A DNA stretch of 64,000 nucleotides from Caproiciproducens sp. CPB-2 (GTDB taxonomy: Bacteria > Bacillota > Clostridia > Oscillospirales > Acutalibacteraceae). How positions within the stretch are numbered: position 1 is the first letter of the stretch; every line of letters begins with the position of its first letter. The stretch is taken from assembly GCF_036287215.1 (NCBI RefSeq), contig NZ_CP142860.1, forward strand, positions 1,116,001-1,180,000, read 5' to 3'. A model generated the notes under the pieces. That model was not told where the DNA came from, did no database searches, and saw nothing but the letters and a program-made list of their open reading frames with translations. Positions 1 to 64,000 of this stretch are shown here, in pieces. The position numbers and the translations under genes were made by a program.

Positions 1-495
1 AAAATTCACCTCGTGCTTTTTATACATCTCTACAAAGCTGAAAATACAGCGGTCCACATGGCCCGCCAGCCGTTTCGCCATCGACTCAAAGGTTTCGAGG
101 TGGCGGGCGACAGTATATTTTTTTGTGAGAAGCACAGGGTCATACCGCCACGCAATGCGTTTGGCTCCGACAATTTCAGCAAGTCGCAGCAGGGTGGCAA
201 TGCTTGTGTCAATATCCGGGACTCCGGGTTCGACATCCCGGCCGTAGGCGGTAATCGTATAATAAAAATAAGTATGGAACCGTTCCGTGATCGTATGGAT
301 ACGGTCTAAAACAGGCGCAAAATTTTTTGACCCGAAAATGACGCAGTCCACCTGATCCGGCGTTAGTTCGTAGCGACGCACCGAGTTGGGAAAAAGAGAG
401 TTCCGCGAAAAGGCGTAGCCTTCTTCAAACCGGCGGAACATCCAGTCCGAATAGTGGTTTACAATGTCGGTTCGTCCGCTGATATTGATGATCAT
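1..495 (-). CDS. DUF1848 family protein, 3' end outside window
   Basis: The first 165 codons of a minus-strand gene are visible; the rest lies beyond base 1. The start MIINISGRTDIVNHY and the later segments VDCVIFGSKNF, YYTITAYGRDVEPGVP, RIAWRYDPVLLT and HVDRCIFSFVEMYKK are characteristic of DUF1848, a family of about 280-300 residues of unknown enzymatic role. The ATG overlaps the stop of the upstream glycosylase gene (ATGA), and a GGAGG-type site lies inside that gene's end, so the two are translationally coupled. The family often sits beside Ada/AlkA-type genes in Clostridia (recalled), and that context suggests a role in nucleic-acid repair. The family call is firm; the function is inference. 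Confidence 0.88.
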   Translation of the reverse strand, partial: MIINISGRTDIVNHYSDWMFRRFEEGYAFSRNSLFPNSVRRYELTPDQVDCVIFGSKNFAPVLDRIHTITERFHTYFYYTITAYGRDVEPGVPDIDTSIATLLRLAEIVGAKRIAWRYDPVLLTKKYTVARHLETFESMAKRLAGHVDRCIFSFVEMYKKHEVNF

Positions 496-1403
496 CCGCC
501 CGCCTCCTTGCTTTTTTGCGAGTTCTTCCACGCGGCGTACTCTTTCGGCATACAGACCGCGCAGGGACGGTACCCAGCCGCAACAGCCGTTTTTTCGTCC
601 GCAAAAAACACACGGCTTTTTACATACTGCCCTTTTGCAATCGCGCGCAGAGCGGAAGGGCAGTCCAACCGTCCGTAAATTTTATTTTTACGGTGCCCGC
701 CCAGGGTCCCTTTTTCTTCGCTCAGATAGGGCTTTCCATCCGTACCGATCAGCGTGTATTCTTTCTTACATTCCATATCTTTTGCTCCTAGAAAGGAAAT
801 TTTCCACAGATAGATGGAAGCCACCGAGCCGTATGGTGAATACCGTGACCGGCACAGATCGAATTGCTTTCGTGTCAGCTTCGGAAAACCATACAGCTTT
901 TCCATGCCGCGGCGGATGGCAACGTCACCCCAGCTGACAACGTCGGGCCGCTCCATACAGTTGAGAAGCAGCATCTCCGCGGTCCACGGTCCGACACCCC
1001 GAATTCGCGTCAGGCGGTGAACCACCTCCGCGTCCGAAAGATTCCGCAAATCATCCAGCCGGATACTTCCATAACAAATGTTTTCAGCCAGTTCCGAAAT
1101 GCAAACCGCTTTTTTCATGGTCATACCGCAATGCTGAATATCGTCTGCCGAAACAGAGGACAGGTTCTTCGGTGAAATGTCGCTGAACCTGTCCTGCATG
1201 CGGCCCCAGATCGTGTTTGCGGAACGGACGGAGACCAGCTGACCGATCACGGCATAAACGAGCGCCGCGAATACATCCGGAATGACTACACGTTCCACCC
1301 GTCCGAGCCGCGCGATGGCCGAGCCGAGAACCGCGTCTGAGGCAGAAAGGTATGCTACTTCTTTAGACCCATAATCGAAATATTTGGTTTTAACGGTTCG
1401 CAT
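492..1403 (-). CDS. AlkA-like DNA-3-methyladenine glycosylase fused to Ada-type Zn-binding domain
   Basis: 303 residues. Residues about 1-210 form an HhH-GPD glycosylase that removes alkylated bases: the hairpin LTRIRGVGPWTAEMLLLN is followed by VSWGDVAIRRGM, whose Asp fits the catalytic position, and by the terminal SPYGSVASIYLWKIS. From about residue 215 the same reading frame continues into a small Ada metal-binding-like module (GGHRKNKIYGRLDCPSALR, then GYRPCAVCMPKEY) that usually occurs as a separate protein of about 85 residues. The start overlaps the end of the methyltransferase gene by 14 bp and the stop overlaps the DUF1848 start, so the three genes are one operon. An internal methionine at about residue 214 could also release the zinc domain alone. 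Confidence 0.87.
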   Translation of the reverse strand: MRTVKTKYFDYGSKEVAYLSASDAVLGSAIARLGRVERVVIPDVFAALVYAVIGQLVSVRSANTIWGRMQDRFSDISPKNLSSVSADDIQHCGMTMKKAVCISELAENICYGSIRLDDLRNLSDAEVVHRLTRIRGVGPWTAEMLLLNCMERPDVVSWGDVAIRRGMEKLYGFPKLTRKQFDLCRSRYSPYGSVASIYLWKISFLGAKDMECKKEYTLIGTDGKPYLSEEKGTLGGHRKNKIYGRLDCPSALRAIAKGQYVKSRVFFADEKTAVAAGYRPCAVCMPKEYAAWKNSQKSKEAGG

Positions 1404-1860
1404 GAGTCCGTTCCAGCTTCAGAAGCTGTTCTTTTCGTTCCAGCCCGCCCGCGTAGCCGACCAGCCCGCCGTCGGAACCAACGACTCGATGGCACGGCGT
1501 TAAGATCAAAATCGGATTTTTATTGTTCGCCATGCCTACGGCACGCGACGCCGACGGGCGACCGATGCTTTTCGCAACCTGCCCGTAGCTCCGGGTCTCT
1601 CCGTACGGAATGCTCCGCAGCGCCGCCCAAACGGTTTTTTGAAACTCCGTCCCCTCCGCTCTGAGCGGCAAGTCAAAGGCCTTGCGGATTCCGGAAAAAT
1701 ATTCCGAAAGCTGGCGCTCCGCTTCCTTCAACAAGGGCGTTTTCGGCGTAACGGCAGTCTCCGGCGGATCGTCCGTGAAGGACAGACCCGTAATGGTGTC
1801 GTTCGCGGCAGTGATCAAAACCAGACCCAGTGGGGTTGAAATTTTTGCCGTATCTTTCAT
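1390..1860 (-). CDS. ogt: Methylated-DNA--protein-cysteine methyltransferase
   Basis: 156 residues, the normal length for Ogt. It transfers the alkyl group from O6-alkylguanine to its own cysteine. The active-site motif PCHRVVGSDGGLVGYAGG is intact, preceded by the helix-turn-helix/arginine-finger region (IPYGETRSYGQVAKSIGRPSASRAVGMANNKNP). The start at 1860 has a good upstream GGAGG (CGATACAAATG context with AGGAGGC). It is the first gene of the repair trio and lies downstream, same strand, of the CRP-AdaA sensor gene with a 152-bp gap. Confidence 0.93.
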   Translation of the reverse strand: MKDTAKISTPLGLVLITAANDTITGLSFTDDPPETAVTPKTPLLKEAERQLSEYFSGIRKAFDLPLRAEGTEFQKTVWAALRSIPYGETRSYGQVAKSIGRPSASRAVGMANNKNPILILTPCHRVVGSDGGLVGYAGGLERKEQLLKLERTHANR

Positions 1861-2012
1861 TTGTATCGCCTCCTGATATACTCCTATATTACCCGTCTTT
1901 TATCCGCATGTCTTCCGATTTTGCACTATCTAATTTTCAGCATCTCGTTACGGTATGAATGAGCCCCTTTGTTATATCAACGACTAATCGTTAGGACACT
2001 CTAAAGGAAAAA

Positions 2013-3263
2013 CTATTGTTTGTCGCTTTCACTTTTTCGGTACTGCGTGGGGGACATTCCATAGCTGCCTTTAAACGTGCTATAGAAATTTGACATGCTG
2101 CTAAACCCGGAAGAAAGGGCAATGTCCAAAATATTCATATCCGTGTGTTCCAACAACTGTACTGCTTTTTCAAGCCTTTTTTCCTGAATATAGGCGTGGG
2201 GTGTCGCGTCATACTGTATCTTAAAAACTTTGATCAGATGTTTCGGTTCCACAGATAGATGAATCGAACACTGCTCAAGCACCTCTTTTTCACAAAAATG
2301 CTCATCCAAATAATCCCGTATCTGCTCCGCGAGTCTCCGGTTTGGGTTGTAAGAAAGGATATCCGGTCTACATCGTTTACAGATGCGATAACCTGCCTGG
2401 AGCGCTTCCTGAGGAGAATCAAAATATTCGATATTTTCCCTGCGAGCGAGCCTGGATTTGCAGGACGGGACGCAGAATATTCCGGTACTTTTTACACCGT
2501 ACCAAAACACTCCGTCGTAGGTCGCGTCCCTGTTGCAAATCGCTTCCCATTTATCCTCTTCCGAAATAGCGCCGTGCGCCATATTCGACGGCACGATATC
2601 GCAGCGAATCACTCGGTCAGAGCAAAAGTTTTTCAGCTTTTCGGGAGCTATAATTCTAATAAAACCCCGTTCTTTCGCGATCACATGAGCATTTACAAGG
2701 AAAGAAAGATATTTACTGAGGTTGGTTCGGTTCAGCCCCACAAACGATTGAAGGTCGCGAGTGGAGATTTCAAAAAGCTCATGCCCGGTATTTTCAAAAT
2801 AGGTGTATAAAAAAGTGGCCACCCGCTCCAGTCCGGAATCCAAAGTCTGGCTTTCCACTTCGTGCGTCAGCAGATGAATCAGCCGCCACGCCGACAAATA
2901 AACTTCATTGCGAAGTTTCGTGTTTTTCGCAAGAAGTTCTTCAAAATCCTGTCGGCTGACTTGCAGAACGGTCACATCTGTAACCGCCGTAAATTGAATT
3001 AAATGCGAGATACAAATCTCGGCAGGAACGTAATAAGGAATTAAATATCCTTCTCCATAAAACGCAAGCAGTTTTTCCCTTTCATTCTGTACAATGGAAA
3101 TTTTAACTTTTCCGGAGTTCAGATACATCATGCTGTCCCACTCCGTATGTGGTTCATATATGATATTACCGGCTTTGTAATGTAATGTGCGGTAAGACTG
3201 TTCCAGAAACAGAGCTCGATAGGGTATAAAATTACCTTCCAGATAATAAAGTGGGGCCGACAT
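2013..3263 (-). CDS. CRP/FNR-type sensor fused to AdaA methylphosphotriester-sensing AraC regulator
   Basis: 416 residues in one open frame with three modules. Residues about 1-120 are a cyclic-nucleotide-binding-like effector domain and 140-210 a Crp winged helix (STRDLQSFVGLNRTNLSKYLSFL). Residues about 235-302 are the Ada N-terminal zinc domain (KSTGIFCVPSC ... YRICKRCRP), with all four Cys ligands at 264, 268, 295 and 298. Residues about 310-410 are an AraC double helix-turn-helix. In Ada/AdaA the first of these Cys accepts a methyl from DNA phosphotriesters and turns the protein into an activator. Joining this to a complete CRP module, with two DNA-binding heads, is not an architecture I know. 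The adjacent repair genes are the likely targets. A mis-joined assembly is unlikely because the frame is continuous. Confidence 0.9.
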   Translation of the reverse strand: MSAPLYYLEGNFIPYRALFLEQSYRTLHYKAGNIIYEPHTEWDSMMYLNSGKVKISIVQNEREKLLAFYGEGYLIPYYVPAEICISHLIQFTAVTDVTVLQVSRQDFEELLAKNTKLRNEVYLSAWRLIHLLTHEVESQTLDSGLERVATFLYTYFENTGHELFEISTRDLQSFVGLNRTNLSKYLSFLVNAHVIAKERGFIRIIAPEKLKNFCSDRVIRCDIVPSNMAHGAISEEDKWEAICNRDATYDGVFWYGVKSTGIFCVPSCKSRLARRENIEYFDSPQEALQAGYRICKRCRPDILSYNPNRRLAEQIRDYLDEHFCEKEVLEQCSIHLSVEPKHLIKVFKIQYDATPHAYIQEKRLEKAVQLLEHTDMNILDIALSSGFSSMSNFYSTFKGSYGMSPTQYRKSESDKQ

Positions 3264-3291
3264 GTTATCCTCCTTTCCAATCCCTGATAGA

Positions 3292-3321
3292 AGGAAGCCC
3301 CCGGCAGGCTGCCGAGGGCTT
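3292..3321 (-). terminator. Hairpin after iron alcohol dehydrogenase gene
   Basis: The arms AAGCCC/GGGCTT and CGGCA/TGCCG form a GC-rich hairpin starting about 9 bp past the dehydrogenase stop. The minus-strand downstream tract is pyrimidine-rich (TTCCTTCT) rather than pure T. Confidence 0.6.
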
Positions 3322-3329
3322 TGTACGAT

Positions 3330-4499
3330 TTAGAAGTTTACGTCGGTACCGTAATAGCAACAGGTGAGAACTTTTTTCATATTATCGAATTTCGTTTCGC
3401 GCGGATTAAACAGTGTGCAGGGATCACCGCACGCTGCCTCGGCAAGTACGTCGACGGTATCCAGGAATGTTTTTTCATTCACTCCCGCTTCCTTATAGGA
3501 AAGAGGGATACCTAATTTTCCGTTCAGGTTCTTCACGGCTTCCACCAACGAGTTGGTCAGCTGCTTATTCGTTGCGCCGTCCAGACCGAGCGCACGGGCA
3601 ATGTCCGCAAAGCGGTCTTCCGACACCGTGCTGTTGTACTCAATGACATACGGGAGCATGATGGCGTTACAGCGTCCGTGTGTGACGTCATAAGTAACGC
3701 CGACTTTATGAGCCAGAGAGTGGACGATTCCGAGCAGGGCGTTGGAGAAGGCCATGCCGGCCAGATCCTGTCCAACGTGAAGCTTTCTTCTTGCAGCGCT
3801 GCTTTCATTGTAAGAATCGACAAGATTTTCAAAAACCAGCTGAGCTGCTTTAATTGCCAGGCAGTCGGTAAGATCCGTGTGAGCCGTGGCGACGTATGCT
3901 TCCACTGCGTGGGTCAGCGCGTCCATACCGGAATCGGCGGTCAGCGTCTTCGACATGGAGAGCGGAATTTCCGTATCCACGATGGCAATGTCCGGCGTAA
4001 TTTCAAAGTCGGCGATCGGATACTTGATTTTTGTGTCATCGTCCGTAATGACGGAGAAGGACGTTACTTCCGTTCCGGTGCCGGATGTCGTGCCGACCGC
4101 GGCAAAAATGGCCTTTCTGCGCATTTTGGGCAGGCTGAACGGTGTTTTGATATCATCGAATTTGAGCTCTGGGTTTTCATAAAACACCCACATTGCCTTC
4201 GCGGCGTCAACGGGAGAACCGCCGCCGAGCGCTACAATGACATCCGGCTCGTAGTTTCTCATGACCTCGGCTCCGCGGTATACTGTGGAAATTCTAGGAT
4301 TGCTTTCCACCTTGTCGAACACCTGCACCTGCATCCCGTTTTCTTTCAGGATACCTGTGAGCTTTTCAAGACTTCCGTTTTCAATCATGAAATTGGTGCC
4401 CGTTACAACGATGGCCTTTTTATGTCCCTTAAGAGCTTTCAGCTCCTCCATGGCATTCGGACCGTAATAGACGTCGCGGGGAATGGTAAATCGTGCCAT
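3330..4499 (-). CDS. Iron-containing alcohol dehydrogenase
   Basis: 389 residues, typical of group III Fe-ADHs. It has the NAD(P) loop GGGSPVDAAKAM, the TSGTGTEVTSFSVI motif, and the metal-ligand region DALTHAVEAYVA ... HSLAHKVGVTYDVTHGRCNAIMLPYV, whose Asp/His residues bind Fe2+. The start MARFTIPRDVYYGPNAM is usual for butanol, 1,3-propanediol or lactaldehyde reductases, and the substrate cannot be told. It is monocistronic, closed by a hairpin; about 210 bp upstream have no gene. It probably recycles NADH during fermentation. Confidence 0.92.
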   Translation of the reverse strand: MARFTIPRDVYYGPNAMEELKALKGHKKAIVVTGTNFMIENGSLEKLTGILKENGMQVQVFDKVESNPRISTVYRGAEVMRNYEPDVIVALGGGSPVDAAKAMWVFYENPELKFDDIKTPFSLPKMRRKAIFAAVGTTSGTGTEVTSFSVITDDDTKIKYPIADFEITPDIAIVDTEIPLSMSKTLTADSGMDALTHAVEAYVATAHTDLTDCLAIKAAQLVFENLVDSYNESSAARRKLHVGQDLAGMAFSNALLGIVHSLAHKVGVTYDVTHGRCNAIMLPYVIEYNSTVSEDRFADIARALGLDGATNKQLTNSLVEAVKNLNGKLGIPLSYKEAGVNEKTFLDTVDVLAEAACGDPCTLFNPRETKFDNMKKVLTCCYYGTDVNF

Positions 4500-4711
4500 T
4501 CAAAAACCTTCTTTCTTTTGCCGCTCTTATTGTACGGGGTACAAAACAGGGACGGCAAGACTGTAAAAAGCAGAAACGCTGCCTTGCAGGCGAAATTTGC
4601 AAACGCATCGCAAATCAGTATATCCGCTCTTTTCTTCCACAGTATAACTCGTGGGAGAAATGAAAGCGTCCGATATTATCTCTTTTAATTCTAACTCTTG
4701 AGTACAGATAC

Positions 4712-6985
4712 TTAGAATGTCCCATGGTCAAAGGAGATCCGAAAAGCCGCCCCGGTCTTGGATTCCTTGGATTCCATGGCGCCGCGCGGCGTACCGCTGT
4801 ATAAAATCCGCCCGCCGTACCGTCCCGCGTCGGGGCCGAGGTCAATCAGCCAGTCCGCCTGACTGATCACCGCCAAATTGTGTTCGATAATAATCAGCGT
4901 ATTGCCGTTTTCCACCAACTGGTTAAACAGAACGATCAGCCGCTCCGTATCCTGCCGGTGCAGACCGGCGGTCGGCTCGTCCAGCAGATAAACGGTTCCT
5001 TTTCTGCCAAGCTCAAAGGCCAGCTTTAAGCGCTGCAGTTCCCCCCCGGAAAGTGTTGTCATCGGCTGATCCAGCGTCAGATATCCCAGACCGACCTTTT
5101 TTAGGTTTTCCAATGGCTTGTTGATTTCCGGCCGGTCGGAAAAAAAGTCCCGCGCCTGTGAGACCGGCATCCCAATCACCTCGGCAATATTTTTTTCCCG
5201 GTACCGGTAGGACAGCGCTTCCGCATTATACCGCCTCCCGCCACACAGCTCACAGATCTGAACAACGGGGTCCATGAAGGCCATGTTGGTAATGGTAACC
5301 CCTTTCCCGGCACAGCGGGGGCAGGCACCCTTTCCATTGTAGCTGAAAAGCCCGGTGGAAACATGATTTTCCAAACCGAACAGACGACGGATTTCATCCA
5401 GAATATTCAGATAGGTAGCGGGCGTGGAACGGATATTGATTCCGACCGGAACCTGAGAGAGATCGATATAATCCTGTTGCAGCTGACGTTTTATGGCGTG
5501 AACCAGCGAGCTTTTTCCGGAGCCCGCCACACCGGAGATTACCGTCAGGATTCCCAGCGGAATATCCACCGAAATATCTTTCAGGTTGTTGTCACAAACA
5601 TGGCGCAGGGGCAGACTGCCGGAAGCTTTTCGTTCTTCGCGGAAGGCAATCGGGCGGCTCAGCCATTTTCCTGTAAGAGTGTCCGAGCGGAGAAGCTCCG
5701 GGTAGGTTCCCGTAAAGGTTACCGTTCCGCCGCTGCGCCCCGCACCGGGTCCCATTTCCACAATGTAATCCGCGAATGCGATCAGCTCCGGGTTGTGCTC
5801 CACAATCATAATGGTGTTTCCCCGGTCCTTTAGCTTGGACAGAGCCTTTTGCATCAGCCGGATGTCATGCGGATGCAGGCCGACGCTGGGCTCGTCCAGT
5901 ACGTAGACCATGTCGGAAAGCATGCTCGTCAGGTATTTGGCCACTTTGATACGCTGAGCTTCCCCACCGGAGAGCGTGTCTGTGCTTCGGTTGAGCGTCA
6001 GATAACCGAGGCCGATATCCGCAAGCGACCGGATTTTGGTTTTCAGCTCCCGCACCGCGTCGGCGGCCAGCGGTTCCGTGACGCCGTCCAAAAAAGCCAG
6101 CACGTGGAGCAAATCCATCGCGCAGATGTCCGCAATGTTCCGCCCCGCGATTTTGTTCGTCAGGACTTCCGGCTTCAGCCGCGTCCCGCGGCAGGCGGGG
6201 CAGACTTTCCGGGTTACTACCTCCGCCAGGGCCGCCTGATGGTGCTTTCCCTCCTCGCTGTTGAGGATGGAACGGCGGATACGCGGGACAAGCCCCTCGT
6301 ACTTGGCCGTGCGCGGCCAGTCTGAAGGAGGGTTTTTCAAAGTCTGCTGCGGCGCGTGCATCAACAGCTCATATTCCTGTTCCGTGTAGTCACGAACCGG
6401 TTTGTCAAGATCAAACAGCCCGCTCAGGGCGTACCGGTCCCAGCGCCAAGTATGAGGGCCGAAGCTTACGAAAGTAATCGCCCCCTCGTTCAGGGATTTT
6501 TCCGGGTCAATCAGCTTTGATTCGTCCATTTCGTCCACGTAGCCGAGTCCCTGACAGCGCGGACACATCCCCTGCGGAAGGTTGAAGGAAAAGTTGTCCG
6601 AATATCCGATAAACGGCTTCCCGATACGGGAGAACAGCAGCCGCAGAAGCGAGTAGATCCCTGTGTAGGTCGCCAATGTGGAACGCGCGTTCTGGCCAAT
6701 CCGCTTCTGTTGAATGACGATGGCAACCGGCAGATGGTCGATCTCTCCGACGTGCGGCTGGCCGTACTTTGGCAGATACTGCTGCGTAAAGCTGGGGAAA
6801 GTCTCATTCAGCTCCCGGCGGGAAGCAGCAGCAATCGTGTCGAAGACGAGGGACGATTTTCCCGACCCGGAAAGTCCCACGAATACAGTGGTTTTATATT
6901 TGGGGATTCGGATGCTGATATGCTGTAAATTGTTCTGATAGGCATCCTTGATTTCAATGTATCCCTGCTGAAAAATGTTATCCAT
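4712..6985 (-). CDS. UvrA-like tandem ABC ATPase (short UvrA2 type)
   Basis: 757 residues against about 940 for canonical UvrA. Two ABC halves are complete: Walker A GLSGSGKSSLVFD (about 37) and GVAGSGKSSLVHA, signatures LSGGEAQRIKVAKYL and LSGGELQRLKLAF, and Walker B VYVLDEPSVGLHP and VYLLDEPTAGLHR. Zinc CxxC pairs appear at CPRCQGLG, CPACRGTR and CPRCAGKG. The shorter length and early CPRC module match the UvrA2/DrrC-like group, linked to drug or DNA-adduct tolerance rather than core excision repair. Proximity to the alkylation cluster fits a genotoxic-stress role, but transcription is separate. No uvrB or uvrC is nearby. Confidence 0.88.
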   Translation of the reverse strand: MDNIFQQGYIEIKDAYQNNLQHISIRIPKYKTTVFVGLSGSGKSSLVFDTIAAASRRELNETFPSFTQQYLPKYGQPHVGEIDHLPVAIVIQQKRIGQNARSTLATYTGIYSLLRLLFSRIGKPFIGYSDNFSFNLPQGMCPRCQGLGYVDEMDESKLIDPEKSLNEGAITFVSFGPHTWRWDRYALSGLFDLDKPVRDYTEQEYELLMHAPQQTLKNPPSDWPRTAKYEGLVPRIRRSILNSEEGKHHQAALAEVVTRKVCPACRGTRLKPEVLTNKIAGRNIADICAMDLLHVLAFLDGVTEPLAADAVRELKTKIRSLADIGLGYLTLNRSTDTLSGGEAQRIKVAKYLTSMLSDMVYVLDEPSVGLHPHDIRLMQKALSKLKDRGNTIMIVEHNPELIAFADYIVEMGPGAGRSGGTVTFTGTYPELLRSDTLTGKWLSRPIAFREERKASGSLPLRHVCDNNLKDISVDIPLGILTVISGVAGSGKSSLVHAIKRQLQQDYIDLSQVPVGINIRSTPATYLNILDEIRRLFGLENHVSTGLFSYNGKGACPRCAGKGVTITNMAFMDPVVQICELCGGRRYNAEALSYRYREKNIAEVIGMPVSQARDFFSDRPEINKPLENLKKVGLGYLTLDQPMTTLSGGELQRLKLAFELGRKGTVYLLDEPTAGLHRQDTERLIVLFNQLVENGNTLIIIEHNLAVISQADWLIDLGPDAGRYGGRILYSGTPRGAMESKESKTGAAFRISFDHGTF

Positions 6986-7184
6986 ATATTCTTTGAAACG
7001 CGCTCCGATCTATGTTTTGTTATGATTCAACAATAATAAAATATTGTGAATTTTATGCTTGCCGTTTGGCTCATATATTTCCTTTTCATTAGTATACTTC
7101 CCCTTCCCGTGAATGTCTTCCTGTTTTACATCATGTAATTTTATTGTGCGTAAGGTCCGCATACGTCTTCATTCAGGTCGTTTT

Positions 7185-7892
7185 CTAATTCAGATTTTGT
7201 ATTGAAAAGTACAAGTCCAACTCTTGATAATTGTAAATTGTATTTGAAACATTAAAAATATCTCCGCTTTTCAAATAGTTTATTTCGTTGATAATCAATC
7301 CCGGCTGACCTTCGTCGAGGTTTAATAAAGCACATTCATTTTTATCGAGACATTTGGCAGAGACGAATTCATCCGAAAACCCAATTTTTAACATGAGTTC
7401 GTCCCTGATGAAATAAAATATTGATCGGCTCGCGATTTCTTCATTCAGATAAATCACAAACCTTTTGTTATAATATGCGTTTTCTATCCCGATAGGAATA
7501 TCGTCAATAAATCTAAGCCGGCGCACAAAATAGAGCGGGGTTCCGACGGAACAGTTAAACCTCGCGCTTAGTTTCTCATCTGAAGAAAGAATGGACAGCT
7601 CCAGAACTTTGGACTTAATCTGCTGCCCGGGGAAGCTGCCGGTCAGCCCTCTTTTTAAGGATATATTCAGCGTTTTTTTCTCACTGTTAACATTTTTATT
7701 GATGTAATAGCCGCTGCCTTGAACCTTGTGTATTTCTCCCTGCTGTACAAGAATATCAAGCGCGCTGCGCACAGTGTTTCGTCCCGCCTGATATTCACAG
7801 ACAAAATCATTTATTGTTGGCAACTTAATGGAATAAGTACCATTTTTTATTTTTTCATGAATGTCTTTTGCTAATGATTTGTATTTAGGCAT
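7185..7892 (-). CDS. GntR-family regulator with UTRA effector domain
   Basis: 235 residues. A GntR winged helix occupies about 1-68 (IKLPTINDFVCEYQAGRNTVRSALDILVQQGEIHKVQGSGYYI). A UTRA small-molecule-binding domain follows (PLYFVRRLRFIDDIPIGIENAYYN). It is divergent from the beta-glucoside operon, with an inverted repeat and a strong promoter between them, so it most likely represses that operon until a phosphorylated glucoside binds (family knowledge plus context). The about 200 bp between its stop and the uvrA-like start hold no gene. Confidence 0.88.
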   Translation of the reverse strand: MPKYKSLAKDIHEKIKNGTYSIKLPTINDFVCEYQAGRNTVRSALDILVQQGEIHKVQGSGYYINKNVNSEKKTLNISLKRGLTGSFPGQQIKSKVLELSILSSDEKLSARFNCSVGTPLYFVRRLRFIDDIPIGIENAYYNKRFVIYLNEEIASRSIFYFIRDELMLKIGFSDEFVSAKCLDKNECALLNLDEGQPGLIINEINYLKSGDIFNVSNTIYNYQELDLYFSIQNLN

Positions 7893-7957
7893 CTTCTAAA
7901 CAATCCTTTCAAATTTCATTATATTCATAATATCACAAATCTTCTGTAATAATCAAT

Positions 7958-7973
7958 ATGTTATGTATAACAT
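7958..7973. promoter_or_regulatory. Candidate GntR operator
   Basis: Inverted repeat ATGTTAT-GT-ATAACAT in the divergent region, 14 bp upstream of the -35 of the glucoside operon promoter. Placement and symmetry suggest it is the GntR/UTRA regulator's site. Confidence 0.55.
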
Positions 7974-7987
7974 ATATAAATTGGCAG

Positions 7988-8016
7988 TTGACAAATTGAT
8001 ACCACACAATTATAAT
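7988..8016 (+). promoter_or_regulatory. Sigma-A promoter of the beta-glucoside operon
   Basis: Perfect -35 TTGACA (7988-7993), 17-bp spacer, perfect -10 TATAAT (8011-8016), about 38 bp before the glucosidase start. Confidence 0.8.
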
Positions 8017-8053
8017 GTACTCAAACAAATCTTTACGAATAGGAGTGTTTGGA

Positions 8054-9412
8054 ATGGGATGTAAATCATTTGGAAAAAACTTTTTGTGGGGGGCGTCAAC
8101 TTCTGCTTATCAGTTTGAGGGGGCCTGGAATGAAGATGGAAAAGGTTGTTCTGTTATTGACCAAGGAAACCATCCCCCTGAATTAAGTGACTTTAAAGTC
8201 ACCAGCGATCACTATCACCGTTACAAAGAGGATATTGCGCTTATGAGCGAAATGGGCCTAAAATCCTATCGCTTCTCCATCGCTTGGACAAGAATCCTTC
8301 CGAACGGAGTCGGAGAGATCAATCAGAAGGGAGTAGATTTCTACAACAGGCTGCTCGACGAACTGGCCAAATATAATATTGAACCCATTGTGACGATGTA
8401 CCATTTCGATTTGCCGGCTGCGCTGGATAAAAAGGGTGGGTGGCTCAACAGGGATACCATTGACGCTTTTGAAAATTATGCGAGATTGTTGTTCCGGTTG
8501 TATGGGGACCGGGTTAAATACTGGTTGACTATCAACGAACAGAATACGATGATTTTGAACAGTCAGTGGCTTGGTGTAAAGATTTTGAGCGAAAAAGAGC
8601 TTTATCAGCAAAATCACAACATGATGGTAGCTCATGCAAAAGTAACTCTTGCCTGCCGCGAGATTCTGCCGAATGCAAAAATTGGCCCTGCCCCCAATAT
8701 TGTCGCTATTTACCCGGCCACATGTCACCCCGACGATATCCTTGCCGCCGGCAATTACAGCGCACTGCGCAATTGGCTTGTCCTCGACATGGCTTGCTTT
8801 GGCCGCTATAACCATGTGGTATGGGATTATTTTGTGAAACACGGGCTTGAACCTGAAATATTGGATCATGACCTGGAATTGTGCAAAAAAGCGAAGCCGG
8901 ATTTTATCGGGTTTAATTATTATTTCAGTGAAACAGTAGAGAAATATGGCAAAAACGGGAATGTTAGCGGAAAGGCCGATTTTTACGCTAAAACGCGAAA
9001 TGCGAATCTCCCCTTGACAGAATTTGGGTGGGAAGTGGACCCCGTAGGATTTCACGTTACTTTGCGGGAAATATATGACAGGTACCGGCTCCCCGTGATT
9101 GTGACGGAAAACGGACTTGGCGGCTACGATACGCGGGATAAAAACGGAGAAATTATCGATGATTATCGTATTGAATATCTTCGGGAACATATCCGGCAGA
9201 TGAAAGCGGCCGCGGACGAAGGTGTAGAAATCTGGGGGTTCCACCCATGGTCCGCCATAGATTTGGTAAGCACCCACGAAGGGTTCGGCAAAAGATACGG
9301 GTTTGTTTATGTTAACCGCGATGAAAAAGATTTGAAAGATCTGGCAAGATACAAGAAGAAAAGCTTTTATTGGTATAAGGACGTAATTCAGTCAAACGGT
9401 GAAAAGCTGTAA
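8054..9412 (+). CDS. GH1 6-phospho-beta-glucosidase
   Basis: 452 residues. It hydrolyses PTS-imported, phosphorylated beta-glucosides in the cytoplasm. GH1 signatures are present: N-terminal FLWGASTSAYQFEGAWNEDGKG, acid/base WLTINEQNT (the Glu of NEQ) and nucleophile PVIVTENGLGG. The start at 8054 is chosen because AGGAG lies 8 bases ahead and homology begins at MGCKSFGKNF; an upstream in-frame start would fall on the promoter. The IIB, IIC, IIA and HPr genes that follow with short gaps support a cellobiose-like substrate. Confidence 0.94.
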   Translation: MGCKSFGKNFLWGASTSAYQFEGAWNEDGKGCSVIDQGNHPPELSDFKVTSDHYHRYKEDIALMSEMGLKSYRFSIAWTRILPNGVGEINQKGVDFYNRLLDELAKYNIEPIVTMYHFDLPAALDKKGGWLNRDTIDAFENYARLLFRLYGDRVKYWLTINEQNTMILNSQWLGVKILSEKELYQQNHNMMVAHAKVTLACREILPNAKIGPAPNIVAIYPATCHPDDILAAGNYSALRNWLVLDMACFGRYNHVVWDYFVKHGLEPEILDHDLELCKKAKPDFIGFNYYFSETVEKYGKNGNVSGKADFYAKTRNANLPLTEFGWEVDPVGFHVTLREIYDRYRLPVIVTENGLGGYDTRDKNGEIIDDYRIEYLREHIRQMKAAADEGVEIWGFHPWSAIDLVSTHEGFGKRYGFVYVNRDEKDLKDLARYKKKSFYWYKDVIQSNGEKL

Positions 9413-9441
9413 CCGATAGAATAAAAAGGAGGAAATGTAAA

Positions 9442-9750
9442 TTGAAAAAAGTTTTATTAGTATGTGGGGGAGGAGCCTCGAGCGGATTTCTGGCAGCCAA
9501 TATTCGCAAGGCAATTTCAAAGCGGGGCGTCAACGTGGAGGTGGAAGCACTGAGCGAATCGGCTATTGACAGTATGCTTCCGTCCATAGACTGTCTGATG
9601 CTGGCACCGCACCTGAAATACCTTTTAAGCGAGGTAGAACCCAAATGCAAGGCCGCCGGTGTCAAGGTTGCCTTGCTGGACGAGTCTTATTACGGAACAC
9701 TGAACGGGGAACGTGCGTTAGATCATATCCTTTATATATTAAAAGATTAG
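9442..9750 (+). CDS. PTS lactose/cellobiose-family IIB component
   Basis: 102 residues, standard for CelA-type IIB. The phosphorylated cysteine sits in VLLVCGGGASSGFLA (Cys8). The start is TTG at 9442, placed by AAGGAGG about 9 bases upstream; a nearby ATG at 9435 is followed immediately by a stop. It receives phosphate from IIA and passes it to the sugar bound by IIC. Confidence 0.93.
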   Translation: MKKVLLVCGGGASSGFLAANIRKAISKRGVNVEVEALSESAIDSMLPSIDCLMLAPHLKYLLSEVEPKCKAAGVKVALLDESYYGTLNGERALDHILYILKD

Positions 9751-9763
9751 AGAGGAAATTCAT

Positions 9764-11014
9764 ATGAAAAAGATAATGAGCTGGCTGTCCGAAGTATTTG
9801 CTCCGAAAATGGAAAAAGTTAGTAAAAACATCTGGGTGCAGTCTCTTCAAACTTCTATCGTACAAACGATGCCGCTGATTTTTGTGGGTTCCCTGGCTAC
9901 TGTTTTTTATGTAGTTAAAATCTATCTCAAATGGTTTCCTGATTTTAGCGTTGTCAACAATTATACGTTCGGTTTGATGGCGCTGATTATTTCCTTTATG
10001 CTGCCTTATAATGTAATGGAGAAAAAGGGCTACAATAAAATGAAAATCGTAGCCCTTTTTGCGGGGCTTGGCCTTTACCTGCTGGTTTTAAAGCCACAGG
10101 TGGTAAAGGACGGATCTGTTTTCAATACTGCTTTGTTTGGCGCTCAGGGAATGTTTATTGCTTTAATTACCGGCTTTTTCACCGCCATTATTATGGGGCT
10201 GTTCGCAAACTTTACGTTTTTTAAAAAAGATACAACCATTCCCGATTTTATTGTCGCCTGGTTCGACTCGATTATCCCAGTAACGATTGTCATCGCCACC
10301 GGATGGATACTGGCCTATGTGGTCGGGATCGATATTGTGAATGTAATTCTGAATGTCTTCAAACCGATCATGGCATTTGCCCAAACCTATTTTGGCTTTG
10401 TCCTCCTGGCGACGTTCGGCGCGCTGGTTTATTCCATGGGAATCTCTCCTTGGGTCGTTTTCGCCTTTTTATCCCCCATTCAGTATCAGGCTATCGCGGC
10501 AAACGCCGCCAATGTTTCAGCGGGAAAAGCGCCTGAATTTATCAACACTTTTGAAGTAATGCACTCCGGCTGGGTTTGCATCGGCGGGACGGGCTCGACA
10601 TTCGCTCTGGTAGTCTTTATGGCATTTTTAGCAAAATCAGCAAAATTCAAAGCGGTCGGAAAAGCGTCTTTGGTGCCCAGCATCATGAATATCAATGAAC
10701 CGGCGGTGTTTGGCTCAATTGCCTGGAATCCGCTGCTCATGATTCCGATGGTTTTATCGGCCTTTTTCACCTCCCTTGTTACATATTTCGCCCTTAGCAC
10801 CGGATTGGCTAATATTCCGGCCGAAGTGATGCAGCTTTGGTATCTGCCGTTTCCGATTTCGACATGGCTGATGACGCAGGACGTAAGAGGGTTAATCCTG
10901 ATGGTTGTCTGCGTTGCAATCACCTGCATTATTTATTATCCATTCTTTAAAGTAGCCGACGGCGTAGAATTGAAAAACGAACAGAATCGCGTCGGCGAAA
11001 AGACCGAATGGTAA
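9764..11014 (+). CDS. PTS lactose/cellobiose-family IIC permease
   Basis: 416 residues with roughly ten hydrophobic segments. The conserved region PSIMNINEPAVFGSIAWNPLLMIPMV carries the substrate-binding NEP motif of the EIIC family. The start at 9764 has GAGG 8-9 bases ahead, and the gene is 13 bp after IIB. It is an integral membrane sugar channel, probably for cellobiose or another aryl/alkyl beta-glucoside. Confidence 0.92.
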   Translation: MKKIMSWLSEVFAPKMEKVSKNIWVQSLQTSIVQTMPLIFVGSLATVFYVVKIYLKWFPDFSVVNNYTFGLMALIISFMLPYNVMEKKGYNKMKIVALFAGLGLYLLVLKPQVVKDGSVFNTALFGAQGMFIALITGFFTAIIMGLFANFTFFKKDTTIPDFIVAWFDSIIPVTIVIATGWILAYVVGIDIVNVILNVFKPIMAFAQTYFGFVLLATFGALVYSMGISPWVVFAFLSPIQYQAIAANAANVSAGKAPEFINTFEVMHSGWVCIGGTGSTFALVVFMAFLAKSAKFKAVGKASLVPSIMNINEPAVFGSIAWNPLLMIPMVLSAFFTSLVTYFALSTGLANIPAEVMQLWYLPFPISTWLMTQDVRGLILMVVCVAITCIIYYPFFKVADGVELKNEQNRVGEKTEW

Positions 11015-11034
11015 ACGAAAGGAGTTCCTATTTT

Positions 11035-11382
11035 ATGGAAAAAAACGAAGAGAATATACCCGACGAACTGGCTGAAATTTCAATGAAAATTATCATGAGC
11101 GCCGGGGACGCAAGGCTATATGTGACGGAATCGTTGAAGGCCGTGGAACAATTCGACTTTACTCTGGCGGAAGAAAAGCTGACGCAGTCAAAAAAGAAAA
11201 TTGCCGAAGCGCACAACGCGCAGACAGAAATTCTGCAAAAAGAAATCAGCGGTGATAAAATTGGGTACTCCGTCCTTTTTTCACACGCTCAGGATACCCT
11301 GATGACCGTTAACAGTGAATATATTCTTGCGAAAGAACTGGTTAAGGTGTTCGCGTCCTTTTACAAAAAATTTGACGCGTGA
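11035..11382 (+). CDS. PTS lactose/cellobiose-family IIA component
   Basis: 115 residues, all-helical IIA. The phospho-acceptor is in GYSVLFSHAQDTLMT, and the segment SMKIIMSAGDARLYVTESLKA is family-typical. The start at 11035 was chosen over an upstream in-frame codon because AAAGGAG lies about 10 bases ahead. It follows IIC by 20 bp and takes phosphate from an HPr-type protein. Confidence 0.92.
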   Translation: MEKNEENIPDELAEISMKIIMSAGDARLYVTESLKAVEQFDFTLAEEKLTQSKKKIAEAHNAQTEILQKEISGDKIGYSVLFSHAQDTLMTVNSEYILAKELVKVFASFYKKFDA

Positions 11383-11433
11383 CAAATAAGATCGCACGTC
11401 GCCCCTATTAAACTAATATGAAGAGGTACATTT

Positions 11434-11694
11434 ATGTCCGGTTTTGAGTATAAAATCAAGGAAGAACTGGGAGTTCATGCAAGACCAGCTGGCCTGTTGG
11501 TACAGGCCGCGAAAAATCATCCCCAAAGCCATATCCAAATTCTGAAAGGCAATCATACGGCCGACGTAACGAAGCTGTTCGCGGTCATGAGCCTGTGTAT
11601 AAAGTGCGGCGATACGATCAAAGTCACTGCCGACGGGGAGGATGCCGACAGCGCTTTGGCTGAAATGCGCGAGATTTGTACGAAATATTTATAA
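11434..11694 (+). CDS. HPr-family phosphocarrier, Ser46 replaced by Lys
   Basis: 86 residues. The catalytic histidine is in GVHARPAG (His15), so phosphotransfer from Enzyme I should be intact. By alignment from memory with B. subtilis HPr, the regulatory Ser46 falls on Lys47 in TKLFAVMSL, so HPr kinase/phosphorylase could not modify it. It is last in the glucoside operon and is closed by a strong terminator. It is most likely a dedicated PTS carrier insulated from CcpA/HPr-Ser-P catabolite control (inference). Confidence 0.9.
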   Translation: MSGFEYKIKEELGVHARPAGLLVQAAKNHPQSHIQILKGNHTADVTKLFAVMSLCIKCGDTIKVTADGEDADSALAEMREICTKYL

Positions 11695-11771
11695 TACAAA
11701 TCAAAGCTTTCGCGGGAACCGGCAGCAATCCCGAATTTAAAAAGGCGCTTTAAAAAAGCCCGCGAACAGAG

Positions 11772-11815
11772 CCCCATTTGTTTTCAGTATATTGAAAACA
11801 AATGGGGTGTTCTTT
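11772..11815 (+). terminator. Rho-independent terminator of the glucoside operon
   Basis: Arms CCCCATTTGTTTTCA/TGAAAACAAATGGGG (15 bp, 6-nt loop), followed by TGTTCTTT. Confidence 0.9.
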
Positions 11816-11880
11816 AAATGCGTCAAAGGAAGGATTAGGAAAGCGGTACACGGGCAAAACCCGCGGTATGTGTTCCTTCC

Positions 11881-13311
11881 TTATAACAACCACGCCTGAC
11901 GCAGCGCGCGAATCCCCTCCCGTATGCTTTGCTCGTCCAGCAGGCTGTAGCCCACGAAAACTAAATTTTCAGGACAGTTTTCCGGATGAAACCAGAACGG
12001 CTGAACCGGGTAGACGTGGACGCCGGCCTCCTCCGCCCGCTGAATCAGCCGGCTTGAATCCGCGCCCTTCGGGAATTCCAGAATCAAATGAAGCCCTGCC
12101 CCCCGGCCGTGGATTACAACCCGCTCTCCGAACTGCCGCGAAATCTCCTGCGTCAGAACGTCGTGCCTTTTTCGGTAGGCCGCGCACATTCTCCGCACAT
12201 TCCGGGTGTATTCGCCGGAGGCAACGTATCGGGCAAGTGCCTCCTGCGTCAGCCACGACGCGGGGCTGCTGTAGGAAGAGAACAGCCGAAGATATTGAGG
12301 CAGCAGGCGCTTTGGGAGTACCATATAATTGACCCGCAGTGCCGGGGAAAACGACTTCGAGAACGTGCCGATATACGCGACCCTGTCGTCCTGATCCAGC
12401 GACTGCAGAGAAGGCACGGGGTTCGCGTCATATCGGTATTCACTGTCATAGTCGTCTTCTATGAGAAAAGCGCCATGGTCACGGGCCCATTTCAGCAGTT
12501 CTTTTCTTCTGCCGACAGAGAGGACCGACCCCATCGGAAATTGATGGGAAGGCGTAACGTATGCGGCACAAACATCGGCGTCTTTCAGACTGGCCGGATC
12601 GATCCCGGCGGCTCCGACAGAAATAGGAAACAGGGAAAAGCCGTTGTTTTGGAAAACTTCTCGTGCACCGTTGTATCCCGGCTCCTCCATCGCAATTTTT
12701 TTCCGGTCTGCGAAAAGCTTACAAAGAATATCGAGTGAGGAATGCAAGCCGCAGCCGACGACGATCTGATCCTCTTCACAAACGACGCCGCGTGATTGAT
12801 TCAGATAACTCCGCAATTCGCGCCTCAAAGAAAGATTTCCTTGCTTTTCATGATACTGTGTCATTCCGAACGAAGAGAGAGCCTTGGAAATTGCTTTCTT
12901 CCACGCGGCGCTGGGAAAACAGTCAGGTGGAAAGTTGCCGTACTGAAAATCATATTTTATTGTTTCGGTTTTTCGGAGATGTTCCGGCGCCGCAATCTGT
13001 GAAGGCGGGAAACAGCCGCACCCGCTCTTTGAAACAAAAATACTTTTGTTTGAATTCACTGCAAAACCGGAGCCTTTCCGTGAGGAGATATACCCTTCAA
13101 CCGCAAGCTGTGTATAGGCCTTGTCTACGGTATTCCGCGCAACTCCCAGTGTTTGGGAGAGCGTTCGAATTCCGGGCAGAAGCGTCCCTGCTTTGACGGT
13201 TCCGGATTCAATATCCCTTTTCATTTGCTGATAGATTTGCTCATAAAGAGGTAGCTTCGATTCCTTTTCCAGATAGATCACGGCCGGTTCCCCCTTTTCG
13301 AGTGTACCCAT
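11881..13311 (-). CDS. MocR/PdxR-type regulator (GntR head, aminotransferase body)
   Basis: 476 residues. A GntR winged helix (PLYEQIYQQMKRDIESGTVKAG ... GVARNTVDKAYTQL) fills about 15-80, followed by a fold-type I PLP aminotransferase domain. The PLP-binding lysine is expected in AYIGTFSKSFSPALR and the Asp in IEDDYDSEYRYD. MocR proteins respond to PLP or amino compounds. It is divergent from the NimA-like flavoprotein gene, with a 23-bp palindrome between them, so that gene is its probable target. The second MocR gene at 14224 is a paralogue with similar organisation. Confidence 0.9.
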   Translation of the reverse strand: MGTLEKGEPAVIYLEKESKLPLYEQIYQQMKRDIESGTVKAGTLLPGIRTLSQTLGVARNTVDKAYTQLAVEGYISSRKGSGFAVNSNKSIFVSKSGCGCFPPSQIAAPEHLRKTETIKYDFQYGNFPPDCFPSAAWKKAISKALSSFGMTQYHEKQGNLSLRRELRSYLNQSRGVVCEEDQIVVGCGLHSSLDILCKLFADRKKIAMEEPGYNGAREVFQNNGFSLFPISVGAAGIDPASLKDADVCAAYVTPSHQFPMGSVLSVGRRKELLKWARDHGAFLIEDDYDSEYRYDANPVPSLQSLDQDDRVAYIGTFSKSFSPALRVNYMVLPKRLLPQYLRLFSSYSSPASWLTQEALARYVASGEYTRNVRRMCAAYRKRHDVLTQEISRQFGERVVIHGRGAGLHLILEFPKGADSSRLIQRAEEAGVHVYPVQPFWFHPENCPENLVFVGYSLLDEQSIREGIRALRQAWLL

Positions 13312-13317
13312 CTATAA

Positions 13318-13340
13318 TGTTAAAAGTGTCACTTTTAACA
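13318..13340. promoter_or_regulatory. Perfect palindrome, candidate MocR operator
   Basis: Arms TGTTAAAAGTG/CACTTTTAACA around one central T, in the divergent region 7 bp from the MocR start. A TATAAT at 13356-13361 lies just downstream for the flavoprotein gene. Confidence 0.6.
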
Positions 13341-13435
13341 GGATCAGTATTATTGTATAATAAAAAAAATAAAATTGCAAGCAACTCGATAAGCGAAAAA
13401 ACAAACATTACAAACTATAAACCGGAGGAATCACC

Positions 13436-13906
13436 ATGCAGTACAGAATGAAGCATTTCCAACTGACACAGGAACAAATCAACGACCTTCTTCAGAAAGC
13501 GGAAGCCGGCCGTTTGGGAACAATCCGTGATAACGGGTACCCTTATGTGATCGCCATGCATTTCGTTTACTACAAAGGAAATATCTATATGCACGGACTT
13601 CCAAGAGGCCAGAAGATCGATAACGTCAACCACAGCCCCAAGGCGTGCTTCGAAGTGGACGAACTCCTCGGGCTGCAGCCCGGAGTCAAGGTAGCCTGCG
13701 ACACCGAGGCGGTTTACAACAGCGTGGTGCTGACCGGTTCCGCGCGGGTATTGGATGATTTGGAATACAAGCGGGAGGTGCTGAACAAGCTCGTAGAAAA
13801 ATACACGCCGCAGCTTGTTGGAATGGAACTGCCGGAAAATATGATCAAGGGCACTGCCGTTATAGAACTTCAGGTTGAAGAATGCACCGGCAAATATCAC
13901 AAGTAA
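13436..13906 (+). CDS. Pyridoxamine 5'-phosphate oxidase-fold flavoprotein (NimA-like)
   Basis: 156 residues with a split-barrel FMN-binding fold. LGTIRDNGYPYVIAMHFVYYKGNIYMHG and KACFEVDELLGLQPG are typical of the NimA/5-nitroimidazole-reductase-like group. Such proteins reduce nitro compounds or bind flavin/haem; the substrate here is unknown. The start is preceded by CCGGAGGAATCACC. It is divergent from a MocR regulator, which fits vitamin-B6-linked or drug-linked control. Confidence 0.85.
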   Translation: MQYRMKHFQLTQEQINDLLQKAEAGRLGTIRDNGYPYVIAMHFVYYKGNIYMHGLPRGQKIDNVNHSPKACFEVDELLGLQPGVKVACDTEAVYNSVVLTGSARVLDDLEYKREVLNKLVEKYTPQLVGMELPENMIKGTAVIELQVEECTGKYHK

Positions 13907-13915
13907 AAATTTGGA

Positions 13916-14190
13916 GATGGAACAGAGGGCGCATTTTGCGGAGAATCGGTTTTTGTTCTTTTTTACTGATCGGACTGTTTCATCCCATTGTGGTGAAAGC
14001 GGAATACTATTTTACCAAGCGCGTTTTCCCGGTGTTTCTTATCGTTGGCATCGCTTGTCTGGCCGCGGCCTTTTTCATTCGGAATCAGCTTGCCTCCGCA
14101 CTGTTTGGAGTGTCAAAAACTTTTTGAACAGGAAAAAAAGTTCAAAAGGGCTGGTTCCCCAAAAATCCAAAGCGGATACAGCTTTTCGGG
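13916..14190 (+). pseudogene. Decayed DUF4491 membrane protein gene
   Basis: One frame reads LLIGLFHPIVVKAEYYFTKRVFPVFLIVG, clearly DUF4491-like. After ALFGVSKTF it hits a stop. The family's downstream segment then appears in the other two frames: KLFEQEKKFK in one (about 14118-14150) and KGWFPKNPKR in the next (about 14150-14185). The family's usual FGFS-W region between GV and LFEQE is missing. So there is an internal deletion and at least two frame changes. The upstream start is also not well preserved. This is recognition from memory of the family; a profile search would confirm it. Confidence 0.65.
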
Positions 14191-14223
14191 AACTCAATTT
14201 TCTGGGGAGAGGATAAATCAGAT

Positions 14224-15633
14224 ATGTTTCATCTTGATCAGAAGTTAAAAGAGCCGCTTTATCAACAGCTCTATTCCATGTTTGTTAAGCAGATCACTTT
14301 GGGGCAATTCTCTCCGGGAGAACAATTGCCTTCTACCAGAAGTCTTGCCAAAGACCTGTGTATTTCCGTGAATACCGTAAAAACAGCATATTTTCAGCTG
14401 GCCCTGGAAGGGTATGTGAAATCCGCCCCCGGCTCCGGCTATTACGTCATGGACATTCCGTCGGAGCGTCTGCCGTTCACCGCGGCCGAACCGGTTCCGG
14501 CGGCACGGATTCCACGGGACTCCCCGCGCTTTTACCAATACGATCTTCAGTACGGCAATTTACCCCAAGGCACCTTTCCCAGCGAAGTCTGGCTGCGCTA
14601 TGCCAGGGACATTCTTTATTCGCAGGAATCCGAACAGCTCAATCAATACGGAGATCCGCAGGGCGACATTGAGCTTCGCGGCGAAATTGCTCATTATCTG
14701 CGCAAAACCCGCGGAGTGAACTGCCTGCCAGAGCAAGTGGTGATGACCTGCGGCGCACAGTATTCGGTCGGGATTATCGCGCATCTGCTTGAAAATGGCA
14801 GCATTGCCTTTGAAGACCCCGGCTACGATGTTACACGCAGAGAGTTCTTAAATCATCGCCTTGTCGTGCATCCCGTCCCGGTTCATGAAGACGGTATCGA
14901 TATCGAGACGCTGAAAGAGAGCGGCGCGGAGCTGGTGTACATTACGCCCTCCCACCAGTTTCCACTGGGCTCCGTCCTTCCCATAGCGAAACGGATTCAG
15001 ATTCTCTCGTGGGCGGAACAACAGGACGCCTACATTCTAGAGGACGACTATGACTGCGAGCTGCGTTATCATCTGCAGCCCGTTCCCGCTTTACAGGGAG
15101 TCAGCGACGGCAGCCGGGTGATCTATATGGGTACTTTCTCAAAGCTTCTTTCCCCATCCCTGAGAATGAGCTACCTTGTTCTGCCTCCCGCTCTGCTGGA
15201 ACGTTACCGCACGGTATTCCGGGATACCTTCTGCCAATGCTCCTGGCTGCAGCAACGAGTGTTGGCGCATTATATGGAAGACGGACATTGGGATCGGCAA
15301 ATCCGCCGTATGGTGACAGGAAACTGTAAAAAACACGACTTGCTTTTAGCGGGCTTAAAGCAGATATTGCCGCCTTCCGTGCAAATTTACGGAATGAACG
15401 CGGGAACCCATTTTGTGCTGGAAATACCGAAGCCGGGGAATGCAAACCTGTTTATAGAAAAAGCCGCCGCGTGCGGTGTAAGAGTGTATCCCGCTCTGGA
15501 ATACTGGATGGACAAGAAAGCAGTTCCCCCCAGCATGCTTCTTCTGGGATACACCGGCTTGACCGCCGAAGATATTCCGAACGTGCTTCTTCTGCTTGCG
15601 CAGGCATGGAACACGCCGCAACCGTGTCCATGA
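14224..15633 (+). CDS. Second MocR/PdxR-type regulator
   Basis: 469 residues. GntR head about 10-75 (PLYQQLYSMFVKQITLGQFSPGEQLPSTRSLAKDL), then an aminotransferase-like domain with ILEDDYDCELRYH and YMGTFSKLLSPSLRMSY (expected PLP lysine). It shares the order of motifs of the MocR at 11881, so the pair looks like an old duplication flanking the flavoprotein gene. The oxidoreductase gene downstream (about 80 bp) is a plausible target. Confidence 0.9.
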   Translation: MFHLDQKLKEPLYQQLYSMFVKQITLGQFSPGEQLPSTRSLAKDLCISVNTVKTAYFQLALEGYVKSAPGSGYYVMDIPSERLPFTAAEPVPAARIPRDSPRFYQYDLQYGNLPQGTFPSEVWLRYARDILYSQESEQLNQYGDPQGDIELRGEIAHYLRKTRGVNCLPEQVVMTCGAQYSVGIIAHLLENGSIAFEDPGYDVTRREFLNHRLVVHPVPVHEDGIDIETLKESGAELVYITPSHQFPLGSVLPIAKRIQILSWAEQQDAYILEDDYDCELRYHLQPVPALQGVSDGSRVIYMGTFSKLLSPSLRMSYLVLPPALLERYRTVFRDTFCQCSWLQQRVLAHYMEDGHWDRQIRRMVTGNCKKHDLLLAGLKQILPPSVQIYGMNAGTHFVLEIPKPGNANLFIEKAAACGVRVYPALEYWMDKKAVPPSMLLLGYTGLTAEDIPNVLLLLAQAWNTPQPCP

Positions 15634-15714
15634 AAATCTCTACAACTGGAGCTTTAACGAGCCTCAGTTAATTGATATAATAATGACGATCTTATCTTGA
15701 AGGGAGTTGTTCTG

Positions 15715-17688
15715 ATGAAGTATCCAACAATGTTTACTCCGATGCAGATCGGAAACCTTACGATTAAAAATCGTGTGGTAATGGGAGCCGTGGGCCACGG
15801 GCAGGCAGCGCCGGAGTGCGAATTTTCAAAAGCCGCCGAGGATTTTTACGCTCTGCGCGCAAAAGGCGGAGTCGGGTTGATTCTGACGGGAATCACGGAA
15901 CCGGACTTCGAAGTGGACAAATTTCCGAACGGCGGGGTCGCCGGGTATGTAAATCCGAATTACAATCCGAAGGTTTTCGTGGAGCACTGCAGTGAGATGA
16001 CGGAACGAGTACACAGTCACGGCGCCAAAATCTTTATCCAAATTACCGCGGGATTTGGGAGGGCGCTCCATAATAACAGCTGCTCTTCGGAAAACACACT
16101 TTGGGGAGATCCCACAAAACAGGCGCACGGTCTGACAAAAGACGAAATCAAGCGAAAAATAGAGTTGGTTGCTTCCGCGGCTGTGGTTGCGCAGAACGCC
16201 GGTTTCGACGGAGTGGATCTTTCCGCACTGCATGAAGGATGTCTGATGGAAGAATTCGCGACTCCTTTTTTCAACAGAAGGACGGATGAATACGGCGGAA
16301 GCTTCGAAAACCGGATGCGGTTCACACGGGAACTTGTGGAAGCCATTAAAAATGCCTGTGGCAAGGATTTTCCCATCAGTATTCGCATGGCGGCTAAAAA
16401 TTATCTGAAGGGATTCAACTGTCCCTCTTTGGACGGCGGGGAAGAAGTTGGCAGAACCTTAGAGGACAGCATCGAAATCGCACGCTATCTGGAGAAAATC
16501 GGCGTCGATGCTTTGCTCATTGATGCGGGATGCTTCGATTCCATGTACCATCTGTACCAGCCGATGTATGTGGAAAAAGGAAGCAATTTTGTATACTCGG
16601 AAGCCATCAAAAAAGCGGTGAGCATTCCGGTGATCTGCACCGGGCGTTTGGACGAGCCTCATATTATTGAGGACGGTCTTGCAAAAGGGCGCGCTGACGG
16701 AGTCAGCATTTCGCGCGGCCTTCTGGCGGATGCTGATTTTGTAAACAAGGCCATGCTCGGGCAGGATGAAAAAATCCGCCCGTGCCTCGGCTGCGACGTC
16801 GGCTGCCTCCACCGTGTGTTTACCGGCCGCAGATATTGCTGCGCCGTAAACCCGCAGGCCATGCGTGAAACGACTTATAGCTTAACGGCTGCGTTGCAGC
16901 CGAAAAAAATACTGATTGTCGGCGGCGGAGTGGCTGGTATGGAAGCGGCCCGCGCGGTAAAGTTGAGGGGGCATGCGCCCACTCTTTGGGAAAAAAGCGA
17001 CCGTTTGGGCGGACATCTGATTCCGGGAGGCGTTCCCCACTTTAAAGAAGACGAAAGACGTCTGATCCACTGGTACGAGCAGGAGTTGGTATCGCTGAAA
17101 GTACCGGTTGAAAAAAACAAAACAGCCACGGAAGAAAATATTCTTGCCTTCGGTGCGGAAATCGTCATTGTGGCAACCGGTTCGGAAGCGGTTATCCCCA
17201 GAAGCCTGAAAGGCGCCGAAAGGGCGATTACCAGCACGGACGCTCTGCTGCAGAAGAAGCCTGTGGGGCAAAATGTGGTAATTGTCGGCGGCGGACTCGT
17301 GGGCAGCGAATTGGCGCTGCATCTGCAGGAGCAGGGCAAAACGGTAACCATTGTTGAAATGATGCCGGAAATCCTCAGCAGCGGGAAAACCGTGCCGTTG
17401 ATGAATAAAATGATGCTCTTCGACCTGATTCAGGCCAGCCCGATCGCTGTAAAGACAAGCAGCAGGTTGTTGTCAATCGAGGACGGCGGAGCAATCGTAG
17501 AAAGCGACGGAAACCAGGAATGCCTTGCGGCGGATACGGTCATCATGGCCGCGGGTTTCCGCCCGGAGGATACTTTGTATCGCCAGCTAGCCGGTAAAAC
17601 TGAGGTTTACCAGATCGGTGATTGCCGCTCTGTGGAAAATATCAAAAACGCCATTTGGGATGCCTATGAGTTAGCGCGTCTGCTTTAA
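15715..17688 (+). CDS. Old Yellow Enzyme-type NADH:flavin oxidoreductase (2,4-dienoyl-CoA reductase/BaiCD family)
   Basis: 657 residues. An FMN TIM barrel spans about 1-360 (TIKNRVVMGAVGHG, GFDGVDLSALHEGCLMEEFATPFFNRRTDEYGGSFENRMRF). A 4Fe-4S site follows in CLGCDVGCLHRVFTGRRYCCAVNP, then FAD and NAD(P) Rossmann motifs (ILIVGGGVAGMEAARAVKLRG; VVIVGGGLVGSELALHL). The family reduces activated C=C bonds in enoates, dienoyl-CoAs or bile-acid intermediates; the substrate is unknown. The start at 15715 is preferred to an upstream in-frame codon because GAAGGGAG sits 8 bases before it. Confidence 0.92.
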   Translation: MKYPTMFTPMQIGNLTIKNRVVMGAVGHGQAAPECEFSKAAEDFYALRAKGGVGLILTGITEPDFEVDKFPNGGVAGYVNPNYNPKVFVEHCSEMTERVHSHGAKIFIQITAGFGRALHNNSCSSENTLWGDPTKQAHGLTKDEIKRKIELVASAAVVAQNAGFDGVDLSALHEGCLMEEFATPFFNRRTDEYGGSFENRMRFTRELVEAIKNACGKDFPISIRMAAKNYLKGFNCPSLDGGEEVGRTLEDSIEIARYLEKIGVDALLIDAGCFDSMYHLYQPMYVEKGSNFVYSEAIKKAVSIPVICTGRLDEPHIIEDGLAKGRADGVSISRGLLADADFVNKAMLGQDEKIRPCLGCDVGCLHRVFTGRRYCCAVNPQAMRETTYSLTAALQPKKILIVGGGVAGMEAARAVKLRGHAPTLWEKSDRLGGHLIPGGVPHFKEDERRLIHWYEQELVSLKVPVEKNKTATEENILAFGAEIVIVATGSEAVIPRSLKGAERAITSTDALLQKKPVGQNVVIVGGGLVGSELALHLQEQGKTVTIVEMMPEILSSGKTVPLMNKMMLFDLIQASPIAVKTSSRLLSIEDGGAIVESDGNQECLAADTVIMAAGFRPEDTLYRQLAGKTEVYQIGDCRSVENIKNAIWDAYELARLL

Positions 17689-17759
17689 TTGAATTGAGGC
17701 AGGCCGACAGGAATCGCCTGTTTGCCTGCCTTTACTGGAAAGGAAAACACAGGGAAGAT

Positions 17760-18101
17760 ATGAAACGTGTTAAAATTACTGTTTTAGAAACAAATTATAA
17801 TGAAAAACTGGTTAGCGAATATGCTGTGAAAGGACTTACCCGTTGCCCGGTACATCAGGTCGGGCAGGTTTTCTATGCTGACTATCGCAAGCCAGAGGGC
17901 CTTTGCGACGAAGCGTGGAAGGTGATGCAGCACTACGCCTTTGCGCTGTCTAACGGAATGGACGGGAAATTCTTCGACGGTGTTGATCCGTGGATTCGGC
18001 ACGACAATGTGGCAATTCTGAATTGCACCGACGGGATGCGTCCTGTGGTTTTCAAACTGGAACGCACCGATGAGGATGTGACAGAACAGTGTGGCGATTG
18101 A
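17760..18101 (+). CDS. TIGR04076 family protein
   Basis: 113 residues. The body KRVKITVLE, GLTRCPVHQVGQVFYADYRKPEGLCDEAWK and DGMRPVVFKLERTDE matches the TIGR04076 small-protein family (recalled), whose function is unknown and whose conserved cysteines hint at metal or redox chemistry. The start at 17760 follows AGGGA and fits the family's N-terminus. It is about 70 bp after the oxidoreductase and ends before a strong terminator, so the two may be co-transcribed. Confidence 0.8.
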   Translation: MKRVKITVLETNYNEKLVSEYAVKGLTRCPVHQVGQVFYADYRKPEGLCDEAWKVMQHYAFALSNGMDGKFFDGVDPWIRHDNVAILNCTDGMRPVVFKLERTDEDVTEQCGD

Positions 18102-18163
18102 TTCCGTATCCTGCCCTCTGAAATGATGTGCTGTTTTTTAACACAAACTGGCGCTAAAACCGG

Positions 18164-18210
18164 CGGCGTCGTCCAAAAGATTTCAATCTTTCGGACGACG
18201 CCGTTTTTTT
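18164..18210 (+). terminator. Strong Rho-independent terminator
   Basis: Arms CGGCGTCGTCC/GGACGACGCCG extended by AAAGAT/ATCTTT, then seven T. From here to 18380 (the stop of the radical-enzyme activase) I see no gene. Confidence 0.92.
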
Positions 18211-18380
18211 CAAGGGAATATTAAATTGCCGGATGGTATGTTTCAAATGATCTCTGCGCCAACTAAAATAAGTCCGGCGGATTTTCAGTTTTTTCGGTTG
18301 CTTACCGGAACGCATTGGCATGGCGGCGGATCCGTGTATTCGTACCCTGTCGGTCGCAGACTCTATATGAATACGACAGG

Positions 18381-19277
18381 TTACCCCCTCTGGATGGAAA
18401 GGCCGCCATGCGCCCTGATTTTTTTGATCCATTCATCCACCTGCTCCTGCTGTGGAATCTGTACCTGTTCCACATACAACCCGGAGCCTATTTTTTTCGC
18501 CTTTCCCGTCCCCATGTTGTGGTAAGGGAGAATCTCCGTTCTGACAATATTCTTCAACCGGCTGAGCTTCGCAATGGCCTGAAGGTGCTCCTCACTCAGG
18601 TTGTATCCCGGAATTATGGGGCATCTCAAAATCAGCTGAGCGCCCTCATCCAACAGGTTGTACATGTTTTCCAAAATAATCCGGTTGCTTACGCCGGTCA
18701 GTTTTCTGTGCAGGCTGTCGCCCGTCGCTTTGCAGTCATACAGAAACAGATCGATATACGGTCGTATCTCCGAATAATCCTGCCTTTTCCCGAAGCCGCT
18801 TGTTTCCATGCAAACGTGCAGGCCTTCCCGTTTACAAGCCTTTGCCAGAGCCAGGGAAAACGCGGGTTGCGCCATAGGTTCACCCCCGCTGATGGTCACG
18901 CCGCCGCCGGATTCCTCGTAGTATTTCCTGTCTTTTAAGACGGTTTCAACAATTTGCTCTACCGACGTTTCTTTTCCGTAAATGCTCAACGCCTGCTGCG
19001 GACACACCCGTACACATTTCTCGCACGCCGTACATCTACTGAAATCCACATGGTGAACGCCGTTTTCAATCCGATGCACGGAGCATGGACAGGCCTCCTG
19101 ACATTTTCCGCACAAAACGCATTTTGACGGATCGTAGGCAAGCTGCCTGCAAAAAGCATTCGATTCCGGATTATGACACCATCTGCACGCCAGAGGGCAT
19201 CCCTTCAGAAATACGGTCGTACGGATTCCGGGGCCGTCATTCAGGCAAAATCGCTGGATGTCAAAAATTATTCCCAC
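18381..19277 (-). CDS. Glycyl radical enzyme activating enzyme (radical SAM, PflA family)
   Basis: 298 residues. The radical SAM site is GCPLACRWC (Cx3Cx2C), after the family N-terminus FDIQRFCLNDGPGIRTTVFLKG. Two 4Fe-4S inserts follow (CVLCGKCQEACPCSV; CTACEKCVRVCPQQAL), as in activases of dehydratase/eliminase-type glycyl radical enzymes. It abstracts hydrogen from the C-terminal glycine of its partner, encoded 8 bp upstream. The pair is coupled to the PTS IIBC gene in one minus-strand operon. Confidence 0.95.
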   Translation of the reverse strand: MGIIFDIQRFCLNDGPGIRTTVFLKGCPLACRWCHNPESNAFCRQLAYDPSKCVLCGKCQEACPCSVHRIENGVHHVDFSRCTACEKCVRVCPQQALSIYGKETSVEQIVETVLKDRKYYEESGGGVTISGGEPMAQPAFSLALAKACKREGLHVCMETSGFGKRQDYSEIRPYIDLFLYDCKATGDSLHRKLTGVSNRIILENMYNLLDEGAQLILRCPIIPGYNLSEEHLQAIAKLSRLKNIVRTEILPYHNMGTGKAKKIGSGLYVEQVQIPQQEQVDEWIKKIRAHGGLSIQRG

Positions 19278-19285
19278 AACTTCAC

Positions 19286-21571
19286 CTAATTCAGAGTTCG
19301 GGATATAACTTCACGCTGAACATCTTTCTCCAGCTCCACAAATCTGGCGCTGAATCCTCCTACCCTGACAAGGAGATTCGGATATTTTTCAGGATTCTGA
19401 TACGCGTCTTCCAGTTCCCCGCGACTAACGACAGAAATCATGATCTGGCCCCCGCCGTTTTTAAAGTAAGTACGCAGCAGCGCTTTGACCTTCTCTCCCT
19501 GCGTTTGGCACATGTAACGGTTAAATTTCATGTTCTGTACGGAACCCGCATGAATATCGGTTTTGAGCCTCACAAGGCTGTTCAGCATCGCCGTTGGCCC
19601 GTTTTTGTCCGCTCCGCCCTGCGGATTGTTGCCGTTGTTCATATAGACGCCCTTCAGGCGGCCGTCCGCCGAAGCCGACGTGGCGCGTCCCCACTCCGTA
19701 TTGACCTGGTTGTTGATAACCACCGCGTTATAGGAGTAGAAGCCAAACGCTTTCGCCTGCTCTTCAATTTTTCCACAGGTAAACTGGTGCAGGGCGACCG
19801 CAATATCGTCCGCGTACGGGTCGTCATTGCCGTACTTGGGAGCGTTCACAAGATCTCTGCGCAGCTCCGGATCATGTTCGAAATTATCATTCATGGCCTC
19901 AACCACTCTGCTGAGCGTGTATTTCTTTTTGTCGTACACCCAGTATTTAATCGCGGTGAGAGAATCGCTCGCGTTGATGTTTCCGTACGTTTCATTCGTG
20001 CCGCCCAGATATCGTGCGCCTCCGTTCAAAACGGCCCTTCCCCTCGCAATGCAGTCGTCCACCAGCATGGAAGTGAACAAAAAGCTCACCTGTGACTTCA
20101 TCACTTCGTAGGAATGCCGGTGAGCCCCGGCGGTCTGGACAATGTAATACTCCAAAAGCCTTTCGTACTGTGAGCGAACATCGTCAAAGGTCTTCATCCG
20201 ATCCGGCGTCTCCAGCGCCAGCCCTCCGCTTTTATCCTTGCCGTCCCACGGATCAATTCCACCGTTCAGAGAAATATTCAGGATTTTTAAAAGGTTGATA
20301 CAGGCGTTTGGGGTTCCGACGCTCTGCCCGGAAATGACGATCTCCCCGCACCCGAACGGAACATACTGCAAGGCAGTCTCATGACTGACACGTAAAGCGC
20401 GCTCGACCGAAGGAATATTTACGTCGTCGTTATAGAGTACAGGATAGGTGCATCCGGTCGCGATCGCCTGCAGTGCGAGCTCATAGATTTCAGGATTCAT
20501 CCCGGAATAGATCCTGAGCGTAAACTGCGGTTCAATGTCCTTATTTGCCATGACGGCCTGAATCGCAATTTTGCAGAAAACATCGGCTGTTTCGGGATTG
20601 CGACGTCCTTTACCGCCGATTACCACGCGCCCGTTTACGTTGGAGCGACGCGCCTCAATCAGCTTGAAGAAGGACTTAATATAAGCGAGAGCCTGCCGCT
20701 CGTCATAGAGGCCTGCCTGCAGGTCGTGGACCAACAGTTCTCCGAGATAGTCATCCATTCTTCCGTAATTGACCACACTGGAAAGCAGACTGTATAGCCA
20801 ACTCAGTTCAATCCCTTCCAAAAGCGTTTCCGGTTTTCTTTTCAAAATGTTTCCGAGCGCTTCCATAATATTTTCCAATTGCTTTTTCCGCGTTGTGCCG
20901 GCCGTTTGCATCAGTTGCTTTTTGCACAAATTCACATGATAGAGAATGGTGGTTTTAAGCAACTGCAGACACTCCAGAAGATTTTTGTAAAAATCGACCT
21001 TGTCCGCCTCTTGCTCTTTTTCTAGGCAACCGGTGATCAATGCTTCCAAGCCGGGAATACCGAGATCGATCAGCTTCGGATAATCCAGATACATCCCGCT
21101 CAGACGGGCCGTCAAGATAGCCGGGTACTTTGCGTCAACGAACTTTCCCATTGTGGTTTCCGTCAGGGAATCGTTGAAAAAAATGCTCCTTGTATCGTGA
21201 TTGTCCCAATATGCTTCCAGAGCGTTCAGTCTTTCAACCAATTCGGGGGTGCCGGCTGCTTTCTGCCTTAACTTCGCCAGCTTACTGAACACGCAATAAT
21301 GCCCTACCCCGCCGACAGACGTGACGCACCCAAAACCAATGGGCAGCGCGTCCAGCCTGCCGACCACCAGATCCTGATCCTCAATGTGGCGAAACAGTCG
21401 CGGATATAATACTTTCAGACATTCCACTTCTCTTCTGGAAACGGAACATTCGCTATGCACCCGATGACACTCTGTATATTCCTCCATAATCTGAATCTGT
21501 TCTTCCAGCGGTTTTTCACATTCTATTTTTTTACTGATTTCAACTGTTTCCGCTACACTTTTATCATTCAT
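19286..21571 (-). CDS. Glycyl radical enzyme of unassigned specificity, PTS-linked
   Basis: 761 residues. The C-terminal radical motif is LLVRVGGFSARF (radical glycine about 739). The active-site loop reads YVPFGCGEIVISG, with thiyl Cys408 and Glu410 in a Cys-Gly-Glu order. That keeps the Cys and Glu of the dehydratase/lyase class (usually GCVE) but with Gly between, and it is not the PFL type, which has two adjacent Cys. It lies 30 bp after a fructose-type PTS IIBC gene and opposite 1-phosphofructokinase, so a phosphorylated sugar or sugar-derived polyol is the likely substrate. I recall PflD/YbiW of E. coli acting on anhydrohexitol 6-phosphates, a useful analogy only. An internal rearrangement is not apparent. 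Confidence 0.93.
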   Translation of the reverse strand: MNDKSVAETVEISKKIECEKPLEEQIQIMEEYTECHRVHSECSVSRREVECLKVLYPRLFRHIEDQDLVVGRLDALPIGFGCVTSVGGVGHYCVFSKLAKLRQKAAGTPELVERLNALEAYWDNHDTRSIFFNDSLTETTMGKFVDAKYPAILTARLSGMYLDYPKLIDLGIPGLEALITGCLEKEQEADKVDFYKNLLECLQLLKTTILYHVNLCKKQLMQTAGTTRKKQLENIMEALGNILKRKPETLLEGIELSWLYSLLSSVVNYGRMDDYLGELLVHDLQAGLYDERQALAYIKSFFKLIEARRSNVNGRVVIGGKGRRNPETADVFCKIAIQAVMANKDIEPQFTLRIYSGMNPEIYELALQAIATGCTYPVLYNDDVNIPSVERALRVSHETALQYVPFGCGEIVISGQSVGTPNACINLLKILNISLNGGIDPWDGKDKSGGLALETPDRMKTFDDVRSQYERLLEYYIVQTAGAHRHSYEVMKSQVSFLFTSMLVDDCIARGRAVLNGGARYLGGTNETYGNINASDSLTAIKYWVYDKKKYTLSRVVEAMNDNFEHDPELRRDLVNAPKYGNDDPYADDIAVALHQFTCGKIEEQAKAFGFYSYNAVVINNQVNTEWGRATSASADGRLKGVYMNNGNNPQGGADKNGPTAMLNSLVRLKTDIHAGSVQNMKFNRYMCQTQGEKVKALLRTYFKNGGGQIMISVVSRGELEDAYQNPEKYPNLLVRVGGFSARFVELEKDVQREVISRTLN

Positions 21572-21600
21572 GATAATTCCATTGACTTCCTTTCCAAAAT

Positions 21601-22980
21601 TTATCTTTGTTTTGCGGTACTCCTGCTTTTCAGAAATGTCAGCATAAGCGCCGTTACAAGGGAGCCCGCCAACAGAGCAATCAGAAATCCGAGTACATTC
21701 GTGACTACGTTGGGGATGAACAGAAGGAAAATTCCTCCGTGCGGCGCTTTTACACCTACGTGCAGAAGCATGGAAACGATTGCGCCGACCGCAGAGCCCA
21801 GCATACAGGAGGGTAGAACCATTAGCGGCTTTTCAGCGGCGAACGGAATCGCGCCCTCGGTAATATAGCTCAGTCCGAGAAACACAGCCGCTTTTCCCGC
21901 CTCGCGCTGATGAACGTCCCAAAGCTTCGGACGCAGGAAGGTCGCAATCGCAATGCCGATCGGCGGAACCATTCCGCACACCATAACGGCTGCCATCGGC
22001 TCGTAAACTCCGTTGGCCAGGACGCCGATTGCAAACGCGTACAGAACCTTTGAGAACGGTCCGCCCAAATCAAAGTATAACAGGCCGAAGATAATACCGA
22101 GAAGCACCGCGCTTACACCGCTCATATTTGTTAAAAACTGTGTGATTACTCCGGAAAGCCCCTTGATAGGTGTGCCGACCAGATAGAGCATCAGTAAGCC
22201 GGTAATCAGGGTGGAGAAAATCGGCAAAATCAGGATGTCCTTAATTCCCGCAAAGGTTTTTGGCACTTTCACGTATTTGCTGATCAGCAGAGCAACATAA
22301 CCGGCCATCAGACCGGAAAGCAGGCCGCCAAGGAATCCGGCACCGATGTTGTTCGCCAGAATACCGCCGATTAAACCTGCGGCGAAACCGCCTTTGTCCG
22401 CAATGGAATAGGCGATATAGGCCGACAGCACCGGAACCATAATACCAAGACCCGCGCCGCCGATTTGATATAGCGCCCAAGCGAAAGACCCCTCTTCCTT
22501 AAACGCATAAATACCGAACGCAAAGGATAAAGCAAGAATAATTCCGCCAGCGACAACCACCGGCAGCATGTAGGAAACACCGCTCATGATATGTTTGTAG
22601 AGGCTGCGTATTCCTGTGTCTGTTTCTGCCGCACTCTCGCCGGAGGAATTCTTTGATCCTTTTACCAGGACCGTTCCATTGTCTGCCAGTGCGTCCTCAA
22701 TAGCAGTTTGCGCGTCCTTAATTGCTTTTGCCACCGGGATTTTTAACACTTTTCTTTCTGCAAAGCGGGATTCATCAATTCCTTTGTCAACGGCAAGAAT
22801 AATCGCGTCCGCTTCCGCAACATCCTGTGCCGTCAGCGCGTTTTTTACTCCGGAAGCGCCCTGCGTCTCCACTTTTATTTCGTACCCTAGCTCCTTTGCT
22901 TTTTTCTCCAACGACTCGGCCGCCATATACGTGTGGGCGATTCCTGTCGGGCAAGATGTAATTGCTATGATTTTTTTCAT
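21601..22980 (-). CDS. PTS fructose-family IIBC permease
   Basis: 459 residues. The IIB domain (about 1-100) has the phospho-cysteine in IAITSCPTGIAHTYMAA; a linker of about 35 residues leads to a IIC membrane domain with about nine hydrophobic helices and GLSYITEGAIPFAAEKP. There is no fused IIA; a separate fructose-type IIA lies at 25629. The start at 22980 has AGGAGG 7 bases ahead; a longer in-frame start at 23037 lacks one. It is the first gene of the IIBC-radical enzyme-activase operon, facing a DeoR gene across 436 bp. Confidence 0.93.
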   Translation of the reverse strand: MKKIIAITSCPTGIAHTYMAAESLEKKAKELGYEIKVETQGASGVKNALTAQDVAEADAIILAVDKGIDESRFAERKVLKIPVAKAIKDAQTAIEDALADNGTVLVKGSKNSSGESAAETDTGIRSLYKHIMSGVSYMLPVVVAGGIILALSFAFGIYAFKEEGSFAWALYQIGGAGLGIMVPVLSAYIAYSIADKGGFAAGLIGGILANNIGAGFLGGLLSGLMAGYVALLISKYVKVPKTFAGIKDILILPIFSTLITGLLMLYLVGTPIKGLSGVITQFLTNMSGVSAVLLGIIFGLLYFDLGGPFSKVLYAFAIGVLANGVYEPMAAVMVCGMVPPIGIAIATFLRPKLWDVHQREAGKAAVFLGLSYITEGAIPFAAEKPLMVLPSCMLGSAVGAIVSMLLHVGVKAPHGGIFLLFIPNVVTNVLGFLIALLAGSLVTALMLTFLKSRSTAKQR

Positions 22981-23129
22981 TACTTTTCCTCCTGTATTAA
23001 ATTGAGCATCCGGCAAAAAATGTGCGCACATTTTCATCAGGACCGCTCTTGACCCCCTAACTCAGATTTTTGACCCTTTTGCGAAGGAAAAACCTCATTC
23101 GCAAAAATTACGACTGCTTTTTTATTTTT

Positions 23130-23382
23130 GTTTATGCTCATTTACTCTCGTTTATGAGTACATTTTATGATAGAAAATTTCGTTTGTCAATACAGTTTCA
23201 ATATAATTTTGGTGATAATATGTAAATTTATCCATAATACCTTTTAATTTTAAAAGAAAATACAGCTCTTTGCAGCAAAACGTTCACCGATAACCTAGTT
23301 ATGCTCATTTTGCCATTTGTAAGAGAATTTGTGCGCGAATTTAAATACAACGATTCAAATCCATGCATGTTTATGCTATAAT
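23130..23382. promoter_or_regulatory. Repeated DeoR-type half-sites between IIBC and DeoR genes
   Basis: GTTTATGCTCAT (23130-23141) and GTTTATGAGTA (23150-23160) lie 20 bp apart; GTTATGCTCAT (23298-23308) and GTTTATGCTATAAT (23369-23382, overlapping a TATAAT) repeat the motif. A related inverted pair precedes the phosphofructokinase gene. The 436-bp region (22981-23416) has no gene. Confidence 0.6.
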
Positions 23383-23416
23383 TGCTATTATAAAATGCAG
23401 TTAGTGAGGCGATAAC

Positions 23417-24175
23417 ATGTTTGAAGAAGAAAGAAGAATCTCAATTCTAAATAAAATCAACATTGACCACCGTATTACCACGGATGAGTTGGCGGAAAAA
23501 TATAGCGTCTCTCAGTCCACGATCCGAAGGGATCTTGCTTCTCTTGAAAAGTCAGGGCTACTGAAACGGACGCACGGCGGGGCGATTCTGGCAGAGCCGC
23601 TTTCTCACGAATATGATTATAACGCCAAGCGCGACATTAACCGTCAGCAAAAATTCTCAATTGCCAAACACGCCGCCTCATTGGTGAAAAACGGCAGCAC
23701 CATTGCTTTAGGCACCAGTACACTGACCCATCTGATGGCTCAGGAGCTGACTGCGTCAGGGCTGACGATCGTTACGAATTCCATAGACGTCGTTAATGTT
23801 CTGGTCCAGCGGCCGGACTATAACCTCGTTATCCTTGGGGGTAATTACATTCACAGCGCCCGGACGATTGAAGGAATGATGGCAATCGATCAAATTCAGC
23901 AGATTCATTTCGATCAGGCATTTTTAGGCGCGAACGGCATTGATTACAATTTTGGGCTTTCCACGACCAGCGCCATTGAAGCCAACAGTAAAAAAGCCTT
24001 CTGCCAGAACAGTAAACAGATTTTTTTCCTGTGCGATCACCCGAAATTCGGTCGAATCTCCTCTTACAAGATTATCGACATGGATAAAGCTTCGTGTATC
24101 ATTACCGATCGGGAAGTGGATGCCAGTTTGTTGGCACTTTACAGGAAAAAGTGTAATATTACCGTCTGTGACTAG
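23417..24175 (+). CDS. DeoR-family sugar regulator
   Basis: 252 residues. The DeoR helix-turn-helix is ITTDELAEKYSVSQSTIRRDLASLEKSGLLKRTHGGAIL, followed by the sugar-phosphate sensing domain (IALGTSTLTHLMAQEL; FLGANGIDYNFGLST). FruR-like members respond to fructose 1-phosphate or similar. It sits between the two halves of the sugar locus, each preceded by GTTTATG-type motifs, so it probably controls both and itself. Confidence 0.92.
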   Translation: MFEEERRISILNKINIDHRITTDELAEKYSVSQSTIRRDLASLEKSGLLKRTHGGAILAEPLSHEYDYNAKRDINRQQKFSIAKHAASLVKNGSTIALGTSTLTHLMAQELTASGLTIVTNSIDVVNVLVQRPDYNLVILGGNYIHSARTIEGMMAIDQIQQIHFDQAFLGANGIDYNFGLSTTSAIEANSKKAFCQNSKQIFFLCDHPKFGRISSYKIIDMDKASCIITDREVDASLLALYRKKCNITVCD

Positions 24176-24710
24176 ATTGGCGCCAGTTCCCGGTTTTTCA
24201 TTTTTTTCTCCAAACAGAGACCTCGACCTCGCGTCATCCGTTTTTTCAGCTTTAGCGGGTATTCCAACCATCTTGGTGATAGGAATACACAGAACCGCCC
24301 GCTCTGTGTATTGTTCAATAGAAATTAGACAGAAAAAGCAAGAATTTTTTATATACTCTTGTCCAAATGAAATTGAACAGGGGGGATTTGTAATACAATT
24401 TTGAAACACATCTTAATCTCGCAATTCTGAGTGGAATTGCTGTAATAACTGACAAGATATTTCGGATTGCTTGAAATGAGAATCAAGATTCCCTTGCCCA
24501 ATGACAGATCAGAGATTTGCCCGCTCCTAATTCTCTTGAAAATTTTCCGTTGCTCTCACCGTCATTATTCCTCCTTACGACGGAAAGATTATATCCCCAT
24601 TTGATCGTTTATGATTGACTGCGCTCATAAATGCGTGTATTATAAGTACAATAACTTTTATTCGGGGAAACAGAACAATCCTAATATAACGATATTGGAG
24701 ACTGAAGGAA
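24176..24710. promoter_or_regulatory. Intergenic region with inverted DeoR-type operator before phosphofructokinase
   Basis: No gene is visible in these 535 bases. GTTTATGATTG (24607-24617) and CTCATAAATGC (24624-24634) form an inverted pair of the motif seen upstream of the DeoR gene. A likely -10 (TATTATAAG) lies at about 24639. Confidence 0.5.
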
Positions 24711-25613
24711 ATGATTTACACCGTAACTTTTAATCCCTCCCTTGACTACATCGTAGAAGTAGATTCTTTTCAAGCCGGCAAGGTAAACCGTACCGTTTCA
24801 GAAAAAATTTTTCCCGGCGGGAAAGGGATTAATGTTTCCATTGTACTCAAAAATCTGGGAATTGAAAGTGTTGCTTTGGGGTTTATTGCAGGCTTTACCG
24901 GGGACCAGATTGAACAAAGGGTGAAGGAGCATGGCTGCAAAACTGATTTCATCCGAATCCAAGACGGCATGTCCAGAATCAACGTAAAACTAAAATCGGA
25001 GGAAGAAAGCGAAATAAATGGCCGGGGCCCGCAGATTGGCGCGCAGACGCTGCAGGTACTGTATGACAAACTTAATTTGCTGGAAAACGGGGACATTCTG
25101 GTCTTGGCGGGAAGCATCTCAAACACGATTCCGGAAAATATTTATGAAATCATCTGCGGCCGCATGGCGGAGAAAAATGTCAGGGTGGTTGTGGATGCGA
25201 CGCGTAACTTGCTTTTGAATGTGCTGAAATTCCACCCGTTTTTAATTAAACCAAACCACCACGAACTGGGCGAACTCTTTAACAGGAAGCTGGAGGACAA
25301 AGACGATATCGTTTTTTATGCCAAAGAGCTTCAAAAAATCGGCGCACGAAACGTGTTGGTTTCCATGGCGGGAAACGGCGCTGTTTTTGTGGGGGAGAAC
25401 GGCAAGACATTCAGAAACCCGGCACCGAAAGGCGTAGTCGTCAATTCTGTAGGAGCGGGTGACTCCATGGTTGCAGGATTTCTGGCCGGATATCTTCATG
25501 ACGGAAATTATGAAGAAGCGTTCCGACTGGGCTTGGCTGCCGGAAGCGCCAGTGCATTCAGTGCGGAGTTGGCGACAGAAGAGAAAATCCATGAATTGCT
25601 AAAACTAATATAA
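24711..25613 (+). CDS. fruK: 1-Phosphofructokinase (PfkB family)
   Basis: 300 residues. It phosphorylates fructose 1-phosphate (or tagatose 6-phosphate in sister clades) with ATP. PfkB motifs are present: FPGGKGINVSIVLKNLG (first signature) and NSVGAGDSMVAGFLAGYL (second signature with catalytic Asp), and the start MIYTVTFNPSLDY is typical of FruK/LacC. The following IIA and HPr genes are 10-40 bp apart. The natural substrate here may instead be the product of the linked radical enzyme. Confidence 0.9.
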   Translation: MIYTVTFNPSLDYIVEVDSFQAGKVNRTVSEKIFPGGKGINVSIVLKNLGIESVALGFIAGFTGDQIEQRVKEHGCKTDFIRIQDGMSRINVKLKSEEESEINGRGPQIGAQTLQVLYDKLNLLENGDILVLAGSISNTIPENIYEIICGRMAEKNVRVVVDATRNLLLNVLKFHPFLIKPNHHELGELFNRKLEDKDDIVFYAKELQKIGARNVLVSMAGNGAVFVGENGKTFRNPAPKGVVVNSVGAGDSMVAGFLAGYLHDGNYEEAFRLGLAAGSASAFSAELATEEKIHELLKLI

Positions 25614-25628
25614 GCAAGGAGAATGAAC

Positions 25629-26108
25629 ATGCGAATTACCGATTTGTTAAGTGAACCCGGCATTAACCTGAACGCAAGCCCGCACTCAAAAGCGGATGCA
25701 ATTGACGAGCTGGTGGAGTTGATGGATGCTACAGGCAAACTGAAAAACAAAGCAAAATACAAAAAATGTGTGCTGAAACGGGAAAAGGAAGGAACGACCG
25801 GGATTGGCGAAGGCGTAGCCATTCCGCATGCCAAGACAAAAGTCGTTACGAATGCGGGGCTGAGTGCCATGGTGGCTAAAGAGGGTGTTGAGTATGAATC
25901 GCTGGACGGCTCCCCCGCGAAACTGCTGTTTATGATTGCAGCTCCGGATACAAGCGAGAATATTCATCTGGATGTTCTGGCCCGGCTGTCCGTCCTTTTA
26001 ATGGATGATGATTTTCGCCGAAACTTGATTGAGGCGAAAAGCAAATCGGAGTTTCTTTCTCTAATCGACAAGGCGGAAACAGCAAGATTCGGCGAAGAGC
26101 AAATTTAG
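25629..26108 (+). CDS. PTS fructose-family IIA component
   Basis: 159 residues. The phosphorylated histidine is in GIGEGVAIPHAKTKVV; the fold segments KAKYKKCVLKREKEGTTGIG and HLDVLARLSVLLMDDDFRRNLIEA match EIIA-Fru/Ntr. The start at 25629 rather than the ATG at 25623 is favoured because AAGGAG ends 7 bases before it. It supplies phosphate to the IIBC encoded on the opposite strand. Confidence 0.92.
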   Translation: MRITDLLSEPGINLNASPHSKADAIDELVELMDATGKLKNKAKYKKCVLKREKEGTTGIGEGVAIPHAKTKVVTNAGLSAMVAKEGVEYESLDGSPAKLLFMIAAPDTSENIHLDVLARLSVLLMDDDFRRNLIEAKSKSEFLSLIDKAETARFGEEQI

Positions 26109-26142
26109 AAGCATAAAAAATGGATGGAAAGAGGAAATAATC

Positions 26143-26400
26143 ATGAAAGAATTTAGCTACGTCGTTACCGACCTGGAAGGAATCCACGCAAGGCCGGCAG
26201 GAATGTTGACCAAAGAGGCCGGAAAATTTGCAAGCACCATTAAAATTACGAAAGGGGACAAAATAAGCGATGCGAAAAAGATTTTCGCGGTAATGGGCCT
26301 TGGTGTGAAAAAGGGAGAAAGTGTTAAGATCAGCGCCGAAGGAGCCGATGAGTCGGCCGCCATTGGGGCACTACAGGACTTTTTCAAGCGGAATCTGTAA
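26143..26400 (+). CDS. HPr-family phosphocarrier, Ser46 replaced by Lys
   Basis: 85 residues with His15 in GIHARPAG. At the alignment position of Ser46 there is a Lys (KKIFAVMGLG), so HPr kinase regulation is not possible. It is last in the fruK operon and parallels the HPr at 11434 that ends the beta-glucoside operon. It resembles the stand-alone FPr/HPr-like carriers dedicated to fructose PTS. Confidence 0.9.
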   Translation: MKEFSYVVTDLEGIHARPAGMLTKEAGKFASTIKITKGDKISDAKKIFAVMGLGVKKGESVKISAEGADESAAIGALQDFFKRNL

Positions 26401-26652
26401 CGGATACCCGTGGGGACAGCTATCCTATTACCGTCATTCTTGAACTCCTATATGTGAAATGCGGCGACATCCAAGGAACCCTTTTCCGACCTATCAAAAA
26501 CAAAGAGAACTATATAAGTGACAATGTACAGGAAATGAAACCGCACTTTACAGCATCTTCAGTTAAGTTGTAGAGTTCGTTCATGTTTACCCCCCGGCTT
26601 TGGTGGTGATAAACACATTAGAGATCGCGGGTCCGTGTTCCTCCGGGCGTAC

Positions 26653-26692
26653 CAAAAAGAAGGACAAGGCAAAAACCTTGTCCTTCTTTTTG
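26653..26692. terminator. Bidirectional terminator between HPr and LacI genes
   Basis: Arms AAAAAGAAGGACAAGG/CCTTGTCCTTCTTTTT with a short A-rich loop, T-rich on both strands. The 26401-26650 stretch before it has no gene that I can support. Confidence 0.9.
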
Positions 26693-26734
26693 GTTTGCTA
26701 GGAGCGAAAGCCCCGCTTGCGCGGCAGATTTTCC

Positions 26735-27775
26735 TTACGGGCAATCCAGCCGCCGCGTGGATTCCCTCAAGATCAGCTTTGTGGAAAAAATGATCTCCTG
26801 TTTTACCTGTTTGCTACCCTCCAGGATATTCCGTATGAGAAGATCCGCCGCCGCTTCGCCCATCTCGCGGATTGGCATCGCAGCGGTGGTGAGCCTCGGC
26901 TTGAGTATGTTGGATGATGCGAGATTGTCGAATGCTGTGACCGAGATGTCCTGTGGGATTCGAAGCCCATATTCATTAATGGCGAGATAGGTGCCTACAG
27001 CCAGATGTTCGTTCATGCAGTGGATTGCTGTGGGTGGGTTCGGTAACTCCAAAAGCCGTTGCGTCATGGTGTATCCCGAATTGCCTGTCCCTTCACCCTC
27101 GATCACATATTCCGGTCTGATGGGGATAGAGTGTTCCTCCATCGCCCGCTGATATCCCGTGAATCGTTGTTGTAGGCCGCTCAGTGAAAACCGATACCCG
27201 ATGAATGCGATATCTTTATGCCCATATTCGATGAGGTGGTTAATCACATCGTAAGTGCCTTTTTCATTGGTCACGCTGATCTTGTCCACATCTTCAATAT
27301 CTGCTTCCACCGAAACGATCTCCATTGATTTCTTCACCTTTTTAATGAGGTCGTGGTCTTTAATGTTGGTGCTCAGCATCACTAAGCCGTTTGTCCTTCT
27401 TCGGAGCATTTCATTGATGTAATATTTTTCTTTTTCTTCCTTGGCATCGGTGATGCAGAGAAAAAGCGAAAAGCCTTGGCTTGAAACAAATTTTTCAATG
27501 CTTTCGATAAGTTCCACGTAGTAGGGATTAAGCAAATTGGGTATCAGCAACCCGATCGTTTTGCTTGTCTTCGTTACCAGGCCGCGCGCCAGCTCGCTCG
27601 GCGTATAGTCATATTCCTTGATCAGCTTCAGTATTTTCTTTTTAGTCGTTTTGCTGACCTCGGTGCTGTTATTCAGCACCCTTGAAACTGTACTGACAGA
27701 GACGCCGGCCAATTTAGCAATATCTGCAATCGTCGTCTGCTGCCGCGTCTGTTTGTTTGAGTTTTTATCTTCCAC
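26735..27775 (-). CDS. LacI-family regulator
   Basis: About 346 residues from the GTG at 27775. The helix-turn-helix TTIADIAKLAGVSVSTVSRVLNNSTEVSKTTKKKI and a periplasmic-binding-like sensor (TIGLLIPNLLNPYYVELIESIE; ISVTAFDNLASSN) are complete. The GTG has GAGGAG 8 bases upstream, whereas the ATG at 27847 lacks a ribosome-binding site. It is divergent from the isomerase operon, whose leader holds a long palindrome of LacI type, so it is the presumed repressor there. Confidence 0.9.
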   Translation of the reverse strand: MEDKNSNKQTRQQTTIADIAKLAGVSVSTVSRVLNNSTEVSKTTKKKILKLIKEYDYTPSELARGLVTKTSKTIGLLIPNLLNPYYVELIESIEKFVSSQGFSLFLCITDAKEEKEKYYINEMLRRRTNGLVMLSTNIKDHDLIKKVKKSMEIVSVEADIEDVDKISVTNEKGTYDVINHLIEYGHKDIAFIGYRFSLSGLQQRFTGYQRAMEEHSIPIRPEYVIEGEGTGNSGYTMTQRLLELPNPPTAIHCMNEHLAVGTYLAINEYGLRIPQDISVTAFDNLASSNILKPRLTTAAMPIREMGEAAADLLIRNILEGSKQVKQEIIFSTKLILRESTRRLDCP

Positions 27776-28012
27776 TCCCTGCACTCCTCGTTTTGCTATC
27801 TCGTATTTTTTCAACGCTGTCCCAATTTTCTCGTTTGATAATATCATCTAAATAATATGATATTTATTATAATACACAGGATGCTTTTTTTCAATCTTAC
27901 GGGCAAAGATAAAAGCCGCAAGGTTTGAGTTTTGGCTGACACCTATTCAAAAAGTCCTCAGCTTACGGACGGCTTTTGGCTTCGGAACCCTTTTCAGCAA
28001 AGGATTTGAAAT

Positions 28013-28035
28013 TTACCGATATCGTTACCGTAAAA
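28013..28035. promoter_or_regulatory. Weaker second LacI-type operator
   Basis: Imperfect palindrome TTTACCGATATCG...TACCGTAAA sharing the ATCG and TACCGT core with the perfect operator at 28151, about 140 bp away on the other side of the promoter. Confidence 0.5.
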
Positions 28036-28069
28036 TATAAAATTCATAATAATATTTTTTTAAAATCAC

Positions 28070-28097
28070 TTGAAATTTAGATAAATAGTGTTATAAT
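28070..28097 (+). promoter_or_regulatory. Sigma-A promoter of the isomerase operon
   Basis: -35 TTGAAA (28070-28075), 16-bp spacer, -10 TATAAT (28092-28097). Confidence 0.7.
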
Positions 28098-28150
28098 AAT
28101 AAAGAAATTAAGATAATATATGCAAAAATATAGTATATATGTCTATTTTA

Positions 28151-28176
28151 AGTTAACGGTATCGATACCGTTAACT
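28151..28176. promoter_or_regulatory. 26-bp perfect palindrome, LacI-family operator
   Basis: Arms AGTTAACGGTATC/GATACCGTTAACT with the central CG typical of LacI/GalR operators. It lies about 50 bp downstream of the -10, a position for road-block or loop repression with the weaker site at 28013. Confidence 0.8.
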
Positions 28177-28224
28177 TTCCCTAAAAGCCTTCTGGAAAAA
28201 CTTTGATTGTGTGGAGGAAAGTCT

Positions 28225-29991
28225 ATGTATTTTGAACACAGAACCCCGAATTATGAAAAATTTCCGATCATCCGCGTGGAGGGACACGACAGGGAGTCCT
28301 GGGGCAGCTATCAGGATTTCGCGGAGGAGCTGAAACGCCGAATTAAACAGCTCGGTAAGCGGAAGCAGGTTTTGGTGGCCGATTTCTATCACGGTGTCCG
28401 CCATGGGGAAGTTCTTTCCCAACTGCTTTCCCCGTTGGGGGCAAAGGAGACGATCCTGTGCGAATCCGCAAAGCTGGCGGAGACGGAAATCAGCCAAAAG
28501 CTGAAACGGAACATTACGGATGACCGCGTTTTCGGCGTCCTGTCCACACACAAAATCGAGGAGTTTTATGATGCCGAAAAGCTGAAAGAGCTAAGAAAAC
28601 GGGTGGACGCGGTCGAAGAAGGGCTTGTTGTCGTCTACGGCATCGGCGCTTCGCTTGTTACGAAGGGCGATCTTCTGGTTTACGCCGACATGCCGCGTTG
28701 GGAGATTCAGCAGCGGTTCAGAAGTCATGAGTTGGACAACTGGGGAGTAGGAAATTTTCAGGAGGACACGCTTCGAAAGTATAAAAGGGCGTTTTTTATC
28801 GAGTGGCGCGTGCTAGACCGGCATAAGCGGTCTCTCTATCAGGACATGGATTATGTGTTGGATACGACAGCCAAAGGCTGCGGAAAGGCGATCACCGGGG
28901 AAGCGTTCCGCAACGGCATAGAGCAGGCGGCGAGAAAGCCGTTTCGGCTGATGCCTTATTTTGACGAGGGGGTATGGGGCGGCAGATGGATGGAAGAGGT
29001 CTGCGACCTGGCCCACGGAGAAAATAACATGGCGTGGTGCTTCGACGGCGTGCCTGAGGAGAATTCCGTGCTTTTGCGGGTGGGAGACGTGACCGCCGAG
29101 GTCCCATCGATAAATATCGTGTTTATGCGTCCGGACGAATTGCTCGGCCCGAAAGTCCACGCGCGGTTCGGGTTGGAATTTCCAATCCGGTTCGACTTTC
29201 TGGACACGATGGGCGGCGGTAACCTCAGCTTGCAGGTGCATCCGCTTACGGAATACATTCAGGAAAATTTCGGAATGCATTACACACAGGATGAAAGCTA
29301 TTATATTCTTGACGCGGGACCGGATGCCTGTGCTTACCTTGGCCTGAAGGATGGCGTGGTTCCGGAGGAACTGATTGGCGATCTGAAAAATGCGCAAGGT
29401 AGGGGCGAAACCTTTGACGACTCAAAATACATTAACAAATTTCCAATCAAAAAGCATGACCACGTCCTGATCCCGGCGGGGACAATCCACTGCTCCGGCA
29501 AAAACGCGATGGTGCTTGAAATCAGCGCGACTCCCTACATTTTCACCTTCAAGCTGTGGGATTGGGGACGCGTGGGGCTGGACGGAATTCCCAGACCGGT
29601 TCATGTTGACCACGGCAGCAGGGTAATTCAGTATAACCGTACGACGGAGTGGGTCGAGACGAATCTGCTCCACCGCGAAAAAGAGGTCGCGCAGGGCGAC
29701 GGCTGGAGGGAAGAGCAAACGGGGTTGCATGAACTGGAATTCATCGAGACCAGAAGGCACTGGTTCACAAAGCCCGTCACCCACAATACAAACGGCTCGG
29801 TCAACGTGCTGAACCTGATCGAGGGTGAAGAGGCGTTAGTGGAATCCCCGACCTGCGCATTCGAGCCCTACGTGGTGCATTACGCAGAGACTTTCATCGT
29901 ACCCGCTGCGGTCGGCACTTACACGATCCGGCCGTACGGAAAGTCGGAGGGCAAAGAGATTGCAACAATTAAGGCGTCCGTGCGCATTTAA
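28225..29991 (+). CDS. Class I mannose-6-phosphate isomerase with N-terminal kinase-like domain
   Basis: 588 residues. The C-terminal about 370 residues are a cupin-type phosphomannose isomerase (LSLQVHPLTEYIQ with metal His, DESYYILDAGPDA, VLIPAGTIHCSGKN). The N-terminal about 200 residues (VLVADFYHGVRHGEVLS ... ADMPRWEIQQRF) resemble a nucleoside-kinase-like fold without an intact P-loop, an arrangement found in Firmicutes PMI-like proteins (recalled). It would interconvert mannose 6-phosphate and fructose 6-phosphate. The start at 28225 follows GGAGG by 8 bases. A cupin glucose-6-phosphate isomerase gene follows at once, so the operon channels hexose phosphates. Confidence 0.85.
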   Translation: MYFEHRTPNYEKFPIIRVEGHDRESWGSYQDFAEELKRRIKQLGKRKQVLVADFYHGVRHGEVLSQLLSPLGAKETILCESAKLAETEISQKLKRNITDDRVFGVLSTHKIEEFYDAEKLKELRKRVDAVEEGLVVVYGIGASLVTKGDLLVYADMPRWEIQQRFRSHELDNWGVGNFQEDTLRKYKRAFFIEWRVLDRHKRSLYQDMDYVLDTTAKGCGKAITGEAFRNGIEQAARKPFRLMPYFDEGVWGGRWMEEVCDLAHGENNMAWCFDGVPEENSVLLRVGDVTAEVPSINIVFMRPDELLGPKVHARFGLEFPIRFDFLDTMGGGNLSLQVHPLTEYIQENFGMHYTQDESYYILDAGPDACAYLGLKDGVVPEELIGDLKNAQGRGETFDDSKYINKFPIKKHDHVLIPAGTIHCSGKNAMVLEISATPYIFTFKLWDWGRVGLDGIPRPVHVDHGSRVIQYNRTTEWVETNLLHREKEVAQGDGWREEQTGLHELEFIETRRHWFTKPVTHNTNGSVNVLNLIEGEEALVESPTCAFEPYVVHYAETFIVPAAVGTYTIRPYGKSEGKEIATIKASVRI

Positions 29992-30016
29992 TTGAAAAAC
30001 GGAAAGGAAGATGGAG

Positions 30017-30545
30017 ATGTTTTATCCCGGATTTGACGTTAAACCGGATATAGGAAGCTTGGATTTCAGTTACGGAGAGGGTGTGTTCGGGCCTGTGACC
30101 GAAAAAAGACGGCTGGATGACATCCGTCGGAGCCTCAGCGACCCGAGTGCCAGCGGGCCAGAAGTTGTCTATTCGGTCGCCATGGACGTCGGAAAGACAC
30201 GGGATCAGGACGACCTTCGTGCGCGCAACTTGCTATACGGCGCGATGATCTACGCGAAGGGCAGGGTGGGCGACGAGCCAGTCAGGAGCCAGGGACATGT
30301 GCACGCGGTTTCCCCGTCGTGCGGAAGCTCGACACCGGAGGTATATGAGATCTGGAGCGGAGAAGCAGTCATCTTTATGCAGGAGTCCGACGGCGACGAC
30401 GCGGGCGAATGCTATGCGGTCCGCGCCGGCGAGGGCGAAGTGGTCATCGTGCCGGAGGGTTGGGTGCACTGCACCGTCAATGCCGACCCGACGCGCGAAA
30501 TGACTTTCGGCGCGTGGTGCGTCCGAGACTACGGCTTCGACTATG
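30017..30545 (+). pseudogene. Cupin-type glucose-6-phosphate isomerase, 3' end lost
   Basis: About 175 residues of the archaeal-type cupin PGI: GHVHAVSPSCGSSTPEVYEIWSGEAVIFMQE carries the metal His/Glu set, and VPEGWVHCTVNADPTREMTFGAWCVRDYGFDYE is the conserved later part. The family normally continues for about 25-35 more residues. Here the frame runs instead into DedA DNA out of frame, adding a meaningless tail to 30718. The metal site is complete, so some activity is conceivable. AAAGGA lies 8 bases before the ATG at 30017, preferred over 30011. Confidence 0.75.
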
Positions 30546-31013
30546 AACATCTGGATTGTCACCTTGTCCGCCACCATCGGGTCGGTGGCTGGGGCAATCG
30601 TCCTTTACGGTGTCGGACGGCTGCTTCCGGCCGAGAAAATGGACAGGTTCATCGGGAAATGGGGACATGTCCTCGGGCTGAAAAAAGGGGATGTGGAACG
30701 GGCGGAAGGCTGGTTTAATCGGCGCGGTGCCTCCACCGTCTTTTTTTGCCGGTTTATTCCATTAGTCCGAAGCCTCATCTCCATCCCCGCGGGGATGGCG
30801 CGGATGCGCAGAGGCAGGTTCCTTTTGTACACCACCCTCGGCTCCGCAATTTGGAATGTGGTTCTGGTGGCGCTGGGTGCTTTTGCCGGAGCCGGCTGGG
30901 AACGCGTCAGCCAATCCATGAATCTCTATACCTACATTACTCTCGCCGTGATGGCGGTCGGCGGGGTTGGTTTTGTTGTTTGGATTTCTAAAAAAAGGAA
31001 AAAGAAAAAATAG
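30543..31013 (+). pseudogene. DedA-family membrane protein, 5' third lost
   Basis: The frame MNIWIVTLSATIGSVAGAIVLYGVGRLL ... FFCRFIPLVRSLISIPAGMARM ... YTTLGSAIWNVVLV is the later two thirds of a DedA/SNARE-associated protein, including the conserved FxRFxP-R motif and three C-terminal membrane helices. The usual first about 50 residues (ISxFGxxx...PGE region) are absent, and no ribosome-binding site precedes the ATG. The junction coincides with the truncated isomerase, so one deletion removed both ends. Confidence 0.75.
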
Positions 31014-31140
31014 GTTTTCTCTCAGGATCCGCCATAAAATTCATGATGGGAATCTTATCTTTTTGTTTTTAATCACTTGACGCGAGTAAATGAATATGAT
31101 AGAATATCTTTCATCTCTTTGCGCTGCATTTGATCTACAG

Positions 31141-31247
31141 TACAAACTGAGCAGGCGATAAACCCGATATGGGTTTATGGGGCTGGGCCTCGCGGCAACA
31201 GGTTGATCAGAACCTGTGGGACAGTATGTTGTCTCACAGGTATTTTT
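31141..31247 (+). ncRNA. NiCo (czcD) riboswitch with terminator platform
   Basis: The conserved NiCo blocks appear in order: ACTGAGCAGGC (31145-31155), a GGGGCTGGGCC-GCGGCAACAGG core (about 31178-31202) and CCTGTGGGACAGT (31213-31225). Outer P1 pairs ACA-ACTG with CAGT-TGT. The last arm overlaps a hairpin CTGTGGGACA/TGTCTCACAG followed by GTATTTTT, so metal binding to the aptamer would prevent termination (an ON switch). The class senses Co2+/Ni2+ and, per later work I recall, Fe2+. The downstream gene is a P-type ATPase. No other gene lies in 31014-31333. Confidence 0.88.
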
Positions 31248-31333
31248 GTACCCTTTTGAGACTGCAGCTGTATCTTTGCAATGCCATGGAGCTGTCGCAT
31301 AAATGCTTAAGAAGCATTATGGAGGTAACTTTT

Positions 31334-33862
31334 ATGACAGAACGAAAGAACACCACAAATCCAACCGGCCTGACGACGGCGGAAGCCGTGCAACGTCAAA
31401 AGCGATTCGGCAGGAACGAATTGATTCCGAAAAAGAAGAAGAATGTTCTTCAAGAGATTTTGAAAGCCTTGTCGGAACCTATGTTTTTGCTGCTCATCGT
31501 GACGGCGGTCATCTATTTTTTGCTGGGTGAGCCGCGCGACGGAGTTGTTATGCTGATCTTTGTATCGGGTATGATCAGTATCGATGTGATCCAGGGCTGG
31601 AAAACCGACAAGACCCTGAACGCCTTAAAGGATCTCGCGGCACCGCGCATTACGGTGCTGCGGGACGGAGCGGAGCAGCGGATCGACAGCGCTGATCTTG
31701 TCCCGGGAGATATCATGCTGATTGCCGAAGGCGACAAGATCCCGGCGGACGGGGAGATCCTTCAGGCAAACGATCTGTGCGTCGACGAGTCGTCCATGAC
31801 GGGCGAAGCGGAAGGCGTTTGGAAGGTCGCGCTCGGGACCGCCGATACAGACGGCGGGCACTGGCGGTGCGACCACTGCTACGCGGGGACTCTTGTGACG
31901 CAGGGAAGCGCGCTGGTCCGCGTGGATCAAATCGGCAAAGCCACCGAGTTCGGGAAAATCGGTACAAATGTCGTCGGCGCGCCGGAAGCCCCGTCGCCGC
32001 TTCAGAGGCAGACCCGCGGGCTCGTGAAGCTTTGCGCGGTTATTGCGGCGGTCCTGTTTGTATTGGTAGGCTGCTTCACTTGGCTGAATATCCCGGACCA
32101 CCAATTTACCGACAGGCTGATCGAAAGCATCCTTTCCGGCGTCACGCTCGCCATGGCCATGATCCCGGAAGAGTTCCCGGTTATTTTGACAGTCTTCCTT
32201 TCCATGGGCGCATGGCGGCTTGCAAAAAGGCATTCGCTTATGCGCAGGCTGGCTTCCGTAGAAACGCTCGGCGCCGTGTCGGTTCTTTGCGTTGATAAGA
32301 CCGGCACCATTACGATGAATCAGATGACCGTATGCGATACGTGGACGGAGGAAAACAAAGAGCGGGACCTCTGCGCGGTCATGGGGATGGCCTGTGAACC
32401 GGACGCATATGACCCTATGGAAAAGGCCATGATTTCGTATTGTGAAGGCAGGGGCCTGTCCAAGGAGTTCCTTTTCGGCGGCGAACTGATTCAGGAATAT
32501 TCGTTTACCCATGAAGCGAAAATGATGGGCCACGTCTGGCGGCGCGGCAACCAAATTCTGATCGCCGCGAAAGGCTCTCCGGAAAAGATCCTCGCTTTAT
32601 GTAATCTCAATTCGGACGAACGGGACAAAGTACAGGAAAAAGCCGCCGATATGGCGGCACGCGGGCTCCGTGTGATTGCGGTTGGCAGAATGGACGTTGG
32701 AACGGCGGACGAAGTTCCCGCTTCTTTGGCCCAGTGCCGCCTTCAGTTCTGTGGGTTGGTTGGCCTTGCGGATCCTCCGAGGGAATCCGTAAAAGCGGAT
32801 ATTCTCCGCTGCAGGAAGGCAGGCGTCCGCGTTGTGATGATTACGGGCGACAACGGCATCACGGCAAGCGCGATCGCGAAGCAGATCGGCATGCCATGCG
32901 GGGAATCCGTCACCGGCGACGAGATCGACCGGATGACGGATGAGGAACTTCAGAAACGGGTCCGTTCCGTCAGCATTTTTTCCCGCGTCGTCCCGGAGCA
33001 TAAGATGCGCATCGTGAAAGCTTTCAAGGCAAACGGCGAGATCGTGGCAATGACGGGCGACGGGGTCAACGACGCCCCCGCGCTCAAATATGCCGATATC
33101 GGCATCGCGATGGGAAAGCGCGGTTCGGAGGTGTCCCGCGAAGCCGCCGATCTCATCCTGCTTGACGATAATTTTTCGACGATTGTGGATACCATCAGGG
33201 ACGGCAGGCGGATTTACGACAACATCAAAAAAGCGGTCGGATATGTGTTCACGATTCACATTCCAATCGCGTTTTCCTGTCTGTTGGCCCCTCTCCTAAA
33301 AGTAAATCCGGCGAATCTTATGTTACTGCCCATCCATGTCGTCCTTTTGGAACTGATTATCGACCCGACCTGTTCCATCATTTTTGAACGGCAGCCCGCG
33401 GAACAGAATGTGATGGAACGCGATCCCCGTGATCCGGAAGAAAAACTGATGAGAGCGAAAGGTCTCTTCAGAAGCATCCTGCAGGGGCTGACGGTTTTTG
33501 CCTCTTCTTTTGGAACCTATTATACGGTTCTTATGGCGGATCCGGCCATAAACGCCCCGGTTGCCCGTGCAATGGGCCTTTCCATTATTTTTCTAAGCAA
33601 TATACTTTTGGTTCTGGTCAACAGTTCACAAACGGATTTTGCATTCCAGTCATTCCGCCGTCTGATCAAAGACAAGGTGATGTGGGCGGCTTTTGCGGGA
33701 ACTATTTTCATGCTTGTCCTGCTCTTATACACTCCGCTTTCAGCCTTTGTGAAGCTGGCTCCGCTGACCGGACCGGAAGCGATCGCCGTAATTGTGATGT
33801 CGGCGGCGTCGGTACTTTGGGTCGAAATCGTAAAACTTGTAAAACATCTGAGAAAGAATTAA
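31334..33862 (+). CDS. P2-like cation-transporting P-type ATPase under NiCo riboswitch
   Basis: 842 residues. Phosphorylation site VLCVDKTGTITMN, actuator SSMTGEAEG, TM4 motif MIPEEFPVIL and hinge MTGDGVNDAPALKYADIGIAMG are intact. The architecture is Ca2+-ATPase-like (P2) with ten predicted helices and no HMA domain. An unusual HWRCDHCYAG stretch (His176, Cys179, Cys182) lies in the actuator domain and could bind a transition metal. With the riboswitch, it is probably a Co/Ni or Fe(II) exporter (inference). GGAGG lies 8 bases before the start at 31334; an upstream in-frame extension to 31169 would translate the riboswitch and is rejected. Confidence 0.9.
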   Translation: MTERKNTTNPTGLTTAEAVQRQKRFGRNELIPKKKKNVLQEILKALSEPMFLLLIVTAVIYFLLGEPRDGVVMLIFVSGMISIDVIQGWKTDKTLNALKDLAAPRITVLRDGAEQRIDSADLVPGDIMLIAEGDKIPADGEILQANDLCVDESSMTGEAEGVWKVALGTADTDGGHWRCDHCYAGTLVTQGSALVRVDQIGKATEFGKIGTNVVGAPEAPSPLQRQTRGLVKLCAVIAAVLFVLVGCFTWLNIPDHQFTDRLIESILSGVTLAMAMIPEEFPVILTVFLSMGAWRLAKRHSLMRRLASVETLGAVSVLCVDKTGTITMNQMTVCDTWTEENKERDLCAVMGMACEPDAYDPMEKAMISYCEGRGLSKEFLFGGELIQEYSFTHEAKMMGHVWRRGNQILIAAKGSPEKILALCNLNSDERDKVQEKAADMAARGLRVIAVGRMDVGTADEVPASLAQCRLQFCGLVGLADPPRESVKADILRCRKAGVRVVMITGDNGITASAIAKQIGMPCGESVTGDEIDRMTDEELQKRVRSVSIFSRVVPEHKMRIVKAFKANGEIVAMTGDGVNDAPALKYADIGIAMGKRGSEVSREAADLILLDDNFSTIVDTIRDGRRIYDNIKKAVGYVFTIHIPIAFSCLLAPLLKVNPANLMLLPIHVVLLELIIDPTCSIIFERQPAEQNVMERDPRDPEEKLMRAKGLFRSILQGLTVFASSFGTYYTVLMADPAINAPVARAMGLSIIFLSNILLVLVNSSQTDFAFQSFRRLIKDKVMWAAFAGTIFMLVLLLYTPLSAFVKLAPLTGPEAIAVIVMSAASVLWVEIVKLVKHLRKN

Positions 33863-33872
33863 CAGTAAAATC

Positions 33873-33915
33873 AGAACGGCTGTGACATCCCCAATGGATT
33901 TCACGGCCGTTCAAG
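33873..33915. terminator. Hairpin between ATPase and ferritin-like genes
   Basis: Arms GAACGGCTGTGA/TCACGGCCGTTC (one G-U wobble) with an 18-nt loop, no clear T tract. Confidence 0.5.
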
Positions 33916-33941
33916 TCGTCGGTTTCCTGAGATACCCGGAA

Positions 33942-34454
33942 TCAGACCAATTCATCATACGGATCGACGTCATATTTCAGCAATAGCCTGGTAAGATGCT
34001 CCGCGTGCCCTTTTTCGTCATCAATCACGGCCTGCAAGGTGGTGCGGATATCCCGGTATGGATATCTTGGCAGCTGCGCTTCATACAGAACCACGGCCTC
34101 GAGTTCTCCCTTGATATCGTCCCGGATATCGTTCAGAATGGCTGCACCGCCGGACTGGGAATGGGAGAGCGACACCGGTGTCTGGGGCCCGGGGTTGTCG
34201 CCCTTATGAGCTAAAAACTGTTTGTACTGCTCCGGATCATATTTGCGGAGCAGCTTCAGCACCCAGCCGTAATGCTGCTTTTCGTCGAGCATAATACTGT
34301 GCCAGGCATCGTTTATTTCAGGAATGTCCGAGTTGGCGATGTGGGTTTGGTAACCGTTAATCGCGATGATTTCACTGATCAGGATTTCTCTGAGTTTATC
34401 CGTAAACTTCTGTGCCGTGCCCTGCGGCTGTCCGTTCGGATGCGTATAGCTCAT
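33942..34454 (-). CDS. Ferritin-like four-helix protein
   Basis: 170 residues. Two ExxH di-iron half-motifs occur, DEKQHYGW and DEKGHAEHL, each with an upstream Glu helix (LISEIIAINGYQTHI; IKGELEAVVLYEAQL), so a rubrerythrin/ferritin-like di-iron bundle is likely. There is no rubredoxin domain. The start at 34454 has GGCGGAGG 4 bases ahead. It may handle iron or peroxide, convergent with the metal ATPase. The 180 bp upstream have no gene. Confidence 0.8.
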   Translation of the reverse strand: MSYTHPNGQPQGTAQKFTDKLREILISEIIAINGYQTHIANSDIPEINDAWHSIMLDEKQHYGWVLKLLRKYDPEQYKQFLAHKGDNPGPQTPVSLSHSQSGGAAILNDIRDDIKGELEAVVLYEAQLPRYPYRDIRTTLQAVIDDEKGHAEHLTRLLLKYDVDPYDELV

Positions 34455-34653
34455 TAATCCTCCGCCTTTCATATAAATCTGCCTGCAGCCGCTGAGAGCC
34501 CCTCCCTTTTAGCCTCAAAATTGGACAGGCAGGAATAGCGTACAGTAGGCTGATCCTGCCTTAGTCATCTGTTCAAATCTTTTTCTGCATCATTATTCCA
34601 ATGGGACTTGGGCCCGAATTCAAATACTCTAAAGCGCTGATGATACCGTTATT

Positions 34654-35073
34654 TTATGTCCCTGTTGCTATTGCGTCGTCTTTTGTTTTGTGAACGGTTC
34701 CCCAGGGATGTTGGGGAGGTGCATAAATCGAATATACTTTTAAGGGTACGGTGCCTACATTGATGACGTTATGCCATGTCCCGGCTGGTATGACAATGGC
34801 ATCGCTTGGCCCGACTCGCTTTTGAAAATTCATATTGTCTCTCCGGTTTCCGAACTTCGCAAGCCCTTCGCCCTGCTCGATGCGGATAAACTGGTCAACA
34901 TCAGGGTGCATTTCCAAGCCGATATCATCGTTCACACGAATGCTCATCAGCGTAAGCTGCAGATGATTCCCTGTCCATAAAGCGGTACGGAAGGTATTGT
35001 TTTGCTCCGTAACCGCTTCAATATTCACTACTATTGGTATGGGACCATAGTCTCTTAATTCTTCATCAGGCAT
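34654..35073 (-). CDS. Cupin-domain protein
   Basis: 139 residues, single cupin barrel: metal-ligand motifs GLEMHPDVDQFIRIEQGEG (His and Glu) and VIPAGTWHNVINVG (His). The conserved start and the C-terminal YAPPQHPWGTVHKTKDDA match a small cupin family common in Clostridia and Bacteroidetes (recalled), without known function. It is a lone gene. The about 290 bp upstream (35074-35363) hold no gene I can support. Confidence 0.85.
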   Translation of the reverse strand: MPDEELRDYGPIPIVVNIEAVTEQNNTFRTALWTGNHLQLTLMSIRVNDDIGLEMHPDVDQFIRIEQGEGLAKFGNRRDNMNFQKRVGPSDAIVIPAGTWHNVINVGTVPLKVYSIYAPPQHPWGTVHKTKDDAIATGT

Positions 35074-35363
35074 ATCTTCCGATCCTCTCCCGTTGATTTT
35101 AACCCATAATATGAATTATCTGCCTGAAAAGTGCTTTTCAAAACGATACGGGTTTCGAGCGTTGTTCCATGTTATTGCCGCGCGATTGGCTCAGTTCGCT
35201 TCAATCTGTTCCGCTGAAGGGAACGGAAACCTTGCTTAGACCGGATTTGCCGGACATTCAGGGGCAATGAAAACTTAGCGCGACACCAATTGATTCTGTC
35301 AAGGTGACGGCGTTTTTGACGCTTACTTAAAAACAGTTGTTATCCCCGCTGCAATGAATACTG

Positions 35364-35636
35364 GTGAACCGCTCCGGCTCCGTTCTGGCGGTTTACAAAG
35401 AACAGATGCTCGTTTTTGTGGAATCTGCCGCTCATCTCATTACATATGCCAGAGAAAAGAACAAGGAAATTATTCTGATTGACCCGGATACAGCGGAGGT
35501 TACTCCCATACCGGTGAAAGAAAGGAAGAAAGAAAAAATAAACCTTTCCGCTTGTCTTTTCTCTGATTTAGATCTGCTTAGAGTAGGAGGTTCGCTTTCA
35601 TGGTTCAACATGAACCGTTCCACGGTTCACCTGTAG
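35364..35636 (+). CDS. Hypothetical protein, weak support
   Basis: 90 residues from a GTG. The first about 55 residues (VLAVYKEQMLVFVESAAHLITYAREKNKEIILIDPDTAEVTPI) look like a real compact domain; the rest is less convincing, and no good ribosome-binding site precedes the start. A small hairpin TGAACCGT/ACGGTTCA sits at its end. It lies at the edge of ICE debris and may be a remnant. Confidence 0.35.
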   Translation: MNRSGSVLAVYKEQMLVFVESAAHLITYAREKNKEIILIDPDTAEVTPIPVKERKKEKINLSACLFSDLDLLRVGGSLSWFNMNRSTVHL

Positions 35637-35676
35637 ACAGACTTTCTCCCTGGCGGAAGTGATGCCTTTTTCAGCG

Positions 35677-35931
35677 TTATTTGATGTGATACAGGTTGGA
35701 GGATTTTCCGCCGTTTTCGCGCCACCTCGGCTCTTTGCAGAGACGACCGCTTTTTTCAAGGTCGGAAATTGCCCGCTTGACCGTGCTTTTGGACAGCTTC
35801 AGTTCCCGTGCGATGGTACCGATCGCCGGGTAGCATTTGCCGTCTTTATCGGCGCGGTCGTGCAGGTACATATACACGGCAACCGCGCGGTGAGGAAGCT
35901 CAGAAGCGTAAAGGGATGTAAAATACCCCAT
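35677..35931 (-). CDS. Helix-turn-helix protein of ICE origin
   Basis: 84 residues: LPHRAVAVYMYLHDRADKDGKCYPAIGTIARELKLSKSTVKRAISDLEKSGRL is a winged helix (RepA_N/HTH_36-like) seen in many clostridial conjugative elements, usually next to virD4. An IS3-family element inserted 10 bp upstream of its ATG, separating it from the virD4 end and from its ribosome-binding site. Joining the flanks restores AGGAG nine bases before the ATG. Confidence 0.8.
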   Translation of the reverse strand: MGYFTSLYASELPHRAVAVYMYLHDRADKDGKCYPAIGTIARELKLSKSTVKRAISDLEKSGRLCKEPRWRENGGKSSNLYHIK

Positions 35932-36017
35932 GATATATCATGAACCGCATCCCGTCAAGAGGACAATGAAAAACTATAAAAATTTTCTGGACAGTGGCGT
36001 AAGCTGCTGTCCACTTT

Positions 36018-36950
36018 TTATGCAGCAAGATAACGTTCGTATTTCTCCATCGGTGTGAGGACACCCAGATTACGTTGAACACGCCGGGTATTGTAATAGC
36101 GGATATAATCCTCAATCATCTGGATAAGAGCCTGTTTGCTGGTGAACCGTTTGCCGTAATAGCGTTCACGCTTCAGAATGCCCCAGAAGCCTTCCATTGG
36201 ACCGTTGTCAATGCAGTGTGCCACGCGGGACATGCTTTGTGTCATACCGGCTTTGTCAATTTTGTGATGAAAAGTACGGTTCGTGTACTGGTATCCCCGG
36301 TCACTGTGAAACAGGGGATGTGCGTCCGGATTTTTCCCGACAGCTTTGTCAAAGGTCTTGAATACGAGAGGATTGTCATTACGCTCACTAATTACGAAAG
36401 CTACGATGCGCCTGTCATAGAGATCTAAAACAGCACTGAGGTAAACCTTGTGTACTTCAAGACCTTCGTACCACTTAAATTCAGTAACGTCGGTGAGCCA
36501 CTTCTCATTCGGCTGAGAGGCGAAAAACTGGCGGTCAAGAAGGTTTTCGGCAAGATACTGCGGATTCTTTGCCTGCCTTGTGCAACCGTGGTTGTTGTAC
36601 TTGATGGTGGATTTTATGTTCTTTGCCCGACAGATGCGAAGTACCCTCTTGTCATTGATGTGGATATCGTGGTCGTGTCGCAAATCATCGTTGATACGGC
36701 GGTAGCCTTTGTCTGGGCTTTCCATATGGATTTTCTCGATCTTTTCCGCAAGCCACTCGTTTTCGGCAATCCTGCGGCTTTGGTTCCCCGACGCCCATTT
36801 ATTGTAGGCGGAACGGGCGACATGAAGTAGCTTACAGGCAGTCTCGATGGGATATCCCGCTTCCGCACGGCATTCTTTTATGGATGTGTAAATATGGCCT
36901 TGCCTTACTTGCGAGAGGCATCCCTCCTCTCCACCTCGTCCAATTTTTTT
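36018..36950 (-). CDS. IS3-family transposase OrfB (DDE integrase core), frameshift-expressed
   Basis: The visible core has the DDE catalytic set: WLTDVTEFKWYEG (Asp), LFHSDRGYQYTN (Asp) and DNGPMEGFWGILKRERYY (Glu), with the rve C-terminus YYNTRRVQRNLGVLTPMEKY. The frame is open upstream through QGHIYTSIKECRAEAGYPIE into OrfA. OrfB should arise by -1 slippage on seven A residues (36944-36950 complement) inside OrfA, giving an OrfAB fusion. An ATG at 36725 could also give a shorter product. No disabling mutation was seen. Confidence 0.85.
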   Translation of the reverse strand, partial: KKIGRGGEEGCLSQVRQGHIYTSIKECRAEAGYPIETACKLLHVARSAYNKWASGNQSRRIAENEWLAEKIEKIHMESPDKGYRRINDDLRHDHDIHINDKRVLRICRAKNIKSTIKYNNHGCTRQAKNPQYLAENLLDRQFFASQPNEKWLTDVTEFKWYEGLEVHKVYLSAVLDLYDRRIVAFVISERNDNPLVFKTFDKAVGKNPDAHPLFHSDRGYQYTNRTFHHKIDKAGMTQSMSRVAHCIDNGPMEGFWGILKRERYYGKRFTSKQALIQMIEDYIRYYNTRRVQRNLGVLTPMEKYERYLAA

Positions 36951-37603
36951 AGCAGGGCATTCTCCATTTCCGCCAGATACAGCTTGTGTTTAAGTTGTTC
37001 GATCTCAATTTGTGCCTGCTCCAACTCTGTGCGTGGTGCCTGATCTTTTTTTCGCTGCCCACGCCTATCCTGCAGACCAGCTTCACCCATTTTCTCAAAG
37101 TTCAGCGTCCAGGTGCGTGCCTGCTGGTAGCTTACATTATATTTAAGCGCCATCTCGCCGTAATTTTTACCGGATGCAATACAATCTTTCACGATTCGAA
37201 TACGTTCATCTGGCGTTGTGCTGCGTGCTTTTCTCATGTAGCTTCCTCCTCCGGAATGCTTGACGGAGTTGAATTCTCCATGATTATTATACTTCTTTAT
37301 CCAACATCGAAGTTGTTTTCTTGACCGGATTTTGTATTTCTCGCATATGGCGTGCTGACTACATCCGCCTGATAAATATTCCAGCACCGCTTGCTTTTTG
37401 AGCTCTTGGCTGTAGACGTGATTCTTTTTTCCTGACGCAAAGCCCAGAACTCCCTCTTGGCGATAAATCCGTGCCCAATCTGTTATGACATCAGGTGCGA
37501 CTTCCGCCCGTTTCGCGGCTTCTTCCCTTGAGATATTTCCAGTTATATATTCCCGGGTGATTCTTACCTTTTTCGCAATTGCTATTTTTGACTTACTTGA
37601 CAT
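36905..37603 (-). CDS. IS3-family transposase OrfA
   Basis: About 232 residues from the ATG at 37603, which has AAGGGAG about 8 bases upstream. Two helix-turn-helix domains occur (ITGNISREEAAKRAEVAPDVITDWARIYRQEG; CSQHAICEKYKIRSRKQLRCWIKKY), then a leucine-zipper-like C-terminus (LEQAQIEIEQLKHKLYLAEME). It binds the IS ends and dimerises with OrfAB. Confidence 0.85.
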   Translation of the reverse strand: MSSKSKIAIAKKVRITREYITGNISREEAAKRAEVAPDVITDWARIYRQEGVLGFASGKKNHVYSQELKKQAVLEYLSGGCSQHAICEKYKIRSRKQLRCWIKKYNNHGEFNSVKHSGGGSYMRKARSTTPDERIRIVKDCIASGKNYGEMALKYNVSYQQARTWTLNFEKMGEAGLQDRRGQRKKDQAPRTELEQAQIEIEQLKHKLYLAEMENALLKKLDEVERRDASRK

Positions 37604-37676
37604 CAAAATGCTCCCTTCATGATCAACAGTGTTTTTCTTTTTCACTGTCTCTCATAAAGGGAGCATATCATCACTC

Positions 37677-38800
37677 CTATTCGATGCGAACGGGATCTTT
37701 TCTTCGCGGAAAATTGCTTATCTCCTGCGCAGGCGCATGCTCGATCCCACCGTGTGTACTGGGTTTACCTTCAGCTATGTCCGGGTCAACCGTATAAGCC
37801 GCATTCCTGCGGATGAGTTCTTCCTCCAGCTCGAACCGGTCGGCGTACTCCACCTTCCGGGCCGACTTTTCCTCAACCTCATAAGGCTTGCCGAAGGTGA
37901 TACCCCAATCCTTAAACAGCTTGAGCCGGGTGCGCATTGGATAAGCGCCGGTTTTCGTCACAACGAATCTGCCCTTGGACATGGATTTGAGTTCGTCCGG
38001 CGAAAGGAGCGGACGCTCGATCATTTCGAGGTTCTGCGAGCCGTCGCTTTTGCCCCGGTTAACGGTCCCGCTCATCACCGTTCGGGTTCCCAGCGATTTG
38101 GACAGGGTTTCTGCCGACTCGCTGTTAGGCGCGAAACCTCCGAAAATCGTGTCCTGGCAGTTATCCACGATGATGGCGGCGCCTTCTTTTCCGTAATTTT
38201 TCTCCAACTGAGCAAGGCTCTGGATGATGGCTGTTATGGACACCCTGCGCGAGCGGCTGGACGAGAACATCATCTCGGCCGACTCTATTTTGGGAATGGT
38301 CCCTATCTCATCAAGGTACATCATGACACGGTTGGGCAGTTTGCCGCCGTGTTCGTCGGCCACGGCAAGGATTTCGCGGTAGAGCTGCTGGACGATCAGG
38401 CTGATGATGAAGTATTTGGTGGAATCCTCTTCAGGCATCACCAAAAATATCGCGGACTTAGTGTTGCAGAACTTTTCCGCGTCGATCGCAGTGTCAAAAC
38501 ACAGGACCTGCTCCAGTTCGGAATCCAGGAATGCGTTGAGCCTGGAAAGTGCCGTGGAAAGGACGCTCTGCATCGCCATATCCGCGCTGTTGAGTGCCGC
38601 GCCCGCGAACCATTTTGTCTTGTGGTCGTCCGGAAGATGCGCCATCAGCAGCTGGAACAGAGTCCTGCCCTTCACGCCGCTCGGTGCGAGCAGGTCTTGA
38701 ATCAGCTTGAAGACGGAGACGATATGGCGCTTCTCCGGAGGGCAGAATTCCGCGAGCAGAAGGATGACCGAGGTTAAGCTGAAATCCTCCATTGCCAGGC
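37677..38800 (-). pseudogene. VirD4/TraG-type conjugation coupling protein, N-terminal half lost
   Basis: About 370 residues of the C-terminal ATPase: VMMYLDEIGTIPKIESAEMMFSSSRSRRVSITAIIQSLAQL contains the Walker B region, and IIVDNCQDTIFGGFAPNSESAETLSKSLG is typical of the CD1115-type VirD4 of clostridial ICEs. The membrane helices and Walker A are absent: the homologous frame begins at MEDFSLTSVILLLAEF and abuts an IS110 fragment at about 38800. The C-terminus is intact, ending 6 bp from the IS3 element. Confidence 0.85.
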
Positions 38801-38802
38801 TG

Positions 38803-39507
38803 GTATGCATTCTGTTCCCAGAGTTGGAAAAGCTGGTGCCGTCACTCCATATGGCCTCTGTCTACGCTTTGTTGGCTGAGTTTCCGGGGGCCAAGCAGGT
38901 TGCCGAAGCGCACCTTACACGGTTGAAAGCTCTCCTGCTTGAAGCGTCCAAAGGGCGTTACAAGCGGGATGTAGCTGTGGAAATCCGTGAGGCTGCCAAA
39001 GCGTCGATTGGTTCCGTACTGCCGGCAAAGTCGCTGGAGCTTCGGCATACCATCCACCTCATTCGGGAACTGGACGCTGAGATTGAAGAAGTTGAAACCG
39101 CAATCCAGACCATTATGGATGAAATTTCCTCACCCATTGTCACCATACCCGGCATTGGTACTCAAATGGGGGCCATGATACTTGCCGAGGTGGGCGACTT
39201 CTCCCGTTTCGATTCCCCCGACAAAGTGCTGGCCTATGCCGGACTGTCGCCATCCACATACCAATCCGGGCAGCTCACAAACTGCTATGCCCATATGGAG
39301 AAGCGCGGCTCCAGGTACCTGCGATTTGCCATTTTCAATGCCACCAAGTATGTTTGCCACTGGGATCCGACCTTTGCTGCTTATCTCGCTAAAAAACGCG
39401 CCGAGGGCAAGCACTACAATGTTGCCATCTCTCACGCCGCCAAGAAACTGGTGCGGCTCATTTACGCCTTGGAGAAATCCGGAGAGCCTTACCATCTGGC
39501 AGCATAA
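38803..39507 (+). mobile_element. IS110-family transposase fragment (C-terminal part)
   Basis: About 235 residues of the transposase_20 half: IPGIGTQMGAMILAEVGDFSRFDSPDKVLAYAGLSPSTYQSG, then AHMEKRGSRYLRFAIFNATKYV and ISHAAKKLVRLIYALEKSGEPY. The RuvC-like DEDD half (about 150 residues) is missing; the upstream DNA is the antisense of virD4. Recognition is certain, activity is not possible. Confidence 0.88.
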
Positions 39508-39613
39508 TTTTCTCTCAATAGCCTGCATGGCGGCTTGACGGACGTCTGCTTTGCTATATCCTTTTTGAACTATCTGGCCTTTTTGCATCCCTCCTCATTT
39601 TGGGACTTGACTT

Positions 39614-40051
39614 TTAATAGTTAGTCTTTATTTCGCGTGGAAACACAATAAGCAATGTGCCGGTTTCTACGGTGATTATGCTTTCTTTTCCGATAAACTC
39701 GTTACTCACGCCAATGGGGGAGGTGTTTGTCAAAGTAGCATTATCAAGCTCATATTTCAGCCCTTTGAGAAATACCCCCGTCGAATTTTCCGAATGTGAG
39801 AACACGGAAACGTAGCCGGTAGGGTGCTGGTGGAATTTCATGCTGCTATTCGTAATCGCGGTGATGATTCTGTCCTGATCAAATAGGAAGCCTTTCCTGT
39901 TGCTCTGCGCCAGATATGCCAGCAACTGCATATTGGCAACCGTATGCTCCAGCCTACCGCCCGTCCCGCAATAAATGTGGAAAATGCGGTAGCCCCTTTT
40001 AATCCCTTTACGCGCGGCGGCAAATGTATCCGTATCGTCTTTTTCAGTGTT
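39614..40051 (-). pseudogene. Thiamine pyrophosphokinase, N-terminal half lost
   Basis: About 145 residues: EKDDTDTFAAARKGIKRGYRIFHIYCGTGGRLEHTVANMQLLAYLA is the conserved ATP/thiamine-binding part of TPK, and the C-terminal YELDNATLTNTSPIGVSNEFIG and ITVETGTLLIVF complete the family end. The first about 65 residues are replaced by a fused fragment of an ICE leader and the first codons of a sigma-factor gene. The open frame starting at 40201 is this fusion, not a native TPK start. Confidence 0.8.
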
Positions 40052-40303
40052 CATGGTAATTACGTTTCCGCTGCGGATACTTCGCCATAGGGCCTGTCCT
40101 TCATTACGTAATTGTTGAAATCCAGAAATGAAGAACAAGCGGCGGAGCCCGACAGCGTGGTATAGCCGCAAACAATAAAACAGAATCGTACCTGTGAGCA
40201 TGGTTGTCCACAGATATACCCCTGTAAATTATTTTATATTTTACCTGTAGTTGTAGTTGGCGTCGTTGCCCATAAGAAGCATAGGCCTTTTTGACGAACT
40301 ACA
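40052..40303 (-). repeat. ICE leader/sigma-gene-start repeat, copy 1
   Basis: About 250 bases that match 55894-56154 in the same orientation. Shared blocks include AATTATTT-ATATT-TACCTG, GTGAGCATGGTTG-CCACAG and GAAGAACAAGCGGCGGAGCC. The copy ends inside the 5' coding part of a sigma-like gene (MAKYPQRKRNYH versus MAKYQKRTDYH in copy 2) and is there fused to the thiamine pyrophosphokinase fragment. Confidence 0.85.
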
Positions 40304-40412
40304 GTAGAGAATACCTTGTGCATAATTGCTTACAAGTTTGTAAAAAGATGGTATTAATCAAAAAGGAACATCTTTATATTGACAAAACTTGATTTGACGC
40401 ATATACTAATAA

Positions 40413-40434
40413 CATATCAAATAATTTTGATATG
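40413..40434. promoter_or_regulatory. ArsR operator 1 (arsR promoter)
   Basis: Palindrome CATATCAAA-TAAT-TTTGATATG, 11 bases before the arsR start. It is the typical ATCAA...TTGAT architecture of ArsR sites. Confidence 0.8.
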
Positions 40435-40444
40435 AGGCGATAAT

Positions 40445-40771
40445 TTGGCAACCATTTATGAAGAACAAGCAAAAGTGTTCAAAGCATTTTGCGACGAAAA
40501 ACGCCTTAGAATACTTGAGCTTTTGCGCGAAGGGGAAAAATGCGCTTGCGTTCTGTTGGAACAGTTAGACTTGGGGCAGTCGGGGCTTTCCTATCACATG
40601 AAGATTCTGGTTGAATCGGGTATTGTGGAGAGTCGGCAGGAAGGCAAGTGGACGCATTACAAAATTAGTGAAAAAGGCAGCGCCTATGCCGGTACTCTAC
40701 TCAAAAAACTGACAAAGCCGAACGCAGTTACAGAAGAAAAAATCTGTTGCGCATCGAAAAAGCCATCCTGA
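40445..40771 (+). CDS. arsR: ArsR-family metalloid-responsive repressor
   Basis: 108 residues from a TTG start. Winged helix with the As(III) site in the recognition region EKCACVLLEQLDLGQSGLSYHMKIL (the CAC motif), plus a C-terminal CCASKK that may add thiols. It senses arsenite or antimonite and releases two matching operators, its own and one before the permease gene. A terminator hairpin spans its stop codon. Confidence 0.92.
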   Translation: MATIYEEQAKVFKAFCDEKRLRILELLREGEKCACVLLEQLDLGQSGLSYHMKILVESGIVESRQEGKWTHYKISEKGSAYAGTLLKKLTKPNAVTEEKICCASKKPS

Positions 40772-40783
40772 CGATGGCTTTTT
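40757..40783 (+). terminator. Terminator overlapping the arsR stop
   Basis: Arms AAAAAGCCATC/GATGGCTTTTT; the arsR TGA lies in the 5-nt loop. It would uncouple arsR from the downstream genes. Confidence 0.8.
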
Positions 40784-40794
40784 AAGAACTGAAT

Positions 40795-40814
40795 ACATCA
40801 AAATAATTTGATGT
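40795..40814. promoter_or_regulatory. ArsR operator 2 (permease operon)
   Basis: Palindrome ACATCAAA-ATAA-TTTGATGT, closely related to operator 1 and 35 bp before the permease start. Confidence 0.75.
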
Positions 40815-40849
40815 GATTGTCCTTTTATCGAAAGTGAGGTTTTTATCCA

Positions 40850-41863
40850 GTGCAAATGCTAAAAGCAATTTGGGATTTCTTCCAGTATCAGATCCTTGCC
40901 ATGAAGTGGCTGGATGGGCTGATTGGAAGAGGCCTATCCGCTATTGGACTTGATACGTCGGCACGGCTGGGCGGGAGCATTGAATTTTTCTTGTACGATG
41001 TTATTAAAATTACGATACTTCTGTGCTCGCTGATTTTTCTCATCAGTTATATCCAAAGTTACTTCCCACCGGAGCGCAGTAAACGGATTCTCGGTCGTTT
41101 CCATGGTGTTTGGGCAAACTGCATTTCGGCGCTCCTTGGTACGGTAACACCATTCTGCTCTTGTTCCTCTATACCGCTGTTCATTGGGTTTACATCCGCA
41201 GGGCTTCCGGTTGGGGTAACGTTTTCGTTCCTGATATCTTCCCCAATGGTGGATCTCGGATCGCTGCTTCTGCTGATGAGCATTTTCGGCGCAAAGGTAG
41301 CAATTATTTATGTAATTGTTGGTCTAATCGTCGCAGTCGTCGGAGGCACGATTATTGAGAAGCTGCATATGGAACGGTATGTTGAGAGCTTTATCCTGTC
41401 AGCGGGCAGCGTGGACATTGAATCGCCGGACCTGACCAAAAAAGACCGGTTGGTTTATGCTAAGGAGCAGATGTTGTCCACCTTCAAAAAGGTGTTTCCC
41501 TATATTTTAATAGGCGTGGGCATCGGTGCAATTATCCACAACTGGATTCCTGAAGAATGGGTTTCACTTGTTCTGGGAAGCAAAAATCCCTTTGGCGTTG
41601 TTCTGGCAACCCTGATCGGTGTTCCAATGTACGCCGACATCTTTGGCACCATTCCGATTGCGGAGGCACTGTTATACAAAGGGGCGCAGCTTGGCACGAT
41701 ACTTTCATTTATGATGGCCGTTACCACGCTGTCACTGCCGTCCATGATCATGCTCCGCAAAGCAGTCAAGCCGAAGCTGCTGGCGCTGTTCATCGGTATC
41801 TGTACCATAGGCATTATTCTTGTAGGCTACTTCTTTAACACGATTCAGGCATTTATCATATAG
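40850..41863 (+). CDS. ArsP-like permease (DUF318 family)
   Basis: 337 residues from a GTG (GAGG 11 bases ahead; an ATG two codons later is possible). About eight membrane helices, with the conserved TPFCSCSSIPLFIGFTSAGLPVGVTFSFLISSPMVD cysteine motif and VPMYADIFGTIPIAEALLYKGA. DUF318 permeases export organoarsenicals (ArsP) or arsenite-type species. It is ArsR-controlled, first gene of a four-gene operon with a ferredoxin-DUF2703 protein, a thioredoxin-like protein and arsenate reductase. Confidence 0.9.
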   Translation: MQMLKAIWDFFQYQILAMKWLDGLIGRGLSAIGLDTSARLGGSIEFFLYDVIKITILLCSLIFLISYIQSYFPPERSKRILGRFHGVWANCISALLGTVTPFCSCSSIPLFIGFTSAGLPVGVTFSFLISSPMVDLGSLLLLMSIFGAKVAIIYVIVGLIVAVVGGTIIEKLHMERYVESFILSAGSVDIESPDLTKKDRLVYAKEQMLSTFKKVFPYILIGVGIGAIIHNWIPEEWVSLVLGSKNPFGVVLATLIGVPMYADIFGTIPIAEALLYKGAQLGTILSFMMAVTTLSLPSMIMLRKAVKPKLLALFIGICTIGIILVGYFFNTIQAFII

Positions 41864-41876
41864 GGAGGAAAGTATT

Positions 41877-42638
41877 ATGGCAAAGACATGGTATCCAGTT
41901 ATTGATTATCTCACCTGCGCGGAGTGCGGCACCTGTAGTGCAACGTGTCCTCACGGTGTCTATGATCCCTCAAAGGCTCCGTCACCCGTCATAAAAAATC
42001 CGGAGGCCTGCATTGACCATTGTCACGGCTGCGGGAACAGCTGTCCGGTTGGTGCGATTACCTTTGTTGGCGACGATACCGGCTGGACACCGCCGAACGG
42101 CGCACAGGAATCTGAGGGAGACGGCTGTTCCTGCGGATGCGACACATCTTCTGAAAAGAAGATTGTCGTTGAGTATCTCTATCTTGATTTGCATACCTGT
42201 AACCGCTGCATCGGAACGGACACTGTGCTTGATGAAGTAATGGAGACGCTTACCCCCGCGCTGCGGCTTGCCGGTTTTGATATTGAGTATAACAAGATCG
42301 AGATGAAGACGGCGGAGTTTGCCGAACGGTTTAGGTTTCTTTCCTCTCCGACGATCCGTGTAAACGGTCAGGATATTTGCGGGTTTGTGAAAGAGAACAG
42401 TTGCGGATGCTGCAGCGAAATCAGCGGAACTGATGTTGACTGCCGAATATTTGAATACAATAGGGAAAGTTATGAAGTGCCTCCCAAAGAGATGCTTGCC
42501 GAGGCAATTCTGAAAACCATATTTGGAACAACAGGTGATTGTTCCTGCGGCGACTATAAACTGCCGGACAATCTGAAAACTTTTTATGAGGGGAAAGCCA
42601 GTAAATCAGCATGTTCCTGCGGGAGCAATTGCTGCTAA
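41877..42638 (+). CDS. Ferredoxin-DUF2703 fusion protein of ars operon
   Basis: 253 residues. The first about 65 hold two 4Fe-4S motifs (CAECGTCSATCPHGVYDP; CHGCGNSCPVGA). The middle is a DUF2703 thioredoxin-like domain (VVEYLYLDLHTCNRCIGTD ... SSPTIRVNGQDIC), with a C-terminal Cys-rich tail (CSCGSNCC). It probably passes electrons or metalloids within arsenic detoxification; the exact reaction is unknown. It starts 14 bp after the permease. Confidence 0.85.
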   Translation: MAKTWYPVIDYLTCAECGTCSATCPHGVYDPSKAPSPVIKNPEACIDHCHGCGNSCPVGAITFVGDDTGWTPPNGAQESEGDGCSCGCDTSSEKKIVVEYLYLDLHTCNRCIGTDTVLDEVMETLTPALRLAGFDIEYNKIEMKTAEFAERFRFLSSPTIRVNGQDICGFVKENSCGCCSEISGTDVDCRIFEYNRESYEVPPKEMLAEAILKTIFGTTGDCSCGDYKLPDNLKTFYEGKASKSACSCGSNCC

Positions 42639-42667
42639 CCAGTAACATCAATTGATAAAGGAGCGTA

Positions 42668-43018
42668 ATGAATATGTCACTGTTTGGAAAGAAAAAGGAA
42701 GAAACGTCCTCTTGCTGCTGCGGAGGAAACTGCGATGCGGAAAGCATGACAAAGGCTGAAAACGCTAAAACCGAGGGTGCGAGCGTGAAGGTACTTGGAA
42801 GCGGATGCGCAAAATGCAACCAGCTTGAAGCGGCTACCAAAGCAGCGCTGGAGCAACTCGGCATGGATACGACGATTGACCATGTGACCGATTTCTCACA
42901 GATCGCAGCCTATGGCGTAATGTCAACACCCGCCCTTGTGATAGACGAAAAGGTAGTTTCTTACGGCAAGGTATTAAAGACCGAGGAAGTTGTGAAGATT
43001 CTGCAAAAAGTCAGATGA
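42668..43018 (+). CDS. Small thioredoxin-like redox protein (redox-active disulfide protein 2)
   Basis: 116 residues. A Cys-rich N-terminus (SSCCCGGNC) precedes a glutaredoxin-size fold with the CxxC in VLGSGCAKCNQLEA and the cis-Pro loop GVMSTPALVIDEKVV. It is typical of ars operons, where it may reduce arsenate reductase. The ATG at 42674 is an alternative, with better spacing to AAGGAG. Confidence 0.88.
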   Translation: MNMSLFGKKKEETSSCCCGGNCDAESMTKAENAKTEGASVKVLGSGCAKCNQLEAATKAALEQLGMDTTIDHVTDFSQIAAYGVMSTPALVIDEKVVSYGKVLKTEEVVKILQKVR

Positions 43019-43039
43019 ATTTTAGTAGGACGGTTTTAG

Positions 43040-43435
43040 ATGAGTAAATCAAAGGTAGCCTTTATCTGCGTCCATAACTCTTGTCGAAGTCAGATCGCCG
43101 AGGCACTGGGAAAGCACCTTGCCGCCGATATCTTTGAAAGCTATTCCGCTGGCACGGAACTTAAAGACCGCATAAACCCCGATGCGGTTCGCCTTATGAA
43201 GCAACTCTATGGAATTGATATGGAACAAAATCAGCGTCCGAAGCTGCTTAAGGCACTCCCTCCCGTGGATGTGGTTGTTACAATGGGCTGCAGTGTGGAA
43301 TGTCCGTATCTGCCGTGTAAGCGCCGTGAGGATTGGGGACTGCCCGATCCGACAGGGAAAAGTGATGAAGAATTTCTTTCTGAAATTCAGTCAATTGAAA
43401 CTAAGATTTTGAAATTAGCCGAATCGTTAGAATAG
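43040..43435 (+). CDS. arsC: Arsenate reductase, low-molecular-weight phosphatase type
   Basis: 131 residues. P-loop CVHNSCRSQIAEAL (nucleophile Cys10) and redox cysteines in VTMGCSVECPYLPC place it with thioredoxin-coupled ArsC. It reduces arsenate to arsenite; the electron donor is probably the adjacent thioredoxin-like protein. The operon ends with a terminator 12 bp later. Confidence 0.93.
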   Translation: MSKSKVAFICVHNSCRSQIAEALGKHLAADIFESYSAGTELKDRINPDAVRLMKQLYGIDMEQNQRPKLLKALPPVDVVVTMGCSVECPYLPCKRREDWGLPDPTGKSDEEFLSEIQSIETKILKLAESLE

Positions 43436-43447
43436 AGATAGAATTAG

Positions 43448-43484
43448 AAGGTCGACAGCTTATAAAGAACTGTCGACCTTTTGA
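43448..43484 (+). terminator. Terminator of the ars operon
   Basis: Arms AAGGTCGACAG/CTGTCGACCTT with an 11-nt loop and TTTTG. From here to about 43820 I see no gene. Confidence 0.88.
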
Positions 43485-43823
43485 TTGTGGCTTCAGCGCA
43501 TAAAACCACCTGCTTTGCTGGTGAAACCAAACGCTTACAGTATTTTCGTTATTTCGTATCGAAACGGAGAAACTGACAATCACATTACTTGCGTAGGAAT
43601 AGGACTCGCGAAGGTTGCCCGTTAATCGGCTGTAAGACGTGTAATGAGGTTGACAGTCGTTCGACGTCTTGAGACGATGCTAGTACTATGCCTTTTCAGG
43701 GCTTGTGCATACCACGCATCATGGTTTTTACTGTTATTCTTTCTACACTTCTCCATGTAAGCGTAATGTGCATTGCATGAATTCTGAATTCTGCCGCCCG
43801 CTTCAAAATTTTCGTCCTTATTG

Positions 43824-43880
43824 TTGACATATGCCCGAAACTGGTTATAATAGTTTTGTAAGCGACATATGTCCGAAACT
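43824..43880 (+). promoter_or_regulatory. Promoter with paired direct-repeat operator of the NifX/MinD cluster
   Basis: -35 TTGACA (43824-43829), 16-bp spacer, -10 TATAAT (43846-43851). GACATATGCCCGAAACT (43826-43842) overlaps the promoter, and GACATATGTCCGAAACT (43864-43880) repeats it 38 bp later, before the first ribosome-binding site. The regulator may be the DUF134 protein encoded at 44231. Confidence 0.75.
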
Positions 43881-43897
43881 ATAAGGAGGTGAACAAA

Positions 43898-44170
43898 ATG
43901 CCAGGAAGAAACGGAACCGGCCCTATGGGTGCCGGCGCAATGACCGGAAGGGGCCTTGGCCTCTGCTCCGGGGCTGGAAATCTCGCCCGAGGTGCCAGAC
44001 TTGGTCTTGGACTCGGTATGGCCTGCAGGAGAGGCTTTGGCCGCGGCTTTCGGATGTTTTCTGCCGATGAGGAAATGACGGCGAATCATCGCAAAGAACT
44101 TCTTCAGTTGCAGAAGAACACGCTAAAGAACCGTCTTGCGGACATTGACAGGCAGCTGGAAAGTCTGTAA
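43898..44170 (+). CDS. DUF5320-family small Gly/Arg-rich protein
   Basis: 90 residues: PGRNGTGPMGAGAMTGRGLGLCSG, then a coiled-coil-like C-terminus (NHRKELLQLQKNTLKNRLADIDRQLESL). This matches DUF5320, a family regularly found with NifX/MinD genes in anaerobes (recalled). Function is unknown. ATG 43898 was chosen because AAGGAGG lies about 10 bases ahead; the in-frame GTG at 43889 overlaps that site. Confidence 0.85.
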   Translation: MPGRNGTGPMGAGAMTGRGLGLCSGAGNLARGARLGLGLGMACRRGFGRGFRMFSADEEMTANHRKELLQLQKNTLKNRLADIDRQLESL

Positions 44171-44230
44171 GGCAAGCAGAAACAACCGGGGGACGCTCCG
44201 GTCATTTCTGCTTTGAAACGAGGTGAAACG

Positions 44231-44635
44231 ATGCCAAGACCAAGAAAGTGGAGAAAGGTCTGCTGCCTCCCTGAAAGCAGCCGGTTTGGTCCGTTGGACG
44301 TTCCGTCGAACGATACCGTTATTATGACGGTCGATGAATTTGAGTCTATACGGCTGATTGATGTGGACGGATTTACGCAGGAGCAATGCGCGGTGCAGAT
44401 GGATATTTCCCGCACCACGGTGCAGGGAATTTACGACAGCGCCCGGAAAAAGCTGGCACAGTCGCTGGTAAATGGCAAGGTGCTGTTGATCGAAGGCGGC
44501 GAATACCGCCTTTGCGACGGGCAGGGGCGCGGCTGCGGCGGAACCGGGTGTCGCCGTCACCGGTGCGGCAGGCACTTTGCAGATATGAAAAACGAAATGG
44601 AGGACACTCATGAAAATCACGATTCCCATGAATGA
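44231..44635 (+). CDS. DUF134 helix-turn-helix regulator
   Basis: 134 residues. The N-terminus PRPRKWRKVCCLPESSRFGPL and the helix VDEFESIRLIDVDGFTQEQCAVQMDISRTTVQGIYDSARKKL are diagnostic of DUF134. A Cys/His-rich tail (CGGTGCRRHRCGRH) may bind metal. It is a plausible metal- or cluster-sensing regulator of this operon. Its end overlaps the NifX-like gene by 26 bp. Confidence 0.88.
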   Translation: MPRPRKWRKVCCLPESSRFGPLDVPSNDTVIMTVDEFESIRLIDVDGFTQEQCAVQMDISRTTVQGIYDSARKKLAQSLVNGKVLLIEGGEYRLCDGQGRGCGGTGCRRHRCGRHFADMKNEMEDTHENHDSHE

Positions 44636-44975
44636 GCAGAAACTGGAATCCGGCGTATGTCCGTCTTTTGGACGCGCGCCGTATTTCCTGCTCTATGATA
44701 CAAATACGAATGAGAGCAAATGGATTGCCAACAGCGCGGCGGAAAGCTCTGGTGGGGCGGGGATTGCCGCGGCTCAGCTTCTGGCGGACAGTGGCGCGGA
44801 TACTTTAATCACGCCCCGGTGCGGGGAAAACGCGGAAAAGGTACTAAGCAGCGCAAATATAAAAGTTTACCGCTCCGTGGACGGAACGGCGAAGAAAAAT
44901 ATTGATGCACTGATTGAGGGAAAGCTTTCGCCGCTTTCGGAGTTCCACGCGGGCTTTCACGGTCATGGCGGATAA
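44610..44975 (+). CDS. NifX/NifB-type dinitrogenase Fe-Mo-cofactor-like protein
   Basis: 121 residues with the single-domain fold MKITIPMNEQKLESGVCPSFGRAPYFLLYD and GAGIAAAQLLADSGADTLITPRCGENA. Members bind iron-sulfur or heterometal clusters. There are no nif genes nearby, so the job is cluster storage or trafficking in a non-nitrogenase setting. It overlaps both neighbours. Confidence 0.88.
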   Translation: MKITIPMNEQKLESGVCPSFGRAPYFLLYDTNTNESKWIANSAAESSGGAGIAAAQLLADSGADTLITPRCGENAEKVLSSANIKVYRSVDGTAKKNIDALIEGKLSPLSEFHAGFHGHGG

Positions 44976-45840
44976 GCCTCTGACCGTCGCGGTGCTCAGC
45001 GGTAAGGGCGGCACGGGAAAAACGCTGGTGTCGGTCAACCTCGCGGCGGCGGCCGGTGAAGCGGTGTATCTAGACTGCGACGTGGAAGAACCCAACGGCC
45101 ATCTGTTTTTTAAGCCCGAGAAGCCGGGGGAAGAAACTGTTGCGGTCAAAATTCCCCAAATTGATACGGACCTTTGCACCGGCTGCCGGAAATGCGTGGA
45201 GTTCTGCGCGTTTCACGCGCTGGCCTTTGCAGACAATCATCCGATGCTGTTTGACGAGGTATGCCATTCCTGCGGCGGGTGCGCCCTGCTCTGTCCCGCC
45301 GGGGCGATCCGGGAGATGGACAAGGCGGTGGGAACGGTTTCCTCTGGCAGATCGGGCCATGTAGACGTGTTTACCGGGCGGCTGAACATTGGGGAAGCCT
45401 CCGGCATTCCGGTAATTAAGCACCTGCTGGGGAAAATTCCAAGCGGCGGAGAACGCCCCGTTTTCATCGACTGCCCGCCCGGTAGCGCCTGCGCCGTGAT
45501 GGAAAGCATTAAGGACGCGGATTTCTGTGTTCTGGTGGCGGAGCCTACCGTATTCGGCGCGCACAATCTGGCCATGGTTTATGAGCTGGTGACGTTGTTC
45601 CGTAAGCCCTTCGGCGCGGTGCTGAACAAATGTCAGGAAGGCGAAAATCCTTCGGAGGCATTCTGTCTGGAGCATCAAGTTCCCATTCTCGGTCGCATCC
45701 CGTTTGATCCCGAGCTGGGCGCGCTGAACTCGGAAGGAAACATTGCCGCGCGGGAAAACCAACGGTACCGGGAACTCTTTGGCTCCCTGCTTGAGCGGAT
45801 CGGAAAGGAGGCACAGCATGAAGCAGCTTCTGATTCTTAG
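44965..45840 (+). CDS. MinD/ParA-type ATPase with inserted ferredoxin domain (1)
   Basis: 291 residues. Deviant Walker A AVLSGKGGTGKTLVSVNLAA at the N-terminus; two 4Fe-4S motifs inserted at about 60-110 (CTGCRKCVEFCAFHAL; CHSCGGCALLCPAGAI); later the switch VFIDCPPGSACAVMESI. It probably loads or moves Fe-S clusters in an ATP-dependent way with its sister at 45818. The start at 44965 overlaps the NifX-like gene by 11 bp; an upstream in-frame ATG at 44914 extends into that gene and is rejected. Confidence 0.9.
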   Translation: MADKPLTVAVLSGKGGTGKTLVSVNLAAAAGEAVYLDCDVEEPNGHLFFKPEKPGEETVAVKIPQIDTDLCTGCRKCVEFCAFHALAFADNHPMLFDEVCHSCGGCALLCPAGAIREMDKAVGTVSSGRSGHVDVFTGRLNIGEASGIPVIKHLLGKIPSGGERPVFIDCPPGSACAVMESIKDADFCVLVAEPTVFGAHNLAMVYELVTLFRKPFGAVLNKCQEGENPSEAFCLEHQVPILGRIPFDPELGALNSEGNIAARENQRYRELFGSLLERIGKEAQHEAASDS

Positions 45841-46735
45841 CGGTAAGGGCGGCACGGGGAAAACCACCGTCGCCGGGGCATTTATTTCTCTTTCAAAGGC
45901 AAAAGCCTATGCCGACTGCGATGTGGACGCGCCGAACCTGCATCTGATTTCCCATTGGAGCAGTGCCCCCCAGCGATCCGACTACTTTGGAATGCCCAAA
46001 GCCCGTATTAATACCGCCAAATGTATCGGCTGCGGCGAGTGCCTTTCACATTGCCGTTTTGACGCGATCAAAGCCGGAACCCCGTTTCGGGTGAAACCCT
46101 TTGCTTGCGAGGGCTGCGGGGTCTGCGCGGCGGTCTGTCCGGCAGGCGCTGTTTTCATGGAGCCTGCCATAGCGGGAGAACTGGCACTGTACAGGGGTGA
46201 TATGCATGTTTTCTCTACGGCGAAGCTAAGTATAGGCAGCGGCACCTCGGGAAAGCTGGTCACCGAGGTGAAGCGCCGGATGGGTTCTGCCACCGAAGAC
46301 GTGGAGCTGGCGGTGATCGACGGCTCCCCCGGCATCGGCTGCCCGGTGATCGCCTCCATCAGCGGCGTAGACATGGTGCTGATCGTGGCGGAGCCGTCCC
46401 TCTCCGGCATCAGTGATATGGAGCGCATTGTGAAAACGGCGGAGTCCTTTCACGTAATAACAGCGGTGTGCGTCAACAAGGCCGATGTCAATCCTGCTAA
46501 AACGGAGGAGATACTCTCATTTTGCCGGGCAAGGGGGATTCCCTTTGCCGGGGTAATCCCCTTTGACGCAGAGGCGGTGAAAGCGATTAACAGCGGCAAA
46601 AGCATCGCGGAGCTGGACATTCCCTCCGGCCGGGCGGTAAGAAAGGTCTATGAAAATGTGATGGAACTGCTTTGGAAGGAGGCGAAACAGCATGATCATA
46701 AAAGTGCTGTCGGAGAACACGGCGGCATCGGATGA
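45818..46735 (+). CDS. MinD/ParA-type ATPase with inserted ferredoxin domain (2)
   Basis: 305 residues with the same domain order as its upstream sister: ILSGKGGTGKTTVAGAFI, then CIGCGECLSHCRFDAI and CEGCGVCAAVCPAGAVF, then VIDGSPGIGCPVIASISG. The two probably form a heterodimer. The start at 45818 has AAGGAG 7 bases ahead, and it overlaps the first gene by 23 bp. Confidence 0.9.
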   Translation: MKQLLILSGKGGTGKTTVAGAFISLSKAKAYADCDVDAPNLHLISHWSSAPQRSDYFGMPKARINTAKCIGCGECLSHCRFDAIKAGTPFRVKPFACEGCGVCAAVCPAGAVFMEPAIAGELALYRGDMHVFSTAKLSIGSGTSGKLVTEVKRRMGSATEDVELAVIDGSPGIGCPVIASISGVDMVLIVAEPSLSGISDMERIVKTAESFHVITAVCVNKADVNPAKTEEILSFCRARGIPFAGVIPFDAEAVKAINSGKSIAELDIPSGRAVRKVYENVMELLWKEAKQHDHKSAVGEHGGIG

Positions 46736-47522
46736 ATTCGGATGTGAGCATGGCTTGAGTCTGTATGTGGAAACGGGAAAGCACCGTCTGCTGTTTGATA
46801 CCGGAGCCAGTGGCCTGTTTGCGGAAAATGCTGCCCGGCTGGGCGTGAAGCTTTCGGTGGTGGACACTGCCGTTTTATCCCACGGGCACTATGACCACGG
46901 CGGGGGGCTGAAAACCTTTTTGGATAAAAACAGCCGTGCCAAGGTGTACGTACGGGAACAGGCCTTTGAGCCGCATTATGCTGACCGACCGGACGGAAAC
47001 AAGGCATATATCGGCCTTGATACAGCGCTCCTGCCCAATGAACGTTTCGTGTTCTGCGGGCAGCATCAAAAAATTGACGAGGAATTGGAGCTGTTCTCGG
47101 CGGTTCGGGAGGTGATGCCCGCACCCTCCGGCAATGCGGAGCTGTACCGGAAAGCGGGCGAAGACTTTTTACCGGACGATTTCTCCCATGAACACAATCT
47201 CGTGATCTGGCAAAACGGGCGCGCGCTTCTGATTGCAGGATGCGCCCATCGTGGGATTCTCAATATTGTCCGGCAGTTTGAATCGGATCACGGGCGCTTT
47301 CCCGACATTGTGGTCGGCGGTTTTCATCTTCACAGCCGCGGTTCCGGGAAAAGCGAAGCACCGGAGGCTGTGGACGTACTGGCGCGGGAGCTTCTGCAAA
47401 CCGGCGCGCGGTACTACACCTGTCACTGTACCGGTCGGGAGGCTTATCTGCGGCTAAAGGCTGTGATGGGGAATCAGATCGGCTACTTAGCGGCAGGAAG
47501 CCGATTGGAAATTAATCTGTAA
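46692..47522 (+). CDS. MBL-fold metallohydrolase
   Basis: 276 residues. Metal motif AVLSHGHYDHGGGLKTFL (HxHxDH), later His in LLIAGCAHRGILN and GGFHLHSRG. It resembles the dihydropteridine-type lactamase-fold proteins that travel with MinD/NifX clusters. The substrate is unknown. It overlaps the preceding gene by 44 bp. Confidence 0.88.
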   Translation: MIIKVLSENTAASDEFGCEHGLSLYVETGKHRLLFDTGASGLFAENAARLGVKLSVVDTAVLSHGHYDHGGGLKTFLDKNSRAKVYVREQAFEPHYADRPDGNKAYIGLDTALLPNERFVFCGQHQKIDEELELFSAVREVMPAPSGNAELYRKAGEDFLPDDFSHEHNLVIWQNGRALLIAGCAHRGILNIVRQFESDHGRFPDIVVGGFHLHSRGSGKSEAPEAVDVLARELLQTGARYYTCHCTGREAYLRLKAVMGNQIGYLAAGSRLEINL

Positions 47523-47534
47523 GAGGTGAAGAAT

Positions 47535-48371
47535 ATGAATGAAAATTGTGACAACAACTGCGGAAACTGCGGCGAGGACTGCGCTGACCGCAAGGAAGAA
47601 AAGCATGATTTTCGAGCGGCGCTTAATGAGCTGAGCCATGTCAAAAAAGTAATCGGCATTATCAGTGGAAAGGGCGGCGTCGGAAAATCCTCGGTCAGCG
47701 CGATGCTGGCGGTCACCATGCAGCGGTTGGGATACCGGGTAGGCGTACTGGACGCGGACGTGACAGGGCCGTCTATTCCCAAAGCCTTTGGCATCCGTGG
47801 AAAAGCCGAGGGAAGCGATTTAGGGCTGTACCCCAGGCAGAGCAAAACCGGCATTGCAATTATGTCCGTCAATCTGCTTTTGGATAACGACACCGATCCG
47901 GTAATCTGGCGCGGCCCGATTCTCGGCAATACCGTGAAACAGTTCTGGACAGATGTGATTTGGGGCGATTTGGATTTTCTCTTTATTGATATGCCACCCG
48001 GAACCGGCGACGTTCCCCTGACGGTTTTCCAGTCCATCCCCGTGGACGGCATTGTTATCGTAACCTCGCCGCAGGAGCTGGTGTCCATGATCGTCTCCAA
48101 AGCGCTGAAAATGGCGGAGATGATGAAAATTCCCGTGGTGGGGCTGGTAGAAAACATGTCCTATTTCCGGTGCCCGGATAACGGAAAGGACTACCATATT
48201 TTCGGTGAAAGTCATGTTGACGAGATTGCCGAAAAGCACAGCCTGAAAGTGCTGGCAAAGCTGCCAATCGACCCGAAAATCTCTGCCGCCTGTGACGCCG
48301 GAATGATCGAGCTGTTTGACGGAAGCTGGTTTGACGCCGCTGGCGAGCTGCTGGCCAGTATTTTAAAATGA
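47535..48371 (+). CDS. Mrp/NBP35-type P-loop ATPase, Fe-S cluster carrier
   Basis: 278 residues. Walker A GIISGKGGVGKSSVSAML, ADVTGPSIPKAFG, switch IDMPPGTGDVPLTVFQSIP, and a C-terminal ENMSYFRCPDNG where one Cys of the usual CxxC is seen. The Cys-rich N-terminus (CDNNCGNCGEDC) resembles NBP35. It is the scaffold/carrier of the series. The start at 47535 is preferred to the GTG at 47526, which lies in the Shine-Dalgarno. Confidence 0.9.
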   Translation: MNENCDNNCGNCGEDCADRKEEKHDFRAALNELSHVKKVIGIISGKGGVGKSSVSAMLAVTMQRLGYRVGVLDADVTGPSIPKAFGIRGKAEGSDLGLYPRQSKTGIAIMSVNLLLDNDTDPVIWRGPILGNTVKQFWTDVIWGDLDFLFIDMPPGTGDVPLTVFQSIPVDGIVIVTSPQELVSMIVSKALKMAEMMKIPVVGLVENMSYFRCPDNGKDYHIFGESHVDEIAEKHSLKVLAKLPIDPKISAACDAGMIELFDGSWFDAAGELLASILK

Positions 48372-48395
48372 GCCGTTTGAGAAAGGAGGTATCGT

Positions 48396-48728
48396 ATGAA
48401 ACTTGGAATCATCAGATGCATGCAAACTGAGGACTTTTGCCCCGGAACGACAGATTTTAAGTTTATTCGGGAAAAGAAAGGTGCATTTGAGAACACAGAA
48501 GAGGAACTTGAAATCATCGGCTTTATCAATTGTGGAGGATGTCCCGGAAAAAAAGCCGTTTTACGTGCACGGGAACTCGTAAAACGGGGTGCCGATACAA
48601 TTGTGTTTGCCTCATGCATTCAGCGCGGCAACCCAATTGGCTATCCCTGCCCTTTCGCAAAAAAGATGAAAGATCTGATCCAAAAAGATCTACCTGAATC
48701 TATAAGGTATTTCGATTATACCCATTAG
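48396..48728 (+). CDS. CGGC domain-containing protein
   Basis: 110 residues. FINCGGCPGKKAVLRARELVKRGADTIVFASCI carries the eponymous Cys-Gly-Gly-Cys, and the start MKLGIIRCMQTEDFC is family-typical. A putative metal-binding protein of unknown role, tied to this cluster by distance (24 bp) and shared strand. Confidence 0.85.
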   Translation: MKLGIIRCMQTEDFCPGTTDFKFIREKKGAFENTEEELEIIGFINCGGCPGKKAVLRARELVKRGADTIVFASCIQRGNPIGYPCPFAKKMKDLIQKDLPESIRYFDYTH

Positions 48729-48786
48729 TATTTACAGAAGCGTTAAGACTTTACAATTATCTAAATTAAATGAATCGGAGGAAAAA

Positions 48787-49149
48787 ATGATGATGAGAAT
48801 TGCGGTTGCCGCCGAAGGCAAAAATGTGACGGAGCATTTCGGTCACTGTGTCAATTTTATGCTATATGATGTGGAAAACAACAAGATTACAAAAGAGGAA
48901 TCCGTGGACAATCCCGGCCACAAGCCCGGTTTTCTGCCCAACTTCCTTGCAGATAAGGGCGTGAGGGTCATTATCAGCGGCGGTATGGGACAGGGTGCGG
49001 TGGATATTTTCAACGAGCGGGATGTCGAGGTTGTCACCGGCGCTTCCGGGGACGCGAGGACGGCGGCGGAGCGCTACCTGAAGGGTGATCTGAAATCCAC
49101 CGGCAGCGTATGCCATGAACACCAGCACCATGACGAGTGCGGCGAGTAA
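48787..49149 (+). CDS. NifX/NifB-type Fe-Mo-cofactor-like protein, second copy
   Basis: 120 residues: MRIAVAAEGKNVTEHFGHCVNFMLYD and VRVIISGGMGQGAVDIFNER define the fold, ending with a His/Cys-rich tail (CHEHQHHDECGE) that may bind metal. It closes the nine-gene operon, followed by a strong terminator. Confidence 0.9.
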   Translation: MMMRIAVAAEGKNVTEHFGHCVNFMLYDVENNKITKEESVDNPGHKPGFLPNFLADKGVRVIISGGMGQGAVDIFNERDVEVVTGASGDARTAAERYLKGDLKSTGSVCHEHQHHDECGE

Positions 49150-49171
49150 AAAGCCATAATCAATTTCTTGT

Positions 49172-49211
49172 AAAAAGGGAAGCAGTACACAATGGTACTG
49201 CTTCCCTTTTT
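49172..49211. terminator. Terminator of the NifX/MinD operon
   Basis: Arms AAAAAGGGAAGCAGTAC/GTACTGCTTCCCTTTTT with a 6-nt loop; also T-rich on the minus strand, so it serves the converging TerB operon. Confidence 0.92.
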
Positions 49212-49220
49212 GCCTGTACG

Positions 49221-49526
49221 TCAATTCCCGCCGTTCGCATTTTCGCTATCGGCAGAATTGTTGATCTGACCTTCCAATTTATAAAGATCAGTACGTGCGA
49301 AACTGCTCAATCTTTCCTTGTCAGCCACTTTCCCGGACGCGCGTTTTGTCGACGCGATCAAGTCGCCCAAAACACAATTTACGTATCCACCATATCCGTC
49401 GGAGGAACGTAAAAACTCCAGCCGCTTTGTATATTGTTCCGCCTGCTTTTTTGTGTCAGCGCTTAAGGCGCATTCCACCAGGCGTGAAACTTCATCATAG
49501 GTATTCTGAGTAATTGCCGATTTCAT
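49221..49526 (-). CDS. Small hypothetical protein ending the TerB/helicase operon
   Basis: 101 residues, charged and helix-rich (NTYDEVSRLVECALSADTKKQAEQYTKRLEFLRSSDGYGGYVN). I do not recognise the family. A GAGGTGAT site precedes the ATG, and it is 21 bp past the helicase stop, so co-transcription is likely. No membrane segment or metal motif is seen. Confidence 0.7.
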   Translation of the reverse strand: MKSAITQNTYDEVSRLVECALSADTKKQAEQYTKRLEFLRSSDGYGGYVNCVLGDLIASTKRASGKVADKERLSSFARTDLYKLEGQINNSADSENANGGN

Positions 49527-49547
49527 ATTGTTTTTATCACCTCGGTA

Positions 49548-51728
49548 CTAACTGTCGGTTTTCACATCTTTTAAAACATCAATTGCCGACTCCAGATCCA
49601 GCTCATTATGCAAAAAAGCGCTGCGAAGCAGTTCTCCCGGAATCATGGCGTCGTATTTATCTACCTGTGGGATTTGATTCTCCGGCAAAACCATGTCCGG
49701 GTCGTCCATGTCAATGGACAGCTCCGCCATTCTCCGGAACAGTTCGGTCCCTGAAAAGCCGCTGGTGATCTGCAGGTAATGGTCGCCCCCAAAAACGGAG
49801 TAGATCTGAAGCGGCTCCTTGAGTCCGCAGTTGAGCAGGCACTTGATGGTTTTCATTGTCATTGAGCCTACCCATGGGCAGAAATAGAAGGAGTTTTCCC
49901 CGCACGGGAGAATGCTGCTTTCCAGCATCCCGGACTCTCTTGCCATAGAGCGGGCAGCTTCCAAAACCTTTTGCGCCCTGGGTGTCAGGTACGGATAGCA
50001 GACGTCTTCTTCCAAAACTTTTTTCATTCTCTGAACGATCTTGGTGTGGATATGCCCTCCGCTTCCGTTCCAGCTGGGAATCCGGTTATTTCTCACCGGG
50101 GTGACATATACGATTTTCCGCTCCATATCGACATCAAGCGTTTTCCAAGTTCGTCCGGCCAAAACGAAAACCTCTCCCGCTGTCGGGCAGCTGTCCAGAG
50201 TGCCGATTTCTCCTTCCTTGCTTTGCACATGGTAAGCCTGTTCATCCTGAAAAACAGCGTAGAATGAATAATGGTTGGTAATCCGCTCGCCACGGATACC
50301 TACGATAATTGCCCCGTTTTCCACACGCTGCAGGTAATCCTCAGCAATCATATAGCGAAGAATCAGCCTGTATTCCTCCTGGGTGATCGTCTTCTGGAAG
50401 GCGGGAAGAAGCAGGACGCGCCGGGCTAGTTCCGGCGGACTGAGCTCTCCGTAGGTCATCAGGGTGCTCAGCGTCTGATGCGCAAGAAGGCTGAACGGCT
50501 TTGGCTTCAGGGTGAACGGCTCCACCCAGCTTTCCTCAAGGTAAAGCTGGATGATGGCAATCGCCCGCAGAAGCGTCCATGGCAGCTGTTCAAAAATATT
50601 CCGTTCCGACGGTTCCAGCAGTTCCAGAAACATCATCTGCGACTTTCCGCTGCGCCGTCCGGAACGTCCCAGACGCTGGACAAAGCTGGTGCAGGAGTAA
50701 GGCGCGCCGATCTGTATGGTGGAATCCAAATCTCCGATGTCGATACCCAACTCCAGCGTCAGCGTGGCGGCGGCGACGGTCGGGCCCTCCCGGTCACGCA
50801 GGGCGGCTTCCGCTTCCTGCCGCAGCGCGGCGGAAACGCTGCCGTGATGCACAAAGAAAACGTCTTTTTTATGCTTTTTGCGCGCAATCTCCTTCATGTC
50901 GGCGATGACCTTTTCGGCGCTGCCCCTACTGTTCGTGAAAATCAGGCACTTTTTGTCATGGCAGTTATCATAGAGAAAAGAATTGTATTCCTCCATGACC
51001 TTTTCCGCTTCTTCCGGGTCGTGAGGCAAGAGGAAGCTATCGGCACAGAGGGAGATCGTGCGTCCATGATGTTTGATACCAACGGCTTGCGCATGGCGGT
51101 TCGTCCCAGCCGCCAGATACCGGAGCGCGGGTTCATAGTCGTTCAGCGTGGCGGACAGGCCGATGCGTCTCGGGTGGCAGCCCGCGATTTTCTCCAGTCT
51201 GGCCAGCAGACACAGCACCTGCAGTCCGCGATCCGTTCCCATAAAGGCGTGAATCTCATCGATGACAACAAAGCGCAGGTCCCCAAAAAGGCGGGCCGTC
51301 TCTGCCGGACGAAGCATAAGCAGGGCTTCCAGCGATTCCGGCGTAATCTGCAAGACGCCCTGTGCCTCTTTCAGTGCGCGCTGCTTCATGGACTGCGAAA
51401 CATCCCCGTGCCACGGCCAGACCGGGATACCGCTGTCCTCCAATAGACCGCTCAGCCGCTCGAACTGGTCATTGATCAGGGCTTTCAGCGGCCCAATATA
51501 CAAAACGCCAACGGAGTTCGACGGGTGATGGTACAGAGTGGTCAGGATGGGGAAAAAAGCAGCTTCCGTCTTGCCCGACGCCGTGCCGGAAGCAATAATA
51601 ACGTGATCGTCCGTGTCAAGAATCGCGGAGCAGGCCTCCGTCTGTACCTCGCGCAGGTCCGTCCAGCGTTTCCGGTAGATGTATTCCTGAATAAACGGCG
51701 CGTAGCGCTCGAACGCGGTCCCGCTCAT
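49548..51728 (-). CDS. Lhr-like DEAD/DEAH helicase, BrxHI-like
   Basis: 726 residues. SF2 motifs: Q region LREVQTEACSAIL, Walker A SGTASGKTEAAF, motif II FVVIDEIHAF, motif III LSATLND, motif VI RLGRSGRR, with VAAATLTLELGIDIGDLD between. The long C-terminal part continues beyond the helicase core. Lhr-like helicases paired with a BrxD-type ATPase occur in some BREX systems (BrxHI). It overlaps the ATPase stop by 4 bp (ATGA), so they are coupled. Confidence 0.88.
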   Translation of the reverse strand: MSGTAFERYAPFIQEYIYRKRWTDLREVQTEACSAILDTDDHVIIASGTASGKTEAAFFPILTTLYHHPSNSVGVLYIGPLKALINDQFERLSGLLEDSGIPVWPWHGDVSQSMKQRALKEAQGVLQITPESLEALLMLRPAETARLFGDLRFVVIDEIHAFMGTDRGLQVLCLLARLEKIAGCHPRRIGLSATLNDYEPALRYLAAGTNRHAQAVGIKHHGRTISLCADSFLLPHDPEEAEKVMEEYNSFLYDNCHDKKCLIFTNSRGSAEKVIADMKEIARKKHKKDVFFVHHGSVSAALRQEAEAALRDREGPTVAAATLTLELGIDIGDLDSTIQIGAPYSCTSFVQRLGRSGRRSGKSQMMFLELLEPSERNIFEQLPWTLLRAIAIIQLYLEESWVEPFTLKPKPFSLLAHQTLSTLMTYGELSPPELARRVLLLPAFQKTITQEEYRLILRYMIAEDYLQRVENGAIIVGIRGERITNHYSFYAVFQDEQAYHVQSKEGEIGTLDSCPTAGEVFVLAGRTWKTLDVDMERKIVYVTPVRNNRIPSWNGSGGHIHTKIVQRMKKVLEEDVCYPYLTPRAQKVLEAARSMARESGMLESSILPCGENSFYFCPWVGSMTMKTIKCLLNCGLKEPLQIYSVFGGDHYLQITSGFSGTELFRRMAELSIDMDDPDMVLPENQIPQVDKYDAMIPGELLRSAFLHNELDLESAIDVLKDVKTDS

Positions 51729-53062
51729 ATGTCAAATTCCGCAAAAAGCTTGTCCTCTTTGTCCGGCACTTCTTCCGGGTTCTGCTCGGCGCTCTGGACG
51801 GAAAAGCCCTTCTCATTCACCAATGTATCGAAGCTCAGCTCCGGATTCTGATGGAGGATATTCAAAAGGCCGAGAAAGTCCCTTGTCACCTCACGGGGCG
51901 TCAGGAGCTGATCCGCTCCCATACGGGAAACGACCGCATTCAGAAACGTGGTAAGCTCCCGCTGCCCAAGCGGGCAGGTATAATTGTAATGGCAGCTGTG
52001 AAGCTCGCAAAGGCGTTCCAGCAGAAGATAGATTTCCTCGGGGGTCAGCTGGTTGAGCTTGATCACCGGTCCGGAATAATCGGTATAGCCGCTTGCACTG
52101 AACTGATTGTCCGCCAGGCGGGAACGCAGTGCTTCATAATTGAACAAGCCTCTGCGTTCGTCATAGACAAACTGCGGCGTTCCGCTCATGAAAACGCCAA
52201 TGTACCGAGCTTTGCCTTGCATGGTGTCGTTGAAGATCGTCAGGATCTTTTCATAGTTGCTGTCTCTGGCCTGCTTATTGGTAATCTTATAGAGGTTGAC
52301 GCCCTCGTCCAGAAAGACGAGCAGTCCCTGATAGCCCGCCTTTACCGCGAACAGTGCGAACAGCTTCAGAAAATCATACCAGCTCTGGTCGTCGATGATG
52401 CAGTCCACCGAGAGGTTCTGCCGCGCTTCCGTTTTTGTTGTGTACTCGCCTCTCAGCCAGCGGAGCGCCGACTGCTTCTGTTCCTCCTGCCCGGTTTTCA
52501 TTCCGCGCCAGTAGGCTTCGATCACCGTGGAAAAAGCAAAGCCATAGGCCATTTCGGAAAGCTCTGCCATGACCGCCGCGATTTTGCCGCTGACGGCGTC
52601 AACCATTCCCGGATCGCCGGGATGCAAGCCGCTTTCCTGAATGACGGCCGCCTGCAGGGAACTGATCCATTTCTGCAGAATCGCCTCCAGCGCCCCGCCC
52701 TCCGGTCGTGTCAGAATCGAAAGATGCTGCATCAGCTCACGATAGGTTGCCAGGCCCTGTCCCTTCGTGCCGGTCAGCCTGCGTTCAGGGGAAAGATCCG
52801 CATCCGCGACAACGAAATTCCGTTCCATGGCATTATTTCGGATCATCTGAAGCAGAAAGCTTTTGCCGCTGCCGTACTGGCCAGTCACAAGGCGGAAAGA
52901 CGCGCCTCCGTCTTCAATTGTGGATAAATCCTGTAAAAAAGCGCCTACCTCTTTCTGCCGTCCGACAGCGATGTGCCGAAGCCCGACGCGCGGCACGACT
53001 CCGGCAATCAGAGAATTGAGAAGCGCGCCGGATTCCCGGCGGCTGATCTTTACGGTCTGCAT
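51725..53062 (-). CDS. DUF2791 P-loop ATPase, BrxD-like
   Basis: 445 residues. GVVPRVGLRHIAVGRQKEVGAFL leads to Walker A VTGQYGSGKSFLLQMI and the diagnostic ADADLSPERRLTGTKGQGLATYRELM; a later LLVFLDEGVNLYKITNKQARDSNYEKIL is Walker B and sensor. This is the DUF2791 family, called BrxD in BREX. The start at 53062 has GGGGGAA upstream; it begins 14 bp after the TerB-like gene stop. Confidence 0.88.
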   Translation of the reverse strand: MQTVKISRRESGALLNSLIAGVVPRVGLRHIAVGRQKEVGAFLQDLSTIEDGGASFRLVTGQYGSGKSFLLQMIRNNAMERNFVVADADLSPERRLTGTKGQGLATYRELMQHLSILTRPEGGALEAILQKWISSLQAAVIQESGLHPGDPGMVDAVSGKIAAVMAELSEMAYGFAFSTVIEAYWRGMKTGQEEQKQSALRWLRGEYTTKTEARQNLSVDCIIDDQSWYDFLKLFALFAVKAGYQGLLVFLDEGVNLYKITNKQARDSNYEKILTIFNDTMQGKARYIGVFMSGTPQFVYDERRGLFNYEALRSRLADNQFSASGYTDYSGPVIKLNQLTPEEIYLLLERLCELHSCHYNYTCPLGQRELTTFLNAVVSRMGADQLLTPREVTRDFLGLLNILHQNPELSFDTLVNEKGFSVQSAEQNPEEVPDKEDKLFAEFDI

Positions 53063-53075
53063 GATAACGTTCCCC

Positions 53076-55061
53076 CTAAGCAATTGATTTTTTCAAAGCC
53101 GGCGCGTATTCGTCCAGAATATGCGGCGATTCCTCGGCGGTATCAATCAGAATATCCCCCAGATATTGCATGGCCGCCGCATTAATGTCGTCCAGAAGAA
53201 TCTGCGGCATGGTCAGCGCTTCCTCTGCGATTTTTTCCAGTTCCGGCTGCGAGTCAACGGACGCGGTCACAGCGAATAGAGCCTTTTCCTGCTCCGGCGA
53301 GAGCGCTTCCATAAAGTCACGGAATTCTTCCGGCAGGAGAGATGCGTCGAAGCACTTTGTCCGGGCTTCCTCCGCCGGTATCGCGGGCGGATTTTCATAA
53401 ATGTAGGCAAGCTCGTCCCGGTAATCGTCCTCTGCGATAATATCGGCATTTTCCACGACCAGAAGCGCGCGCCCCAGATATCGTTCCGACTGCCGGTTGA
53501 TCTCCTGAATCAAAGCTTCGTCCCCCGGCTGGGAAGGAGCCTCCCATGCGCTTTTCTGCAAGAGGTCCAGAAGGCCTCGCGTCTCAGGCGACAGCGCCAG
53601 ATAAATCGAGGTGACCTCTTTCACATCGGTCAGTAAAGCCTTTTCTGCTTTGGATTCTGGTTCTTCCACTGAGAGTGCTTCCCGCACGGCATCCGATTCT
53701 TCCCGCAGCGTGTTAATATTTTCAAAATTCAAGACGACCTTCGTGGGCTTTTCCTCTGATAAATCGGTTCTCTGTCGATTGCCATACTCTTTTGTCAGGA
53801 AACTGTCGATCAGTTTTGAGGTTTCCGGGTCCAGCGTAATCCCGCGAAGACGGCCCCGGCATCCGCATAGGTTTCTCAGCGAGTTTTCGCCGTAGCGAAC
53901 CAGCTCGTTGATGTAAGCGCGCAACTTTGGATAAGCGGAATAGCCCTTAACCGTGAAGGCTATTTTTTGATTTGCCTGGGGGCATACCGCGCTTGCAAAC
54001 GCATAGTATTCCTGCTTTTTTGCTCGGGTCGGACCATAGGTATCCAAGATGCCCTTTCCCGTCTTCTTTTGAAGAGCGGCGTCGGCAAGAGCCACAACCC
54101 GAGGGATAGCCTCCCGCATCAGTTCCTGATTGCCGTCTTTATAGAACTTGCTGCTGACGATGGAATAGTCGCACAGCGCGTCAATGAGAGAAAAAGAGAG
54201 CTTCAATGGAACCTCGGACGCATGCCGGGCAATCATCAGATCCGTTTTAGCCGAGGGCGATGCGTGAGGGTTCTCCTGCTCTGAAAGGGAAAAGTCTGTA
54301 AGTTCATACTGTCGGGCGAAGTCAAATATCCAATCTCCCAGATAACGGTCCAGCGCGGGAAATCTCTCCCGGTAGGCGTTCCATACCCGCTTGAGCTTTT
54401 CATAGCCGTCCCGCGGGGATTCCCATCCGGTTCCGCTGAGCAGCTCATAAATCAGTACGAAAATGTACGACAGATCCGTGTCAATGTAATTTCTCTGGCG
54501 GACCTGAGAACGCCAGTAGAAGTACCATGCCTGCTGGCTTTTGTTCATACTGTCGTAAGTCGGCCAATAAGACATAAACGGCACAAATGGGACTTCTTTT
54601 CCATCCTTCTGTGCAAACCTTTTCATATCCGCAAAGAACTTTTCATGCGGATCATGGATCGAAACCCGGACTGTAGAAGCGGAATACTGCGGCCTTGCGG
54701 GAACGGCTTGTTTTTTCTCCGGCTCCCCCTGGAGCACCATGTCGGAAAAGCCGGGGGCCGTCGGTGATGGGGAATGGATATTGGCCTTTTCTTGCGGACT
54801 GGCGGAAGACACCCCGGCCGAAGCCATCCGCTTTCTGATGCTCCTGTAAGCAAAAATATACTGAACGATCCCGACAATCCAAAGGAACGGCGCTGTGGAT
54901 GGGACCGCGAAGGTTACAACCGCATAAACAATCCCGCAGATAATATGCAGTGCGTTAGTATTCACGATTCCGATATAAAGTACGGAAAGCCAATTGATCC
55001 ATGGAATAAAGGAGAGCACCCTGCAGAACTTTCCGGGCAGCTTAGGAGTTGTGCTTTTCAT
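53076..55061 (-). CDS. TerB-N/TerB-C domain membrane-associated protein
   Basis: 661 residues. Two or three hydrophobic helices at about 15-80 (FIPWINWLSVLYIGIVNTNALHIICGIVYAVV), then a linker and TerB-N at about 150-270 (FVPFMSYWPTYDSMNKSQQAWYFYWRSQVRQRNYIDTDLSYIFVLIYELL). The C-terminal about 180 residues resemble TerB-C. It may anchor the system at the membrane or sense a ligand. The start at 55061 has AAGGAGG 9 bases ahead and overlaps the XRE gene by 20 bp. Confidence 0.85.
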   Translation of the reverse strand: MKSTTPKLPGKFCRVLSFIPWINWLSVLYIGIVNTNALHIICGIVYAVVTFAVPSTAPFLWIVGIVQYIFAYRSIRKRMASAGVSSASPQEKANIHSPSPTAPGFSDMVLQGEPEKKQAVPARPQYSASTVRVSIHDPHEKFFADMKRFAQKDGKEVPFVPFMSYWPTYDSMNKSQQAWYFYWRSQVRQRNYIDTDLSYIFVLIYELLSGTGWESPRDGYEKLKRVWNAYRERFPALDRYLGDWIFDFARQYELTDFSLSEQENPHASPSAKTDLMIARHASEVPLKLSFSLIDALCDYSIVSSKFYKDGNQELMREAIPRVVALADAALQKKTGKGILDTYGPTRAKKQEYYAFASAVCPQANQKIAFTVKGYSAYPKLRAYINELVRYGENSLRNLCGCRGRLRGITLDPETSKLIDSFLTKEYGNRQRTDLSEEKPTKVVLNFENINTLREESDAVREALSVEEPESKAEKALLTDVKEVTSIYLALSPETRGLLDLLQKSAWEAPSQPGDEALIQEINRQSERYLGRALLVVENADIIAEDDYRDELAYIYENPPAIPAEEARTKCFDASLLPEEFRDFMEALSPEQEKALFAVTASVDSQPELEKIAEEALTMPQILLDDINAAAMQYLGDILIDTAEESPHILDEYAPALKKSIA

Positions 55062-55287
55062 TCTCGGATTCCTCCTTTTCTGTGGATACTGGCTTGACCT
55101 CCATGATATCGGACACATCGCAATTTAACGCGTTGCAGATTTTTACGAGAATATCCGTATTGACATTTTCGCTTTTCCCCAGCTTGGCAAGCGAGGATGG
55201 GCTGATGCCGGCCGAAACACACAGATCTTTCTTTTTAATATCACGATCGATGAGCAGTTTCCATAATTTTTTATAGCTAACAGACAT
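55042..55287 (-). CDS. XRE-family small regulator of TerB operon
   Basis: 81 residues: KLWKLLIDRDIKKKDLCVSAGISPSSLAKLGKSENVNTDILVKICNALNCDVSDIM is a Cro/C1-type helix-turn-helix. ATG 55287 is preferred to 55293 because GGGGG lies 6 bases ahead only for the former. It is the first gene of the operon, with a CAAATATATTTG palindrome 55 bp upstream. Confidence 0.88.
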   Translation of the reverse strand: MSVSYKKLWKLLIDRDIKKKDLCVSAGISPSSLAKLGKSENVNTDILVKICNALNCDVSDIMEVKPVSTEKEESENEKHNS

Positions 55288-55341
55288 AGACATCCCCCTA
55301 AATTTGGATATTCACATTATACAACGTAACTGTCGAATTCT

Positions 55342-55353
55342 CAAATATATTTG
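55342..55353. promoter_or_regulatory. Candidate XRE operator
   Basis: Perfect 12-bp palindrome CAAATATATTTG within a longer near-symmetric TCTC...GAGA context, upstream of the XRE-TerB operon. Confidence 0.45.
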
Positions 55354-55477
55354 GGAGAAATCAAAGAAAAATCCGAGATGATGTCACAGTCAGTATTCAT
55401 ATGAGCCTATGGAATTGTGGAGATGTCCCCCTCACTCATTTCTATGTTGAGCAAGGGGGACAAGCAGAAAATTTTTT

Positions 55478-55927
55478 TTACTTTTCCATAAGTTTTTTTA
55501 ACTTCGCCAGAATTTTTATCTTCCGGTCATGAATGGTTCGTTGGGCGATGCCGATTTCTCTGGACACCTGATGCTCACTTTTGCCTTTGAAAAACAGAGC
55601 AGTGATCAATTTCTGTTCCTCCGTGCTGAGCTGCTTGAGGCAGGTCAGCATTTTTTCGATCATCACGGTCTTGATTGCGGCATCGTCCACGCCCTCGCCA
55701 GCGGCGATAAACTGCTTGTTTTCCTCCAGAAGCCGTTCATAGGAGTCCTCCCTGCTGGGGAGATATGTAACGGCGCCGCTCACAGAATCGATCCGGCATC
55801 GCTCGACTTTGATGTCATACTGCAAATATTCCATCTGTCGGTCGCTTTTCTCCAAGACCTCAATGATTTCTTTGCTCACACCGGGATATTTCGCATGGTA
55901 ATCCGTTCTTTTCTGATACTTTGCCAT
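55478..55927 (-). CDS. Sigma-70-like regulator of ICE type
   Basis: 149 residues. The C-terminal STEEQKLITALFFKGKSEHQVSREIGIAQRTIHDRKIKILAKLKKLM is a sigma region 4 helix-turn-helix, and the N-terminus is RTDYHAKYPGVSKEIIEVLEKSDRQMEYLQYDIKVER. Such small factors occur in clostridial ICEs. GGAGG lies 9 bases before the start at 55927. Its start and leader are the second copy of the repeat at 40052. A hairpin TGTCCCCC/GGGGGACA lies past the stop (about 55423-55462). Confidence 0.85.
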   Translation of the reverse strand: MAKYQKRTDYHAKYPGVSKEIIEVLEKSDRQMEYLQYDIKVERCRIDSVSGAVTYLPSREDSYERLLEENKQFIAAGEGVDDAAIKTVMIEKMLTCLKQLSTEEQKLITALFFKGKSEHQVSREIGIAQRTIHDRKIKILAKLKKLMEK

Positions 55928-56154
55928 AAGGCTTGTCCTCCATTTCGTGATTGTTGAAATCCGGAAATGAAGAACAAGCGGCGGAGCCCGGCAGCGCGGT
56001 ATAGCTGCAAACAACAAAACAGGAGCGTACTTGTGAGCATGGTTGCCCACAGGTTCGCCCCTGTAAATTATTTCATATTCTACCTGCTCTGGTGGTTCGT
56101 ATTGCTGCCCGCGTTGCTCCCTTGAAAAGCACAGGCTTTTTTTGACAAGCTACC
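55894..56154 (-). repeat. ICE leader/sigma-gene-start repeat, copy 2
   Basis: Matches 40052-40303 in the same orientation, including GAAGAACAAGCGGCGGAGCC and GTGAGCATGGTTG. Here it is the intact leader and first codons of the sigma-like gene. The two copies are direct repeats about 15.84 kb apart and bracket the ars, NifX/MinD and TerB blocks. Confidence 0.85.
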
Positions 56155-56386
56155 GGTTAGAAAAGCGATGTGCAGCAGATTGTAGTCCGCTACATCACGC
56201 TCGGCCGCTGTTACCGAGCGGCCGCCTGAAGTTCAGAGCATATCGAATGCGCATAGAAAAGCCCTCCAAACCTGCAAGTCTGGAGGGTACGTGTTTATTC
56301 AGGCATAAGAATAGACCCGCCAAACTCACGTTTTTTTTGTTGGCGGGTAGCGCCATGTTCTTAATTTTTCCGTTCCAATGTACATT

Positions 56387-56437
56387 GCAAAGAATGCCCT
56401 GATCCTGTCAAAAGGACAGACTCAGGACATTCTTTGC
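56387..56437 (-). terminator. Stable hairpin following c-di-GMP riboswitch
   Basis: On the minus strand GCAAAGAATG and CATTCTTTGC close an arm extended by imperfect CCTGA/TCAGG and CTGTC/GACAG pairs. It begins at the last aptamer nucleotides, so it is a plausible expression platform. No T tract follows. Two further hairpins (arms ACCCGCCAA/TTGGCGGGT and CCCTCCA/TGGAGGG, the latter followed by CTTTTCT) lie at about 56311-56349 and 56271-56290. No gene fits in 56155-56386. Confidence 0.5.
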
Positions 56438-56516
56438 AACCAGGCTGTCATAGCGTTATTTAAACGCTTTAGATCCTTGGCTTTGCGTCCCAGTCTTTCG
56501 ACAAGTTTGCCCTTAT
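56434..56516 (-). ncRNA. Cyclic di-GMP-I (GEMM) riboswitch aptamer
   Basis: Read on the minus strand the conserved GEMM-I blocks are in order: AAGGGCAAAC, a GTCGAAAGAC stem with GAAA tetraloop, GGGACGCAAAGCC, GGATCTAAAGCG with its partner CGCTATGACAGCC, and GGTTGC. The order and bases match GEMM-I, including C. difficile examples I recall. It lies between an activase gene (stop 56586) and ICE-like leader DNA, with no intact gene directly downstream; the nearest is the sigma-like gene about 500 bp on. Confidence 0.85.
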
Positions 56517-56585
56517 CATTATTTTGTTACTGAATATCACCGGCTTGCCCCGGTACATTCTAGTACATGGAGCGCTGCCTTTACA

Positions 56586-57440
56586 TCACCTACCAGTAAA
56601 CTTCTGGATAGTGCCCTTATGATTTTCAGTTTCCTCATAACTTTTAAATTCCTTTTCAGCGTTCTGCATGCCAATTAAAGCAGCCCCGATTGCACCGTTG
56701 AACTGTGGATAATTTGCCTTGTAAATATCGCACATCAGTTCATCTTCCAGAGCTGATCGAAGAGCGTCATTGTTAGCGCCGCCTCCGGTCATCAACACAT
56801 CACCGTCCGATTTATATTTGCGTGCCAGTTTGGCAATACGGTTTGCCATGGAGATGTGCATACCGGCAAGGATGTCATTCCGGCTCTTCTTTTGAGCAAG
56901 GAGAGAGATCACTTCCGTCTGGGCAAAAACGGCGCAGGTGCTGTTGATTTGGCAGGGGTCAGTACTCTCTTTCGCAAGTGAAGCAATCTGATCGATTGTG
57001 GTTTCCAAAAGATCAGCCACAACCTCCAGAAATTTTCCTGTTCCAGCGGCGCATTTATCGTTCATTGTAAAATTCACGATATGTCCATCGAGACCAAGGC
57101 TGATGATCTTGCTGTCCTGGCCTCCGATATCAATAATCAGACGCGGGTGCACATTTTCGGGGGCCGTCAGCTGTACACCGCAGGCATGAGCGGTGATTTC
57201 TGAAATCGTAGCGTCCGCAAGGCCGATACTGCGCCTGCTGTATCCGGTTGCGGTGATTACGGCGATATTATCGCGTGTGATACCTTCATCCATATAGATT
57301 TTTTCAAGCAGCTTCGCCGCGGTTTCTTCGCAGTCGATGCCCGTCGGAAGGAGTTCCGCACCTAAAACACGGTTATCCTTTATTAATGCCGCTTTCAGGT
57401 AAGTTGAACCGGCATCCAGTCCCACATAATAGTTTCCCAT
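56586..57440 (-). CDS. HgdC/BadF-type ATPase activator of a radical dehydratase/double-cubane protein
   Basis: 284 residues. ASKHA ATPase: GLDAGSTYLKAAL (phosphate 1), IIDIGGQDSKIISL (phosphate 2) and LMTGGGANNDALR; the bridging 4Fe-4S ligands are in NDKCAAGTGKFLEVVA and INSTCAVFAQTEVIS. It hydrolyses ATP to eject a very low-potential electron into its partner protein, encoded 4 bp upstream. It is the last gene of a five-gene operon. From 56525 to its stop no gene is seen. Confidence 0.92.
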   Translation of the reverse strand: MGNYYVGLDAGSTYLKAALIKDNRVLGAELLPTGIDCEETAAKLLEKIYMDEGITRDNIAVITATGYSRRSIGLADATISEITAHACGVQLTAPENVHPRLIIDIGGQDSKIISLGLDGHIVNFTMNDKCAAGTGKFLEVVADLLETTIDQIASLAKESTDPCQINSTCAVFAQTEVISLLAQKKSRNDILAGMHISMANRIAKLARKYKSDGDVLMTGGGANNDALRSALEDELMCDIYKANYPQFNGAIGAALIGMQNAEKEFKSYEETENHKGTIQKFTGR

Positions 57441-57444
57441 GTAT

Positions 57445-58677
57445 TTATCTCCTTTGCTCTATCAATTCAACAAACGCTTCCAGACGGATTTTCACCTGTT
57501 CGGCATCTTCGGCGGAAAAATCAGTTTCAACACGCAGAACCGGAATATTCAATTTTTCCGCCAGCTGTTCCACCATTGACAGCTCGAAATCGTAAGGCGT
57601 ACAGCCGCGCAGGATATGATAGATAACGCCCTCCGCCTTCGTCTGACGCAACTTTTCTGTGAGACTGCTGAGACGGTCATCCGTCTGCTCGAATACCGGG
57701 CACGTACATGCGCAGACATATCGTGCCGTAAGCGCACGCAAGATACCATCCGTACTGTAATCGTCAGGAACAACCGGGTCATATAAAAGCCGCCCCGCCA
57801 TACACGTCTCGTCTCCGACGATCTGCGCCCCCAGACTTTCCATCAAAAACGGCAGTTTATAGTTTGGAAATGTAATGGGAGAGCCCGCAATAAAGATACG
57901 CGGTTTTTTCCTCTTAAGCGGTTGCATTACAGCCGCTTTGTGAGAGAGTCCGGCATTCAGCATTTTCGCATGCTGCGTCCAGCTTTCCGGTGTATCATAG
58001 CAATAGCTGTTAAGCACAGCCATAACCTGTGAACCCATGACAGACGGATTGTCAGATGAGAGCAGAGCGTATAGTTTGTATGCTTCTTGCTGTGCCGCAT
58101 TAATGCTTTTGCATGATTCGATCAGTTTTCGGTTGGAAAACCTGCGGCCCGTTTCTTTGGAAATACTTTTCATGAGCGCGTGCATGTTTTGCAAATTCTG
58201 CGCAAAACGATCCTCCGACTTATCCATCTCAAGCGGCAAAGGGATAACCGGAAGGTACTGCGACAAAAGCGCCGCGCTCTTTCGTTTGCCATCGCAGGTC
58301 ATCGGCAGCACCGCAAACTTGCACTGCTGATAGATTGGCATGACGCGCATTGCGTGAAAACCGGCGGTTGCTTTCAAAACCGGGCAGGCGTCACGCGGGA
58401 CAATCTCGTCTCCGATCATTGCCGCAACGCTGTGCCCAGCGCATAAGCGAAGCGGCCTGTAACCAAACGCGTATATCATTTCATCCGGCACCATCACGCA
58501 GTAGCTGCCAATGTACTCGTTGTCATCCTTCTCAAAATCGACAAATGTTTTTCTGAGGACATCAGTGAAATATCCAAGCCCCTCAGGAATATCCCGCGAG
58601 GATGTCAACTGTTTCAGGGAGCCTGCGGACACGCGCGAAATATTTCTCTTATAACGTTCCAATGTACGATCTTCCAT
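57445..58677 (-). CDS. 2-Hydroxyacyl-CoA dehydratase/double-cubane cluster protein-like reductase
   Basis: 410 residues from 58677. HgdB/BcrC-type fold. Cysteines at the cluster positions are Cys98 (RDACPVLKA), Cys128 (PMTCDGKRK), Cys292 (GDETCMAGRLL) and Cys359 (ILRGCTPYDFE), consistent with a 4Fe-4S or double-cubane cluster. No CoA dehydratase partners or CoA-transferase are nearby, which favours the double-cubane protein group, known to reduce small molecules at very low potential. The start overlaps the upstream stop by one base (TAATG). Confidence 0.82.
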   Translation of the reverse strand: MEDRTLERYKRNISRVSAGSLKQLTSSRDIPEGLGYFTDVLRKTFVDFEKDDNEYIGSYCVMVPDEMIYAFGYRPLRLCAGHSVAAMIGDEIVPRDACPVLKATAGFHAMRVMPIYQQCKFAVLPMTCDGKRKSAALLSQYLPVIPLPLEMDKSEDRFAQNLQNMHALMKSISKETGRRFSNRKLIESCKSINAAQQEAYKLYALLSSDNPSVMGSQVMAVLNSYCYDTPESWTQHAKMLNAGLSHKAAVMQPLKRKKPRIFIAGSPITFPNYKLPFLMESLGAQIVGDETCMAGRLLYDPVVPDDYSTDGILRALTARYVCACTCPVFEQTDDRLSSLTEKLRQTKAEGVIYHILRGCTPYDFELSMVEQLAEKLNIPVLRVETDFSAEDAEQVKIRLEAFVELIEQRR

Positions 58678-59390
58678 TATTTCACCTGCTTTATATTCCG
58701 TTTGGATGACAATACCGTTTTCCCGAACAAGGTAAAGGAAAGCACATCCTGTTCCGGGCATGCCTCAATGCACTTCATACAGTAAATACAGTCTGAGTGA
58801 GTGATATCGGATTTGCTGCGTTCCTCATAAATGGAACGGATATCCATGGGGCAGCATTCAAGACAAGCACGGCAGTGTGTACACGCAGTGCTGTCTTTTT
58901 TTATTTTTCCGAAACTGATTTTATTGACAAAGCCTCGGAGTGTCCCTAACGGGCAGTATTTACAGAACGCCCGTTCTTTCAAAAAGCAAATTCCCGTCAC
59001 GACGCCTACGATGATGATTTTATAAATACTCATATCCGCGCTGCTGAAGGAAAGGTCGGGCCGTATGTACATAACCGGGCGCATTCCAAAAAACAAAACA
59101 CTAGCCAGAAAATACACAAGTATGATCCATTTCAGCGGACGCAAATAGGACTTTGCTTTTAATGACACATGGAATGTTGGGATATGCAGCCTTTTCCGAA
59201 GCATTGACAGCAGTTCCTGATAAAAGCCCAGCGGGCAGACATAGCCGCACCAGAGACGCCCAAAAACCAGAGCGCTGAAGATGCTGAGCAACAAAATAAT
59301 AATCCGGTATCCGCTTCCCAGAAAAACGAGTGCGACAACGGCAATCAGTAGACACATGATACGGAAAGCCGTAATTTTACGCTGTTTCAA
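58677..59390 (-). CDS. NapH/CcoG-like membrane polyferredoxin
   Basis: 237 residues. Four or five membrane helices carry the conserved GRLWCGYVCPLG and FCKYCPLGTLRG motifs, followed by two 4Fe-4S clusters (CTHCRACLECCPMDI; CIYCMKCIEACPEQDV). It can conduct electrons across or along the membrane. In this operon it is a candidate electron donor to the HgdC-type activator, replacing the soluble ferredoxin used by known systems (inference). The start overlaps the next upstream gene by 4 bp. Confidence 0.88.
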   Translation of the reverse strand: MKQRKITAFRIMCLLIAVVALVFLGSGYRIIILLLSIFSALVFGRLWCGYVCPLGFYQELLSMLRKRLHIPTFHVSLKAKSYLRPLKWIILVYFLASVLFFGMRPVMYIRPDLSFSSADMSIYKIIIVGVVTGICFLKERAFCKYCPLGTLRGFVNKISFGKIKKDSTACTHCRACLECCPMDIRSIYEERSKSDITHSDCIYCMKCIEACPEQDVLSFTLFGKTVLSSKRNIKQVK

Positions 59391-59785
59391 TGTGTCTCCC
59401 CCTCACTCTGCAGTACCGGAAGCGGTTCAATGCGGTTTTTCTTTTTTTTGTAATAGATTATCATGCCTCCCGATGTCAATACAGCAATACCAAAAATAGA
59501 GGCAACATTTTCGATGCGCTTAAGTGTTTTTGCCTGCATAGCGGTTTCGGTTTGATTACCGCCGTTTGGCTGGGCCGCACTCCCGGCGTTTTGTGTTATA
59601 TTGCTTGCGTGCGCTGAGGTTCCGACTGCCGGGCTCCGCGCAAGATTTGTTTTGACAGCGAAAAATACGATTGTGACAAGAGCGGCTGCTATCACGACGG
59701 TCATAATTCCGCGGTGCGCTTTTGCCGCTTTTTTCTTTTCCACAGTCTTTTGATGCAGTTCTTGTAAAAGAAAGCTGAATGACAT
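59387..59785 (-). CDS. Small two-helix membrane protein of the redox operon
   Basis: 132 residues. One helix at about 28-45 (IMTVVIAAALVTIVFFAV) and one at about 95-112 (VASIFGIAVLTSGGMIIYY) flank a Ser/Asn/Gly-rich loop of about 50 residues, followed by a basic KKKKNR stretch. I do not recognise a family. Its ends overlap the polyferredoxin gene; a GGAGG site precedes it. It may anchor or link the redox proteins. Confidence 0.75.
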   Translation of the reverse strand: MSFSFLLQELHQKTVEKKKAAKAHRGIMTVVIAAALVTIVFFAVKTNLARSPAVGTSAHASNITQNAGSAAQPNGGNQTETAMQAKTLKRIENVASIFGIAVLTSGGMIIYYKKKKNRIEPLPVLQSEGETH

Positions 59786-59834
59786 AAGTTCCTCCTTGAT
59801 CGTTTTGAGTTTTTAAGCTGATGAATATTCATTT

Positions 59835-61034
59835 TTATACTACCGCGGACAGTCTTCCGGTCTGCATCAGCAGTTCAGAAAACGCTTCCAGGCGAATTCT
59901 GATCTGTTCGGTATCGGCATTCGTATAATCCGTTTCAATGCAGACAAACGGAATCCCCGCTCTGATCGCGGCTTTTTCGATCCGCTCCGCTTCATAAGCA
60001 TACATGAGCTGTCCCTTGAGAAGATGGTAGATTACGCCTCCAGTGTTTTGCAGGAAAGAGGTATCAGAACACAGCACGCGGGCAATATCGTTTCGTGCCG
60101 ATCTGTAATGAATTTCATGTAGCTCCCTGAACATTGAATTCAGTGAGGAAGGATCACGCTTCATAAGCTCCGTATAATCCTCCGGATCGGGGATTCCGCA
60201 GAGATTCTCATAATCGCGGATACCAACATTATGTAGTACGGACGGAATTTTGGCATTAGGGAAAAAGATCGGCGATCCGATCAGAAGCAGACGAGACCGG
60301 TTTTCGGACATCGGTTTCAAATTTTCTTTGGCCAATCCATTCACGTGGTCAGTCCATTCATGAATGTCAGGAGCAAGATAATAGGTCTGATTGATAAAAT
60401 CCTTTGCGATTTGCGGAATGTCCATAGCCTTCAGGCAACGGAGGGCATGATGCGCGCTGGTGATCTGCTTCGCGGCAGTTCGTATGCTCTTGGCGGTGAC
60501 CGGCCGATGTGTGAGCTTTTGCAGCTCCATAACAAAATCCATTTGTGACGACTGAAACCGCAGGGTGGCTTTTGAATTCAGAAACGGCTCCTCCTCCACC
60601 ACGATCACCGGATGCCCCAAATCCTTTAAATAAGGCAGGACTTTGCGCGTGTCGGCGTTGCTCACCGGCACGACCATGGCGATGATATCCCTCATGCGGG
60701 CAAGCTGCCCGGAAAAGAGAATGCTGCTTGCAGATTTCAATACAGGGTCCGAAATCTGCGGAAACACCTGTTCCGCATATTGATCCGTAAAGTAATTACC
60801 GCCAAGCAGAAATTGCGGGTTCGCACCGGCAGCTCGGATATATAATTCGGGAATACCGGTCCCCAATACCGCTATGGACGGCATTTCTGCCTTTTGTTCA
60901 CCAAACCAGAATCCCTTCCAGATATCAAAAAAATAATCAAGCGGGATATCTGGTGCTTTTTCGCGCACGGCATCCATCGATTTCAGAATCTGATTCTCAT
61001 ATTTTTTATCCAAAACATTTAAGGCCCCTTTCAT
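59835..61034 (-). CDS. Cluster-poor paralogue of the 2-hydroxyacyl-CoA dehydratase/double-cubane protein
   Basis: 399 residues, same family as the protein at 57445 (compare LLIGSPIFFPNAKIPSVLHNVG with IFIAGSPITFPNYKLPFLMESLG; GVIYHLLKG; ETDYTNADTEQIRIRLEAFSELL). Three of four cluster Cys are replaced: Asp96 in ISDPVLKS, Asn126 in PVSNADTRK, and Gln in LLKGQLMYAYE; only ENLCG remains. It is likely a structural or substrate-binding partner. ATG 61034 lacks a ribosome-binding site; a TTG at 61013 follows AAAGGGG and may be the true start. Confidence 0.8.
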   Translation of the reverse strand: MKGALNVLDKKYENQILKSMDAVREKAPDIPLDYFFDIWKGFWFGEQKAEMPSIAVLGTGIPELYIRAAGANPQFLLGGNYFTDQYAEQVFPQISDPVLKSASSILFSGQLARMRDIIAMVVPVSNADTRKVLPYLKDLGHPVIVVEEEPFLNSKATLRFQSSQMDFVMELQKLTHRPVTAKSIRTAAKQITSAHHALRCLKAMDIPQIAKDFINQTYYLAPDIHEWTDHVNGLAKENLKPMSENRSRLLLIGSPIFFPNAKIPSVLHNVGIRDYENLCGIPDPEDYTELMKRDPSSLNSMFRELHEIHYRSARNDIARVLCSDTSFLQNTGGVIYHLLKGQLMYAYEAERIEKAAIRAGIPFVCIETDYTNADTEQIRIRLEAFSELLMQTGRLSAVV

Positions 61035-61049
61035 CTTTGATACTTATGT

Positions 61050-61097
61050 ATTATAATCAAAAACAAAAGTGAAAGGAGTAACCACGGTTACTCCTTT
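61050..61097. promoter_or_regulatory. Crp/Fnr-type palindrome and promoter of the redox operon
   Basis: Arms AAAGGAGTAACC/GGTTACTCCTTT around two bases (61072-61097, centre 61084.5). A minus-strand -10 TATAAT occupies 61055-61050, so the palindrome would sit at -41.5 for the redox operon. It also lies 19 bp upstream of the divergent Crp/Fnr start. Confidence 0.7.
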
Positions 61098-61115
61098 GAA
61101 GAAAGGTGTGCTATT

Positions 61116-61799
61116 TTGGATAATTTATTTTCGATACTTGAAACGGTTGATCTGTTTAACTGCTTCTCTACTGATGAGTTGGATAAATTGTTTCAAAACA
61201 ATCTTTACCATATCAGAACTTATTCCAAAGATTCCGTGGTACATCTTCAGAACGAAAAATGTGAAAACCTCGACATCATTTTAAATGGGGCTGTTTCGGT
61301 ACAAAAAATTGATTCGAATGGGGATCTGCTCACGATTTGCAGTTTTTCTGCCGGCGAGGTTATGGGAGAAAACCTTTTGTTTTCACACAGGAATTTTTAT
61401 CCCATGACAATCACCGCCAAATGTGACGCGGAAATTCTCCAGATCAAGAAAGAATTGATTTTAAAGCTATGCCAGGATAACAGTAAGTTTCTGAAGGGTT
61501 TTCTCCAGTCCGTATCCGACAAAACGCTTATTTTAACAGGCAAAATTAAAGTATTAACGTTAAAGACAATTCGACAATGCATTATTGAGTTTTTGCTTTA
61601 CGAATACCACGCTCAAAAATCCGCAACAATTAAATTGAATATGACCAAAAAAGAACTGGCTGAAAAAATAGGGGTTCAAAGGCCATCTCTGTCAAGAGAA
61701 CTGAATAAAATGAGGAAAGACGGCCTAATCACCTATGATCCCACACAGATTACAATCATTGATGTTGATTCGCTGAGCCAACTGCATATCGACTCATGA
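61116..61799 (+). CDS. Crp/Fnr-family regulator
   Basis: 227 residues from a TTG with GAAAGGTG ahead. Cyclic-nucleotide-fold effector domain (about 20-125) and winged helix MTKKELAEKIGVQRPSLSRELNKMRKDGLI, whose RPSLSREL recognition helix is common in clostridial redox regulators. No N-terminal Fnr Cys cluster is seen; the effector is unknown. It sits between the redox operon (divergent) and a metal ATPase (same strand), and both have class II-type sites. Confidence 0.88.
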   Translation: MDNLFSILETVDLFNCFSTDELDKLFQNNLYHIRTYSKDSVVHLQNEKCENLDIILNGAVSVQKIDSNGDLLTICSFSAGEVMGENLLFSHRNFYPMTITAKCDAEILQIKKELILKLCQDNSKFLKGFLQSVSDKTLILTGKIKVLTLKTIRQCIIEFLLYEYHAQKSATIKLNMTKKELAEKIGVQRPSLSRELNKMRKDGLITYDPTQITIIDVDSLSQLHIDS

Positions 61800-61818
61800 C
61801 ACAAAGAAGATAAGTTTT

Positions 61819-61860
61819 TTGACACACGTCAATTACTTCCCTGACAGGATCTGCTACGAT
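61819..61860 (+). promoter_or_regulatory. Class II Crp/Fnr-type promoter of the P1B ATPase
   Basis: Palindrome TTGAC-ACAC-GTCAA (61819-61832, centre 61825.5) and -10 TACGAT (61855-61860). There is no -35 at the normal distance, so activator dependence is likely. Confidence 0.65.
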
Positions 61861-61885
61861 TCAGACAGTTAGGAGGTAGATACAC

Positions 61886-63766
61886 ATGAGTAAATGGAAT
61901 CGAAAACTGAATCAATTCCTTAAAAAGTATACGACACCTTTTACATTTGCAGCAGGCATACTGACAGTCTTAGGGTATCTGGCAGAACGACTGACAAATA
62001 TGAGAACAGCCACAATCATTTGTTATCTCGTTGCCACAGTGCTAGCAGGATTGCCAATCTTCTTCCGGGCAATCACAGGACTGAGGATGAAAGCCATTGG
62101 CATTGAAGTTTTAGTGAGCATTGCAGTATTTGGCGCACTGTTTATCGGAGAGTACAGCGAAGCAGCTATCGTGACATTTCTTTTCCAATTCGGAACATAC
62201 CTGGAACAGCGTACGTTGCAGAAGACCCGCAGTGCCATCCGGATGCTTACAGAGATGGCACCCGCCACTGCATGGAGATTGGAGAGCCAGACAGCTGAAC
62301 CAGAGGAGATTGATGCAGATGAGGTGAAAGAGGATACCCTGCTGCTGGTCAAGACTGGTGGAAAGGTAGCCGTTGATGGTATCATCGAATTCGGAGAAGG
62401 GTATCTGAATGAGGCAAGCATCAACGGCGAATCCGTTCCAATTCATAAGGTGGTTGGAGATCAGGTCTATGCCGGAACCATCCTTGACAGTGGAATCTTA
62501 CAGATGCGTGCAACCCGTGTGGGGGAGGATACCACCTTTTCCAAGATTATTGCACTGGTGGAGGAGGCACAGGATGCGAAATCCCCGGTGGAACGATTTA
62601 TTGACAGGTTTGCCAAATGGTATACACCCGCAGTCGTTGTAATTGCAGCACTTGTTCTGCTCATTACCCGTAACCTGGATACAGCGATCACCGTTCTTGT
62701 CCTTGCATGTCCGGGAGCCCTGGTCATTGGGGCACCGGTAGCCAACGTGGCTGGTATCGGCCGCGGTGCGAGAGACAGTGTGTTGTTAAAAGGCGGTGAC
62801 AGCGTGACAACCTTCGCCAAGGTGGATACCTTCCTGTTTGATAAGACAGGAACACTTACTACAGGTCATCCTGATGTGACAAATGTTTACAGCTACACAG
62901 AAGATATTCCAGGTGCTATGAAGTTGGCGGCAGCCTTAGAAAGTACAAGCGATCATCCGCTGGCAAAGGCAATTGTGAATTATGTAAAGAAGCAGGATGT
63001 TACAGTGGAAAAAGCGGTTGCCAGTGAGACATTGAAAGGATTTGGAGTTCGTGCTGACATAGATGGAAATGTCATAATAGCAGGCAGCAAACGGATGATG
63101 ACGGAACAGGGAATCACCCTGACAAAGGAACAGCAGCGAGATTTACAAGAGGCACAAAGGAATGGCGCATCCACAGTTCTGATTTCTGAGAATGAAAAGA
63201 TTTTATTATTGTTTGCTATTTCTGACAAGATTAAGGATGGCGCAGCAGAAACGATTGCAAATCTAAAGCGTCTGGGCATCAAAAAGACAGTGATGCTCAC
63301 GGGAGATAATCGTAAGACAGCAGAAGCAGTTGCAGCAGAGATTGGAATAGATGAAGTGCAGGCAGAACTTCTGCCGGAGAACAAGCTTTCTGTAATACAG
63401 AAGATGCAAAGAGAAGGCAGAATCGTTGCATTCGTAGGGGACGGCGTTAATGACAGCCCGGCACTTGCTGCAGCTGACACAGGAATTGCCATGGGAGGCG
63501 GAACAGATGTGGCTGTGGAAACCTCGGATGTGGTTCTGATGCGCTCCAACCTTGAGAGCATCCCGGTGGCGATAAAGCTGGCAAAAAGAACAGTCAGTGT
63601 CCTGCAACAGAATATCGTGATTGCCGTCGGTACGGTGCTGTTGCTTTTAGCGGGACTTTTTGCCGGATATATCCGCATGGCAAGCGGCATGTTTATACAT
63701 GAAGCAAGTATCCTGGTGGTCATCCTGAATGCTATGCGGCTTCTTCATAGAACAAAGAAATCATGA
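61886..63766 (+). CDS. P1B-type heavy-metal ATPase with CPG motif
   Basis: 626 residues without an N-terminal HMA domain. TM motif VLACPGALVIGAPVANVAG carries Cys275-Pro-Gly in place of CPC or SPC. Phosphorylation site FLFDKTGTLTTGHP, SDHPLAKAIV (HP motif), actuator NGESVPIHK and hinge FVGDGVNDSPALAAADTG are intact. The CPG clade is known in Firmicutes, but its metal is not settled. A free HMA protein follows at 63893. GGAGG precedes the ATG. Confidence 0.92.
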   Translation: MSKWNRKLNQFLKKYTTPFTFAAGILTVLGYLAERLTNMRTATIICYLVATVLAGLPIFFRAITGLRMKAIGIEVLVSIAVFGALFIGEYSEAAIVTFLFQFGTYLEQRTLQKTRSAIRMLTEMAPATAWRLESQTAEPEEIDADEVKEDTLLLVKTGGKVAVDGIIEFGEGYLNEASINGESVPIHKVVGDQVYAGTILDSGILQMRATRVGEDTTFSKIIALVEEAQDAKSPVERFIDRFAKWYTPAVVVIAALVLLITRNLDTAITVLVLACPGALVIGAPVANVAGIGRGARDSVLLKGGDSVTTFAKVDTFLFDKTGTLTTGHPDVTNVYSYTEDIPGAMKLAAALESTSDHPLAKAIVNYVKKQDVTVEKAVASETLKGFGVRADIDGNVIIAGSKRMMTEQGITLTKEQQRDLQEAQRNGASTVLISENEKILLLFAISDKIKDGAAETIANLKRLGIKKTVMLTGDNRKTAEAVAAEIGIDEVQAELLPENKLSVIQKMQREGRIVAFVGDGVNDSPALAAADTGIAMGGGTDVAVETSDVVLMRSNLESIPVAIKLAKRTVSVLQQNIVIAVGTVLLLLAGLFAGYIRMASGMFIHEASILVVILNAMRLLHRTKKS

Positions 63767-63818
63767 AGGGTTATGAGTCCATGGAAAAAGCGCAGTTTAA
63801 ATCATGGATTGTAAAAAG

Positions 63819-63860
63819 TTGATCTGCATCAAGTATTTGATAAGCAACCCATGTTAAAAT
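63819..63860 (+). promoter_or_regulatory. Class II Fnr-type promoter of the HMA gene
   Basis: Perfect TTGAT-CTGC-ATCAA (63819-63832, centre 63825.5) and -10 TAAAAT (63855-63860), the same spacing as at 61819. Confidence 0.75.
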
Positions 63861-63892
63861 CATGATATCAATGAAAAAGGAGCGAATTTAAT

Positions 63893-64000
63893 ATGAAAAA
63901 ATGTACCATGCAGTTGGGCGAACTGGTCTGTCCTATGTGTGCACAGAAAATCGAGGCCGTACTGAAGAATGCTCCGGGAGTGGATTCCGTGTCCATCTTG
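63893..64000 (+). CDS. HMA-type metal chaperone, 3' end outside window
   Basis: 36 codons are visible: MKKCTMQLGELVCPMCAQKIEAVLKNAPGV, with the metal site CPMC in place of the usual MxCxxC. AAAGGAG lies about 10 bases ahead of the ATG. It likely delivers the metal to, or controls, the HMA-less ATPase upstream. It may extend into further domains beyond the window. Confidence 0.82.
   Translation, partial: MKKCTMQLGELVCPMCAQKIEAVLKNAPGVDSVSIL

Follow-up and report, generated by a model that had tools for sequence, protein, structure and literature searches.

A Shango-type operon with a membrane-segment-bearing SngA in Caproiciproducens sp. CPB-2

A compact five-gene operon on the minus strand

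The locus considered here lies in a 64,000-nucleotide stretch of the Caproiciproducens sp. CPB-2 genome (contig NZ_CP142860.1; hereafter the window, the whole stretch of DNA that was analysed), and consists of five adjacent genes on the minus strand. In their order along that strand, these encode an XRE/Cro-type regulator (55042..55293; Pfam HTH_26, 65.7 bits), a TerB_N/TerB_C protein (sngA, 53076..55061, with the longest open reading frame [ORF] extending to 55118), a BrxC/D-family AAA+ ATPase (sngB, 51725..53083), an Lhr/BrxHI-like SF2 helicase (sngC, 49548..51728), and a small protein of 101 residues (49221..49526) whose gene starts 21 bp past sngC. The list of ORFs and the Pfam matches confirm the places, strand, and domains that the initial annotation had assigned to these genes. 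SngB matches Pfam BrxC_BrxD (PF10923) at 547 bits and retains its Walker motifs, and SngC matches the DEAD and Helicase_C families at 99 and 56 bits, respectively, again with its helicase motifs intact; the best matches of SngC among PDB sequences are the ATP-dependent DNA helicases 5v9x and 7lhl, with the best stretch covering residues 27–281.

The description of SngA as a membrane-anchored TerB_N/TerB_C protein was likewise borne out, its domains by Pfam and its N-terminal membrane segment by hydropathy alone. The TerB_N domain lies at 54057..54713 (PF13208, 140 bits), and the TerB_C region at 53094..53768 (42 bits), where an AlphaFold2 (AF2) model gives weak matches to winged-helix folds. 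The putative membrane segment (54816..55031) comprises two hydrophobic stretches and coincides with helices in the model (39–53, 56–71, and 73–101 in the numbering of the 680-residue ORF), which is itself only fair (pLDDT 67.6, pTM 0.35). Its hydropathy suggests that SngA of the window is anchored in the membrane.

The five genes are tightly packed, with the exact spacing dependent on the choice of start codons. The ATG at 55061, which gives a SngA of 661 residues, is preceded by AGGAGG and corresponds to the start point of the ORFs of six relatives; it is probably the true sngA start, rather than 55118. Similarly, the extra N-terminal residues of the longest SngB ORF are absent in 12 of 15 aligned relatives, and the ATG at 53062 is probably the true start of sngB. 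The XRE gene thus overlaps sngA by 20 bp from the likely start (77 bp from the longest ORF), and sngA and sngB either overlap by 8 bp or are separated by 13 bp, according to the sngB start chosen. Both genes are present at 15 loci of the clade to which the window belongs (described below), and at 14 of these, the window among them, sngB overlaps sngC by 4 bp, L083 being the exception; the gene arrangement is therefore not a product of chance. Just before the XRE gene lies a sigma-70-type promoter-like site, TTGAGA-17-TATAAT (55316..55344, minus strand), which agrees with the consensus at 11 of 12 positions. A scan of 8 kb returned nine promoter-like sites against 6.2 expected in shuffled sequences, and the pre-XRE site alone among them reaches 11/12; it is likely to be the promoter of the operon.

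The three large genes match the Shango defense system

The initial annotation regarded this operon as a candidate undescribed defense system. That designation fails because the trio matches a system that has already been named and published, Shango, which consists of a TerB-like protein, an ATPase, and a helicase (PMC10250203). SngA matches the PADLOC SngA profile at 294 bits (E = 7.8e-88, covering positions 71–526 of 528) and, at E 0.001, nothing else in PADLOC. SngB scores 627 bits against the SngB profile vs. 171 for BrxD, and SngC scores 790 bits against the SngC profile vs. 461 for BrxHI; both cover their Shango profiles over nearly the full length. As in Shango, the three genes are adjacent, on one strand, and in the order A-B-C, an order that annotation also gives in seven of nine fetched plasmid regions ranging from Paenibacillus to Halocatena. 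The annotation of the E. coli plasmid locus (L095) contains no helicase, and a shorter ORF there matches the SngC profile at 548 bits; another plasmid region (L098) is unannotated yet has matches to all three Shango profiles.

The window differs from Shango in several respects. It adds the XRE gene before sngA and the small gene after sngC, its SngB is 43% identical to that of the E. coli plasmid locus, and its SngA carries a membrane hairpin and has no match to PF05099, the domain that forms the TerB core and that one review lists for Shango (PMC10952713). We do not hold PF05099 to be a defining feature, since it is lacking from the SngA of Methylibium (L092) and from two Paenibacillus SngA proteins in Pfam searches, and since the PADLOC SngA profile is matched without it. 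From the PADLOC profiles and the gene order, we are highly confident that the window operon is of the Shango type.

When placed in PAO1, the PA14 Shango system shifted plating by 10- to 100-fold for many, although not all, of the phages tested (PMC10250203), and the same source cites anti-phage protection by an E. coli Shango system. The published phage tests, as far as these sources describe them, concern the PA14 and E. coli systems and none concerns the clade of the window. The window operon probably has an anti-phage function.

A BrxD/BrxHI-like pair outside BREX

The ATPase and helicase recall type 2 BREX (Pgl), in that SngB falls in the Pfam BrxC_BrxD family and BrxHI is the PADLOC runner-up for the helicase. 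The window nevertheless differs from that system in lacking PglZ, and the five genes include no PglX, PglW, or BrxC; none of the five proteins has the PglX or BrxC profiles of PADLOC among its listed matches (for the helicase, the best 25 of 54). SngB reaches 171.7 bits against NCBIfam BREX_BrxD, short of the cut-off of 350. The statement of the initial annotation that PglX, PglZ, and BrxC are absent thus holds for the operon, and for PglZ in the window as a whole, but the host genome has a separate BREX locus about 1.76 Mb away. The sole PglZ match of the genome lies there, at 2.93 Mb, in a region (L032, G000:C1:2922800-2942700) with PglX, PglZ, BrxL, and a BrxC that reaches the end of the fetched stretch. 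After this BREX locus come a PDC-S06-like gene and a gene with weak endonuclease-type matches.

Across 295 genomes of the order, SngB was matched in 68, PglZ exceeded its cut-off in 12, and both occurred in only four: the window's own genome (G000), G078, G217, and G135, where SngB scores only 19.7 bits. The trio is thus not a constant companion of complete BREX, even though the host happens to be one of the four. In Methanosarcina sp. DH2 (L085), Shango lies near BrxL and PglZ, and we read such joint occurrences as neighbors in defense-rich genomes rather than as parts of one system. We considered whether the operon could be a reduced BREX system, and rejected this because the Shango profiles score higher and because SngB and PglZ seldom share a genome.

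More broadly, one might regard the locus as an undescribed system other than Shango, or as a BREX derivative whose PglX/PglZ/BrxC core has given way to a TerB protein, on the grounds that the ATPase and helicase have BrxD and BrxHI as relatives, that PglZ is absent from the window, and that PF05099 was not found in SngA. Against this, SngB and SngC favor the Shango profiles by wide margins, SngA matches no rival PADLOC family, the same trio order is found across phyla, only 4 of 68 SngB-bearing genomes have PglZ, and PF05099 was also not found in Methylibium L092, within the proteobacterial group. We consider either reading very improbable. What stands from the initial annotation is that this is a stand-alone operon of defense type, akin to the BrxD/BrxHI pair without being a BREX system, as the profile scores and co-occurrence counts bear out. 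The likeness of SngB and SngC to BREX components is genuine, but is already in print.

SF2 helicases also feature in other defense systems, namely DruE in Druantia, DpdJ in Dpd, and HamB in Hachiman, which give 68, 116, and 57 bits, respectively, with the window SngC in PADLOC, far below the SngC profile. The partner genes of these three systems are other than those of Shango. A study of Hachiman places SngC, BrxHI, DruE, and DpdJ in one helicase clade and groups HamB with the Ski2 helicases (PMC12278908).

A distinct clade with a patchy distribution

A scan of named genomes, made with a single protein and thus reaching close relatives only, yielded 16 loci with SngB 69%–99% identical to that of the window. 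They come from Caproiciproducens galactitolivorans, Acetobacterium, Desulforamulus, Agathobaculum, Ruthenibacterium, Anaerobutyricum, two Methanosarcina, and others, including several metagenome bins. In a tree of SngB (63 rows, built by a quick method), the window falls in a group of 16 rows with support 100, which unites several Clostridia families with Methanosarcina and is set off from the loci that the survey yielded in the window's own order; seven plasmid records (Pseudomonadota, Actinomycetota, and Halocatena) lie to one side of another branch, likewise with support 100. The clade's rows cannot be counted as independent: the window, L072, and L087 are near-duplicates of one another, and L079, L080, and L082 all come from Acetobacterium. 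The nearest rows to the window are L075 and L072 (C. galactitolivorans). At the former (L075 10-1101, Lachnospiraceae MAG UBA1066), a SngB 99% identical to that of the window ends after approximately 362 residues and is followed by unrelated ORFs, indicating either a broken copy or an assembly fault. A second SngB/BrxD relative (L111, G297:C31; 35% identical) is present in a genome of the genus that also holds a 99% copy.

Within the genus, the operon is present in 2 of 11 genomes, its own included. The survey of the order provides a broader comparison: 38 of the 67 other SngB-positive genomes were fetched, and 35 of these yielded SngA. These loci (L034–L071) share TerB_N and TerB_C with the window SngA and likewise lack PF05099, but unlike the window they have no membrane segment in SngA (35 of 35) and fall on other branches of the SngB tree. 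The single complete trio tested among them (L048) matches all three PADLOC Shango profiles. Nine of the 38 survey loci have no SngC in the fetched stretch, and in eight of these nine the genes following SngB read as rny-, alaS-, folD/pyk-, or sua5-like. The soluble SngA-SngB loci possibly represent a resident branch of the Shango family, judging from these gene contexts.

Such loci bear on the question of whether the window operon could serve cellular DNA processing or stress responses without a main role in defense. The frequency of SngB in the order (matched in 68 of the 295 genomes), the survey loci without SngC that lie beside housekeeping-type genes, and the flanks common to near relatives all point in that direction, and the soluble relatives fit a cellular function for some members of the family. 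The window clade, however, is separate in the SngB tree and has membrane segments; its operon is patchy in the genus; among its loci, two or more flanking genes are shared only by the window and L072; defense neighbors occur at some loci of the clade; and PA14 Shango reduces phage plating (PMC10250203). For the window itself, we therefore regard a primarily cellular role as unlikely.

Genomic surroundings

The initial annotation placed the operon beside debris of an integrative conjugative element. Both a fragment of a T4SS-DNA_transf coupling protein (37677–38810) and IS3-like transposase genes (36018–37645) do exist, but they lie 10–13 kb from the operon, and its direct neighbors are other genes: a NifX/Mrp-type cluster (by reading) flanks one side, and a sigma-70 region-4 gene flanks the opposite side. 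Near relatives share flanks, and among the clade loci at least two flanking genes are common only to the window and L072. The operon DNA is 92.6% identical between these two, compared with 83.6%–86.5% for the left (NifX/Mrp) flank. One could take the locus for decaying mobile-element cargo that is no longer functional, in view of the conjugation-gene fragment and transposase genes, the truncated SngB of L075, and a local duplication at the small-gene end in L072 (see below). In the window, the three large genes are nonetheless open with their motifs intact, and the operon is better conserved than its flank; decay of this kind has very little probability in our estimate.

At 5 of 14 clade loci, we picked 10 defense-looking neighbor proteins, of which nine, in L080, L081, L082, and L085, match PADLOC at E 1e-8, whereas the one from L076 does not; the loci were chosen by hand, and some of the nine matches are weak or to candidate families only. 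At L078, L083, L084, and L086, the neighboring genes appear, by reading, to have housekeeping or metabolic roles rather than roles in defense.

Upstream of the operon, the sigma-70 region-4 gene (55478–56050, minus strand) is preceded by a c-di-GMP-I riboswitch (56432–56521, minus strand; 81.7 bits). The same pair recurs without Shango at G000:C1:1110282-1111217 (L104), and before Shango in L072; at L087, no riboswitch was found. We considered control of the operon by c-di-GMP on account of this pair, and have set it aside, without disproving it, because the pair recurs without SngB, the search at L087 gave no riboswitch, and the operon has a promoter-like site of its own. A direct repeat of about 260 bp (40052–40302 and 55894–56153, 79.8% identical) takes in the leader and the beginning of the sigma-like gene, with a partial copy (110 bp, 88%) ahead of the paralogue in L104. 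Elsewhere in the window, an 897-residue ORF (31169–33862), by reading a P-type ATPase, has a NiCo riboswitch (31137–31226, plus strand; 70.1 bits) at its start; its true start codon is probably further in.

The XRE and small genes among relatives

Strong XRE homologues (above 90 bits) precede sngA only in L072, L087, and L084, which does not support the regulator as a component of Shango in general. In L086, a weak XRE-like ORF (14.4 bits) does lie directly before sngA, and others (17.5 and 22.7 bits) lie on the other strand within 1 kb upstream in L077 and in the survey locus L034; a nearby helix-turn-helix gene may therefore be commoner than these counts indicate.

Searches of PADLOC, Pfam, NCBIfam, and PHROGs gave no match to the small protein at E 0.001. 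Its gene sits beside the operon only in the window and in L072, the latter having two copies, with the contigs of L087 and L075 not reaching the corresponding position, and we accordingly rejected it as a core component; our reading is that it is a lineage-specific passenger or accessory. In L072 (11557–15097), the small-gene end, single in the window, is duplicated (254 bp, 84%) around a 901-residue gene that reads as a P-type ATPase. Among the 295 genomes of the order, homologues of the small protein occur in two, G000 and G264, the latter weak at 31% identity (L089:1501-1773). It is situated between a 149-residue ORF, behind a methyltransferase-like gene (by reading), and a 445-residue protein without a Pfam match, possibly a defense context.

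Membrane segments and TerB domains across SngA variants

By hydropathy, a crude test applied here without a dedicated membrane predictor, an N-terminal membrane segment is present in 14 of 15 SngA proteins of the clade (the exception being L083; L074, a fragment, and L075, whose contig has no SngA, are excluded), in none of 35 from the survey of the order, and in four of nine from plasmids. The clade and survey counts are unchanged at three thresholds, while the plasmid count falls to three at the strictest, and the fourth case (L097) depends on an over-extended start. With L097 scored as positive, the distribution of segments requires at least five changes on the SngB tree. The anchors also differ in type by lineage: most of the clade has a hairpin, whereas Agathobaculum, Anaerobutyricum, and Halocatena have a TM2 domain, and E. 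coli and Pantoea have one helix only. Pfam recognizes TM2 in two clade loci, L077 and L086, and also in Halocatena L094 if an upstream start is used.

Both TerB_N and TerB_C are present in all 13 clade SngA proteins of the alignment (A3, from which L073, with a masked stretch, and L078, with a C-terminal gap, were omitted), none of which matches PF05099. The survey proteins show TerB_N in 35 of 35, TerB_C in 34 of 35, and PF05099 in 0 of 35. All nine plasmid proteins have TerB_N and TerB_C, and six (L093 to L098) have PF05099, counting L094 at 24.1 bits, just below the Pfam cut-off of 24.4; Pfam did not find it in L090, L091, or L092.

A tentative model for Shango at the membrane

The descriptions of Shango consulted here give no mechanism. 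Drawing on the domains, we tentatively propose a division of labor that we regard as possible rather than probable. SngA would keep the complex at the membrane and, perhaps via its winged-helix-like C-terminal part, help it to meet entering DNA. SngB, as an ORC/Cdc6-like AAA+ protein, would load SngC onto invading DNA or switch it there, in keeping with the helicase-loader role proposed for BrxD (PMC12839542), and SngC, as an Lhr-like translocating helicase, would act on the incoming DNA. Because no nuclease domain was recognized in SngA, SngB, or SngC, the block would probably consist of remodeling of phage DNA by the helicase, or of its hand-over to host nucleases; the C-terminal half of SngC, for which the model is poor (pLDDT 48.7), may hide a nuclease fold.

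A wider proposition, on balance doubtful, is that Shango is a membrane-sited defense in which different lineages have joined unrelated membrane modules to the SngA of one ATPase-helicase engine, so that the complex would meet phage or plasmid DNA at entry, with the TerB core being dispensable. Overall, we lean towards an explanation in which the locus is an anti-phage operon of the Shango type, probably with its own promoter and an XRE regulator, in a clade mainly of Clostridia with some Methanosarcina whose SngA carries a membrane segment and no recognizable TerB core; the mechanism proposed above is the least certain part of it.

At the level of gene finding, these results mean that a BrxD/BrxHI-like pair alone does not signal BREX. 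For the Shango family, the clade of the window keeps the ATPase and the helicase while lacking the TerB core and carrying a membrane segment, which hints at which parts are essential and at where the system may act.
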